Source of the DNA: Toxoplasma gondii ME49
Lineage: Eukaryota; Apicomplexa; Conoidasida; Eucoccidiorida; Sarcocystidae
Assembly: GCF_000006565.2 (NCBI RefSeq)
Contig: NC_031467.1
Span: 806,001 to 870,000 of the forward strand
DNA: 64,000 bases
Direction of reading: 5' to 3'
Shown: positions 1-64,000 of the stretch, one piece after another
Numbering within the stretch: the stretch's first letter is position 1
How the letters are laid out: the number at the start of each line of letters is the position of its first letter
Translations under genes and position numbers: made by a program
Notes under the pieces: generated by a model
Database searches by the model: none
Seen by the model: only the letters and a program-made list of their open reading frames with translations
Told to the model about the DNA's origin: nothing

Positions 1-3000
1 CGGGACATGCGACTCCGTCACTGGCCTGTGCCAGTGCGATGCCTGCCACGGCGGGAAGACCTGCGAGATTACGAAGGAACACTGCTGCATCAATGACAGT
101 GACTGCAACGGCCACGGCACCTGCAACACGAGCAACAATACCTGCAACTGCGAGGCAGGCTTCGCTGGCACCAACTGCTCGAGCAGCGAAGGCAAGTGCA
201 GCGGCAAGACCTGCTTGAGTGGACACTGCAATCCGGCGACTGGCGCATGCGTCTGCGACCCGTGCCACACCGGCGAGAGATGCGAAACGCTCGTCAAGGA
301 CTGCTGTGTTGTGAACGACACGTGCAAGTTCCCCAACGGCGTCTGCACTGACAGCAACAGGTGTGAGTGCCAGAGCGGCTGGGGCCAGGGCGACTGCAGC
401 AAACCAGTCGACAAGTGCGAAGACGTCAGTTGCAACAACGGTTCATCATGCGACGCGGACTCCGGCACATGCATTTGCCCCCCAGGCTTTGGAGACGAAT
501 TCTGCGAAACCTGCTCCAGTAAAGGGTGTCTGAACGGCGGGGTGTGCCAACCAAACGGCACCTGCACTTGTCCAGAGGGTTTCGAGGGCCCCCTGTGTGA
601 CCAGAGCGGCTCGTGCCCTGGCGCCGGCGGACAGTGTCAAAACGGCGGTGCGTGCGACCCCGAGAAGGGCCAATGCATCTGCTCGGAAGGCTTCACAGGC
701 GCAAGATGCGAAGAGGCGGGCGCCCCGTACACTTGCTCCGACTGGTGCAAAGCCCCAAATCTCCTGGACGAAACCTTGTGTGACCCCGACAAGGACTGCT
801 ACCAGGTTTGCTGCGAAGTCATGAAGGCATGCGCAAAGATCCATCGACATAGCGATTCCGATGACAAATGGAGCCAATGCTACAAAGACGGCATGGATGA
901 GCGCCAGGCATCGTGCTGCTATGCTCGGCAAGAAGCATGTAAGCAGGCATAGGCACCAGCGTTGCTCACGTGTGGGGTCGTGGGGGGTTTGGGGGGGGGA
1001 CACGGATGTTACAGTGCGAACAGGGGCAATTGAGTCATGGAGAACCACACGAGGGGAGCCGGGCTAGTTGTGGCCGGTCCTGGATCTCGTAGAAAGGGCC
1101 AGCGTTGGAGGGAATCGCAGTTTTTCTCTTTAGACAGCAAACGGGGATGGACACCACAGAAGTGATTGCAGAGCGTGGCAAGGCCTCTCGTGAAGGCATC
1201 AATGCCACGATTCACAGTTCGGCGCACGGGCAGCGCTCCTTTGATTTGTCGATGCTCGGAACCTGGTTTGCGGGTGCATTTGCAGCGGATTACATGGCAA
1301 TCTACTTGGCCGCTGGAGGCGTTCTGCTGCTTCTGTTGGCTGCTGGTATGGCGTACGGCTTGCGAAAGAGAAGCACCGCCGCGTAAGTTCTTGGACTCAA
1401 CGGAGAAGAGGGGGCATCAGGAATCAGTCGGCCTCAGGTCGCGAGTGGCGTACTCTGAGGCACGAATGGGCGTAGTTGCAGGCGAGGAAGGTGCAGCGCA
1501 GGAGATCCTATAGGAGTTGCTTTTGTGTCAGCCAGCCTGCGACTTTCAGGGAAAACCGAAGTAGTTGGACGATGTCGCTCAGCCAAATTGAGAGTTCTCC
1601 AATTGTTCAGACACTGCGACTAGAACAGAACCTAGCCAGTACATAATTCAAGATAGCGGCTATTACCATTCTCCTCCGTTGGCTGTCAAAGGTCATGGAG
1701 ATTGGTGGAGAGGGGATGCAGTTGCAAACATTCACATATCATGCTCATGTGTACTCCATCGCAGGGTTTTGACCTGGATGCATTGTTGTCAACCCTCTTG
1801 TTTGCAGCGGCGGTGGAGGCGCTATGGACTTTGGCGTCGGCGAGGATGGCAAGCCCGCTACCGCAGCAGAAGAGGAAGCCATTGAGGTCAACCTCGACGA
1901 CTTCAAGTCTCATCCAGATGATGAAGTCGACATTGGCAACCGTGAGTTGATGAACTTGAAAGAGTTTAGGCTCAAGGGTTAAGCGCATAACAGAGGGCTC
2001 TTGTCTTTTCTCCGAAAAAGACGATCGAGACTTTTTCCAGCATGAGCATTTAACGAAAGCCACTAGCCGAACCCGTTCTCAAATCGACAGGCGTATTGCG
2101 TCTACTACACTTTGATACTAAACTGGTTTTTGACACTGAATCCAGAACCTGTGGATCAAAAGTGATACCCTCGGTGATATCGTTAGTCTACCTTCCTACT
2201 GGATCTGCGACAAGTAAGAGAAAAAATGTTTTCTGTGTGGGAATGCCACAGACACAGTCCGCGTGTGCTGACGGGGAGACAAGTGTCCCTACTTGAGTAG
2301 AATCAGTGCGTATTTTGAAGCACCTCCAATAACTGCCACTATCCATTTACATTGGGGAAGAGACGAGTGAAAGATCCACTAGACGGGAGTGGGTCCCCGG
2401 TTGGTGCGCTGCCCCGTGGAGTGACAAGCCGGTGTAGCAGCCAGAGGAAGCTGGTGAAGTGTCTTGTTGCTTCCGTATTTGCGGGGGATGCGGCAATACT
2501 GCTCAAGATGAAACTGGAATTTGGGGAGAGGGCAGAGTACCTTATCAGGGGTTATCGGAATGGACATAAGCACACACTCGACGAAAGCTCCATACGTCAA
2601 CGGCGCTCACGTTTGCTGTTGTCAGCGTCCACACAATACGTTGCTGTTGCTTTGCCATTATTTGCACAGGGCTGGGCTCCACGAACTGGGACGCCTAACT
2701 GAATGCCAGCCTTCGCAAGACTAAGCAGACACATTTTTCGTTTCAGCGAGGGGAAGGCTGACAAGACAGGGACCCGCGGTAACGCCTTCGCTTCTCAGCG
2801 GCTGCGATTTGGAGGAACCGTGCCCCGTCAACGACAATCTCAGCTGGTTCTCGTAATTGACTTCCTGCCTCCAGAAAAGTGAAATTCCACTCTAGCTTCC
2901 GTGTGACCATCGCGAAGAGGCGGCGTTCGTCAGTCTCCTAACGGCTGGTAATGAACATCTTCGGAGGCAAGTGTAACCGGCAGTGCGCTGGCTAACACGG

Positions 3001-6000
3001 CCGCGGTTCTGCTGACGAAGATACAGACGAAAGGAAGACTGTTCACTTAATTTTCCGGGAGAGGGGAAGCCATATCCTCTCAACAGGATGCAGGGAATGA
3101 TGCCTAGCCGTAATTCACGCATAGAAGGCGAGTTGAGGCGCGTTCGAACTGAAAAGGATATCGGGCAAAACTTCTGGATTAAAGAACGGCGGCAAAGACG
3201 TCGTCCGGAAGAAGTCTGTAGCTAGTTCCTTGCTGAGGATTTGTTGGCGTGCGTTTGCTGTCTTCTGAAAATGTCTGACTACTCCTTCCGCCGCAAGTTC
3301 TCATTCGGATCAGGCATGCCACGGCCGCCACTTGCTTGGTCAGGGGACAAAAATTGGGAACCTACGTGAAATTGCGATAGTGCGAGGCGACTCAGTTGCT
3401 TCGCATGTGAGAGGATACTCAGCAATATTGCAAGGACTGGTTTTTTTTCACGGCGCGTTTTCACTGTGCAAAAAACGGACCCGTTTCTTGAGCGGGAGGA
3501 GAGGGCGTGAGTGTGTATCGACGTGAATGTTTTCCTCCAGACTCTACACTTGACGGCACTGCTTCAGAAGGTTCCTCATGACATGGTAGAAAACAAACGG
3601 GGAAGCATTCATAAATTCGGTTTCACAGGTCGCGCGAGCCTCGGACTAACCGGGACTCGGGCACCCGATGGTAACTTTTGTTGCAAGGTGTTTTTTAAGT
3701 TCCCATCCGCGTTCCAGGTTAAGGCACCACAAAAAAGGGTAAGGTGCGTCGATCCAGCACGTGACGGTTTATTCTTTTTTGTCCCACTCTGACTTCATTT
3801 CACCTTTCGGAGTCATGTGTCGCCGTCTCATTTTCCAGAAAACTAGGGCAGCGTCTTCGAGTTTCAAGTACGTGCTTCGCAATACCTATCACTGTTGCTG
3901 TTTGGGGCAACGGTGTTACGCATCTCAGAGAGTGACGCCGCTACAGTTTTGCCCAGCTGGGGCTGAAGATACGGGCGCAGGTTGATCCTTTCTGGGAAGC
4001 ATGGAATCTTTGTCAATTTCAATTGCCGTCATCACTAGCACGACACACGTATTGAAAACAGCGTTGAATTCCACACCTCAGAGTGAAGAGAGAGGCGCAC
4101 TATGCTGAGCTTCGTTTTAGAGGGGCGGAGTACGGCTTTGGGTCTATCGAAACTATCAAACCTAGGAAACACTATGCCGCTCATCCAGTTTGTGGAATCA
4201 CATATTTGTCACACTTTATAACCAGGAAGACCTAGAGCAAAGGAGCAGAATAACCCCCAGTGCTGAAGTGTTGCGCACCTAAGATGGAGTCGCAGTTATT
4301 GGCGCAGTGAGAAACATTGCTTATTGCGGTTGGAAAAGCTGGCTTTTTAGCATCAGCCACTCCACCGTACAAGCATGTGTGTGTCCAGTCGGTTTGAAGA
4401 ACTCCTATGCTGCGCAACAATCATCGGGATGAATTGTGGGTTCCCCCTCCAAGCATTGGCGTTACGGAAAATGGAAGGCCAAAGAGACGCACATGTGCTC
4501 GAGCATGACATGAGCGGTGTCATAACTGCTAAGATTGTGCCAACCACGACCGATTGCCTAGTAATCAGTGCCACATTCAGACGGTCTTTCCCGACTGTGA
4601 GCTATTCTCAAGATCCGCAGCAACATGTGAGACAAAGAGGTGCTGTGTGCAGTTTACACTGAGGTGGCGATAAGCGAGCTACGCATCGAACGACCTTGTT
4701 GAGTTGATGCGATTTCATCTCCCGAAGGTTGAAGGATGACACTTCGTTGAATGCAAAGTGGCCTACGGAATAATTCATGTAAACTGCAATCGCCGCCGCG
4801 GCTTCAACACGCGGAAGAGGGAGCGGCGCCGCGACACATCACGGAAATTTGCCCGACAAGAAATGTGAGGAGCTCTCTACAAAGCCTTCCTCAAACACCA
4901 CATGCTCTGAATGACACTTGTATCATGTGCCAAGTCGTGCTTAGAAACCCCCGCGCTCGCAGCATTCCAGTTGAGTATCTCAACAGCACGAAACGTAACG
5001 CACCGCCAACCGTGTTTGCAGCGGCAAGGACAGTCCTGTTCTATGCACAACTGCGAGTCATGAGTAATTGATTCTCCGCATCGTTTTTACATATTTTCCC
5101 CTCACGTTACTTCTGTATCTCGAAACAAGCTTATCAGCTATGAATATGAGGTAATAACTGTATCTGCCTTCCACTTTTCCCCCGTTTGCGAACACGAGCT
5201 GGACGAACCTTGAGTCGCGCTGGTGCGCCAGTGACTCATCGAACGTGTGGCGCTCAGAGTCGTCGCCTCTACCGCCAAATAGAAATCTTTTCCATGGAAT
5301 CGACCGTTTTACCCCTTTACAGTCTCTCTACCTTCTTTAAATCCCTCACCAGAGGTTGTTCTCCTTGCGTTGAAACTCACCGTCGCTGGGTTGGCAGAGT
5401 TTTGAGCGTTCAGCGGTGGTTCGCGGTGAGTGCTACACTCGCGTCGATTGCCACTCCTCGAATTTCTTTTGAGGACTAACTGAGGCGCTTACTTCTGCAA
5501 AGACTCCCTCATTCATAATTTCCTCCTTCTTCCATCCAACCGGGTCTTTTTTGCTGTTCCTGTGTAATTTCTGACTGACACAGTATCCACTGTTGTAGCG
5601 ACTCAGTTTTCTAACCAAGCGGATCCGCGCCAAGCAAGAATTGTCTCGATGCCTTCAACATTCAAGTGAATTTGAGGAGCCCCCCTTGAACTAGGGCTTT
5701 GCAACAATCTTCTTCCGGGGCGTGTGGTAAATCCCAGGAATAGCGAGGGTTTCCTGCCATCACACTCCTCACTGGCTGCGAAATCGTCGTACTGGCTCTG
5801 CTTTTTGAGAATCGCGGCACGGTGATCGACGAGAGCAAAACTTGACCCATTGGCATTTCCACTATTCAACCAAGGCAGGTTTTTGCAGAGGTGTCCTTCA
5901 GTGTCAAACGTAATAAATCCCTCCTTAAGTCCTTCCCGTCTTCCTTTCTTTCGTCTGAGCAACATGAAAGAAGGCTCCTTCATGATCGCCGGCAGCCCCA

Positions 6001-7791
6001 GCCATCCAGAGCGCCTGGTTCAACTCAATCCTCACGGCCACTGGCGGCGAATTCCAGAGCACGAGGAGTGCGGGTATGCCAGTCCATTTGGTCTCGAAAT
6101 CTTTACACAGCCGTTTTACATGGATTTTACCGTTTGATGATGCTTTTCCGGAGAATCTTTTGTAACGTTGGGTAACAGAGGGCGGGTGTACTTGAGCAGC
6201 GAGCCACAAATCGGGTACGCCCCGCGTCACTGGAATCATGGAGTGACGTAAAGGTCAAGAAAGGCGTCCCACCAGAGTTGATGTCGGAGGAATGAATTAG
6301 GGTTGAAACAGTAAGGTTTGGCGAAAGTCGATTATTGAGCGTGTCGGGTTTACGAGTGACAAGGAGTTCAAACATTTGGGTACTATTCTGGGTTTTAGCA
6401 AAAGTGCTTGACTATTTCCACATGCGCGATTGTTGGAACTATGGGATGGCACGCTTTGTGAATCCCAACTTGTCTGTTGTCTCCCATATGTCATTTTGGC
6501 CTGCCTTGCAGCTACACCCAGATTATGAGTTGCTCGTGCTGCTCGCTGACCAAAGACTCACCGGAAAAAATACGCAGTGACGAATCCACTGTAAGAGGCG
6601 CCTAACGATGGGATTATGGCTACGCATCTTTCAGCGGGGAAGAGGCTGAACATGGAAAATCTGTTACTAACGACGAAAGCCACGGCTGTCCTCCTAACCA
6701 CGAACGTGACCGAAGTCCCACGAACCTAAAGGCAGTGCAGGTGACACACCTTGTTACTCAGGGTACACGTTGTACTTTCTGTTTATGTTGTGTCTGCAGG
6801 AGCCAGAGGAGGCCTCCACTGAATCCAAGGTAAGAAGTGGATGGTTGCCTCAGCACTGGTTTCAAAATAAGCCATAGCCCCCATGTTGTGACCGTTGGAC
6901 ACGAGTCTTGCGAAGTGTCACTTTCAGTTTGTTGCGCACGAGTTGGCGCACACGGGGTATTCTACACCTGAGTCTGTGTAGCCGCGTTTAGACGGAAAAA
7001 CTGGGGGAAAACCCCGCCATGGTGGTACCATCTGGAGTTAGAGTTCCTGTTTTGGAGTTGAAGGTGCTGCTGACAAATGAACTCTGTCCTGTGTTGGTTG
7101 CCTCTATATTGACGGTGTCACCTTCATAGGCTCAAGAGCCTCGAAGCAGTGCACCTGCATCACCGCGGCTGGCTGCTCCGAGGTGCCAGGAATCCCACGC
7201 ATTTCCAACAAAGGCAGAGAAACCAGCGACCACCAGCAGCAACATCCCGGACGATGGGGACGTCGACGGACAAGAAGAAATGGACTGGGCATTGGACGTA
7301 CCAGATGAGGGGCAAGAAACAAGCTGCGCGTGGCTCTCATGTGCTTGGGTGAGTATACATTATAAACACTAGCCGTTAGAATCCTCTCCGTTTATGGTGT
7401 CCTGGCGCCGTTGGAAGGCTTTAAAGCAATGGTAATTCCGTCGACATCACGAAAGGAGTTTTGCAGAGTTAGGTGAATGCCACGGCACTGGGCTGTGAAG
7501 GGCATGATTGTTCTGTTTGTTTTTTGTCTGGAAAACGCGCCCCAGCCAGTCTTGGCGACAGTCGCGTGCGCCACCGACACACGGATAGAAGCAAATGAAT
7601 TTTTAACATCCGTTTTTTGGATGCCAGCATTCCGCGGGTATCAGGGAAATGTGGCTGCAAGCAACTTTGAGATCCATTACTCTTCCTCAGTCGGCAAGGG
7701 GCATGAGTGCGAGTGGGACCTACTCAGCACCTTTCACATATTCACATAGGCAGGCTTCGGTGGAGAGCTGTACGTCCGTGAGGAAGCGTAG
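1..7791 (+). CDS. EGF-repeat single-pass membrane protein, microneme-like (5' partial)
   Basis: The frame is open from base 2. The exon to 938 encodes six complete EGF-like modules plus part of another (typical GxCxCPxGFxGxxC endings), then a non-EGF Cys-rich stretch to about 935. It ends at a GTAAGC donor in phase 1. The next exon ends at 1382 and starts at 1286 or, also in frame, at 1121; it carries a membrane span containing AAGGVLLLLLAAG followed by RKR, so the EGF part is luminal/extracellular. Exon 1808-1941 encodes an acidic tail (EEEAIEVNLDDFKSHPDDE). Joined in phase to 7754-7791, it ends in FGGELYVREEA. Known: coccidian micronemal EGF proteins (MIC7/8/9/12 class) share this plan, and a helix-breaking AGG in the span suits rhomboid cleavage. 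Inference: a microneme adhesin or escorter. Which MIC it is cannot be told. Tail splicing is uncertain. Confidence 0.62.
1286..1382 (+). other. Membrane-span exon of the EGF protein
   Basis: This short exon holds the only strongly hydrophobic helix of the EGF gene, about 22 residues from the Tyr of YMAIYLAAGG to the Gly before LRKR. It ends at a GTAAGT donor in phase 2 that matches the single completing base of the 1808 exon. The upstream boundary could instead be 1121, which would add a Ser/Ala/Gly-rich juxtamembrane stretch with an N-glycosylation sequon (NAT). Both acceptors preserve the frame. Confidence 0.6.
1942..6799 (+). other. Long presumed intron of the EGF-protein gene, no gene recognised
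   Basis: Both strands of this 4.9 kb were read. No frame shows a recognisable domain, and open stretches are short (under about 130 codons) and of chance composition. It holds no long (TA)n tract, unlike the introns further along. If the 6800 and 7130 exons are used, a small exon of length 2 modulo 3 should be hidden here; I could not pick one out. Confidence 0.4.
6800..6829 (+). other. Possible 30-base cassette exon of the EGF-protein tail
   Basis: The segment is flanked by a TCTGCAG acceptor and a GTAAGA donor. In frame 0 it reads EPEEASTESK, an acidic peptide like the rest of the tail. It starts in phase 0, whereas the preceding recognised exon (1808-1941) ends in phase 1. If it is real, at least one unrecognised exon must lie between them. 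Confidence 0.35.
7130..7348 (+). other. Possible acidic tail exon containing a DWALDVPDEG motif
   Basis: These 219 bases (73 codons) are open in phase 0, follow a CTTCATAG acceptor and end at a GTGAGT donor. The first half is Ala/Pro/Ser-rich. The second half is strongly acidic around one Trp (QEEMDWALDVPDEG). Known: apicomplexan adhesin tails often carry Trp or Tyr in an acidic context. It joins 6800-6829 in phase and, through the acceptor at 7749, the last exon 7750-7791. It cannot be joined in frame directly to 1808-1941. Confidence 0.4.
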
Positions 7792-7906
7792 TTTGCCGTA
7801 GGTCTGGAAGACAACAATGTGCTTGTCGCCTATGAACTGCTGTCCGCTTGGTCATGCCGAACGTTATGCGTAGACTGCCTCGGGAAAACAAGAAGGAGTT
7901 GACGGA

Positions 7907-9384
7907 ATGGCCGGCCCTCCCGCTGCGATGACGCTGCAAGCTGCACCACCGGCACCGGCACCGACACCAGTTGCTTGTCAACAACGCGCTCAGCAGGATA
8001 TTGCGAGCGGGCAGGAACCGAAGGAGCCGGCTCCTCAGAACCCAAGAGAGGCCGAACAACCTCAGGAAGTGCGAGTTACGAAAATCAAAAGGCCGCATCC
8101 TACGACTGTCACGTATCAGTATCGGCCTTACGTGACTCGACAGAAGGCGGAAGCAAAAGGATTTAAGATCGTCTGGTATGATCCTGAAAACACCTATAAC
8201 CCCCTGTATTTCGGCGTGTCGCCTGAAGACATCGAGGAGCAAAACGCGCTGGATGAGCGAAGAGGTAAGACAGCGCCAATTATGCAGTGAAATGGGGGCA
8301 GCGCATGGATGGTTTTGAACGCCGCGTTGCAATTGTCGATGTGTTCCATCAGCTATTGCTCTTCATTTACGTGCCTAGTGCACCGCTGAGCGCACGTGTC
8401 GTGCGGGATCGTTCCAAGCACACTCTCTGTGCATCCTTGCCCTTAGGTCGCCTCGTTCCTCGTGAGATGTGGCGTCGATTATGCCTAGTTCGGCCCGCCC
8501 TGGGTGCGGTGTGTGTGCGTATTCTAAGTGATTTTGCATGCTACGACTTGCAGGCTTGCAGGCAATGCCTTCGCTTTATATTGTGTGCGTACCGCTCTCA
8601 TGTCTTCAGACTGTCAAAAGTATCTCGACCCTGCTTTGGCCCTCCAATACGCAGGTAGGAAAGGTGACAAGGCGGGATGCTTGGGGGGGAATGCGCTTAG
8701 TAGCGAAGATTTGCATTGCGGGATTTCACGAAGAAGCATAACAGAAACACCGCTGCTGCGGAGAATACACTCGAAAAGGTGCTTTGGATTTCCGTGAAAG
8801 GAGTAATTTAGATGCACAGATGGAGATGATCAATCCCTGTACGGTTTGCACCTACTTGACTCGGAAAAAGCAACCATGTGCTAGGGCTTGTATTGCAACT
8901 ATCACGTTGTAAGAAGAGATTGTCGCACTCGACTGTTGACATCATATGGCACTCTATTTAAATCTTGCTTGGGCAGAACGACAAGCATGTATCATAGAAA
9001 GTGAAGTTCTCAGAGTTTTCAACCGGTGGCATCGACTGTCTCAGAGGGTGACCGGAAGCGGTGACGCTGCCGCATGGACAATGCATATCCAGTATCGTAC
9101 CTTTCTGCAACTCTAGCACCTTGGTGGCTGTTACCGCTAATCGCTTACTCTTTACAAGGCGCAACAATGTTGGACTTCTACTGTTTCCTGTATCGCTGTG
9201 TCTTTTTCGCTTATGCTCAGGAATCGCACTGGGTGCCGTTGTAGGAGCCGGAGTTTTCGGCGTTGGTTTCGTTACTGTTGCTGCTGGAGTGGCAGTGGGC
9301 TGTACTGTCAGCGAATTGTCACCGTATTACTCGCGTGTGCAAAACACAATGGAGCGCCTAATCTTTTCCCGCGGGTGGGACTAG
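7907..9384 (+). CDS. 173-residue Pro-rich protein with C-terminal Gly/Ala/Val membrane segment
   Basis: Two exons, 7907-8264 and 9221-9384, join in phase 1 (AGAG|GTAAGA donor, TATGCTCAG acceptor) to give 174 codons with stop. Residues 1-60 are Ala/Pro/Gln-rich. Residues 65-118 look folded and contain TYQYRPYVTRQKAEAKG and YDPENTYNPLYFGVSPEDIE. The last exon begins with a 26-residue membrane segment rich in small residues (GAVVGAGVFGVGF) and ends with a 28-residue polar tail. There is no N-terminal signal peptide, so the shape is that of a tail-anchored protein, or of the 3' part of a larger one. The ATG lies only 115 bases after the gene 1 stop, and an in-frame stop at 7871 separates them unless an intron is removed. 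I do not recognise the family. Confidence 0.55.
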
Positions 9385-11329
9385 CGGTGCTATAAAAACA
9401 CACCATATAAGTTTTGGGATGGCATTGTGCTGCTACGCCTTCACACTCGCATCGGCGGTCACTTCTGCCGCCGGTGTCCAAACGCCTGGTAACATCAAGC
9501 TGACGCAGACATACTGCTTTCCTCAGCGAATCTATAATCCTGTTATCTGACGGTAAGCTCTCTCCTGGACTCAGTATTCCCCCCGTCTCTCCACCCTAAG
9601 CCTGCACCAACGGAATGGCGGAAGGAGCTTTCATCTGGTATACAGTTCGTTCTTATTCAGGACTCAAGGCGTGGCAGGGAAAGCGCTTTAGCGGCATTTT
9701 GCACAACAAAGCAACGAGTTTTTTCTCCGCAGGACAAATGTCATTCTTGCTAAGAACAGCTCAGGGACCTTGTTCCGTTCTTGTTTTTGATCGGAAAACT
9801 TGTTTCGAAGGGAAATATCTTCAAGACCGTTTTCTTCACACTCGTAAGGCCGACATCGGTTATTCGACAGATGGACACACCGCCTCAAACCACCAGATAC
9901 ATTCGATACGGATGCCATCTCCTTGTTTTGGGTTTAAGCGATTGATTACCTAGCTGACAGGCATGTTCGTGTATGTATTTCGAGACCGACAGTCACCATG
10001 TGATGTGCCCACGTTAAGAGAACAAAAGAATGAGAGTTCAAACGGCGGCTAAAATCATAGACTGGCAATCAAAGGCCGCTCGGCTCACACTGATCAGCAC
10101 GTGAAATGCCAAAGTTCACAGCCGGACTCGCGTCCAACTGAGAAGCGTAGCGCCTCTCACATGCGAATCGTTGCCATATCAAAAGTAACTCACTTTCCAC
10201 CGTCTCTCCCGCTTCAGAAGTAGTCTGTCAGCAGAATAAAGTAAATAGATACCTTATACGAGTGTTGGAAATCGTCTATGCACACACAAACACTGTCATT
10301 TGCCTTGCGACGCCTGCGCCCATCCGGAGGACAACCACAAGTTTGCCACCACCTATGAAGCTGTTCTCTGTGGACGCCTGCGTTGGCGTTTTTGCGGGTC
10401 AAGCTTTCTATCTAACCGCAAACGCCAAAGTCAATTTTTTCCGTAGTACTAGGGCCGGAATAAGCATATGCAAGGATATCGCGTCAGTTTTCATTATAAT
10501 TCTGAAACAAGGCCTGTAACACGAAAGTAGATATATTAACGGATATCGGGATTCCAGCACCAGATCCTCTGAGGCACAACACCTAGTGCCGCCGAACTCT
10601 GCCGTTTGTTTCAACCGTGAAAGTGTCTGTAATGGGAGACAGGGAACACGCGTGGCGTCGGCGCTAGGTAAGCCCTGTTTAGCTGGATAGAAGTAACGGT
10701 GGAGTGACGGGGCTACTCCGGAAGCAACTCTAGAAACACACGTTGTGGTAATAGAGGGAGGACGTCCTCAGGGTTTCCAGAGATATTTCTTGCTTTCACG
10801 TTTTGGCGCTGTCGCTTGTGAGGGCCACCCTGAAAGTCGCTGTTGACTTCATGCGTGCTTAAATGGTCCATGCTGCACTACCACGAAATAGAGGGGGTAT
10901 CCGTATACCAGTGATACGCCAATACTGCGGAGCCGGCAACATTGAGGTCGCCGTTTTCAGAGACGAACTCAAGGATTTCGAAAGCATCTGGCCCGTCAGT
11001 TCCACCATTCGAAAATTTGACATTCTCCTCCCCAGCAGGGAAAGCTGCTTCTTTCAAGCGACAGGTGCAGGTGCTGGCAAAGACTCTCCAGCCTAGAAGC
11101 TATCGTTTCCTGCTTCCTTCGTTCCACTCATCGGATAAACGGGTTCTCCCTGTGCGTACAGCAACGAAAAACGGCTGCGGCGGCAAAAAAACGTAACGGG
11201 CGTCCACGTCGGTCGGACCAGGGGCTGGAGTGCAGCGAAAAAAGTGGTTTCTGTTGGTTCACTGCTTGGCGTGTCTCTTCGATGACAGTTACGGTGGTGT
11301 CCTCGTCGGAAGTGCAAACCTGCTGTTCA
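9385..11329. other. Convergent intergenic region
   Basis: This 1.9 kb lies between the stop of the Pro-rich membrane protein gene (plus) and the stop of the helicase gene (minus). It should hold both 3' UTRs. I see no coding signal, RNA gene or repeat array. One alternative terminal exon for the helicase (11100-11174, minus) falls here. Confidence 0.5.
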
Positions 11330-11431
11330 TTACTTGCTTTCTTTCTCGAAGATTTCGTTCATCGTCTGGTGCAGGCAGGCAATCACTGAGTGCGAGACTG
11401 GATTTTTTTCCGCGCACTGAGGCGGGGTACG
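11330..11431 (-). other. Proposed last exon of the DDX60-type gene
   Basis: A long pyrimidine tract ending in CTCTGCAG precedes 33 codons and TAA. The peptide ends [13 protein letters not shown], a charged helix like other DDX60 C-termini. It enters in phase 0, matching the end of exon 12489-11950. A second phase-0 candidate lies at 11174-11100 (acceptor TTGCCGCCGCAG, 24 codons, basic end) and could be an alternative. Confidence 0.45.
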
Positions 11432-14400
11432 CTGCAGAGAAACACGGACACACAAAAGACACAAAAAAAACAAGTTGTAGGTCCGCGCCCCGCATTCTCT
11501 ACGTCTCTCTTCTCTCTCGTTCCACGTATCGCTCGCAACGAAGCTTCCTAAATGTACAACGACATCGGTTCGGCTTCAATATAACAAATGTCCTCAACTG
11601 CCTTCCCGTCGTTTGTCCGAGCAAAAGGACCCAGACGACCGTGAATTCGCCTGCAGTTCCTGGATTTCCCACCCACCACAGAATCCATTCCCCGAGGAAC
11701 GGGTCTCCCACGAAAGTGGCCAGAAAACGCTCCACAGCCCCCAAAGCCGTACTCTGTGCGAGAGCACGTCCAACCAAGTGCGACCGACACTGAGCATCCG
11801 CCAGGAAAACCTGGAACACCTTGAAGCGCGATCTCTCTGTCTTGCATGTGTGTGGTCCACACACACCCGCGGAGACCCTTACACCCAGCAGACGCAACGC
11901 GCTCCTCTCTCCCGAGCGCCCGCCACATGCGTCCTTGCCTCCTGCCTACCTTGAGATAGAGAAGCGTGTCGACGAAGTTGTGGACTAAAAACCAGATTTT
12001 TCCGGGGCTGACTTCGTCGAATCTCGTCACGTGCTTGAAAGTGCCTGTGACGCGAAGATCCATCAAGTACTGATTCTGGTGGCGCACCTTGGCCTTGACT
12101 TCCCGCTTGAGCTTCGGATCCCAGTACCGCATCCAGGTGTACGCGCAGGGCAGCTCTGCACTCATCGTCTCCGGGTAGAAGGGCGTGGAGTCGCCCACAG
12201 AGTCTTGGAGTTCTGCGAGAGACTTGAAATCCGAGTCAGCGCGGCAGCAAATCGCCGCGAACGGCGAGCGAATCTTGCCTCCGCGAACGCGGCGCTGATA
12301 GAGCTGAAAGAACTGCGAGTCTTCCCGGCACACGCACGCGTCCTTCTGCGTCGCGGGCTTCGTGTCTGTCTTCGACTCGCGGGGGAAAGACGCATGCGCA
12401 AACGGCAACTCCACTTCCGACGCGCTGGCCTCTCGAGTCGCCAACAGCGTGCTCGCAGCTCGCAAACAACGCACAGCCGTCAGGAACGCCTAGGAAGAAA
12501 CCAAGGCAGCGAGAAGCATTGAACGGTGACAGTGAGGAAAGTTGACGCGGACTCGCGACAGACGGATGCGTCGTGTGAACACCGGACTTGGGGTGACCGA
12601 AAAACCGAGACACCCTGAAGGGCAGCCTTACCGGGGAGACATGGTCCCCGCAGATGGGTGGACGCGAGACCATCCTTCAACAATAGGTACAGGACGGTGC
12701 GCAAAACCGGAAGCACACACCCGACAGACGATGGCCAGTCGGCACTCCAAACACCTGACGTTCCTAAGAGGGACGGTGGAGATCTTCTTACACTCTCTGC
12801 GAAACGAAACTCCCGAAGCCGTTCGTCGAGTGCACAGTTCCTTTTTTGCGGCCTCCCCACAACATACACACACACGGGCGACGGGACGCGCGTGTTCTGA
12901 ACAAGTGCCTCTTTCGTTTCCAGACGCGTCTGACAACCTGAGGGCGTCCACCGGTGCTTGTCCCGCGTCGTTGCCGCGAGCGCAGAACGCAGAGACGCTT
13001 CTCACCATTTCGTTGTACGCTTGGACGGCCAGTTCGACGTCATCGGGGAGCAAAGCCATGAACGGACGGAACTGAGGAACGTCGCCTGTCTGCTCGGTCG
13101 CCACCACAGCGCCCCTCTGGAAACCGACCTCTTGCCGGACGTGCGCCATCGTTCGTTCGTGTCGAAGTTTGTGCCGAAGCAGCTGCCCGGAAGTCACGCT
13201 TTGCTGGCAAATGCACGAGGCTAAAAAGTGAAGCAAAAGCGCCTCTCTCGCCTTCTCGCTCTTCAGCTCTGACAGCCGTTCCTCGAGGAGACCTGCACAC
13301 ACAGCAACGGACCAGACAGACAACGAACTGGGAAGGCGAGAAGCACTTGCGGGTCTCCATCCACGCAACACTCGAGATGTACACTTTCAGCTGCGAAGTC
13401 GTCTGTACACTTTCAGCTGCTTGGGAGGGAGGAAGCGGGAGGAGGGGCGGGGGCGCCCGCGGGAACGAAGGAGACCCCTGGCTGTGAAAAAGGAGGACTA
13501 CGAGACGAGCGGTGAAAATGTGGAGTGGGGAAAAGAAACAAATCTTTCGTGTCCTGTGGGGCCTCTCGGTACTGCGAGCAGAAAAGGTGCCGCATCTTGG
13601 AGGACATCCGAAAAGAATGAGAGACAACGAAAAGCAAATTGCGTGTAGAGAAGGGAAAGCCGCGAGAAGAATGGCGTGGGAAGTATAAAGCTGTTTTCAG
13701 GTTTTTAGAGTGCACACAGAGTCACACAAAACAGCCGGAATCCTGTCGAGGATTTGAACGACGAAAATGATTAGAGCAACCGCCCCGCCGATGGCATTTG
13801 CTGTCGAGCACTACACCAAAAAAAAGCTCCTCCTTCCTCTGGCCCACACGATTCCACGTTTGAAATGCTCGTTTCGGACCTCGAAAAATCCCAAGAGAAC
13901 AAGACAATCAGACAGGGAAAGCGAAGGCGGGAGGGAAGACCTCAAGACCGTAGCGACAACACGGATGACTCTTGGAAGTCACAAAGAAAATGACAAAGAC
14001 ACGCAAGGGAGGAACAGGAGGACGATTTGACAGAAAAGAAGATGAAGAAGGGGAAAGAAAAGAACAGAGAGAAAGGAAGTGGAGAAAGAAGAGAAGCCTG
14101 CGAACCTGAGAAGAGAAGGAAATGGAGCAGGAATCCCGCTGTTTCTTGTTGGTAGCTCAACTCCACCATGTGCCCCCACAAGCTGATGCCATGAGAGAAG
14201 CCGTCTTCGACGCGGCCGTCATGAAGGAGACCGAGACGCTGCAACAGGTCGGTCATGAACCTGCAAAGATAAGAGAAGCGCATTCTTCCGAAACAGAAGT
14301 CGGGAGGGAAGATCAACAGACGAGACGCAAAACAGCGACAGAAGAAAGCTGTAAAAAGCAGCGAACGTCTTCCCAGACAACGAGAGGTCCTCTGCTCTGA

Positions 14401-17139
14401 TTGCGAATGCGCACTTCAACTGAGTGACGATCCAACAACAGAAAACAGTGGAAGTTCGTCTCTCTTCGCAGGGTGGTCGCTCGGAAATCTCCACAACAGA
14501 CTTTGCATGCACACGCGAGAGAAAGCAAACACGGCGCAGAGGCGACACAATCAGCCACCGAATTTCAGAATCACAGAGGTCCTGCTTCGCGCGTCTCTGC
14601 AGGTTCTCCGGGCACTGGCGAGACCGCGCCGTCGGCCCACCAACAGAAGCGCATTAGACTACCGAGACCGACGCGAGGACGGAGACTGCATGCGAGGCTT
14701 TGGAAACGATAGGAAATTGTTGATTCCGAAGCGGAGACAAGAACGGAGCATCCACCACGCGTGGACGACCGTGGCGGGGGGGAAGCATGAGTTAGAACAG
14801 ATGTCGCCTCTGCTCTCAGCTCATTCTCCGGCGCTTTTACGCTTTACAAACACACAGAATGGCCGCCGACTGTGTGCGTTTCTCCAACGGTTCCCCCATT
14901 TTTCATCTTAGGAACCGCCACAGGCCTCCGCGCACTCAGAAACGTCTAGGGAATCCTGAAAAGGGGAGTTCCGGCATTTCCTTCCACTTGTACCACGCCT
15001 TTCCATTCTCAGTGAAGTAGATATCCCCCTTTAGAAAACCTCTGAACGTGCATCTTTCGCACAGCAGACACCCTCACACCTTCCGCGTTCCCTCCAGGAG
15101 TCCCCTCTCCCAGTTCGCCTCTCCGAGCGTAGACTGCTTCGCCGGGCTTGTACCACATAGTGGAAAGCCAAGTCCAGAAGTCGCCTCCCCCCGCGTTCCC
15201 CCCCCCCCCGGCACACACATGTGCATTCAGGAGGATGCGTTTTTCGTTGCATGCGCACCTGAATTGGAAGCGAACGTAGAGACGGAGATTCTCCTCGTAC
15301 GCGACGCTCGGCCGAGTGTTGTCTTTTGACACAGCAAAGAGAGGATAAAGATACAGGCGCAGCAAAGCAGCCTCCCATTGGTCGACCGTCGCCGCGTTCA
15401 AAACGTCTCCCTCCACGGCCAGGCGTTCCAGCTGCTCGTGGTAACGCAGGGTTCGCAGAGCTGAGGGGAGTGAAAAAGGAATAAAAGAAAAAGAAAGAGT
15501 AAAGGAGCAAACGACGGTGTCACTCGGCTCAATGTTCACAGAGATGCACTCCGGCGGGGGACACAGATGACTTGGGATGTCTACAAAGCGTCTCCTGTCT
15601 CTCCCATTTTGAACTCCCATCCTTCTTGCCCTCTTTCCTTCGGGGAGTGTGAGGCAAAACGAGGAATTTGCAACACAAAGTGGTACACAGAAGCCCTCCC
15701 GTATCCTCCGCACGACGCTGGCATTAAAATACACAGAAACCTCTGAAGATCCGTCCTCTCACCAGTTCTCTGTTTGGATGCTCAGATCTCTACCCCACAT
15801 CTCGTCTCAAGATACTTCCATCAAAAGCCATACACAGAAATATACACGCGTCAACCTCGAGCCGTGTATAAAGACAGAAATTCAAATATACGTATATATA
15901 TATATATATATATATATGGATGGATGTAAACAGATCAATAATGCACAGTTAGAGTTATCTAAGACTACCGAGACAGAAGCTGAGGAAAGAGGACATACTC
16001 AGCATGGGAGAGACAGGGAAGTCTCCACCAAAGATCGGGAGGCGAGCTTCAAGGAGGCGATTGATTTTGCTGAACGGAACTTCCCAGAAAAGAATGTAAC
16101 CTGCCGCATCGTAGCCACGACGCCCAGCACGACCACCCGACTGAAAACAACAAAGGAATAAAAAGGTCTCCATCAGTCGCCGCATCTGCCACAAAACCAC
16201 GCAAACAGCGCCCTATATATATATATATATTCTCTAAATAGACGTGTATATTCTCTCTCTACTTACATATATATATATATATATTTATATATAAATGTAG
16301 GACTCTCTCTCTTTCTATCTGTATAGAGGTGTACAGAAAAAGGAATATATGGAACGTATCATGTGTTTCGAGACAGATTGGTCTGTGTTTCTTTTCAGCG
16401 TTGTCGCCACCTCCAGAATTATTTTTGAATAGCTTGCACAGCCAACAAAGTCTGCGCAGAAGCATGGGGCGAAGCACAATTCCTCTCTTTCCTGTTTCTC
16501 TCAGGTGCCTTCATGTCTGCTTGTTTCTCTGCTTCACACGCAGCCTCTCTTCATTTCCTCGCTCGCTTCTCTGTTCGCTACCTCTTCCGAAGACCCGCCT
16601 TTCTCTGTTACGCCTCCCTGTGTCCAACTGTCTCCTAGGTCGTCGACCTCGATACTGCTCCCGCGCCTCTGTCCTCTCGCTCTGTGTCCCGTCGCTGCAT
16701 GCAGGGAAGTCCAGTCCATTTCTCCGTGTCTCTGCCCTCCCGTGTTTCCTTCGCTGCATGCAGAACATGCGAACCGCGCGGCTGCGACCTACCTGCTTGA
16801 ACATGGTGGGCGTCAGCATGAATGAGTCTCCGGCAAAGACGGAGGTTCGGCAAGGCATGTTCATTCCCAGGGCAAGTGCGTTGCTGCAAATGCAGATGCG
16901 CAAATACCCGATTCTGTAAAGAATGTCTACTGCCTCTCTAAAGGCCTTTGGCAGGCCGTTGTCGTAGACCCCGATGCCGCGTCGAAGAGCCTCCACCAAC
17001 AGACGATCTGTCGCCGACACTGCTCGACCTGCACAAACGCATAAACACGCATGCATGCAACCGCGTCATTCCCTCTTCTATACGCGACATGCAAAACATA
17101 AACACAGATATATATATATATATATATACATATATATAC

Positions 17140-17173
<34 letters not shown>

Positions 17174-20100
17174 TTACATATACTTGAGGGTAGACATGGA
17201 AAGTGTCTCAACGTAGACAACTCTATAGACTGTTGTGAACGTGTATATTGGTCCGTAATGCATCATCACACAAATGTGCATACACGTTTATATCGACAGA
17301 CATATACGACATCCACATATCCACACACATATTATCAATATATCTCTATGTGTAGATTTGCAATGCTTAGGAGCCGTGTACGATCGACAGGAATAATGTA
17401 TACCACCAGATCTCTTTTTCTCTCGACGACTGCGTAGCGTTTCAGCGAGAGAAGTCCGTTAAATAGCCTTTTTTGTTACTGATGTGTAAAACGCACGCTT
17501 CACGCGTTCAAGAATGTCCTTGATGTCGTCGAAATTCGTTCCCATGGCCTTGAGAGATGCGAAAGAGAATTCAGGATCGATTTCTTCGGCGATGTCGATG
17601 GGAGGCGGCGGCAGACCTTCGTCCTCGAGAGATCCGGTCTCGTTCTTCCCCAGCCCCTGAGCCTCTCGCTGCTGCCACGATAAGCCGCGCATCTTCTCCT
17701 CCATTTCTCTCTGAGCCAGTGCTGCCTGAAAACAAAGAAAACAAAGAAAACAAAGAAACGTCTTGAATAATATGCATGCGCGTGTGAAAAAACACGCAAC
17801 TCGCCGCTTCGCGCGCACAAAGAAAGGAGATGTCCGCTGAGACGCAAGGACCCAAGAGACACGAGCAGCTGCACTGTCTCTTCGTTTTCGAGGAACTGGA
17901 GAGCGAAACGGACAGATGCAAGCGCAAGTTTCCGATCTCGATGACTCGAAAATGGTACAGAAGTCCTGACACAGAAACGACTTTCGAAGAGTTCGCTGCG
18001 CACGGAGACAGAGAAACCGACAAGAAGAGACATGGACCTGGGTCCGGCTCATCCTCCACCATGTCCTGTTGGACAACGCCCCGCCATGCCCACTCTACAC
18101 ACAAATCTAGACACACTAACACTCATGTGAACATACAAATCAAATGCACCTATATACATATATATACATATACATATATATACATATATATATATATATA
18201 TGTGAACATGATGCATCCGTAAATGAATGCATGCATCAGGATCTGGAGACCAATTGGAACGCGACAAGGTGAGGAGGAAGGTGAGTTGGAGGTGAGTAGA
18301 GAAGCGGATCGGATCGAGGTTGGGCGGAGCGGCGAGGCGCCGTCGAAACGTCATCAGAAAAGGAAGGGTGGGGTTCTTTGGCGGACCTGATACTGCTCCA
18401 TGCGCTTTTTGTTGGCAAGACGCGTGCGGTAGGCAGCCTCCTCGGTCCCGTAGTACTTATCACGCTGAAGTTGCTGCAGGCGCTTCGTCATGGACAACAC
18501 CATTTGACGAATTTCCTGACGGTGGAAGTTGAAGATCAGACAGGGGAGCAACTCTGCGGCGTCCAGCTGCCGGCAGAGCGCGATCAGGTTCTGCGAAGAC
18601 AAGCGGTCAGGGAAAACGAGGCGAGATGAAGCGAAGCAGAAACAAAAACACATGCAAGAAACCCCAGAATGGAGAGCAGAACGCGAAGGAGAAAGAGAAG
18701 AGGGGAGAGAAGACTGAGGACAAGGATACGAAGAACGAGACCAAGACTGAGAAGATGACACAGGAGCAAACAGGAAGGAAGAGGAACAGAAGAAACCTCC
18801 GCATCCATGCGAGTGCACCTCAATCCCCCTTTCGGCCCCACTGACGGACATCGGCATCGAGGTACGCTTTCCAGAATTCTGTCTGCTCCATCACCGTCTC
18901 GAGGTAGTTTGACTTTTCGTCTTGTGCTTCCGTCGCCTTCTCGCTCTCCACCTTCTTCGCCGCAGCCTTGCCGGCTGCGAGCGCCTTTGCGACGGCACCG
19001 GCCATGGGTGTTTCTACGTTTTCAAAGAAAGTCAGTTCTCTTGTCCACGCGGTAGCTGGATCGTCTTGCAGCGCTTGCTGGAATTCGGCGAACTGGGCGG
19101 CCGTCATTTCTTCGCTCTGCACCAAGTCCACCAGCGCTTCGCGCATCGTGTTCCAGTACCACCTGAAGAAACGAACGCAGCGAGGAATGTGCAGGAACAA
19201 AGAAAACTGGTCCACAAGAGACACAGAAAAGAGAACACGATTTCGGAAAGACCTGCAGCAACGGAGAAAACGATTTCGTTTCCTTTCTGCTTCACGGCGG
19301 TGAGTGTTTCAGTCGAACGAGGTACGCCGAGACTCGAAATGACGTCCAGCAAACGTAAAGAGGGGAAACGCGAAAGCAGCAAAACATGAGTCGCAGAAAA
19401 AAGAACGTTACGTAACACCAATACCCATGACCTACGAGGAAGAACGCAGATAAATCGACAGTGTCCTTTCTCCTGTTCTCCCCCTGCTTGCTCCCCTTTC
19501 GTCTCCCCTAGTTCCGCCTCTTCTCTCTTGTGCTTCCGTTCTTCTCTCTCCTGTTCTCGCGAATTTAGGTTCGACTATTTCTGTTTGCATCGTATCCGGC
19601 AACGACGTTTGCGCCACCCCCCTCCACCCCCCCGTGGTACTCGCGTTTCTCTCTAGATTTCCTTCTGCACTTTCTCCTACGCTCCTCTTCGTTCCCTGCG
19701 CTCTCCCATCCCGAAAAGGACCGCTTGACACAGCTGGAAGTGTGGAGGTCAAATGAGTTGAGCTTGACACATGGACGTCTGTCGCCAGTCGTATTGACAG
19801 CGAGAGAAACTCCTCCTCCGTTGCGAAGTCCATGCGTATATACAGTGAGTGAGTCTCCGTGCATGCCGTACTTTGAACGGCGTTTCACAGTGTTTCTTCA
19901 GTGTTGAAAAACCACGCACCTGTACTGTTTCTTCGTGATTGCAGAGCACCCCTCGAAGTAGAATTCCGGGAAAAAGTGCCGCGAGAAAGGATGCTTTTCT
20001 CCGAGCAAAGAAGAAACAAAAAGGTAGACACTCAACCCATCGTTAGGCGGGACGTAGAAGTCGCTAGCCAGACCACCGAGCTTTACCTGAGAAAGAAATA

Positions 20101-23100
20101 AAAATGGAAGAACACAGTGAACAAAACAAGCGTCCAATACCATGACGTTCAACGGAGAATGCGCGTTGAGAAAAGAAGACGACGCCAAGGAGAGAACGGT
20201 CAAGGACTACGCAGCCGACGGCATTCGAGAGACAGCAGAGAGCTCCAGAGAGCGGATGTAGGATCTTGTCGAAACGCGAAGAAACGGCAAGGGAGAAGTG
20301 ACTTCCTGCCTCAAGCCGCCACAGAACGCGAACTGTTTTCAACACTGGAAGAAGCTGTTTCCTGCGTCGCCCAACGATTTCTCAGAGGCCGCGGGTCTGC
20401 GCCCGCAACGCTCCACACTCGAGCTGCGAGGCCCTCTCTTTTAAACAGGAAACGGAGTTTTTCGAGACATAAAAGCAGTTGATTATCCAGATTCCAATTT
20501 CATATAAACGAAAATGAACGAACAGCCACTCCCTCACAAACACCATTCTCCCACAACCTACACACATTTGTACGATACACGAAATGACGCACTTCCACAT
20601 GGACACAGAAATAGAGATCAATCACTTATCTCTCTCTGTGTGTCAAACATCTACCTATGCATTCAAATACGTCGACACAGAGATTTGGATATACAAATTC
20701 AAGTATATATCTATACGCATGTAAAGTACGCATGTCCCCGTGTGTTCAAACATACAAAAAAAAGCATACATATCTTCACACATACAACTACAGATATATA
20801 TATATATATATATATATCCATACTGCCGAAGGACTTGTGCAAGTGAAGTCGGATAAGTGTGTACATGTGCGTGTCTTTGCCGACATCTCTCTTGACAAGA
20901 CACTGGCTGAGAAGGAGATGCGTTGCGAACTGTTGCGCGTATGATGGCGATCAGGCCCGTGAGGTATTTGTGAAAAGAAACAAAAAGGTAAAACCAAGAT
21001 GCGGAGGAAGCCATCTTGTTCTCTCACCTTGTCGTAGTGAACCGAACAAACAGGGTTGAGAGGCAACAGCTTTTTCTCGTGGTAAAGAACCATGTGAAGA
21101 TCGGAGAAACGCTCTTTGTAGTCGATGTGCGTAATCGGAGTGCTAGGATTCGCCGAACGCATCCAGTGCAAAAAGGAATCCGGATTCCCCACCTAAAATC
21201 ATGCACGCAATCAATTACGCACATGTACACACAGTGCTATATATATATATATATATACGTTTTTAAATCAATACTATATTTAAACATGAATATACGACAC
21301 GCGTACATGACATATATATATATATATATATATGCATGAATACATGCACATGTTTGTGTTTATCTGCGGGTAAGACAGCAGCGCGATGTGTCAGATTGAG
21401 CTGTGCAGAGAGACATTGCATGTTCTTTCAGCGTCACCCGGCACAGTTCCTGTGGTCGTCTCTCTTTCTCTCGATTTCAGGATCAGCGCTCCACTCTGAC
21501 AGGCTCCTCGACCGTCCTGACTGAACCCATCGCTACGCATCTCCGTATATCTATCTATATACATAAACATATATACATATATATATATATACATATATAT
21601 ATATACGCAAAACCAAATCCCTGTATCAATTTACAAGCACATACAAACACGTGTATACATCCGTATATGATATTATTTGGAGATATGTACAGGTGCGGCT
21701 GCAGGAGTGTGAGAAGTCGGTCGTTCACCGGCTTTGAAAGACCTGCACTTGTATGGAAGAAGCGCTTGGAAGCAGCTGAGTGCAGACTCGACTCGATGTT
21801 TTTTTGAGACAGTTTACCGTCGCAGACATTGCCAAGAAAGGGCAGGGCAACAGCTTGATCAGTCGCTCCCACTGAGAGCCTCCTTCTTCTTCGCTGATGC
21901 AGTGGATCTCATCCAAGATCACATAACGCAGATTCAAATTCCAGCGCGCAAACGCGCCACTCATTAGGAGCATCTCCAGAATGTGCGGCAGAGTCACGAT
22001 AACCTGCAAGACAAACGCGCGTACGAAGAACGAGACACAGACACACGCGCCTCCTGAAAAGAACTGGAGTCAAGCACCCCACCACCCCAGCCTTTCATGC
22101 ACTCGACAGCCTCCAAGCAAGTTCTTCGCTCTCCACAAAATCCAGAAAACACTCTCTCAAAACATATATACAAATATATATATATAAACATATAAATATA
22201 TATATATATATGTATATATACATCTATAAATATGGATATATGTAGAAACGAAGGCAGGCATGCCTATATATCCTTGTCTATCTATATGTATATATATACA
22301 TACACATATATATATATATAATATATATATGGAATATGGTAAATAATTACATTCATGCAGATGACTTCATTCATTCTTGCGTTTGCGGGTCTTGTCGATC
22401 GTCACTGGTTTGCGATGTGAGACTCTTTATTACCGACGCCTCTCAAGCAGGTCATCGGGCAGACGCAGGCTGCGTGCCGGGGAGAAACAACTGCCTGCCA
22501 TGTTGAGAAATGACACCCGGAGAGAGGGAGAGAAGGAACGGACGGTAAACAGACGGAGAACGAAGAATCACGACAGAGAAGAAAGACGCCTAGAGAAGGG
22601 AGAACGGCGGGGAGAAAGAGAGAAAGAGAGAAAGAGAGAAAGAGAGAAAGAGAGAAAGAGAAAGAACACTGGAGAAAGAGACAAAACTCGAAGAGGTGTC
22701 GAGAGAAAGGAGCGACGCCTCACCTGGGCATTGAGGGGAGGCTCTGAGTTCTGGCGCTCAACGAAGTTGGCAGCGAGGTATTTTCGCGATCCACTTGCCG
22801 CATAAGTTTTGCTTGAAAAGCGTCCGTGGACTTCTGCGTAAACCTGCACAAGAAACACACGCGCTCGGAAAAAAGCCACAGAAACCTCCGACTTCTGCAA
22901 AAGACATCTCAATCAAACAACTATCCATATATATATATATATACATAGACATACACTTTTTTCAATCATATATATGCATGTATAAGTATTTATGTATGTT
23001 TATGTATAGAGATTGATGCGGGTATGGCTGTACAAATAAATTTGCATAAATCCCTTGGAAAATGCATACACACATTCATGTGGATATATGTATATGCTTC

Positions 23101-24303
23101 GATACATTCCGAGAGACAAACATGCATATATAAATACATCCATGTGTTTATACATGTATGTACAGAGACAGACACGTAGACACAATCATTTAGAATGTAC
23201 ACAATCTCCGACACATTCCACGGTAACACGCATGTGTAGATATACATATACATATACATATATATATATACATATATATATATATACATATATATATACA
23301 TATAAATGTATATATATGTATTTATATATTGCAGTACCTGGTCAGCCAGAGCTTTGCTAGGAGAGACGTAGACGATGACGGCGTCGTTATCGATAGCCTT
23401 TTCGCCTCTCAACGGACAGCGGAGGACGAGCTCCATGGCGTAAAAGCAAATGAACGTTTTTCCACTAGATGTGGGCGCTGTGACGAAGACGCTTTCGCGC
23501 CGGTCGATCAGATCCAGCAGACGCACCTGCATGCAATAAGAGCCATTGATTCTCCTGGGTCTCGTCTGCAGACACGTTCTTGCCTGGACTGTGTCCTGTG
23601 CTTCAGAAACAAGACCGTATCTAGACCGGCTTCTTCATCGGCGTCGGAGCGTTGCTCAGTCGCCATCGCCTTCGATTTGACTAGCTAGTTCGTCTCCTTT
23701 TGACAGAGAAGGCACCGATTTTTACTGAGAAGAGGGTCGCTTCCTCTGACGGAAAACGGGAGGAAAAGCACTCCCCAAAATGCAACATCATCAAACAGAC
23801 GCTTTCGCGCAAGCACGGATCTCGTTTCGGAAAAAAGAATTGACACCGACACAGCAAGAGAAACAAAAAACATGGAGAGCATGCGATGAGGTCATACAAA
23901 ACAAGAGACGGAGAGGGCGACACTGAGGACCTGCACTGTGTGTCTCTCTGCGTTCTTTGTCAAAGTCCATTTACGGACAAGTCTTCTGGAACCAAGTCAT
24001 TTCTGTATTTTGAATGCACTAAAAATGTGGAGCTTTGTATATAGAAAAAACGTGTGAGTCACCTACTTGCCAGTAATCAGGAGTGAACAGAACTCGAGGA
24101 TCCTTCTTCGTCCGCGAGCCTGTCGTTCTCTGGAAATCTCCGCCCATGAAGCGAAGCTGCACTTGCGCCTCCTGAACAGACATCCCGGGAATCCATCACG
24201 AACTCTCAAAAAGATGTCTCAAAAAACGCAATGGAAGCTGCCCGTATCTCGCGCAGAAAAAGAGCTGCACAAGGAAACATTCACGAAAGATGAATATATA
24301 TAC

Positions 24304-24335
<32 letters not shown>

Positions 24336-27300
24336 GCAATTGTGTATAAATACACAGGTACGCAGGTAAAAATCGAGAGCGGGTCATGAATATGAAAACA
24401 TGGGCAGCGGTCCATCTGTTTCAATGAACAATGGAGAAAAAGCAGGAGCACAGATGCGAGGTACGCAGATGATTAAAATAAAACGATCACAAAGGTAGAT
24501 GGCCGGCAGAAGAGAGACAAGTGAGGGCCGGGCAGATGATTGAAAAACAGAATTACTGTGAGGACATACGCCATACAAAATACGAAATACTGTGACCAAT
24601 CGACGATAGAACAAGTGAAGATGCTATGATCAATGCAACATGGAAAAACAGAACACACTGTGTGTGTGTGTCTGCCCACCTGTGTCGACAGGCATGCAAA
24701 TTTTCTTTCTTTGCGGCATCCAGATCAACTGCGAGGAAGCGTGTACGCGGATATGCTCTCAAGTCAGGCGCGCGGAGAACAAGACGACCACAGAAAACAA
24801 GCAAACGCGACGGCGCGAGCAGAAAGAAAAGAACGCAATCGTTGTCCCCAGACAATGAACAGTGACGGGAAGAGAGAGACAAAGTAGTAGTAGATGAGAG
24901 TAAGAAATGGAGGGTACGAACTCGAGAGAAAGGAACAGAGAGGTAGAAATAGAGAGTGACAAACAGCGAGATAGAAAAAAAGCGAGGGCGAGCAAGGTGG
25001 AAGGCAATATAGACTGCGACAGGAAGACGTTCGTGTCTTGAAAAGGCTCTTCTTACATATCCTTTCTTTACTCGGAAGTCGTTGAGTGCAGCGCGAGCGA
25101 CGCGATGGACATCCAGCGCTGCAAGTCGTTCGTTTCTCGCTTTGCTGCTGGCGTTCCCGGCTTTGCCGCCTTGCTTCGCATCTGCCCTGTCCTGCAATAA
25201 CAGGCAACAATGCCAGCTTCGCACGCCGTCATTTCTCGACTGTATAGACACCTTACACACACGAAGAGCTCCTGATCCCCCCTCCCATCACGCTCCAACG
25301 GGACTCTGCATGACATGGCGATCTACAGCGGCACCTATCGTTCTCCACAAAGCCTTCAAAAGCAGCTTCTTCCGGATGCGCTTGTCCTTAAATGGCACAA
25401 CGGTAAATAACTGCATCATGGACGACACACACATGTTCACCTAGACAGCATCCCTCGCATGTATGCATTTGAATATTGTTCTCATAATTCTGTGTTTAGT
25501 TATGTGATTAACCTTGTATACACATGAATATTAATCTTCAATCGAGAAATATCTATTTATGTTGATGTGAGTAACCATACATATATATATATATATATAT
25601 ATAATTGACGAACTGCACACGGCAGCATGTGCAGACGAATTGAGTCTCGGTCTGCCTCTACTTGCGTAAAGACGGTTTCGAGGCAAAGACTCTCAAGTTT
25701 CCTGTCTTGCCAACAGAACTCCAACCCACTCGGACACTCGAAATCTGTCCTTCGCCGCATGCGCCCCAGAAACAAAGGTTCACTGCATGCAGCAGCGAAA
25801 CGCGCCGTCCCTCTGGGGTGTGCATCTGAGAGTGCTGAGTCGGTGTAAGCGTCTTTGTCCAGGATGCTAACGTGCATACCTTTCCTTTCTTTTCCTTGGT
25901 TTTCCCCGGCTTTCCACTGCCGGCGAGAAGCATCTGTTGCTCTGCCTTTTCTGCTTCTTGCTCCTTCTGTGCATCCAGATACGCGAGACGCGCTTCCTTC
26001 CACTCTTCGAAGAGGCGCTCCGCTGCCTGGCAGAAGCCGAGCGACAGAAGGGATTTCTGAATCTCCTCGATGTCCTTCCCCTCCAGTTCTCCTTTGAACA
26101 TGCGGAACGCTTCGATGTTGATTCGGAACACCGCGTTGAACAGCTTCTGCATCTCCGCAAAGTGCGCTCTGCATGCCCACAAAAAACGAAGAAACGGAGC
26201 TCGCGAGGTCCACTCCACACATGCACGCATGCTTCCCAGAGACTGGGCACCACGAAGGCGAGAAAACGAGAAGAGAGACGCTCGGATCCGCGGCTCTCCG
26301 AAACGGAAACCTAGCCAGTATCAGGTCGCTCTGTCGACCTGGAGAAACGGATGCAGTATACAACTCGTTACACCTCTGCAGGCAGAAAGGAAGATAAATC
26401 TGGAACAGCGGACATGCGAACCTCCACATACAACACTCTCTGTGAAGCCTCAACTGTTGGGTGGCTCACTTGGAGTCGACGCATTCTTTGTTGAAGCCGG
26501 CGAAGGCGTCGGACGCCAGCTTCTGCACTTTCATGATGAAACTTCTTTGTGCATCGCGCATCTTGAGGAGCTGCGTGACGTACGGAAAACCGAGAATCAG
26601 CGACATGCGCCGACTCGGCCCCACCAGTACGTCCAGCAGCAGCGCCAGGAGATTCGCCGCGCTCAGGCTGTACGTACAGCCGGCGTAGGCGAACGAAGAC
26701 TGCAGCGTCGCGCGACATGACAGCACGTTGTACTCTGCGCACAGAGCCTCCAGCTGGCGAAAAAAACACACACGGACATCTTCGTCACTCCTTGGAGAAA
26801 GGAAGAGAAAACAGAAAAGAGCAGTGCGGGGAAGGAAACAAGACGACAGAAGAGCGGACGACGACGAGGCTTCAAAAAGCAGGAGCGCGCTCAACACCGC
26901 ATTCGAGAAGCAGAAGCACGATGGGAGTGTAGGATGGTGCATGCGACAACAGTCTCGTTCGCAGTCTGCGGGGTATTTTTAAGACGGAAAAAGGGATTCC
27001 ATAAGGACAGTGTCCTTGTGTATGGCGATCTCGAGAAACAGTCGAAGACACCAGTCGAATCAGAGCATTCCAGCAAAGGATGGAACGAGGCCGAACACTC
27101 GACGACAGACAACAGACCGAGCGGCCCCCAGCAGGTTCTACGCGCCGCGCATGCAGCTTTTTTTGCATGCGATTCGTTTGAGACGAACCCGTTTCTCGAG
27201 GTCAGCGAGCCGTTCCGCGTCCAGGTTTTGGACCTTCTTCTGCTGGATGCCTGCGTTTTTCATGCGAATCAAATCGGCCTTCTTCAGCGGTTTTGCATCC

Positions 27301-30300
27301 TCCTTGCCGGCCTTCGCTGCACTCGCCTTCTTCTCCTTCTTCTCCTTCTCGCTCTTCTTCCCCTTCTCGTTCTTCTTCCCCTCCTGCGCCGCCGCGCGCT
27401 CCGCCTCCTCCCGACGCAGCTGCTCCTCTTCGTCGAGCTTGATCCACGGATGGCTCTCGTCGTACGCCCCCGAAATCGGCAAGTGCAGAGGGTACGGACA
27501 CAAACTCTTTGCCTTGCGACGAATGGTCACCTGCAGCTGCTGCTTTCTGAAAAAGAACGTTTTCGCGGAAGGCGAAGCACAACGAAACAGCGAAACGAAT
27601 CACCCCAGACGCCGTTCGGCCGCTAGGACGCCGCCTGCCTCTCTCGCGGGGTCCACCTCTCAAGGTTTGGGGGAAATGGGGGGGTGTACGAATAGTTGAA
27701 CGCGCAGGAAGAGGCGAAGCCGGAGACATGTGAGGAGACATGTGGAAGGCGCAGTTGTTTCGACAACTTGGCAACGGCGCCTTGTTCGTCGACGGAAACG
27801 AGCACCTATGGAGAGAGGCATCCTCGACTCAGCGCCTCAAAGTGTCATCCCCGGAAAACCAGGTTCTATCGGCACAGGGGATGCAACTCGAGTGTCTCTA
27901 CAGCTTCACATGTAGCGCATGGCGAAGTTGAGTTTCCACTCTGCGCTTCACGGAGAAAACGTTGGTCAACATGCACCATATGTGCGAAACGAGAACGAGA
28001 CGCCCGAGAACAAAAGCGGAGGTTGTCGCATGACACACATCCGCGCGGGAACAGCGCATCCATCCCGGTGTCCGGATACCTGAGCCTTTCATCAGGAGGG
28101 CAATGGACTCGACTGGCTGCGTCACCACCAGAGCGCGCCATCAAAGAAGAGACTGAACGCCACGGAGACTCGCGAAAAGCGGTGGTGTGCGATGACAAGC
28201 AATGCGTCAACGTTGCCAGCCTCGCGGTCTCTCCCTCCCCGCAGTCTGCCTTTCCTGCCTTACCGTTTACGCTCCAGCATGTCGAGATGCTTCCTCTTCT
28301 GTTCGCCGTTCATGTGTTCCATCTTCTGGAGTTCGCGCTCCGGCGGCGTGTACTCCTGGCTGTTTAGGTAGCACATTTGCTGCAGAAAAAAGAGACTCGA
28401 CATTTCGAGAATTGAGAAGGCAGGCAAACCCCCCTCGCACCCAGACGTCAGGCGCCAGAGCGAGGGAACGGAAGGAAACACGGAGACCGCGCAAGTGACC
28501 CAAACTTCAGCGAGAGAAAAGCGAGACTGAACACAGAGAGAGACACAGAAGTGAGCTGAAAACGGGGGGGGAGGGGGGGGGAGAGGGGCATGGCAGGCCT
28601 GAGAACGGTAAAGCGAAGGAGATCTGGAGCGTCTACGCAGACAGAGAAGAGCGGGAGAACATCGAAGAAAGAAGGCAGTCTTCCGCGGAGGAGACGAATC
28701 ACGACAAACGACAAACGCCTCTTTCTCTCGTTTCCTCCGAGCCCATACCAGCTTTGCAAAGTCGAGAGCTCCGTCGGGAGAGGATTCGACGAACGTGTCG
28801 TTCGCAGCTTCTTCGACGCGGTCAATCAGTTCTTCTCGGTCTTTGTCGCTGTCTTCCTCTGTGCTCTCTTCTTCTTCTCTGCAAATCTGCATCTCTTGTC
28901 TGCGGAGCGCCGCGGAGTTCTCGAGCGAGGTCACCGGCGCATGTGGTAACGCACCTTCAGGCCCCGCCGCCCGGAACTTCCTCAGAAAACTGTTGTGGAG
29001 GGTGAGGAGGTGGGCGGAAGGCTCCGTCTCCTCGCCTTCCTCTGGCACATCCGCGAGAGGAAGCTGCAGAGCCTCCAACTGAGACGCGAGCGGCTGCAAG
29101 TCGATGGGGAAGAGCGGCTGAAGAAACAGCGAAGCCTGCGCGCCCTCAGAGACGACGGCTTGCCAACAGCCGTCCAACCTCTCTAGACCCGCCGGTGTGA
29201 CGCCAAAGAACGACGCCGGCAAGTTCCTGAGCAAGCAGCCGCACAACGGAGGCCAGTGGAGACTCGGCAGAGAAAAGGTGAGAAAAGGAGACGCCCGCGG
29301 AGAGACAAGACGAGGTACGTAGACAGTGAACCCGAGGACAGACACGCGGAGGCGCGCCGAGAGAAGGTGGGCAGCGAAGAGTGAGGCGCCAGGGGAAAGG
29401 GGGATGTGAAGGTGCAGGAAAAGCGGCGGCCCTGGGAGCGTGCGAGAGAAGAAGAGAAAGGCGAGAAGAGAAAGGAGAGAAGAGAAAGGAGAGAAGAAGT
29501 CCAGAGACACAGGACGAGGAGCGGAGAACAGAAGACACACGACGAGACTGGAGCAGACGGAAGCAGCAGGGGTGTGATCAGCGGAGATTCATCTCGCAGG
29601 TCGGTGCCTACCAGTTCGCGGACGTCCGCGCAAAGTCGCAGGCATGCGCCATCACGGTGAAGAAGAGTTTCCCGTCGAAGAAGTCCGCGACCTGCTCAGG
29701 AATCAAAACGGACTTCTGCAGCTCCTCTGCGACCTCCTGAGGCGCACCGAGAGAACAGCAGACGAGAGAGTTGCAGGTGAGGCCGGACAACCTCGCTGAC
29801 GGCGCGGCTTGTTTCCGTGCAGAGACGAAGGGAAGGACGAGGACAGGCGCGTTACCACTCGACAGAAGCGAGAAGATCACTTGTGCGAGACGAAGACGCA
29901 GGGCGACTAGGGGACATGCAGAGAAAAAGGGAGAGCAGGCTCGGGGCAGGAGAACGGCGAGAGCAGACGAGACACGCGTCGCATGCAGAGGCTGAGACCG
30001 TCAACACAGCATGCGGCTTTCAGGCGACCGCGAAGCTGGAGAAGACGCGTGTGTACAGACAGACGACAAACCACCTGCTCACCGCCGACGAGGTGTACAG
30101 AGACCGGAGCTGCCGCAGCGTCTTCGTTGCCTCGGTGGTGTAGAGCTTCAGAGGCGCGTAGAGATACTCGGTGATGAAAGGAGCCTTCGAAGACACAGTG
30201 TAGTGACTCCTGAACAGAGGCACAGGAAGCAGACGGGGGTCGCAGTCCTGGTTGGCCCTGTCTCCTCTTCCGCGCGTTCCGAGACCCGGCGCGAGACCCC

Positions 30301-32117
30301 CACTGGAAAGGACTTCGAAAACTCAACATGGTGGCAGCATTGAAGCAGACGGATCGAAGCAGACAGCTGAGCTCAGAGCAGCGGGCAGAACGGATCCTCT
30401 CGATTTCCTCCGGCATTGACACATCTGTATATCTTACAGCATCTCTTCTCCCCTTCACGTTCTTTCGTTCGTCTCTCCCGTCCTCTCTGTCACCCCTCCT
30501 CGCTGGCTGCTCTGCGCCGTTGGCGGGTGCCTCTTCCTACCTTTCGCGGATGGAGAGCTCGCCCATGACTGTCGCCGTCATGAAGAGCACTTTGCCGACG
30601 GCCAGGAACTGTTTGATTTGTTCCTGACCTTCGTCTTCTCCGTCATCCTCTGCGGCTTCCTCCTCTTCGGCGATGGCGCGCAGGAAGACGCAGAACTTCT
30701 CCGCGAGGAGATGTCTGAGGCCGCCGGCGCCGCCAGTGCCGCCAACGCCCTTGCCGATCTTCTTCACTTCCTCGAGGAGTTGCGCCTCTTCTTCCTTCTC
30801 CTTCTCAACCTCTTCCTCTTCCCTTTCCGGCAGCAGCAGGTCTCTGTACACCTCGAGAGCGCGGAGCATGAGCTCTCGAGCGTGGAACTCCTCGATGGCC
30901 TCGAGCGGCTCGTTCGCGGCCATATCGGACTCCACCCCTGCCAGCAGCGCTCTGTCCTCGGCCTCGGCGGCCTCCCTGCGGCGGTCTTCGTCTGCCCTCC
31001 GTCTCCGCTCCAACTGCACCCAGAGAGCGCCGGCGACGGTCGGGGCGATGGCCAGACAGTACGCCTTCGTCTTCTTGTACACGGAGTTGTGCATGAGCGC
31101 CACATGAAGGTTTCTGGAGAGCGACGCAAGCATCAGAGACTGGAGGAGGTACGAGATCCACGCGCGGCCTCGCTGCTGAACGTTCTTCTTCGCCTCCTCC
31201 TGCAGCGTGATCACCTCCGTCGGCAAGCCTGCCGGGAGGTTCCACAGCGCCTGCCGCGCACTCTGTCCCCCTTCAGCTTCTTCCTCTTCTTCCTCCTCTT
31301 CGTCTTCGTCCTCTGCTTCGCCAGTCTCCTCCGGCGAGAAGTGGATGTCGTCGATGAGGAGGAAAGTCGGGTGTTTGCGCTTCATGAGGCTGCGCCAGTC
31401 GTCCGAGAACCAGTCGTCGACGACGGTGAAGTCGACCTTCATCACGGACAAGTAGAGGAGGAGCTGCTCGCGAATCAGGAGGAACATCGAAGGAACGGCG
31501 TCGCGGGAGTCTCCGCCGACAACCACGTCCTCGAAGACGCGGAAGAACACGAGGTGGAGAATGGCGCCAGCGGAGATGAGCGACAGAAGCTGCTTCTCGA
31601 TCAGGTGCATGTACAGCAAGGGCTGGATGCCTTGTTCGACGTCGAAGTCGACGTAATTCTTCCGTAGCAAATGAAGAATCAGAGAGTCACCATGGACGAA
31701 AAACAAGTAGCTCCCGCCCAGCTCCGTCATCACTTCTCCGCGGGTCTGCGGCAGTAACGCCGCCCACCAACTCAACATTCGCAGCGGCGCCTCAAGTTCA
31801 TCTTCCGCCACCATGCTCACGGCCGCGACACCTTCAGCGTAGAACTCCTCGTCTCCGACCGCTCCGTCGCCGCGACCCCCTCCGGCGCCTTTCCCTTCAG
31901 CGCCTCCCTCCCGGAAGTCCTCTTTGTCCTTCTCGCCTGCGGCATCTGTCACGGCGCCGACGTCCACCTTACTGGCTACGCGGCCTTCGTGTTCGTCCGC
32001 GAGGAGCTGCTCCTTCGTCGGCTTGGGCGTTGCCGCCAGCGAGGCCGAGCTGTCGAGCGACATGAGCTGATCGCTCACGCGGCGTCCGAAGCGGCTCGGC
32101 CCGTCTGAGTCCCTCAT
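11330..32117 (-). CDS. DDX60: DDX60-type Ski2-like DExH RNA helicase, 25 exons, 2286 aa
   Basis: Exons, high to low: 32117-30541, 30209-30083, 29736-29612, 29226-28749, 28379-28264, 27546-27189, 26753-26470, 26168-25880, 25191-25057, 24171-24067, 23526-23338, 22843-22724, 22003-21818, 21192-21028, 20086-19920, 19162-18850, 18590-18387, 17725-17497, 17028-16793, 16140-15969, 15460-15259, 14260-14106, 13292-13006, 12489-11950, 11431-11330. They sum to 6861 bases, and every join agrees in phase. Motifs: I APTSSGKT (residue 1215), II DEIH (1332), III SAT (1361), [20 protein letters not shown] (about 1780), [11 protein letters not shown] (1802). The order, and the phrase FTPDYWQ just before motif I, fit DDX60 rather than Mtr4, Ski2 or Brr2. 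Known: DDX60 binds RNA and assists innate sensing in mammals; its role in protists is unknown. The last exon is the least certain part. Confidence 0.9.
13006..18590 (-). other. RecA-like domain 2 and C-terminal helical part of the DDX60-type helicase
   Basis: Exon 18590-18387 carries motif IV ([11 protein letters not shown]). Exon 17028-16793 encodes [17 protein letters not shown] and motif V, and 16140-15969 carries motif VI ([10 protein letters not shown]) and the [12 protein letters not shown] stretch. Exons 15460-13006 form the helical tail. Exon 17725-17497 uses the donor GTGCGT, because only that site gives phase 1; a nearby GTAACA would break the frame. Confidence 0.8.
15893..17173. 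repeat. (TA)n tracts in helicase introns
   Basis: Alternating TA runs occur at 15893-15917, 16213-16230, 16265-16284 and 17107-17173, the last with CA interruptions. All fall outside the exons. Confidence 0.9.
18151..21605. repeat. (TA)n tracts in helicase introns
   Basis: Runs at 18151-18201, 20792-20818, 21239-21257, 21311-21333 and 21565-21605. All are intronic and usually flanked by CATA/TGTA degenerate arms. Confidence 0.85.
21028..23526 (-). other. RecA-like domain 1 of the DDX60-type helicase
   Basis: Four exons (23526-23338, 22843-22724, 22003-21818, 21192-21028), all phase 0, encode the ATP-binding half. They carry motif I (APTSSGKT), a Ia-like [22 protein letters not shown], motif II (LDEIHC) and motif III (LAMSAT, exactly at an exon end), followed by [10 protein letters not shown]. 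The lysine of GKT and the Asp/Glu of DEIH, needed for ATP and magnesium, are intact, so active ATPase is expected. Confidence 0.9.
22160..25602. repeat. (TA)n tracts in helicase introns
   Basis: Runs at 22160-22330 (long, interrupted), 22927-22945, 23240-23330, 24294-24335 and 25579-25602. The 23240-23330 tract comes within about 10 bases of the donor of the motif I exon. Confidence 0.85.
22611..22665 (+). repeat. (GAGAAA)n purine microsatellite in a helicase intron
   Basis: About eight GAGAAA-type units form a purine-only run on plus, and therefore a CT-rich run on the transcribed minus strand. It sits between exons 22843-22724 and 22003-21818. Confidence 0.9.
30541..32117 (-). other. First exon of the DDX60-type gene: PIN-like N-terminal region and acidic insert
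   Basis: 525 residues lie in one exon. After about 130 low-complexity residues there is a block reading [13 protein letters not shown], then conserved helices and [11 protein letters not shown]. This resembles the PIN/nuclease-like fold I recall at the N-terminus of DDX60 proteins. An acidic run of about 20 Asp/Glu (from codons near 31280-31330) and a Lys/Glu coiled-coil stretch follow. The chosen start (32115-32117) is the first ATG after a pyrimidine-rich open stretch that continues to 32711 but reads as low-complexity Pro/Ser/Leu/Phe, more like 5' UTR. Confidence 0.65.
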
Positions 32118-34905
32118 CGTTCTCTGGGGTGAAGTTCGCGCAAAAACGCAAGCCGCGGGCGCAGCGGAGACTCGAGGACCACGGAGTGCGACAAAAGCAA
32201 GGCACTGGGGCGAGGAGAGACTCGCGGCAGCGGCAGGCGAGGAAACAGGCGATGCAAGCGACCGTCGGGGAGTGAGGTCTCGCAAGGAAGAGAAGTACGG
32301 GAGAGAGCCGGGGAACGCGAGGGAGGAGGCGGTGCACAAGACAAGGCGGAGAAGAGGGCGGCAGGAAGGACCTGAAGAAGAGAAGCGAGGAATCACCAGG
32401 GGCAAGGGGGAGAGGGGCAGGTGGGGGGCGGGAGATGTGACGCAGCGGAGAAAAGGAGAACGACGAAGAGAGAGAGGCCCAAAAAGAGGAGAGAGACAGG
32501 GAAAAGCGAGAGGGGTGTTCGAGGTAGGGAAGAAAATGAATGGAAAACACGAGGCTGGAGGGGACAGCTTGCCTGTGAAGAAGATGCAGAACAAGAGATC
32601 GGGTAGAGACGTTTTTCGGTGAAGGCCACAGACGCGAAGTCCCCTAAAAACGGGGGGGAAAACAATCTGAGGGAGAAACTGCCAGAACGGAGTCGCAGAC
32701 GGGAACGTCACTGCCCGAAGGCTACCGATGAAGAGTCACCAGCGAGGTCAGCAAACGCAGAAACGGAGGAACCGGCGACGGAGGCCGACCAGAGGCGATG
32801 CGGGAGGAAGCGGCGAAAAGGCTTGTCAAGGGAATTCCTTGCGCGTGCATTCAGAACGGCGGAAAAGGCAGACCTGCTCTCGTCGGCTTGCGTTGTGGGG
32901 CATGGCCGGCCAACACAGCCCGAAAGCTCGAAATCGGCGCGGGAGGGAGACGAGGAGAGACGAAGGAAATCGGAAACAGGTCTTCTGATCAAGGCGAGGC
33001 ACGGCGAGGAGGTGGAGTGAAGACAAGAGGATTTACGAAGCGTAAAAGTGGGCATCAACACGCAGAGGCGCGACACAGACGAGGCGGGACGACGCGGCGA
33101 TTCGCGGCGGAAGAAATGGCGGAAACAGGTACCAGAGGAACGCCTGACAAGAAACGCAAGGGTGAACGCCTACGAAAAGAGTAGGGAAGACAACAGAGAT
33201 GTGGCGGCGCCTTTTCTCTCGGTCCTCCACGACTTCTCTTGACAGGCACAGGACCCCCCTACACTTTCTGCGCTCGCTGTGCGCATGCGGCGGCGAGTCC
33301 TCGCGAGACGTCGCGCTCTGTGGGCCACCGCGAGTTGACGCGCGCGCGGCTGCGGTCCGCGAATCTGGCGGACGAAACGCGACTGGGTTTAGAGGAAACG
33401 ACAGGAATCTGCATTTCTTACCGGGCGACATGTCGCCAACTAGAAGCCAGAGTGCCATAGATGGTCCTCTCGGACCGCTCAGGTTGCGGAGGCCTGAGAG
33501 GCCGTCCTCCAGGGGGCACCCTCCTGGAACACGAAAAATGAAAAGACAGACAAGACACACCTGAAAAACCAACTCGCCTCGGCCGCAGAACGCGTTCTGC
33601 CTCTCTTTTCAGCTCGGTGTGAGGGCCTGCACCCGGCGCGAGCCACGCAGACGCCTCAAGAACGAAACTGCTCTCTGGAACTGCAGCTTTTGAGCTGGGT
33701 TTTCCCCTGCGAGCGCGAGTCTCGCCGCTCCGCAAACCCCAGTCGGCACCGAGAACGCCTTTGGAGCCGAAACTCGCGGCACACCAGCGAACAAAGAACG
33801 TTTGCTGCTGTGTGTGGCGGTTGGTCAAACTCAGGCGGCCGCTCCGCCAGGTATTGTCGAGGTGTCGATACACCCCAGGCGACGCTGCGCCGAGGCGGAC
33901 GAGTGAGCTCTCCAGCCCGCAAAGAAGCGCGAAGACTTTTCAGAGTTTGCGAGACTTTTCTTGCCCTGCACGCTGCATGCGCGAACTGCCAACCGTTTCG
34001 TCCAAAGAATGCGCCACGAACGGAGAACCAAAGGAAGGCAGACGTCGAAAATCGAACCGCAGCTTACGCGACGGTTTCGTCTATTGGGATTCCAGAAGGG
34101 AACCGTGAGACTCCGCGTTTCGAACGGGAAAACGGCGCGGACCCCTCGCGCGCCTCTTGCTTCCAGAGCCCCAAATCTTCGAGAGAAGTCCCGCTGAATT
34201 GCCTTACCTCGTGATCAGTTCTGTTCCTTTGCCTTTTCCAAGGTCGCTCTTTCAATCTGTAGCCCACTTGCCACGGCCGTCGGGCTGCGGGTGGCCGAAC
34301 GCAACTTGCCGGGAGGGCGTCGGCCCGTTTCGCCTCGGTCGACCGCAAGACTCTCTAGCTCGAGCAGTTGTTGACTGTTTTCCATGTGGACTCGTGAGTC
34401 CAGAAACGACGCTCGCCGCCGGAATTTTGTCCTCGTTTCCCGCGCTCTCCAACGACAGTCCCCCGTTCTGTCAACCCAAGAAGGACTGGGCCAGACACCA
34501 CGCACTGCCTTGGCACGCGGCGCGCGCACCTCTGAGTCACTCTCCCTCGCGTGTAGCCCGCGCCTCGCTCTGAGAAAAGGCATTTCGATCTCTTTCGTCG
34601 CGGAAAGGCCTTCCGATCGGCAGGTTACCTCGTGGACTGTCTTGCCTTTCTTCCCTCCCAGTCTTAGTCTTCTTCAAAGCAGCTCTCGCACACTGCTGCT
34701 CTGCGCCTGCTCTCCTCGTCGCCCCGACTGCTGTGTAGAGGCTTGTTGGAGTACTGGCGTTCTTCTTTGATGCCGACTATTAAAAGACTTTGTGGACACC
34801 GGGCAGAACAGGGCCAATGAAATCCGCTTCTTCGTGACTGTTTCTCCCTTGTTTAGCTGGCTCTCTCCACGCGTTCGAAGGCGCGTCTCCTCCCAACTTC
34901 CTACC
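32118..34905. promoter_or_regulatory. Head-to-head intergenic/5' UTR region between the helicase and USP39 genes
   Basis: The 2.8 kb between the two divergent start codons should contain both promoters and 5' UTRs. Visible are purine/pyrimidine-asymmetric flanks (32280-32500 purine-rich on plus, hence pyrimidine-rich on the helicase strand) and two GAGACG words at 32947-32952 and 32957-32962. GAGACG is the core of a heptanucleotide reported in Toxoplasma promoters. There is no TATA-like element I trust, and several open frames here look like chance. Confidence 0.5.
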
Positions 34906-37900
34906 ATGATGACGTCTCCGTCCACGGCTTCTCCCCCGCCCACGCGAGACTCTATGGCAGACAGCCCTGCATCTTCGGAGTCTCCTGCGGGACCGCAGAA
35001 GAGGGCATCTCTGCAGGAAGGCAGTTCCCTTGCAGAGGCGGCGGGAGCTGCAAAGAAACGCACGCCTGCGCCTTCCCCCTCCGCCGCCGCAGTCTCTGCA
35101 CCGCAGACGAAACAGCTGCGCCGCACCTGCCCGTACCTGGGCACAATCAAGCGACACCTTCTCGACTTTGACTTCGAGAAAGTCTGCTGCATCTGTCTCT
35201 CCAACCAACATGTCTACGCCTGCCTCGTCTGTGCGCGCTACTTCCAAGGTACCCTCCAACGCCCTGCAATGCACCTCTCCACATCTACATGCAAGCCGAC
35301 CTATCCGGTGGTGTCAGCGAAGCGCTGCATGCTCATACATAACGTACTTGTGCCGGTAACAATTCCCACGCGTCGTTAACGCCGGCGTGTACAAGCACCC
35401 CATACGAAGATATACGTATATATATATATTGTATGTATATATATATATATATATATATAGTTGGAGATGCGTCTATGAATGGGTGCTTGTGTGTGGCCAT
35501 CCAGGGGACGTAATTGGTCATTCGTCTGTGTGACTGTCGAAGCATTTGCGCAGAAGCCTCTTTCGAGACGACGCATGTCAATCGCGTTTCGCCCGATAAG
35601 GGGGTTGAAACGGTGTGTGGAGAAGGGGGGTCGAGGAGACCCGCGATCGCCTGAACAGCACCATTTTTTCGTCTCGCCTTTGTCGGTCTGTCTCTCTCGC
35701 TGCTTCGCAGGACGAGGCAAGAACACGTACGCCTACATGCATGCGCTCCAGGAGCAGCACTACGTGTACCTGAATCTGAAGGACTGCCGGGTGTACTGTC
35801 TTCCGGAGAACTACGAAGTGAAGGATGCGTCTCTGGACGACATCATCGTAAGTGTGCGGCTCTCCTCTCTGCTGCTCTCCCGTGTCTGTATTTCCTTCCA
35901 CGCTCGCCATCTCTCGCTTGACGTCTTCGCTCGACTGTGTCTTCTCCTCTTTGTCGCTCGCCTTCTTCACATCCAGCATTCTTCTCGGCCGCCTGTCGAC
36001 TGCTGGATCGGATGCTCTCCGGCCCGCCAGTGCGCGAAGGACGTCAGAGGATTCCGCGCACTGTGGTCTCTCCGCGGAGTGTATGGACAGTGCTGGTGGC
36101 TGTGGCCTTCCTGCGCAAGAGTATCGAAGTGTGTGCAGAGGAGGTGTTTCGCTGTGTAACGGGTACGGGGAGCTGCGCTGCACTCTCACGTCTCGTTTTT
36201 GCCTCTGCTGTACGTACAGTACAATCTCCACCCGACCTACACCAAGGAGGATGTTGCGCAGTTGTCGACTCGGATCATCTACGGAAAGGCGCTTGATGGT
36301 GCAGACTACATCCCAGGATGTGTGGGCCTGAACAATTTGAAGCGCACGGACTTTTGTAACGCCATGATTCAAGTACGACATTCCGCCTTTCTCTCTCCCT
36401 TGCCTGAGCGTCGTCTTTCGCCTGCGCTTCTCCCGTACCCTCCAGCTTTCTTTCCGTCGCTATTCGTCGCCGCGCAGTCGCACTCCTTTCCCTCCTCTGC
36501 GCGTCGTCGCTGCATCTGTCTACGCTCCTGTATCGCTTGCGCGTCTCATCGTCTCTCCTTGCCCTCCTGCGTGCTCTCCTTCTTCTCTTCGTCTCCCCAT
36601 TTCGCTCTGCTCCACCCCTTTTCCTTCCCCTGCCCGTCTGTTCTGCGCGTTCCACTTCGGCTCATTCGCTTCTCGCCGTCTGCTTCCTCCTGGCCCACCG
36701 CGCGCTTTCTCGCACGGCGCTTTCCTCCCGTCTGCATCTCTGCGTCTCCTCGTGCCTCTTTCCTCCCTTCGCAGTCTCTCTGCACCGTCGTCCCGCTGCG
36801 GAACTGGCTTCTGCTTCTCGATCTGTCGCACGTCCAAAACTACGACCCCGTGCTGCAGACGCTTGGCGAACTGATGAGGAAGATTTTCAACGCGCGCAAC
36901 TTCAAAGGAATCGTCTCGCCACACGAGTTCCTCCAGGTGCGGCCTTCTCGCAGAGAGTCAGAATACATCGAGTTCATTTCTTTATTTTGTAGCTCCATGT
37001 GTCAAGCCAGAATATATATACATACATGTATATACATATATATACACATGTATATATATATATATACATGTTTATCTTCGTATTTTACGGATTTCGGTGT
37101 CGAGGAGTGGCTCTGGAATGAGGAGGAAAGTTGAAAATGCGAAGCAGTTCGGGAGAACGCATCTCGATATTCGGGTATGGAAAGGTGAAACACTTTTTCC
37201 TTTCTGGCTGTCTTCTCCGAAACGGGAGGCGCCAGTCCACCAGTCACAGTGTGACAGTCTCTCGACCTGCAAGATGCGCTGTACCTACATCCCGTCCGCC
37301 GTCGCCTCGCCACGCCTGTCGTACGCTTGGGAGGAACGAACAGTTCATCGTATCAGAAGTAACATTTTTTGTCAACTGACCGCCACTTGGAAGGTGTCAA
37401 TGTCTGAGCTCCGTACTTTGCGCAAACAGTTCCTGGAACTTCTCAGTTGCACCCCTCCCTTTCACCTCCAGGCCATTCGGTCCTGGGGGAGTCGGCGTCG
37501 GGTGTATGTACACCCGAGGTGGCGGGGTCCGAGGCAGCCGCAGGAGTCTCGGCGCGAGGTGTCAGAACTAGGTGAACCTCTGAGGCGATTCCAGCTCTGT
37601 TTTTTGCCGCTGCTCAGGCCGTCGGCGTTGCCAGCAAGAAGAAGTTTCGGATCGGAGAGCAAGCAGACCCTCTGCAGTTTTTCTGTTGGTTGATGACGCG
37701 TGTCCATCAGTCTGCAAAGCACAAGAAACTCAACTGTACGTACAGGCCAAGTGCCGCCCAGGCAACACTGCACACCGACTGCAGTTCTGTTTCGTACCTC
37801 TCTCTGTCGCTGTCTCAGTCTGTCGCTTCCTGCGAGGACTGCGAGTGTCGTGCTCTGCTCTGGCAGGGGATCCTTCGACCTGGCAATTGCGATTTCCTGT

Positions 37901-40900
37901 GTGCACATCCGTGCATGCAGATGTCTGCGCAACTATCTCTCTGCGCATGCATGCAGACCTACTGCTGTACGTGTATCTATATGCGAAGGTGTAGACACGC
38001 GGAGCTGTAGGTGCATCCCGTCTCCTTTCTTGACAACTGCCTGTTCCTGACACCTCTCGCCCCCTGTTCAAGTGGAGTCTCACCTCAACGGACGGTGCAC
38101 TGATCAGCTTATTGTACAAGCTCTGAGCGACTGTTTTAGAGACGCTCGCGGTCTTCCCTAATTTTCTTTTCAACCTGCGTGTCAGATGCATATATCTCTC
38201 TCTACCGAGAACACTCGATGAGCCTGTATGTGTAGGAAGAGCGTCGTTATATAAGCGACCAGCCAGGTCGTCTGTCGGTCAGGTTTGGCTTGTTGTATCC
38301 TGAGCGCTTCACTGCCTTTTGAGTGTGTTTTGAGGTCTCTCTTGTGAGGCACAAATGCCGTCGCGCGTGCAGGTCTCTCTCGCTCGGCGTCCGCCTGTCA
38401 AGCCTCAGCTACCGTTTTTTCCTCCTTTTTCTCGTGCAGCGAATGTCGTGAACGACTGTTTCCAAGGAGAAGTGGAAGTCCGCACCACAACTGCAGAGGG
38501 AGAAGCAACTGGACAGCCGCCGTCCGTCTCGCGGGTGCCCTTCCTGTAGGCAGAAACTCTCTGGCGCGTCTTTTTTTTACACTCCCCGTTCGTTTTCCGA
38601 GGTAGTGCTGTAGATCTCGGAAAGTAGCGGCGTATGGTCTTCTGTCTGCCTCTCGGTTGTGTCGCTGTCTTTCTCTTTGGCCTGGCGCCTGCCGTGAACA
38701 CCAACGTACACTCCGAGTTCGACACTAGTCACAAACAGCTAGAGTTCCTGGTTCTCGCTGGCTGGGTGAGTTCTGACTTCACTGGAGCGTCACAGGCAAA
38801 TCCGGATCCTTAGGCCTGTGTGTCGGTGTGTACTCTGGTTCTGCCTGGTTGGCGACGACGCGCCGACGGTTCGGCTGCGCGTAGCAACGGGAGACGAGGA
38901 GGGGAACTCGTTTCTTTCGAAAAAACGTTTTTTTAACAGGCGCTGTTCTGGAAAGCGAGCATGGTGGCACTTCTCACCGCGCATTTAGCTTTTGTCTTTC
39001 TCTTCGCCAGATTCCTCACGCTAGATCTGCCGCAAGCTCCCATCTTCAAGGATTCGCTGGACAGGAATATGATTCCGCACGTAGGTTTCCTTGCAGCTCG
39101 TGGACTCCAGAGAACCTACGACAGCATGCGCAGATAAACCCACGGCGAGGAGATCGTTTTTTTGCCGTTAGATATTGTCCAGTCGAAATTTTGACTTCTG
39201 TGTAAGAGTGTCTTCTCCGCGTTTTTGTCGATCTCTGGGTCCTCGTGTGGAGTTCGATTTTCTCTGTGCACGCACCACAGTTGTTTCCTTCCTGCGTTCC
39301 CCATGCGGCTTCCTTGGACTCTCTCTGGCTGTGGCCGCGAGACCGACGGGAGACGTTTTGTAAAGGGAAAACCTCATCTAAAGAGAAAAGAGAGTCAGAA
39401 GTCAAATCCAGAGTCAAAAATCAGGAGTAACGTCAGCCGTCAAATCAGGGATCAAATCACTAGCACCTCAACAACTCGATCAGTATCTCTTTCCTTTGCA
39501 CGAAGGCGTCTGTAAAAAACGCGTTTGAAATCTGACTTCAAAAGCGTGAACATGAGGGATGTCTAAGATCAGGATACGGATAAGAGATGTCGTAAATCAG
39601 TATAAGAGTGCTCTGGATTTCTCGTTGCGTTTTCCTTTTGCGTGTGCCGCAGATTCCGATTTTCGATCTGCTTCAAAAGTTCAACGGAGAGCAAATTCAG
39701 GTGAGGCTGAGAGTCGCAGCCCCGAGGCTGGCGAGCGTGTTTGTGAGATTCCTTCTTGACGAAAGACTTTTTTCTGCGACACTCAAACCTCTTCCCCGCA
39801 GTCTGCATGCGCTCGTCTCGGCCGCGTTTCTTCTCTGCGCCATTTTGAACGGATCTCCCTGCCTCCGCAGCTTCAATGAGAACTCCGTTACCTTTTTTGC
39901 GGCTTCTGCCGTTCTAGGTTCAGGCGCAGACCCCGGTGCACTCTTCAACCTGGGTCAACACAGAAGCCGCTCGAGTCGAGTGAACAGACGCATACTAGGA
40001 GTTCAGATGATGCATGCGTGGCGAGAGTTGTGCGATGTACAGAGAACCAAGTTTCGCGAGACTTTGCTGTGATCCACCGTGATCCACCGCCCCACTGGCC
40101 TGCCCTGCTTGCACATTCTCTCAACCTTTTTCTAGCGCGAGTTGTTCACCGAACACGGAGAGTCTGTGAACCTCGACTTTCTGTGCATGTACGTCTCCAC
40201 GCAGGGTTTGAAGTATGCGTGTGAGCGCGCCTGCATGCGAGAGTGCATAAATGCACTCAGGGCCTGGGCCGAGTTCCGCTGTACACTCCTGCGTCAGTCT
40301 AGACCTTCGCCTTCTCTGGTTTCTTCTGCACTGTTCAACAGGAGGCAACTCCCGGGACGCTCAAGCGATACAGTTTGTGGCGGCTGCCAAAGTACCTCGT
40401 GCTGCATGTGAAACGTTTCTCCAAGAACAACTTCTACGTCGAAAAGAATCCGACGATTGTCACTTTCCCCGTCAAACACTTGGATCTCCGAGAGTGTAAG
40501 TGTCTCAGCGCAGCCGCGCACGCAGAAGAACAGTCAGAGTGCATGCGGGACTTCTCCGGACGGCATGCAGAAAATCCTCCGACTGCATGCCTAAAGGCTT
40601 GAGATTGCATGCAAGGACTCGGATGTTACGCAGAGGCGAGGCATCCAGGCAGCCAAATGTAGCCCTGTTTACGTTTAGAAGACCTGTGTTGTTGCTTTAC
40701 GCCTGAGTGCGACGGTACAAGCTGGTAATAAGGTTTCGGCAGCGAGAGACAACTGGAAAACGACTGCTCAGATAAGCCGTGGCGCGCATGCAGAGAGACG
40801 CAGGTGCTGGCGGTTTGAGGCGTCCCAACTCGCTGGGTGGAGAGCAGAAGGAGGTTCTGGCAGACACACGTCAAGGGAATTCTCTGTTTTTCGATTCAGC

Positions 40901-42857
40901 TTCTCTCTCTTGCGGAGAAATGTAGATCCTTCCGCCGACTTGCTGTGCATGCAGATGTGCACGAGGATGCACCAGCCGACCTGAATCCCGTAGCCAAGTA
41001 CGACCTCGTTGCGAACATCTGCCACCAAGGAAAACCCCACGACGGACAGTACAAAGTCCACGTCCTGCATGCGGTACGCCACGCCCATCATATATATATA
41101 TATATATATAAATAGATATATCTGTATATATATATATATATGTATATATGTATATATATATAAATAGATATATGTATTCGAGTCTATGTCTACGTACCTG
41201 TGTATGTGTAATTGTTTTTGCAAGTGCATGTACGCAGCTCGCAGTTACGCAGTGACCGGGGGAATGCAGGGAGAAACGTTTTTCGCGAAGTTGCTTCACT
41301 GCAGAGGAGCAGCAGAGACGACGCAGATTGTCAGTGGTTCTGAGCAGAGTTTTGTTTTTCGTGACTGGAGCCTCCAGAAACTCAGAAAGAAACGTTGTCG
41401 TCGCAGCAACCAACAGAAGACACGTTCAGGTGGGATGCTCGCAGCGACATGCACATGCGCGTCAACAAAGAGATGTTCGTAAAAATCTGCATCTGTGCAT
41501 ATGTGTGGACATTATCGCGCGATTTGTGGTGTGTGTGTACAGCCGACGAACGAATGGTTTGAGATCGAAGATCTTCGAGTAACGCAAGTTCTGCCGCAGT
41601 TCGTAGCCCTCTCTGGTAAGGAGACCATTTCAATTCATCTTTGCTTCGTGTTTCTCTCGCCCAAATCCAGAAACGATGCTCGCGGCTAAACGGCCTACAG
41701 GCTGTGTGTACGCGCGCGACGACCGCGAACGCACTGCGCGGACGTGTGAATTCCTACGAAAAAACGCATCCCTGCATCTCTGCACTTGCACAGTTGCCTG
41801 CTATCCAGTTACACACTATGCAGATATTCGTGTAAGGCTTGAACTGTGCCGCTTCCATGTATTCTTTTCGCTTCTTATTGCTCCAGTCATAGATGGATAG
41901 GATTAGATATATATAGATGGAGATAGATAAAGATCGATAAAGACAGGCGCGTGGAGAAATATGGATTTCTATAGCTCCGCTGAGGCATTCGCAGCAAGCA
42001 GGTTTTCGCGTCGCGTGCTCACGCGTCAGTGGTGTAGAGCGTGAAGATCTTTCATTCCAGGTTCTGGACAAATAAAATGACTCGTTTCCTGGATTGAAGC
42101 TCTGTTGCGTGTGTTATGACCCCCCACGGCGGTTTGCTTGACAGGGCGGGGAGTGACCGTGTATCTGTTTTTGAGAACCAGTTTTTTCTTCTTCGTAGAA
42201 GCGTTTGGGGGCCGGTGTCTGATAGGAAGAACTATTTGACTGCGTTTTTCTGTGAAAGCTTTCTCACGGCAAAGTGAACAGACTTGGGGGGTTTCCTGTG
42301 GATATGACGAAGCATATTGTCGAGAGTGAAGTCTTGATGACTTTGCGTTGTTGAGAAACTGTACCTCGAAGACACGGCGAAGCCAGCCGTGAAAAAGGGA
42401 GGCCTTCCACGGTTTCGCCCTCGTGCTCTTCTCCACTGGTTCTCTGTCTGTGGTTCCGCATCTGTGCGTGATTTGTGTCTTCTGCCGGACTTACGTTTTC
42501 CGCGTTGATTTGTGTGCTTCGTTTTTTCTGGTCCGTTTTCTCTCATTTGGGGCATGTCTGTTGTGCGTCACTTTTCCTGTTTTGTCACTTTTTCTTGTGC
42601 AATTCTCTGACTGGGGTTCTCCAGAGTCGTACGTGCAAGTGTACCAGCGCCAGGACGTCGCTCCAGACGGTTCGATTGACCGGTGCGTGGTGGAGGCTGC
42701 GCTCCAGGAACTGCAGAAGAGAGAAGCGAAGAGCGCCGCGGTGGACGACGACGACGACATTTTTGCGGCAGATTCAGAAAACGAAGACGAAGAAGAAGGC
42801 CCAGACGCAGAGGGTCCTAAGCAGGAAGTCGAGACGAAGCTGGAGCTGGGCGATTGA
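34906..42857 (+). CDS. USP39: Sad1/USP39 tri-snRNP factor, inactive ubiquitin-protease fold, 12 exons, 571 aa
   Basis: Exons: 34906-35248, 35711-35847, 36220-36372, 36775-36936, 37618-37735, 38440-38545, 39011-39080, 39653-39700, 40342-40495, 40955-41073, 41543-41615, 42625-42857. The sum is 1716 bases and all phases agree. A Ser/Pro/Ala-rich start is followed by a UBP zinc finger (TCPYLGTIKRH, CCICLSNQHVYACLVC, HALQEQHYVYL). The USP-like fold then runs from GLNNLKRTDFCNA to YEVHVLH-like KVHVLHAPTNEWFEIEDL. The position of the catalytic Cys is Asp204 and the His box is lost, as in human USP39. SKNNFYVEKNPTIV and IPIFDLLQKFNGEQ are near-diagnostic of the family. Known: it stabilises U4/U6.U5 and is needed for splicing. 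A 70-residue acidic tail (DDDDD, EDEEE) follows. Location is presumably the nucleus. Confidence 0.95.
35411..41168. repeat. (TA)n tracts in USP39 introns
   Basis: Runs at 35411-35460, 37010-37071 and 41091-41168. The last begins about 18 bases after a splice donor at 41074. Confidence 0.88.
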
Positions 42858-43858
42858 AAGTCGGGGATTCGCCTGTGTGTGAGGCTGTTGCTGGAAACGC
42901 TTCTCAGGAATCGTCTTCGTTCCTGCGTGAGCGAGATTCGAGCTCCAGTGTTTTGTTGGCGGAAGGGTACTGCATGCGCAGTGTCTTACACCGTTCTCGT
43001 TCTTGGGAGGTAATCGCGGACGAAGCCTCGGCGTTCGCGCGCGACCGAGACGGGGTGTCGGGTACGGAGCAAGAAACGGACTTGTCGCAGAATGGCAAAG
43101 AGAGGAAAACGCACGGCTTGCAGGCTTGACACAGTAGACGTCTCGGTTGCTTCACGCGAAGCCTCTGTGGGTCGGCATGTGTGCCGATTTTCTCACTCCG
43201 CACACAACTGCTGACGATTCGACACAGCGCATACACCCTAAATAACGGCAGAAGACGATCAGCTCTCTTATTCTTCATTCGGACAGTTTTTGCTCTCTTT
43301 CGCTGCTTCTTCCACGACACCCAGATTGTTTTTAATGACACGACGACTTCCAGGCGAACAGGGAAACCAGTCGGATGCACAAGTCCAGCGTTTTGAGCTG
43401 TTGTTTGAGCAGTGTAGTCGGGTGGCGAGTTCCACGAAGAAAGCAGTTCGCACCGTGACGTTCCCTCTGTGCACGTACGGTCAAGGGTAAACGGCTCTGC
43501 AGGTCGGACGCGACCGCGCGAGAGGCGTGAGAGCTACCTTCTGGGATGTGTGACCTCAGTAGCTACTCAGAAGGAAAAAGTGATAGCGACTTCGTTTTGA
43601 GCATTTCTCGACTCGAAAGCACCCCGAGAGGGACCACTGTCAAAGGACCTGGGGGAAGGCTGTCGATATGCGTAGGGCATTCACGCTTTGGGATCCTGAA
43701 GCGATAAATCCGAATCCATGCATTGATAATAGGATTAACACAGTTCGAGTCAGGAAAACAACACATCATTTGCTTAAATAAAGCGAAGAACCTGTATTCA
43801 CATGGAATAACCTCTGCGTACCTCTGCGTAGCACCCCATGTTTACACATCCACACACA

Positions 43859-43896
<38 letters not shown>

Positions 43897-45072
43897 TCAG
43901 TGGTCTTTTTTCATCGGATGCATTCGGCCGGTGAGTCAGTCGTACAGGGAGGTTTTGGGGGGGGGCGCAGAGAGAACGAAATCTGCATTCAAGGGCGAGC
44001 CTTTGGAAAAAGCAACTCTGCCGCAGAAGAAGCCACGCTGCACAAGCACGTCCACTATGAGGGCGTCTGCAGAACGCAGTCTCTGGTTTTGTGCACGCAA
44101 ACTGGACGGACATATTCTCTTTCAGGGTTTCGTTCATGTTGTTGATGTGTATTTCGAGAACACGGCTTTGTCTTCTAGTAGTGACAGTCGATGTGGTCAT
44201 TGCATGCTTATCTCTACTGGCAGACGTTCTACCTGTGCGACGTCGGTGCTGTCAACGCAGCGTTAAGGTCGTGTTCCACGAGAATTTAACGATGTGCCAA
44301 GGTGCGTCTGAGAGCTGCCCGATCTTCACTGGTATACTGAAGTCGCTTGCAGGGAGTGCTCCCGAGATCACTCAAGGTCATGCTGTATCCCTAGAAAGTC
44401 AGGACTCGTACACACACTCGCCTCACTTCTCAACGGAAACTGATATGTGAGGCATCGCCCCACTCAGGATTTCGCCGCTGCGCGGATCCTGAGACACCGG
44501 CAACACTGTTTCCCGTGACTTCGAGAGTGCACGCTTGCGTCACTGGACTATGTCTGCGGTGTGAAGTGTGTGACTCTGAGTCTCGGCTCACGCACATGAG
44601 AACCGGATCTTCTCTGTCAGAGGCACCACATCTGTTGTGAGTCACTGTGTTTTTCTCAATTCATGCTGAAGTAGTTACTCGCCTTCAGAGGCAGTGCTAG
44701 TGTCTTCTGTGGTAGAGGAGGTACCTGTGTTTCTCCGCTTCAAAGCAGCCCCCGCATGTAGCGTCGTGGACGACAGGCTTCGCGCGAATGGCGACCCAGA
44801 GACTGAAGTCCGACGGCACAGCCACCTGCAGCTGCGCAGACGTTTACACACTCATGGCTCTTCCTCCAACAGAAAGTCGCTTTACAACACGGTTTTGACT
44901 CGAAATTCTGGTCACTTTACTGTGGCACCCGTGACAAGGAAGGGTGCTCCCTGGATGGCAAACCGGGAGTCGATCGGGACAGTGGAAAAACTCTTTTGCG
45001 CCTCCTGCATGGTCTCATGAACGAAGAGTCGCTGGTTAGCTTCCTTCCGATGCTACACATAAACAAACATAT

Positions 45073-45104
<32 letters not shown>

Positions 45105-45375
45105 GCATCGGGATGCGTGTGTATAGGTACAGTGGTGCACGCACGTATTTGCATGCTTGTGGAGCTCTCCGCTCTGATTTGTCCGTGAGCCCGACTCTCC
45201 GCAGGACTCTAGTGTCTCGACAGGTTAAGGTACTACTTGCTGAGATTCATGAAGTGAATCTGCTCTCGTCAACACAGGTAGATAGACCCGACGCCTCTGC
45301 ACAGACGAGCAGCAGGAGGGAGACCACCCGAGTAGAGATGTACCCATACGAATAGACAAAGATGCAATTGCACTG
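42858..45375. other. Intergenic region after USP39
   Basis: 2.5 kb with the presumed USP39 3' UTR. It holds (TA)n tracts at 43861-43892 and 45068-45105. Scattered open frames of about 100 codons have no recognisable motif and no convincing splice sites. I see nothing else. Confidence 0.4.
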
Positions 45376-45474
45376 ATGCTCCTGTGTTTGTGTATAGCAT
45401 TTGCTTTGGTCGTGCTGGGCGTGTGCTTCTCTGGAAGAGAAAAGTGTGAGACGTTTGCAAGAGTTCTCTGCTAG
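45376..45474 (+). other. Signal-peptide-like short open frame, candidate first exon of the membrane protein gene
   Basis: ATG is followed by a textbook hydrophobic leader (LLCLCIAFALVVLGVCF) and a polar stretch SGREKCE, with a stop at 45472-45474. GTGAGA at about 45446 could act as a phase-1 donor, ending the exon inside the frame. The next recognised exon (45918) needs phase 0, so a bridging exon would be required. Position and strand suit the N-terminus of the gene that follows. It could also be chance. Confidence 0.25.
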
Positions 45475-45917
45475 CGATGACGCCGTATCCTCGACTGCCC
45501 ATGCCGATGGATGGCCTCTCCTGTTGTGCATGCCATGCATTCTTGCAGCGACACTAGGGATTCCATTCCACAAGAATGTACAGACGCTTTTTAGTGCAGG
45601 CTTGCTTTCGGAGATTCGACGCTTTTCACGGCCATCATATCAAGAGCATCAAGTGCAGCTGTATGATGCGTATAGCTGAAGAACCTGTGCAGGTGTACGG
45701 AGCGTAGCCACAAACCTACAGGCCCGGGGATAAGCAGTCAGATCCTCTCAGGAGTTCTGCTCCTCGGACTGTGCCATCACCTCCGTGGCGGCATTTGTCT
45801 AGGAATAGAACGGGAGCGACTTCTTTCCGCAGTCTTGCGCTTGCTGCGAGGGCTTTGTGCTGTTCGTCAGGCGTGCGTGGCTATGCGCCATTGGATCCGA
45901 TTCCTTTGTTTTCCCAG

Positions 45918-47870
45918 ATACTAGGAGAGCTGCTATCCAGCTCTCCTAGTTTTTCTTTCTGTCTCGTATCCAACGAAAACTTCAACAAAATCCGACTTTT
46001 CACCGCCCAGGTAGCTGCCTCCATGTGTGCAAAGGCGGCCGCCGCGTCGCGGTACGCTCGAAAGCGGTTTGTCTGTGTCGCATGCATCGATTCAACCGTG
46101 GAAAACTCGTGAAACGCTCTTTAGAAACTGACGGTCTTTTCCGTTTTTCTGCTGCAGGTGTGCCGCTTTTTTTGCCACAGACCTCTCGCACAGAGAGGCG
46201 GGCTCCGAGGGTGGCGAGGCTGTTTCCAGTACAGCGATTGTGACGAAGACCGCCCTACGCTGCTCACAAGAAGCGCTTTCTACTCGTCATTCATTCCTCT
46301 GACCACGGGTCTGAAGTTCCATTTTTCTCACCTCCAAGACCGCCTGCGTGTTTCTCAGTCTCTCTCGTGGATGTAACGCTTCGCGCATCTGTCGACTTCG
46401 CCTTTTTGGGGATTTCGGCAGTCGTCGTTCTTCCTTCGTCTCTCTAACCGCATTTTTTCCTCTGAGATGCTCGATGTCCAGAGAAGAATGCATCCCCTCC
46501 CTGCTGCCGCGTTGCGAACTCGATGTAGAACGCCGCTGGCAGGTGGCAGAGGGAACTGTGGAGATCGTTCGAGGGACGGAGGCGAGGAACTCGGAGAAGC
46601 GCGTCGATCGTGTTTGAAGCAATTCTGAAAGCCTGTCTTGCGAAACAATGCTTGCGACCGACCCCCGGCGTCGATCCCGACGTCGGAACAAGAGGGATTT
46701 TCTCCAAATCCCTTCCACCTGAAAGATTTTCGTTAGGGGGGACTCGCTGGCGGTTTGAGTCTTTGCTGTTCTTTCTCTGGCCTGGACAAGTCTCTCTTCT
46801 CAGCACCTTGTTTCTTTCTCCAAATCTGCATGTCGCTGTCCGGGACTCTGTGCACTGGATTTTTTTCCTCTCTTTTTCCCCGGGGTTTCCGGATCTCAGG
46901 GTCCTCTGTAGCAGGCGCATTTTCACTCTCTTTTCTCGCAGTCTAGACCGAAAGCGAAGCACTGCAGCCCCGCAGTGTGTTCCTTTCGAACTCCCCTTTG
47001 AATTCGTTTTCTCGGTAAAAGTACCTTCGGTCTGTCGAAGCGAAGCCCCTCTGCAAAACGACCACCGTCTTCTTTTCTGTCGGACGAGGACCGCTCGGGA
47101 TGCAGCGGCGTAATAGGGAAGAGGAATTCTTTTCCAAAGAACTCGACACCTTGTCACAGCATCTGCTTCCTCAGACAGCCCACGGCATCCGACGCTTCAT
47201 CTCTTTTTGCCGCCATCCCTCAGAGCGCGACAGAAGTCGCCTCCTCCTGGCTCAGGTCGAACTCCAAAACGGTTCCGTTGGACATTTCTGCCCTGTGGTG
47301 GACCCAGTTGCCATGGCGTCCGGGTGCCCAGTCCCTCCAAACGCACACGAGCCTATGTGGTAGTTGTATATTATATTTGTTCGTGCTCTGTATACATATA
47401 TGTCGTACGATACATATATGTATATATATATATACTTATTTACATATATGTAAGACGTCTCTATAGGATATATGTGTGTTGTATATATGTACAAGCATAT
47501 ACGTGTATAGAGCATCCATGCGTATTCGAGAGCGACCGCCGCAGTGCATCCGGTTTGACTCGTTCCCGGGGAGGGCGCGAGATGCGGGGGCAGAAGAGCG
47601 GACGGCGACACTCGACTTCCTTCTCTGAGAGGACAAGCTCGGAAAACAGAAAATTTTTTACAGACTTCTCAGCATGTCCGCCGAGTTGTTTCCTCTCGGC
47701 GAGGCCGCCTTGCCGTCTAACCAGATGCGGGGTGCGTGCACAAGAACCCCAGGGAATCCATTGCCATGAAACACTCTTTCCCCACATCCAATAGTACATA
47801 TATATATATATATACTTATATGCAATAGTGTATGAATGTTGGTCTGCGTTTCTGTATCTCCACGGGAGTG

Positions 47871-47911
<41 letters not shown>

Positions 47912-49991
47912 AATCCATCCTTGTGAACGTAGGTCTGTGTCCAGAGGTGTGTGCTGGTGTATATGTTTATACCTGTCTCGGTTGACTGTTGTTTCCTGTC
48001 TCTCTCTCTGTGCTCGCTGCGCACAGTGTTTCAAGAGATATCGTTTGCGTACGGCACATGGCTCGCGTGAGGCTTCGAGTTCCGCTATTTCTACTCTGAA
48101 TGTCACATCGGTTTTTTGTTTCCTCAGTTTCAGAATTCAGACAAGTGCGGCCAATGTCGCCACTATAGCATACGCTCTTTCACAGATGCCTATACTCTCA
48201 CGAGCATGAACTCTCACATTCAAATGTTCTCTTGCAAGTTCCCAGACATGCACTCTATAGATATGCGTACGTTCTATCTCTCTATATACATCTATGTGTG
48301 TCTAAGGTTCGGCGGACGTGTATGTACTTAGTGTGTTAATAGCTGTATCTACTTTAAGATATATACGTAAACGTGTATATGTATATGTGCGGATTTCTCC
48401 AGACGCGCAGGCCTTTTGTGAGTTGACTGGCTGAGTTTTTTTAGATTTGCGCCGGTTGGAGACGTCGATCCGTCATACACTTTTCAGCTTGGAACGAGAG
48501 CAGAGACACTTTCGAGGTGAGGCGAGACACGTGAGGTTTTCTGCGTCTTGTGGAAGATTGAACTTGATTTTTCTTGCGATCGGCATGCGCGTCTTTTTCC
48601 CCGTCGCTCTGAAAGAGGAGTTTCGGCGCGTTTTTCCATTCCCGCTGAGGAGAGGAAGAAACAGAGGAGACGGACCAACCACGAGCTTCCGTGGGATATC
48701 TGTCGGGCCTCTCTTCCGCGCTGTGAAGGGCGGGTGACAACTCAGACGCGCAGGCGGCGCTGTCCCTGTCCTTTGAATTTCGATGACTCTTTACTGTTCG
48801 CCATTCTTGTCTACTCTCGTGTGTGATCTGTGCTCTTCGCTCTCTTTTCCTGTTTTGATCTTTGGGATTCTCTGTCCTCCTTCTCTCGCTTTTTTCGTTC
48901 TTCCTGACTTTTGCTTTTGTCTTCATCGGCTCGTGTCTGTCCAGTCTCTGCCTTCTCTTTCGTCTTTGCGACCGCCTTCTGTCTCTCGCCAGTTCTTCGT
49001 AGGTTGAGTCCTCGTGTCTATTTCGAGCCCCGCAGTTTTGGGTCGCTTCTTCTCTCTGAGAAGCCGGCGTTCTTCTTAAAAGAACGAAACGGTCTAGGTC
49101 CTGAGAGAACCGGAGGCCGCAGCAGCACTCCACGCTCTCGCCACTTTGCTCTTTCCCTCTGCGGAGGATCCAGGCTCATCGGGATTTGCCTTTCGACTGG
49201 GCGTTTTCCTTTGCGGCCGCTCTGTATGCAGTCGTCGTCTTCGTCGCCCTGTCCTCCGCTCTCTACTTTGCTTGGAGTCCGGCGTTGCGCACCGTCTCCT
49301 ACCTGCGAGATGTGAGTTTTCTTCAGATTCTGAGAGCTCTCACACCTTGCTTCGCTTGACAGAATGCATTGGAAGCAGTGTGAGAAAGAGAAACGGACAT
49401 CTTCCGACGGCTTCTGTCGAGGGTGTTGTATGGAATGCCAGCGGTGAGACGACAAGACTGTCAGAAGAACCAATACTCGAGCGTTCAACGAACGTTTTGT
49501 CTCCTTCTTCAGCTGGACCTCGTTGCGGCCGTCTGCGAGGTCTTCCCCGTCCTTCTCGGCGTTGCATGCATTCTCTTGCTCCTACGGCAGCGCGCGTGCT
49601 ACGAGAAAATCCACGAACGCCGCATGTGAGAAGAAAGCGGTACAAACGCTTGCCTTCAACGTCTCCGCAGTTGCCTGCCCGGTGGTCGCACCTCCCCATT
49701 CTCGCTCTTCATCCCCCTTCGCCCCCCTTCCCCCCCACCGACTGCAGTTCCCCATTCAAGTCACACCGTTTTTTTTATCAAGACCTACGCACATGTCACC
49801 ACAGTTGTAAATCGATTTATGCGAAGAGTTGTGTATGCGTGTGTGGATGCTTCTGTAGAGCTGTCGCTTGGTTTCTTCTGTGTTGAGGTGCGAGCAAAGA
49901 GCGAGAATTCTTCTTTGGCTCCGTTTCTCCTCAGTTACCTCCAGCGGTTGAACATGTCACTCCTGCAGCTGCACCTTTTCTTCGACTACTC
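45918..49991 (+). CDS. Multi-exon membrane protein, family not recognised (ends unresolved)
   Basis: Exons found by acceptor/donor and phase agreement: 45918-46010, 46158-46315, 46942-47014, 47106-47359, 48027-48066, 48128-48266, 48445-48516, then 49174-49311, 49513-49625 and 49935-49991. One small exon (length 2 modulo 3) is missing between 48516 and 49174. The middle part contains CGQCRHYSIRSFTDAY and FSCKFPDMHSID, which look like a folded soluble domain with paired Cys. The later exons contain two membrane spans (FSFAAALYAVVVFVALSSAL and FPVLLGVACILLLL), joined by a short basic loop, then RQRACYEKIHERR and YLQRLNMSLLQLHLFFDY. A simple reading would stop at 49629, but GTGAGA at 49626 splices in phase to 49935. 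No homology is claimed. Probable membrane or secretory location. Confidence 0.45.
45920..45950 (+). repeat. Perfect 12-bp inverted repeat (hairpin), 7-base loop
   Basis: ACTAGGAGAGCT at 45920-45931 is followed by GCTATCC and then AGCTCTCCTAGT at 45939-45950, an exact reverse complement. It begins two bases into the proposed exon 45918-46010. Confidence 0.9.
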
Positions 49992-50495
49992 GTGAGTTGA
50001 TTGACTTGGATCCCCGGCTTTTCTGCTGTTCACACTAGTGACGGATACACACAGGAAAAAGAAAAAAGGCATTTCAGGCTGTTCTCTGCTGAGTGTGCCA
50101 GCCTCTTCGTCGCGTTTCCTTCTCGTTTTCCAGCTGTCACAGCCTCTCCATCTCCGTGATCTCTGTGCAACTCTTCCTCTCTACACAAACGCGAAAGCAT
50201 CGAAGAGCCGCTCACTCCTCACATACGCCGTCCGTCTCACCGTGTGCCACTACCTACAACCAGACCCAGCAAATAAACATATTCACATATATACATATAT
50301 ATATACATATACATATATATATATATATATATATATCTGATTCTCTCATCTCTGGGAGCGCTAGAGTCGATGGTTTTGAAGGTGGAAAAACTCGATGCAT
50401 GTAAATGCATATTTGTATATATAAATGTCTATATATTTCTTTGAAAATGCATAGATATATATTTGTATATGCGTATGCGTCTACATATTTATGCC

Positions 50496-50527
<32 letters not shown>

Positions 50528-53500
50528 CGTACGTGTGTGAGAGCAGATGGTCGGGGTTGTGGGCTAGAGGAAAATGCTGGTTCCTGTGTTGCCAGGAGAA
50601 CTGCAGATCGCATGCAACTGCACTGGACAGTCTGTCGGTGTCTGTCTCCGCGTGTAGGTCCCGTTCGCTGTGGATCTGTCGGCACCCTGTTGACTCCACA
50701 ACTCGCGTTCTCTCTCGCGCTACGGCTCAGTAGAGTGCCGTCTGCCGCGGCTGCTGGGAGTCGGATTCATACCTGAAGGCGCGACGTCGAGAAAGAGTTT
50801 AGGGTACAGAACGCGGGTGTTGTTTTGACTGTGAGGGAAGGCGGAGAGGGGAGAGCTTTGTTCCAGAACAGGTTTTCGTCTGCTCCTCTGTGACAGAGCT
50901 TCTCAACTGACAAGAAGTATCACCTGCACAGGGATCCGATTGACAGTCTCGCCGTGTACAGAGGCCAGCGTCTCTGTCTCCCTCTTGGGTCGGGCGGCCG
51001 TTGCGGGGCGTATGCGGCGTTCTTCTCGTCTGCGTCTGTGCGAGAAAGTGACCGAGCGCGTGCGAGTGTTCGAAGCGGATTTTGGCTTGTGCGAGTGGAA
51101 CTTTTTCGCTTTGTTCGAAGTGCTCCACACTGCAGAGTTCTCGCAGTCTGCGCGACGCTTCTCTCTTCTCGGCTTCTCGCCACACCTGGGCGCGTTCCAG
51201 GGAGTTCTTGGGCGCTGGGAGGACGAGTCCGCAGCCGACGCATGGCGTTCTCTGCGCAACGAAGTTGATGCTCGGTGACCCAGGTGATTGTTTGACGGAA
51301 CTTTCCGGACAGTGGAAAGATCTGTGTTGCGGAAGAGTTTGGACCACCGCATGTTGAGTCAGAGCTGCAAGCCGACCTTTCTGCTCGCTGTTGCGCGGTA
51401 CGAGCGCAGGCGACAGGCTTCCGAAAAACACCCGGGAGAAGAGCTGCTGACGCGCAGTCCAGGTCACAGTTCTGGGGTGCAGATGGCCGTTGCTCTCGCC
51501 GGGGAATCCCGAGTGGTGAGAGTCGTCCCCAACAGAATCGACGTGGAACAACTTCAACGTCGCAAGACTCGAAAAGGCACGACTCAGCGAAGGAGGTCGT
51601 AGATCGACCACAAAGATAAACTCCAAGGCGATACACTCCGTGGATGCGCTATTAGACAGCATCGCAGAGCATGGGTGGGGTGTCGCATTTAGTATGCCAA
51701 CGGATGATTCGCTGCTCGCACACGGCTCCTCTCGTCACCATAGAAGAGTGTGACACTAACGGGATACGCTGCCGAGAAGTCTGGACCGTAAACAGATACA
51801 CAGGTGGACCTCCACTGCATCCATTGGCAAAGACATCTGTAGACCTACAGATACATGCACTGGTACCTATATATATATATATATATATATAATGTAGATA
51901 CATGTATACCTACATACATGAATATTCGAGCGGACGCAGCCTTCCCTGGATGGCTTCCTTCGTTCACATCGAGACGAAACGTCGCCAGAGGACGCTCTCC
52001 AGGTTTCCGGAACTCACATCCGTCAAATGAGAGCTTATTTAGAGGGAATTTCTCGTCGCCACTTGCAGGGGTTTTGTCAAAAGAATCAATCAGATACCAA
52101 CTGAAGCGGGACTCTCGATAACCGGTGATGAAACAGGATTTCTATTTTTATATGTACACCACCTTTTTCTAGGATGTACGACGAGTTCGGCTTCTGGCTT
52201 AGATGTCGGTCTTTGTTTACCTCATGCAAGGTCTCCTGCGCTCTTCATAACCATTATGTGAGTCAGTGCCAGTGGAAGCTGTGTGAAAACTATTTTCCAA
52301 CGACGGCAGCCAAGCCTTCACACCACCTTAGCGGATCGAAGCTTGCCTGAGGGTTTGCGTTGCAACTTTTTTGTGTGTTTTTGAACCGCTAGCAACAGCG
52401 GCTAGATCCGCCCAGGAGTCTTGTCTGTGAACCGGAAGCTCGCGGTGCAGAAAATATGAAAGACGCAGGTTTAACAGGATACTCATACACGGCCGAGAAG
52501 AGGCACTTCCCCGCGAAGCGGTCACCGTTTTAACTGCACGGTAAAAGAGGGAGAGTTCGAGCAGCAACACCGGAGGAGTCCTCTCTGTCAAAAGCGCGAA
52601 AGAAGAAAACTCAAAAGAGGGAGCATTGTGGCTTGGAAGTGGACGGTGACTCTGTAAAACACTCTACCTGCTTTACATCTTAACTTTTCTCCGAAAAGGA
52701 TTCTGGCGGCGCCTTGACGCAAAACAGCAGTAGCCTTTCCTTTTTTCCCAGGCTCCGGCTTCACGAGAGAAAATAGAGGAGCATATCGACGCCACAGACT
52801 TTCATTGGAGCGTCAGCGCGAGAGCAGTAGTGAAGACGAGAGGGAAAGCGAACATGAAATCAGCGAGAAATCGCTTAGGGCATTCCCGCCGTTCACAGCG
52901 CCAGCAGAGGGACCGCTTGTACCGCTGTTTCGATTCTTTCGCACTTCTCTTTTTTGTTCTCGTGTCGAAGGAAGTCGACGTTGAACGAAGGTGAAAGAAC
53001 TTACGGACGCCGCTCTCGCCTGGCACCTCGCTATATAGAGGGAAGAAGGAGAGGAACTCGGCAGGAACGCGGCGGCGATCTTCGCGGAGCCGCGCGCCGT
53101 TGGCCATCGAAAGCGCATGCACGCTTTTTTTTGCATGCATGCGTGCCAAGGTCGGTGCCCCCACAAAGGCTTGACAACACCAGCTAGACGAAAACAACTG
53201 CACTCGCGAAAGATTCTGCAGAGGAAAGGCAATTTTCCAGAAAGACGGTGGAGATAAAGCAAGAAGGGACGGGGTCGAGGCGGTAGGGAACTGGCAGCCG
53301 CGATTGCGACGAGCGTCGCATGCATGCATCTTTCTCTCAGACTTCAAGTCAGACGAAGAAGAGATTTTTTCCGCCACACGACTCTCTATCTTTTGCCGTG
53401 CCCCCCTTTTTACATGAAAGGTCAAGAACATCTTTTTTTTTTCGGATAAGATACGCTCGTTCCTCTTGCCTGCCTTGTACTTGCGACCCGCGTTTCCTCA

Positions 53501-54302
53501 GTTTTTCCCTGACCGACGCCGAGTCCAGAGCCTACTGCAGCTTTTCCGCCTGCCGTTCTTCTTTTTCTCTCTCTGCCATTTCGGATTTCTGCCGACTGAC
53601 GAGTCGCGGGTGACTCACATTTTATTTTGAGAATGCAGACTGGTTCGTGATTCGCCACAGCTCTGCATGAACGCAAACCGTACGAGGTTTAATCCATCCC
53701 AGCTGTGCATCTCAGCTGGTGCTCGGCTGTAGATGCTGGTCATGAAGAACACAATCGAACGTGGATCTGGTCTGCCACTGAAACTGAAGAGTCTAAGGGA
53801 TAAGTGGAAAAAGGACAACTGATGCGTCTGTCTCCTGTCCCCGTCAGCATTTATGTGATCCGTTACCTACCGACGGAGTTTCCATCTCAGGTTCAAGTTG
53901 ACAAAATTCGATGGCAATTCGTAGATTTTCCTCCGCGACCCCTGCCAGTCTGCCGCGACCTTTCCTCGCCAGGTCGTAGCCGTCTCTCGTTTTCTTTTAA
54001 ACCGTCTTCTCTCTTCCTCGGAGAGACCTGAAGCTCGTCCGGATGCTGCTCTACGCGGCTGCTCCTGGCCTTTTTTCAGGCGTTTTGTGAGGGGTCGAGT
54101 TCCCTCTCCCTCGTTTTCGCTTGTGATCTCCGCTTCGGTTCGTTCCAGCCGGTCTTAGAGGTTTGCAGTCGCTGTTCTGTCTCGCACTCTTCGTGACTCG
54201 ATTCTCGCGTCTCTTTCGAAATCTAGCGAAGGATAGACTTTTTTACGCCCCCACTTCAGTTCCTAGCAACTTCTGCGCCAAAGTCGACAGACACTCGACA
54301 AG
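49992..54302. other. Region between the membrane protein and the fusion gene
   Basis: 4.3 kb. It may hold the unresolved 3' exons of the preceding membrane protein: a hydrophobic stretch from 50143 (SLSISVISVQLFLS) joins 49991 in phase, and 53502-53630 after TTTCCTCAG reads as a hydrophobic C-terminus. (TA)n tracts lie at 50281-50337, 50489-50527 and 51869-51892. 50799-51662 is open in several frames on both strands. TGCATGC words at 53110-53140 and 53318-53330 and a pyrimidine-rich stretch up to 54302 suit the promoter/5' UTR of the fusion gene. Confidence 0.35.
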
Positions 54303-57300
54303 ATGCAATTCCACAGGCAGGCCTTGCCGCCCTCGCTGGCCGCGTCTTCTCTCCTTCCTCGCTCTTCCCTGTCTGTTCGTCTCCTCTCCCAGATCTACGA
54401 GGACACTCTGGGCGAAGCGTATGGACTGGAGACTCCCTTCTCGTCGTCCTCGTCGCTCTCCTCGAAACCTTCCTACCGGCCTCTGCTCTACGCAGACTAT
54501 GCCGCGAGTGGGCGAGCTCTGAAGAGCGTGGAGGAGTTTCTTCTTCTTCGCGTCCTCCCGCTCTACGGCAACACACACACGCAGGAAAGTGCAACGGGGA
54601 AGCAAGCCAATCAGCTCCTCGAGGAGGTAAGCGCCGGTGCATGCGCAGGAGCAGGTCTCCAGTGAAGAACTCCGCTGCAGTTCGCGGTCTCGAATGCGCG
54701 CACTCGCGTCGCACAGGTGTCAAGTTCGCTTCGACTCTCAAGCTCACAAAGCGAGACTTCTCGACCGCTTGCATGCAGAGACTGACGCGTCGGGCGCGGG
54801 TCGCCACAGATCCAGAGAGAGAGAGTGTGAAAAACCAAGAAGGATAGACATACAGGGGCGGCTTGAGCACCCTGTAAAACTCCAGGAAGACTTTACGCTA
54901 CGGACTGGAACCGAACTGCGAAGAAGCAACGAAAGAAGTCCTTTAGAAAGTGAAGGAGCGAAACAGAGATTGCCTCGTCGCTTTGCGATATGCATACGCC
55001 TCGACACTGCACCGTGCTTGGAAACAGAGGCATTGTACAACCTCGAGTCATCCGTGCGATGACCCCACTTACGAGATGTACGGACACCGACGTCCGGATG
55101 TGGATGCCTCTCGACATTGATGGTTCTCTGTTCCTGCAGACGCGGACATCTCTCTGTGTATCCGTTCGGAATTGTGCACCTTCCATCTCAGTGTTCGGAT
55201 TCCGATCCATCCCTCAGTGTAGCAGCAGTCATTTCTGATGCATGCATGTTCGTCAAGTGTATCGACTCCCATATATGCCTATCTGTCGTTGTATATCGGT
55301 TTCTGACAATCTTCATCGAAGTGTATGCATGCCTGTATGCTTTTGCGAGGTGTGGGGTGGTGCTGTATGCGTCCCCCTGGGAGGACGCATGTTTGCAAAC
55401 ATGCAGTCGGCCGCGCGTTTCTCGCTTGAAACTGTCTACTAAAGTCGTGCCGTGTGTTTGACGCGTTGCAGGCGCGGCACATTGTGAAGATGTATTTCAA
55501 CTGCAGCCACAAAGACGCGGTGATTTTCTGTGGAGGCGGAGCGTCTGCGGCGGTGTCCAAGTTCCTGCAAATTCTGTTGCTCTCTGCGCCGCATGCAGCT
55601 TGCGCATGGGCTTCCTCGGCTGTCTGTGGAGACACTGGACGTTCGCGGTCTCGGGAACCGGTTTTCTCCTCTTCTCCTTCTTCTTCCTTTCTCTCCACTT
55701 TCTTTGCCCTCTTCGAAGAAGATCGGTGGGGAAGCTTTGTCTGTCGCGCTTGCGGGGCTCGCCTCAAAACCGCTGCACATGCACGCAGACACATGCCTGT
55801 TCACCCTCATTTCAAGTTCCTTTCTCCAGTTTCCTCTTCTTCTTCCTCTTCTTCCTCTTCTTCCTCTTCTTCCTCTCCTTCCTCTCCTTCCTCTTCTTCT
55901 TCTAATGTGCCTGCGGGTGTTTGCTGTTCGTCTCGGAGTCCTCTTGCTGCTTCGGAGGTTCCTGAGGGAGAAGCACTGCGTGGAGGGGAGAAGAGGCGCG
56001 CGCGCGTCCACTTGCGCATCCACTTCTTCGTAGATCCCTGCTGTCACCATTCTTCCTTTCTCCCCTTCAAGGAGTTAGCCACTGCGTCTGGTCTCGCCTC
56101 AGCTTCTTCGCTGCAGGCGTCGAGCGACAGTTCGGTGACAGGGTGTTTTCCAGAAAAAGAGCAAACGATTTCTACCGAGTGTGCAGAGGGACGTTATTCG
56201 TACCGCGGTGCAGCGGAGAGGCCGCAGGGGCGCCAAACCACGGAGACAGCAGGGACATTTCGGGAGACACCGGAGCCTCCGGTAGACATGCACTTTTTCT
56301 TCTCTTTCTTCGACCTCGACATGCGTACGGCGACGCTCGCGCCTCTCTCCGTTTTGGAGAAACTGAGAGAAGAAGAACAGGTCTGCGCACGGTTGAACGA
56401 TGCATGCAGAGAACGCGACTCAACGAGCGCGACGACAGCCAAACAGAACCATAGCGACATTGACGGGAAGAGGAGACACGAAGACATCTACGTCTCTCTC
56501 CCGGTCTGCATCTTCTCCGCCGCCTCCAATGTCACTGGCCTCATCAGCCCCACTCTCCCGTCTTCTTCTCCTTCTTCCTCTTCTTCTCCTTCTTTCGCTT
56601 CTTCTCCTTCTTTCGCTTTTTCCCCTTTTTCCGCTTCTTCCTTGAGCGATCGCTCGAAGCTTTCGATGGCTCAACTGAATCGGATCGTTCACCACTTTGG
56701 CGGTGTGTCTTGTTGGGACTTCGCGGGGGCGGCTTCGCACATCGGCGCGGACGTCAACTGGGCCGGCGGAGGCGGGAGGCTGAGACTTCCGGTGGACGGA
56801 GGCCGAGTTGCCGGAGGCCGCGAGGGAGTCGAGACAGGCCGCTGTGAACTCCAGACGAGAGAACACAAGCTTTGCGTGGAAATCGACGAGCAAGGCGCTG
56901 GCGCAGATGTCGTCTTCTTCTCGCCGCACAAACTCCTTGGCGGACCTGGAAGTTGCGGTGAGTGCCTCAAGGCAGGAGATGCGGGCGCCTTCGTTTGGAT
57001 TCGAACGCCGCCGTGGGTCGCGTTGCAGAAGGCTTTGCTTGCACCGTGACCTGCGTTCCTTGTGCGCGGCCTCTCCGTTAATTGACTGCAGAGCTGTTCT
57101 CTCGGGGGACGGCATGCACCCGGAAACCTCCCCACTGTTTTTGCCCGACCTCATGTCAGCTCAGCACCTGTGAGAGGACGCGCGCCTTGTCCGGATTCTC
57201 GTTGCGCTGTAGCTCCACTTGTCCGTCGACGACTGAGTACACCTCTATTCATCATATCTGAACGTCTGTTTCTGCCTGCATAAACGCACACCTAAGTTGC

Positions 57301-60300
57301 GCAGTCGAGACATCCATCTCGATGTGCAGATGCAGGGACGCGTAAACGTCCATACGCATCTCCACATGTTGGCACTTCTATCGACGTGTGCATCTTGAAC
57401 GGGATCCGTTCATGTCTTCATCCACTCTCTCAAGTGGATATGCGGGGAACTGCGTTGGTTGCTCCCGCTTGTTTTCGCGTTTGACGCGTCTGTCCAGCGA
57501 GGCGCGCCCGCCAGAAGCGCAGGCCAGTTGGGCCGTGTCAGACTGTCCTCCTTTCGTCCTGCCGGTGTTTTCAGCATTTCTAAATTCCGGCGTCTCTGTG
57601 TCCTTCTCGCCGGCGCGCATTCCTTTGTTCCGGAGTGGGCGCAAGTCTGTCTCTGCGTTCCTCGTCCACCTTTGCCCTCGCTTTCTTTCTCTTCCTGCGG
57701 CTCGAACAGGTGTGCTTCTGTTGAAGAAGCAGCTGCTTCTCTCCGACCTGCCGGCGCACCCTGGAGGCGGCTCCGTGTACCTGGTGTCTGGACACAAGGC
57801 GGCTGTTTACACACTCGACCGGAGCGAGCACCGGGAAGAAGCCGGGAGTCCGAACCTGCTGGCAATCGTGCGAGCAGCGGCCGCGATTCGCGTTCTCCAG
57901 CAACTCCCGATGGACCTCGTGAGGACTCGCGAGGAACTCTGGACACAGAAGTTGCTTCACAGACTCAGTTCGCACCCCAGGTACGGCTGTCCGAGAAGAA
58001 AGAGAGCCTGCAGGGAGACGAACGCCTCTCTCGCAGGTGTTTACCTTTTCTTCCAAGTGAGTGCACTCCCTGCACCTTCTTCCAGGACTCGGTTCGTCGC
58101 AGTTTTCGTGGGTAGAAACATGCTGCCGCTCAGTGGCGCGCTGTAGACAAGTGAACGAAGGATCTGTCGATAGCCGGAGAGACGAACGAACGGAAAAAAA
58201 CGCGATAGGGACGGCCCAAGTCTCTTGAAAGGTTTGCAGCTGGTGACAACTGGACGCTTTTTCCACGTGGAAACGGTGCAAGAGGTGTGCCCTGTTCGCA
58301 CAGCTGGTGTGGAGCTACCGCAGACCACTGACGGTGGTGGTGAGATACAGTCCTGACCTCGCTTCGATTTGCAAATCGCATTTGGCATCGTAAACGTAGC
58401 ATGCAAACGCTCGTTTTCCAAATAGACGCTGTGGACACCACCTGTGCGCCCAGTGCGCAGGGTTCGTCCGTCAACGAAAGGACGCGTTTTCAATTTAGAA
58501 GAAGAAGAGGCTCGAACGTGCACTTTGACCGAAGCACAGACTGCCCAGTATCCGCAAAACCATGGGGTTTTGCGTGGTTTCTTCTTTTCCAGATTCCGAG
58601 TACTCTCGCATCGAAAATCAAACTCATTCACCGTTCTGTCTCGAGCAGCGACTCCTGTGTCCACGTAGCCTCTCTCACATTCGTGATGGGTTTCTCATCT
58701 CGCACCCTGGTGCTTTCAATACGCGTAGTTCGGCTCCTGGCCTTCGAGTCGACGAAAACGAGCGTTCATGTTGTGTCGCCCCTCTGCGCATCTCGCACGA
58801 ACTTCCCCGTCCGTTGCCCCCGGGAAACTCGTGAGATTCGTCCAGGCTGCAGGCTCAGCAGCTGCTGCGCTTTTTCTTGCTCTTCTCAGAATTCAGATCG
58901 TCGGCGCTCTCCACCCTCGTGTCGGAATCGTCTCGCTGCTGTTTCGATACGGCAACGCGAATCACCCCACTGAACCGACTCACGCTCACACACCGACCGA
59001 CTGTCGCTGCCTGCGGCGAAACTACGCCTTTGGCGGCGGGCTGTATCTACATCAAAACTTCGTCGTGGCGCTGCTGAACGACTTGTTCGGAATCCAAGTC
59101 CGCGGTGGGTGTCTCTGCGCCTCGCCGTACACCTCTTTCCTGCTGTCGATAGACCCCAAGTTGCTGGAGACGATCGAGGCGATGCTCTTGGAGACCGGCC
59201 AGGACGTATTTCGGCCAGGCGTCGTCCGCGTGAGTCTACACGGTCTCATGCGCACCGAGGAATTGGACAAGCTCTCTGCAGCGCTTCTCTGGGTCGCCTC
59301 GAACGGCTGGAAGCTCATGCCTAGGTACGCACAACTTCGTAGCGGAGACTCGCGGCAAAGCCGTCGATTCTCTCTTCTCTTTCCCTGTGGCAGAGTAGCA
59401 GCCAAAGGTGACGTCTTGCGTTTGTGCGAGCAAACGTTTTTAAAAGCGTCTGGGGCTTCCCGTCTCGTCACATCTGTGGACCTCGTGCTTCCTTGCACGT
59501 CATATACGCGTCCCGTTCGCTGTTTTTGTGTCTGGCTGTTTTCGAGAATCGTCCGTCTCCCTCTCTCTCTCTCGGTTTCCGTCTCTCCGCGGAGCTTTCT
59601 CCCTTCCTTCTGTGCTCGATCCGTCTCTTGGTCTCTCTTCCTCTCTGTCTGTCTCTCCATCCTTCTCTCTTTCCTGTGTCTTCTGGGGTCCCCTCCGTCG
59701 GTTTTGCTCTCTTCCCCACCTTTTCTTTTTCTCTCTGCGTGTCTCCCCTCCGTCTTCCTCTCTCTCTTTCTCTCGTTCTCTCTTTCCCTGTGTGTGTTCT
59801 CCAAACGTTGCTGTCCGTCTTCCCCGCTCTTGTGCCTATCCGTATCTCGCCGCCTTTCTCTCGTATTCGTTTTCTTCTCTCAGGTACGAGGTGACGCCCG
59901 AGTCCGGACAGTGGCGAGTCAAGGGATGGGCCGGCCGCCGCGAGGAGGCTGTGCGTACGTGGATTTCTGAAGCCTCGCTTCTTCCTCAAGGCGACAGTGA
60001 AGAGAAGGGAGACCGGACGAAGAACTCAACGGTGTTTGAAGGGACCATTGCGCGGTGCAACGAAACCATTGAGGAGATGTTGAATTTTGCGAATCGAGTC
60101 TTGTCTTCTCATCTCTCGCACTTCCACGCCTCCGCGGCGCCTTCCTTTCACCTTCTCCACTTGCCTCCCCAGAACTCGAGCATGTCCCCCCCACTCGGAG
60201 AAAAGAGATTCTCAGCAGCGACCGCGCCGCTGCAGCACGCACCGCCCGGCCCTGCTCCTCCCAGAGGAGACAGAGGAGACTCGCGAGACAGCGGAGGTTC

Positions 60301-63300
60301 CCGAGGTTGCGAAGGAGACTCTGGAGAAGCCAGCAGAGACAGCGAAGAGAGCAGAGAACAGCTGACGACTCTGGGCGAAGAACTTCTCCACAGCTCTTCG
60401 TCGCCTGCCTGGAAGCCGGCTGCGTCCGCCGCGGAGACAGCGGCGACTCTAGTCTGGTTCGCTCTCCCTGCAGATGCAGCCTATTCCATTTCTCTGTGGT
60501 CTCGAGCGGGCGGGAGCCGCGAGACTGACGTACGTGAGATCTCCACTTCCGAGGTTTCACAGATCCTCGACGCTCCACACGCTCTGTCTCCCGAGGCCTT
60601 GCCTTTCGACCGCGAACTCGCGGACCTCTCGCCCCGAGTCTCCGCCTCGGCGATCCGCTGGCTCCCGGGAGTCTCTGGCGAGACGCGTACGTCGAACGCC
60701 GATGGCAAAGCCGAGAAAGGTTCTGACGGCAAGATCCCAGCACTGCAGAGAGCAGAGCACTCCTGCTTCCAGCTGCGTCTCTTCACCGGCGCGAACTGCT
60801 GCTCGTGCTGGTCGCATTCAGACGAGGCGCGGCTGAGGGCAGTGGAGGACGGCCAAGAGGCGCAGGGCGACGCTGCAGAGGTTGCGCATGCAGAAAAGAA
60901 ACAGGAGAGCGACACAGTTGAAGAAGGCGACTGGCTACTTGTGTCGGAGAAAACGGAGAACGCGCAGACGGACGGACGGACTGTAGACACTCCTGAGACT
61001 TCCGCCGCCGCCGCACAAGTCGATGACCTCAGGCGGCAGGTTGCGGCTCTCCGAGAGGCGCTGGAACGCGAGAGAGAGAAGAGCGAGAGACTCCGAGAAA
61101 AGCGAGAATACACGGGGAAGAAAGCGAACTCAAACGCGAAACGCGGAGGCCGTGCTGCTCTTGAAACAGAAACGCACGAAAACATTCACAAGACTGCAGA
61201 CTCCACACAAGAAGCAAACGCATGTTCCAAAACCTCCCGTTCTTCTTTTTCTCCTTCTTCGCCTTCTTGTTCATCTTCTCCACCTTCTTCTTCGCCTTCT
61301 TGTTCATCTTCTCCACCTTCGTCTTCTCCTTCTCCGGCGAGGAGTTTTCTTCCGATTCTCCAGATTCCGCGGACGCTGCGGCGGACTGTGGGCGAGGCGA
61401 TTCGGAGCTTCGACATGATTCGCGACGGCGACCGCCTTTTGGTGGGCGTCAGTGGCGGAAAAGATTCGCTCACGCTTCTGCATGTCCTCCGAGACCTCAG
61501 GCGACGCGCGCCGATTCACTTTTCTCTCGCGGCCGCAACTGTCGACCCGGTGACGCCGGAGTTCTGCCCGCAACCGCTGATCAAGTACATGGAGGACTTA
61601 GGTAGGCGCGATGACAGAACGGCCGCGCTCCCGACGCGGAGGCTCGACAGAGGAAACCACGTTGGAAGCGGCTGAGGGCAGAGCAAAGGAGGCATCCGAG
61701 GACCGGGAGAGGAAGAGGGGGCGCAGGAGGTATTTGACGACGGGGCATGATGAGAAACAGGATGTCCGAACAAGAAAGACGTTCAGGAGATATAGGAAGC
61801 GGTCAAGCAAGGCGAGGGAAACGAACCGAGGAACAAACCCAGTAAAAAAGACAGAAACTATCTCGAAACAAAAACTGGAGGAAACAGCAAAAATACTCAA
61901 AGTCCTAGAGCAGTCAGATCTGGTGCACGGTTTACCGAGACCGTGTTCGAAGCGTCTGGTTTGCGGAAGCGTTGGCCCTCAAGTATCCTGAACTTCTCTG
62001 CGGGCGTTTTTCTCGAATTCGTTTGTACATCTGCAAATGTTTCTGATTTGAGGACCCGGCTAGAAAGACGACTCGAATCGAGTGACCTGCGACTCTGGCT
62101 TCCTCCAGAGTGCCGCACAAAAGCAAGTCCGCTTCAGAATGCTTCCTTTCAAAGTGGAGTTGAGGCACCTGACTGTATCTTTCTTTTCTCCGTCTCTGCT
62201 GTTCAGGCATTCGATACCACTACCTTCGATTGCCAATCATGGCCCTCGCTAAGGAGCGCATGCAGCGACAGTCCATCTGTGCCTTCTGTTCTCGCCTGAA
62301 GCGCGGCCTTCTCTACTCCTGCATGCGCAAAGTAAGGATGGAGAGACTTCACGCGACAGCGTACGACTGTTGCCGAATTTCATTCTTTTACTGCTCCTCA
62401 CTTTTCGCAAGTGTCTGAGAGTCCTCGGCGAGAGGCGAGGTGCTGCGCCTTCCCAGAACAAGGCTGCATGCTCGCGGGGAGGCCTCGAGGTTTTGAACGT
62501 GGAAACGGATCCGGTTCAATTGAGGCAATCTTTGCATGTGTCTGAGACAAGGCTTGTCGCGAGACAAACGCAGTTACTTCAGAACTCTGTTCGATGTGCC
62601 TACGGAGGACTTGAACGCTTGCAGGGACGCTCGCCGGTAGTACGAACAGAAGAAAGAAATACACGCGAGGCTTTGTGGGTGGATGCCTGTTTTTCTTCCA
62701 ACGAAGAAAAAAGCGAGAAAAGATCGGTCGTCAGTGCGCAGTCGATGTAGTGGCTATGCGAGTGCTGTTTCGCACGAGTCAAGTCGAGCGTCTGCATTCG
62801 AATCTATTTGAGAGAGGTGCGTCTGCGGCATGTCTTTTTTCTGCGAAGGAAGGCTCGAGTTCCTTCGTGCGAGAAGCAGAGTTTCTCTCAAGCGTTTCTG
62901 ATGTATTCAAAGTCCAGTGAAAAAACGTCAACAGTTTGGAGTCTCAAGCCTCTGAAGCAACTGTCAAGAGGCGAGAGTCGACTCCGTGTCTTCGACCTGA
63001 CGGGGCTCGTGGAGTTCATTCGACAGAAGCGTTGTCCTTGTGTCTCAGCACGGATACAATGTCCTTGTTCTCGGGCAACATCTCGACGATGCATGCGAAT
63101 CGTTCCTCATGAGCGCCTTTCACAATGGAGTGTTGAACACCATGAAGGTGAGTTCGCGTCGGTTTGGAAGGAGTCGAGACACAGGAATTGAACGCTTTCT
63201 GTTGAAAGTAAATTCGCACCGTGACGATAAACGCTTCTTTCTCAACGCATATCTTCTCCATCTTGCTCGTGATCTTTTCGACGCGGCTTGTCACTGCACG

Positions 63301-63994
63301 ATCCCCTTCGCGGTTGCTCTCCACCGGATCTGTTTGCTAGCCTTTCTCTGCTCCCTCGTAATGTCTGTGGCGACTTTTGCTGCCTCCTCAGTTGCTCAGT
63401 TGAAGTTGAGAACTCCCCCGGCTGGAGCTTCGCTCCAAACGTAGCTGAGCAACGAGCCTGACTCAGAGACTTTAGCGCGAACGCTGGATGTCCAGTTGGA
63501 GATCAGTGCGTTTTCGACGTGACTGGAACCTCGCTAGTCTTTCTCTCGGCATCCACCTCAAAACCCTCGCCTCGTCGCTGTTTGAAGGACTCAACTCTTT
63601 TGCCCGTTCGTTCCTCTCTAAAGGCGTCTCAGAGTCCTCGGCGAGCGATCGACGAGTGCATGCTCTGGTCTTCCTCCCTCACCAAGCCTGTCAGGTGCCT
63701 GAAAGAGAGGGCAGAGCGAGAACGCGACAGGGAAGACAAGAGTGAGGGTGGATCGGAGAACAAGAAGAGAGAGAAAAGAGCGGAGGAGAACATGGTGGAA
63801 GTGCCTTTCCATCCTCGTTGTTTCTTCCTACATCGGTTCGTTTTCAGGGCCATTACGTCAACGCAGATGGAGATCTTCGCATTTGTCGTCCTCTCATCAC
63901 AACGCGCGAGAAAGAAACAGCAGAATTCGCTGCAAGGCATCGCCTGCCTGTCATTGCAGATAACTGCCCTGCGTGCTTCGCCGCGCCGAAGGAA
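54303..63994 (+). CDS. Class V aminotransferase (NifS-like) fused to TtcA-type PP-loop tRNA thiolase (3' partial)
   Basis: Exons: 54303-54626, 55472-56957, 57710-57980, 58890-59324, 59884-61601, 62207-62331, 63049-63147, 63848-63994, then a GTAAGG donor, so the gene runs on. The 4605 bases give 1535 codons, all phases agreeing. Residues 70-850 form a PLP enzyme: LYADYAASGRALKSVEEF, HTQESATGKQ, CHHSSFLPF, FSAASNVTGL, CWDFAGAASH, the PLP lysine in SPHKLLGGPGS (Lys595) and RGGCLCASPY (Cys768/770). Residues 1362-1367 are the PP-loop SGGKDS; CAFCSRLKRGLLY (Cys1436/1439) and DNCPACF resemble TtcA [4Fe-4S] ligands, and GQHLDDACESFLMS is conserved. Known: TtcA makes 2-thiocytidine at tRNA position 32, using sulfur from a cysteine desulfurase. 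Inference: both steps in one chain. The Arg/Ser/Leu-rich N-terminus may be a transit peptide. Confidence 0.9.
55472..59324 (+). other. Aminotransferase class V core of the fusion protein, with large low-complexity inserts
   Basis: Four exons including 54303-54626 hold the PLP domain. Conserved blocks are separated by Ser-rich inserts: about 90 codons from 55640 to 56000 and about 170 codons from 56080 to 56500, plus a short HPTEPTHAHTPTD insert just before the GGGLYLHQNFVVALLNDLFG block. The inserts are encoded partly by (TCTTCC)n-type microsatellites (55823-55905, 56561-56645). All expected PLP and active-site cysteine positions are present, so an active enzyme is likely. Confidence 0.85.
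55823..55905 (+). repeat. Coding (TCTTCC)n-like microsatellite, polyserine
   Basis: Near-perfect TCTTCC/TCTCCT repeats encode a Ser run with occasional Pro inside the aminotransferase part. Such tracts often vary in length between strains. Confidence 0.85.
59884..61601 (+). other. Fusion exon: aminotransferase end, linker and PP-loop in one exon
   Basis: The exon starts with YEVTPESGQWR, the final conserved block of the aminotransferase. It then runs for roughly 480 residues through a Glu/Ser-rich linker, WFALPADAAYSISLW, a Cys-containing stretch (LFTGANCCSCW), a predicted coiled coil (about 61020-61120) and a Ser/Pro/Cys tandem repeat. It ends with GEAIRSFDMIRDGD and SGGKDSLTLLHVLRDL. There is no stop and no need for an intron, which proves the two enzymes share one transcript frame. 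Confidence 0.92.
61230..61335 (+). repeat. Coding tandem repeat, about 30-33 bp unit, in the linker
   Basis: Two adjacent, almost identical copies of a unit reading CCTTCTTGTTCATCTTCTCC with TTC-rich ends encode repeated Ser/Pro/Cys peptides (SPSCSSSPPSS) just before the PP-loop domain. The copies differ by one TTC codon. Confidence 0.75.
62207..63994 (+). other. TtcA-like catalytic part of the fusion protein
   Basis: Three exons continue from the PP-loop: 62207-62331 (YHYLRLPIMALAKERMQRQ, CAFC), 63049-63147 (YNVLVLGQHLDDACESF) and 63848-63994 (GDLRICRPLITTREKETAEF, DNCPACFAAPKE). The 0.7 kb introns between them carry no domain. The sequence ends at a splice donor six bases before the window end; the family usually ends soon after this point. 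Confidence 0.88.
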
Positions 63995-64000
63995 GTAAGG

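Follow-up and report, generated by a model that had tools for sequence, protein, structure and literature searches.

In Toxoplasma gondii a PLP enzyme of the SufS/NifS class is genuinely fused to a PP-loop enzyme of the TtcA class. The fusion is encoded by one ten-exon gene on the + strand, which runs from position 54303 of the window (the whole stretch of 64,000 nucleotides that was analysed) to the window equivalent of 65923. In its 1701-aa product a SufS-type class-V PLP domain precedes a TtcA-type PP-loop domain. The fusion is spread across many eukaryotic groups and is not a coccidian or chromerid speciality. Known tRNA thiolases borrow their sulfur from a shared desulfurase. We consider it probable that the fusion is instead a tRNA thiolation enzyme of cytosol and nucleus that is bifunctional and supplies its own sulfur, most likely making 2-thiocytidine at position 32 (s2C32) in nuclear-encoded tRNA. 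The basis for this reading in our analysis is one gene with conserved motifs, a SufS fold in a homologue and the recurrence of the fusion in many groups of eukaryotes, together with PLP halves that form one clan and a single TtcA-type locus found in the T. gondii genome; from these we infer the desulfurase activity, the cluster, the sulfur hand-over and the tRNA target.

Structure of the gene

Eight exons lie within the window and two past its edge (L009), with GT-AG introns; all features below are on the + strand. The PLP domain starts in exon 1 (54303..54626, residues 1-108), which has a YADYAASGR motif and an MQF start shared with Besnoitia and Cystoisospora. It continues through exon 2 (55472..56957, residues 109-603), which matches PF00266 and holds low-complexity inserts, the His motif CHHSS and the PLP lysine, and then through exon 3 (57710..57980, residues 604-693) and exon 4 (58890..59324, residues 694-838), where the later PLP-enzyme part with the CxC loop is found. 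Exon 5 (59884..61601, residues 839-1411) opens with the last part of the PLP enzyme, continues through a WFALP linker module and a low-complexity stretch, and runs into the TtcA domain to a point beyond its PP-loop. The TtcA domain is carried on by exon 6 (62207..62331, residues 1412-1453, with C1436-A-F-C1439), exon 7 (63049..63147, residues 1454-1486, with a GQHLDD motif) and exon 8 (63848..63994, residues 1487-1535, with C1526-P-A-C1529). Beyond the edge of the window come exon 9 (equivalents 64353-64424) and exon 10 (65495-65923), whose last position is that of the stop.

The first-pass annotation had assigned the PLP-enzyme and TtcA motifs to one phase-consistent chain, and all of those it named were located there, with starts at residues 592 (SPHKLLGGPGS), 765 (RGGCLCASPY), 1362 (SGGKDS), 1436 (CAFC) and 1524 (DNCPAC). 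It was also right to place the domain junction within a single exon: the limits of exon 59884-61601 are exact and its frame stays open for 743 codons. The gene end that it gave, 63994, is superseded by the two further exons. Both PF00266 (E 1.2e-25) and PF01171 (E 2.4e-16) score above their Pfam cut-offs in the 1701-aa protein, and in blastp a hit to the protein of Besnoitia extends over residues 1-1691 of 1701 (52.8%). An assembly or gene-model artefact is ruled out, since the order of the two domains, whose combination in one protein the annotation proposed to look for across coccidia and chromerids, is kept in Besnoitia, Cystoisospora, Eimeria and the chromerids, and far beyond.

The same T. 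gondii gene has been published as TgTtcA (TGGT1_294380), in which a PP-loop domain occupies 1353-1528 and two stretches, 62-149 and 571-719, are assigned to the class-V aminotransferases (PMC9420914); our gene model is consistent with the printed limits 571-719 and 1353-1528. The annotation's suggestion that no such fusion had been described does not stand, as this 2022 paper lists both domains in the same protein. In the portions of the paper drawn on here, the PLP half is not read as a desulfurase, the spread of the fusion goes unmentioned, and neither a TtcA deletion nor a tRNA assay is reported (PMC9420914). We found no interpretation of the fusion or account of its spread in the openly available literature.

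Tagged TgTtcA gives a full-size band and is found in cytosol and nucleus (PMC9420914). Several smaller bands on the blot of the C-terminally tagged protein (PMC9420914) count against a self-supplied thiolase and would suit halves that work separately, after cleavage or from separate transcripts, with a fusion devoid of mechanistic meaning. We regard this as very improbable in view of the full-size band on the same blot, the one open exon that spans the junction, the retention of the fusion from alveolates to animals, and the single fused chains P0022, P0024 and P0033 from records named transcript assemblies. Predicted models of two fusion homologues, with a whole-chain pTM of 0.86-0.87, also argue against separate halves, although for interdomain placement the argument is indirect.

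The PLP half

With the group II cysteine desulfurases (SufS/NFS2 and CsdA) the PLP half has in common the whole fold, the His, the PLP Lys, the loop Cys and the Arg. Alignment of the homologue P0096 to SufS makes H300 (codons of H300-H301 at 56045..56050) the counterpart of the His in SufS EHHANIVPW, K595 of the SPHK motif (56930..56932) the PLP Schiff-base lysine, and C770 (C768-L769-C770 at 59110..59118), which lies in a loop of the form R-x-G-x-x-C-A, the counterpart of the SufS catalytic Cys. R807 (59227..59229, in VVRVSL) occupies what we take to be the position of the substrate Arg of SufS-type enzymes. In the predicted model of the homologue the SufS fold extends across the whole PLP domain; this comparison covered model residues 25-546, whereas sequence comparison served for the TtcA half.

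Conservation was followed in 225 relatives, to which all unfiltered motif counts refer, and in an alignment of 118 rows. The latter was built from rows of 880-1240 aa holding SGGKDS, SxHK and GCxC (197 of 225 passed, 145 were left after thinning and 118 were used), so that the invariance of these three motifs within it is no evidence, the rows having been chosen for those residues. The H300 and R807 columns are His and Arg, respectively, in 118/118 aligned relatives. Among the unfiltered relatives, the HHS motif occurs in 207/225, the SxHK pattern around the PLP lysine in 221/225 and the GC-x-C loop in all 225 (223 by pattern, and the remaining two on inspection of their sequences).

The fusion differs from SufS/NFS2 and CsdA in having CxC for HxC in the loop and in a substituted Gln. 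At the Gln position of VDGAQ, presumably the contact to PLP O3' in desulfurases, 117 of the 118 rows have Thr, Ala, Cys, Ser or Gly and one has a gap; T. gondii has Gly (WDFAG). The SufS model TIGR01979 reaches 68.8 bits over T. gondii residues 501-854 and 75.6 to 144.8 bits in seven other fusions, all below its cut-off of 475.1. The absent Gln counts against a self-supplied thiolase, as do curated desulfurase cut-offs that are so far from reached. Both features could be explained if the PLP half were a class-V enzyme of another kind, whether a selenocysteine lyase, a cysteine lyase or an aminotransferase, and had been joined to TtcA for a reason besides sulfur feeding, and two alphaproteobacterial relatives that adjoin an Lrp/AsnC regulator would fit this as well. 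We judge it improbable.

Relative to SufS/NFS2 and CsdA, the fusion also has an extra C-terminal linker module, the fused TtcA and, in many cases, a zinc finger insert. In T. gondii the putative C2H2-like insert CRACGARLKTAAHARRHMPVH spans residues 199-219 (55742..55804). The insert of relatives comes just short of the Pfam cut-offs, at best 20.5 versus 21.2 bits for zf-met and 21.5 versus 22.6 bits for zf-C2H2_jaz; the Pfam scan reported neither match for the T. gondii protein. A pair of Cys at the C-terminus was considered as a general sulfur-carrying arm and rejected: at least two Cys fall in the last 25 residues in 61/224 proteins, versus 30 in one random draw, and C-terminal Cys are absent from most animal tails among those printed.

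The TtcA half

The PP-loop motif SGGKDS (residues 1362-1367, 61451..61468) is present in 224/225 relatives, and the C1436 and C1439 columns are both Cys in 118/118 aligned relatives. This motif and two CxxC motifs (C1436 and C1439, C1526 and C1529) align with bacterial TtcA (E. coli b1344), and three of the four Cys of the CxxC motifs are predicted to bind a [4Fe-4S] cluster. E. coli TtcA is a stand-alone protein that receives sulfur from a separate IscS, whereas the fusion belongs to a short NCPACF subgroup. The fused domain is nearer to TtcA of Thermithiobacillus, which matches the TtcA domain of P0033 at 69%, than to that of E. coli.

The TtcA equivalog NF007972 gives 212.9 bits for T. gondii, 184 to 231 bits for seven other fusions and 201 for Thermithiobacillus TtcA, all below the cut-off of 272, which weighs against the self-supplied thiolase. 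Together with the CPxC motif in 120/120 stand-alone TtcA relatives among the matches listed, where E. coli has CNLC and lacks the two preceding residues, these scores from all nine scanned proteins could mean that fused TtcA of the short NCPACF subgroup performs the same chemistry on another tRNA base or position, such as 33, and not on C32. There is a precedent in s2U33 of trypanosomatid tRNA-Trp (PMC5372739), and the review as consulted gives s2C for bacteria and archaea only (PMC5372739), a point against an s2C target in eukaryotes. We nevertheless think another target unlikely: TtcA is the best curated model for all nine proteins, by more than 100 bits over TilS, TtuA and NcsA.

Ncs6/Ctu1, NcsA and TtuA belong to the same PP-loop/[Fe-S] superfamily, and the TtcA half has matches in the solved structures of TtuA and NcsA. 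They obtain sulfur via ubiquitin-like carriers and act on U34 or U54, and the T. gondii Ncs6-like gene is a separate locus (C13, L010); a single TtcA-type locus was detected in the genome.

Distribution and origin

A search with the TtcA half returned both domains in 120/120 relatives among the matches listed, and a choanoflagellate query in 119/120 rows among those listed, query included; both searches were length-filtered and are hence biased toward fusions. Carriers include coccidia, Cryptosporidium (C. parvum, from the TtcA-half search), dinoflagellates, oomycetes, sponges and amphioxus, with sea urchins and coral added by the choanoflagellate query. Across these distant eukaryotes the Lys, His, loop Cys and Arg of the desulfurase are kept, as are the four TtcA cysteines. 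C. parvum is not known to have a plastid or a mitochondrial genome, and the presence of the gene there and in animals (amphioxus, sea urchins and coral) points to cytosolic tRNA as the substrate.

One branch of the PLP tree (support 100/98) has 37 fusions together on one side. The TtcA tree, built from 37 fusions plus 31 stand-alone rows, does not recover the fusions as a single group (eight changes, six of them forced by starred branches), because some of the stand-alone rows are interspersed with them; this is a point against the self-supplied thiolase. One clade (99/95) is formed by 14 of the stand-alone rows, of which four are named bacteria. The 17 among the fusions comprise five with the linker motif, one named alga and 11 without a name. 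The five, with this motif before the PP-loop, look like fusion pieces; among the stand-alone matches listed, 8/120 have it. The 11 unnamed rows may be stand-alone eukaryotic TtcA. The TtcA tree is compatible with a single fusion event but does not demonstrate one, and it has no bearing on the grouping of the PLP halves. The PLP-only plant protein of Turnera (P0130) was rejected as an unfused ancestor, as it groups with bacteria and not with the fusions (98, quick tree).

A bacterial operon or fusion was rejected as the origin as well, within the loci surveyed. No match to a TtcA profile, one that does pick up E. coli ttcA, the T. gondii fusion gene and its Ncs6-like gene, turned up in frames of at least 60 aa, to E 10, at the 87 PLP-half loci examined (the best 80 of 553 genome-contig loci in the survey with the PLP alignment, plus seven viral-contig loci). 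The bacterial neighbourhood thus lends a tRNA role no support. The viral-contig matches are weak (26-30%), and at two alphaproteobacterial loci (L019 and L043) the gene faces the Lrp/AsnC regulator. The separation from TtcA and this neighbour are both points against the self-supplied thiolase.

Proposed mechanism and implications

In a self-supplied thiolase, the SufS-type PLP domain would draw sulfur from L-cysteine and keep it in persulfide form at the second Cys in the CxC loop (C770). Without leaving the molecule, this sulfur would then reach the [4Fe-4S] site in the TtcA half (C1436, C1439, C1526 and perhaps C1529). There the PP-loop and ATP would activate C2 of the tRNA base, and sulfur would displace oxygen. 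The likely product is 2-thiocytidine 32 in tRNAs encoded in the nucleus, for example Arg(UCU), and C32 is present in Arg(UCU) tRNA genes.

TtcA requires its cluster (PMC5372739), and the cytosolic Fe-S proteins of T. gondii rely on a mitochondrial intermediate (PMC11481526), so the sulfur of the PLP half might build or repair the [4Fe-4S] cluster and not become the tRNA sulfur atom. This we see as distinctly improbable, given that only IscS and TtcA are tabled for s2C32 in E. coli (PMC5372739) and that the Pfam scan of the protein turned up neither an iron donor nor a scaffold part. In T. gondii a second tRNA thiolase, MnmA, also has a sulfur-relay domain, SufE, in its own chain (TGGT1_309110; PMC9420914), but SufE carries sulfur and does not act as a desulfurase, and MnmA-SufE belongs to the apicoplast and to s2U34. 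Thiolation in the cytosol draws on a sulfur species that the mitochondrion exports (PMC11481526).

A fused pair would free the thiolation step from a shared donor and place a desulfurase outside the organelles. tRNA thiolation in the eukaryotic cytosol is believed to depend on sulfur routed through mitochondrial NFS1 and on the Urm1 relay. More tentatively, and with the balance leaning against it, the fusion might be an ancient eukaryotic enzyme that makes 2-thiocytidine in nuclear-encoded tRNA with its own cytosolic and nuclear desulfurase, bypassing both; it would then have existed by the time that the alveolates, stramenopiles, excavates and animals among the carriers had diverged from one another. 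If so, thio-C32 would be an overlooked modification in eukaryotes, and the spread of the gene makes s2C in these organisms directly testable.

A single gene encodes the PLP and TtcA halves

The fusion gene lies on the plus strand of contig C1 (1,859,933 bases of the 65.3 Mb T. gondii genome; the window is C1:806001-870000), which we take to be chromosome Ia. It begins at 54303 and comprises eight exons within the window and two past it (locus L009), with GT-AG introns throughout, consistent phases and a product of 1701 aa. The coordinates of the first-pass annotation were correct except for the gene end, since the exons continue beyond 63994 to the window equivalent of 65923. Pfam places Aminotran_5 (1.2e-25) and ATP_bind_3 (2.4e-16) on the protein, each above cut-off, with computed domain limits of 578-717 and 1357-1525. 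The limits printed for TGGT1_294380 in the accessible part of PMC9420914 (571-719 and 1353-1528) bracket these values, and we therefore take the gene to be TGGT1_294380. The two domains of the T. gondii protein are thus already in print there, contrary to the earlier impression that no such fusion had been described.

The fusion is old and widespread

The fusion is old, widespread and little-noticed in eukaryotes, with a range wider than first supposed. Under a length filter of 0.55 to 1.75 times the query, which favours fusions, querying with the TtcA part yielded 506 relatives, with both Pfam domains in 120/120 among the matches listed, and a choanoflagellate protein gave 4659, with both in 119/120 (query counted); the lone exception is a PLP-only protein from a flowering plant. 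Fusions among the matches listed span alveolates (coccidia, Cryptosporidium, gregarines, chromerids, dinoflagellates, Perkinsus and one ciliate), other protists (oomycetes, a brown alga, a diplonemid, heteroloboseans, a cryptophyte and a choanoflagellate) and animals (sponges, coral, molluscs, horseshoe crab, hemichordates, sea urchins and amphioxus); these group labels follow the organism names. Several animal hits are on contigs of tens of megabases and are therefore unlikely to be stray contaminants, and both domains occur in a single chain in P0022, P0024 and P0033, relatives named as transcript assemblies. Such proteins carry the annotation 'selenocysteine lyase/cysteine desulfurase/tRNA(Ile)-lysidine synthase TilS/MesJ'. 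We found no description of the fusion as a family in the open-access literature, several of our queries being blunt; a krill transcript is annotated TtcA within a list in the accessible part of PMC3714250.

The 225 proteins pooled from both searches, with no selection, retain SxHK (221/225), HHS (207/225), the GC-x-C loop (225/225; 223 by pattern, 2 by eye), the PP-loop (224/225), the first CxxC of the TtcA half (223/225; 209 by strict pattern, 14 by eye) and NCPxC (222/225). P0001, a low-quality oomycete model from Lagenidium, has two tandem copies that keep the PP-loop and CxC without either TtcA-half CxxC motif, unlike the remaining oomycetes listed, which match the first CxxC pattern.

A C2H2 finger, possibly an RNA-binding module, is inserted in the PLP domain (window 55742-55804). 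By pattern, it recurs in 14 of 17 named alveolates, Diplonema and 7/7 rows taken for choanoflagellates, and in 0/18 animals, 0/16 oomycetes and 0/3 heteroloboseans. A third domain, thioredoxin-like and C-terminal, is present in P0096, P0099 and P0187; it might act as a reductant of the persulfide or of a CxC disulfide. Many dinoflagellate-like fusions (P0012-P0030) end, by eye, in a tail-anchor-like hydrophobic stretch followed by basic residues, and there the enzyme may be membrane-seated.

Origin of the fusion

The PLP-half tree has one branch (100/98) that parts 37 fusions from 30 bacterial stand-alone enzymes picked evenly from 80. Animals, stramenopiles and heteroloboseans each group together among the fusions, as do most alveolates with Diplonema, in a pattern much like that of the organisms; the ciliate fusion falls elsewhere, and the placement of Diplonema among alveolates suggests transfer or an ancient duplication. 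These groups recur in the TtcA tree, but with stand-alone rows intermixed: 14, including four named bacteria, form one clade (99/95), while 17 lie amid fusions (five resembling fusion pieces, one alga and 11 others). From the PLP tree alone we infer that the fusion would have arisen in a single event, of which the TtcA tree is no test.

Two bacterial PLP enzymes branch away from the alphaproteobacterial ones in the tree, one belonging to a planctomycete (45% to the ciliate query) and the other to a nitriliruptoral actinomycete (44%). A search for the linker motif WFxxP gave 3 of 80 bacterial frames; it is common only to these two, the third, FFPRP, being unlike it. Given this distribution, and given that 197/225 fusion-search rows have the motif after the CxC loop and before the PP-loop, the linker probably derives in part from a tail that the PLP enzyme already had before fusion.

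Among stand-alone relatives, a planctomycete frame (L012:3753-6791) has two cyclic-nucleotide-binding stretches preceding the PLP part (Pfam cNMP_binding 6e-28), arranged as if activity were regulated. In two alphaproteobacteria (loci L019 and L043) an Lrp/AsnC regulator faces the PLP gene, hinting at amino-acid, perhaps cysteine, breakdown. The flowering-plant model P0130 (Turnera subulata) has repeated PLP-enzyme copies without TtcA and groups with bacteria, perhaps through separate acquisition or contamination.

The TtcA half and its tRNA target

The best curated model for the TtcA half is TtcA (212.9 bits), followed by TilS (70.7). In an alignment to E. coli TtcA, every one of its four cysteines falls within the two CxxC motifs. 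Scores lie below the TtcA equivalog cut-off of 272 for the T. gondii fusion, seven other fusions and Thermithiobacillus, and the half falls in a short subgroup with NCPACF; C32 is for these reasons a target that we infer. The accessible text of PMC5372739 gives s2C for bacteria and archaea. Nuclear Arg(UCU) tRNA genes have C32 (among 30 tRNA loci examined of 63 matches), which, C32 being common, simply confirms that a substrate exists. Contig C1959 packs numerous tRNAs into about 33 kb, in keeping with an apicoplast genome. The fusion gene is kept in C. parvum, which is not known to have a plastid or a mitochondrial genome, and this points to nuclear-encoded tRNA.

Proposed mechanism and cellular role

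Cysteine would bind at the PLP lysine and its sulfur pass to C770, with the extra C768 as a possible relay or protection. The TtcA site would then receive the sulfur while the PP-loop adenylates the base, releasing thio-base and AMP. Structure predictions from two lineages (pTM 0.87 for 953 residues; 0.86 for 901) suggest that the halves adopt a single fixed arrangement. The T. gondii MnmA thiolase, which carries a SufE domain, is comparable in that a thiolase is likewise fused to a sulfur-relay domain (PMC9420914, in part).

Tagged TgTtcA is reported to localise to both cytosol and nucleus and to give a full-size band plus several smaller ones (same source). The PLP domain is near the N-terminus in most of the 225 proteins (median first-motif offset 63; pattern found in 181/225), leaving scant room for a leader. 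Separate IscS-type and SufS-type genes are present in the T. gondii genome; besides these, a further weak PF00266 match lies on contig C14, and another, on C7, resembles an aminotransferase. Self-supplied tRNA thiolation is a plausible function for the fusion and, given that NFS1 is mitochondrial and NFS2 apicoplast-localised (accessible parts of PMC11481526 and PMC8639094), this protein may be the sole putative desulfurase outside the organelles of T. gondii.
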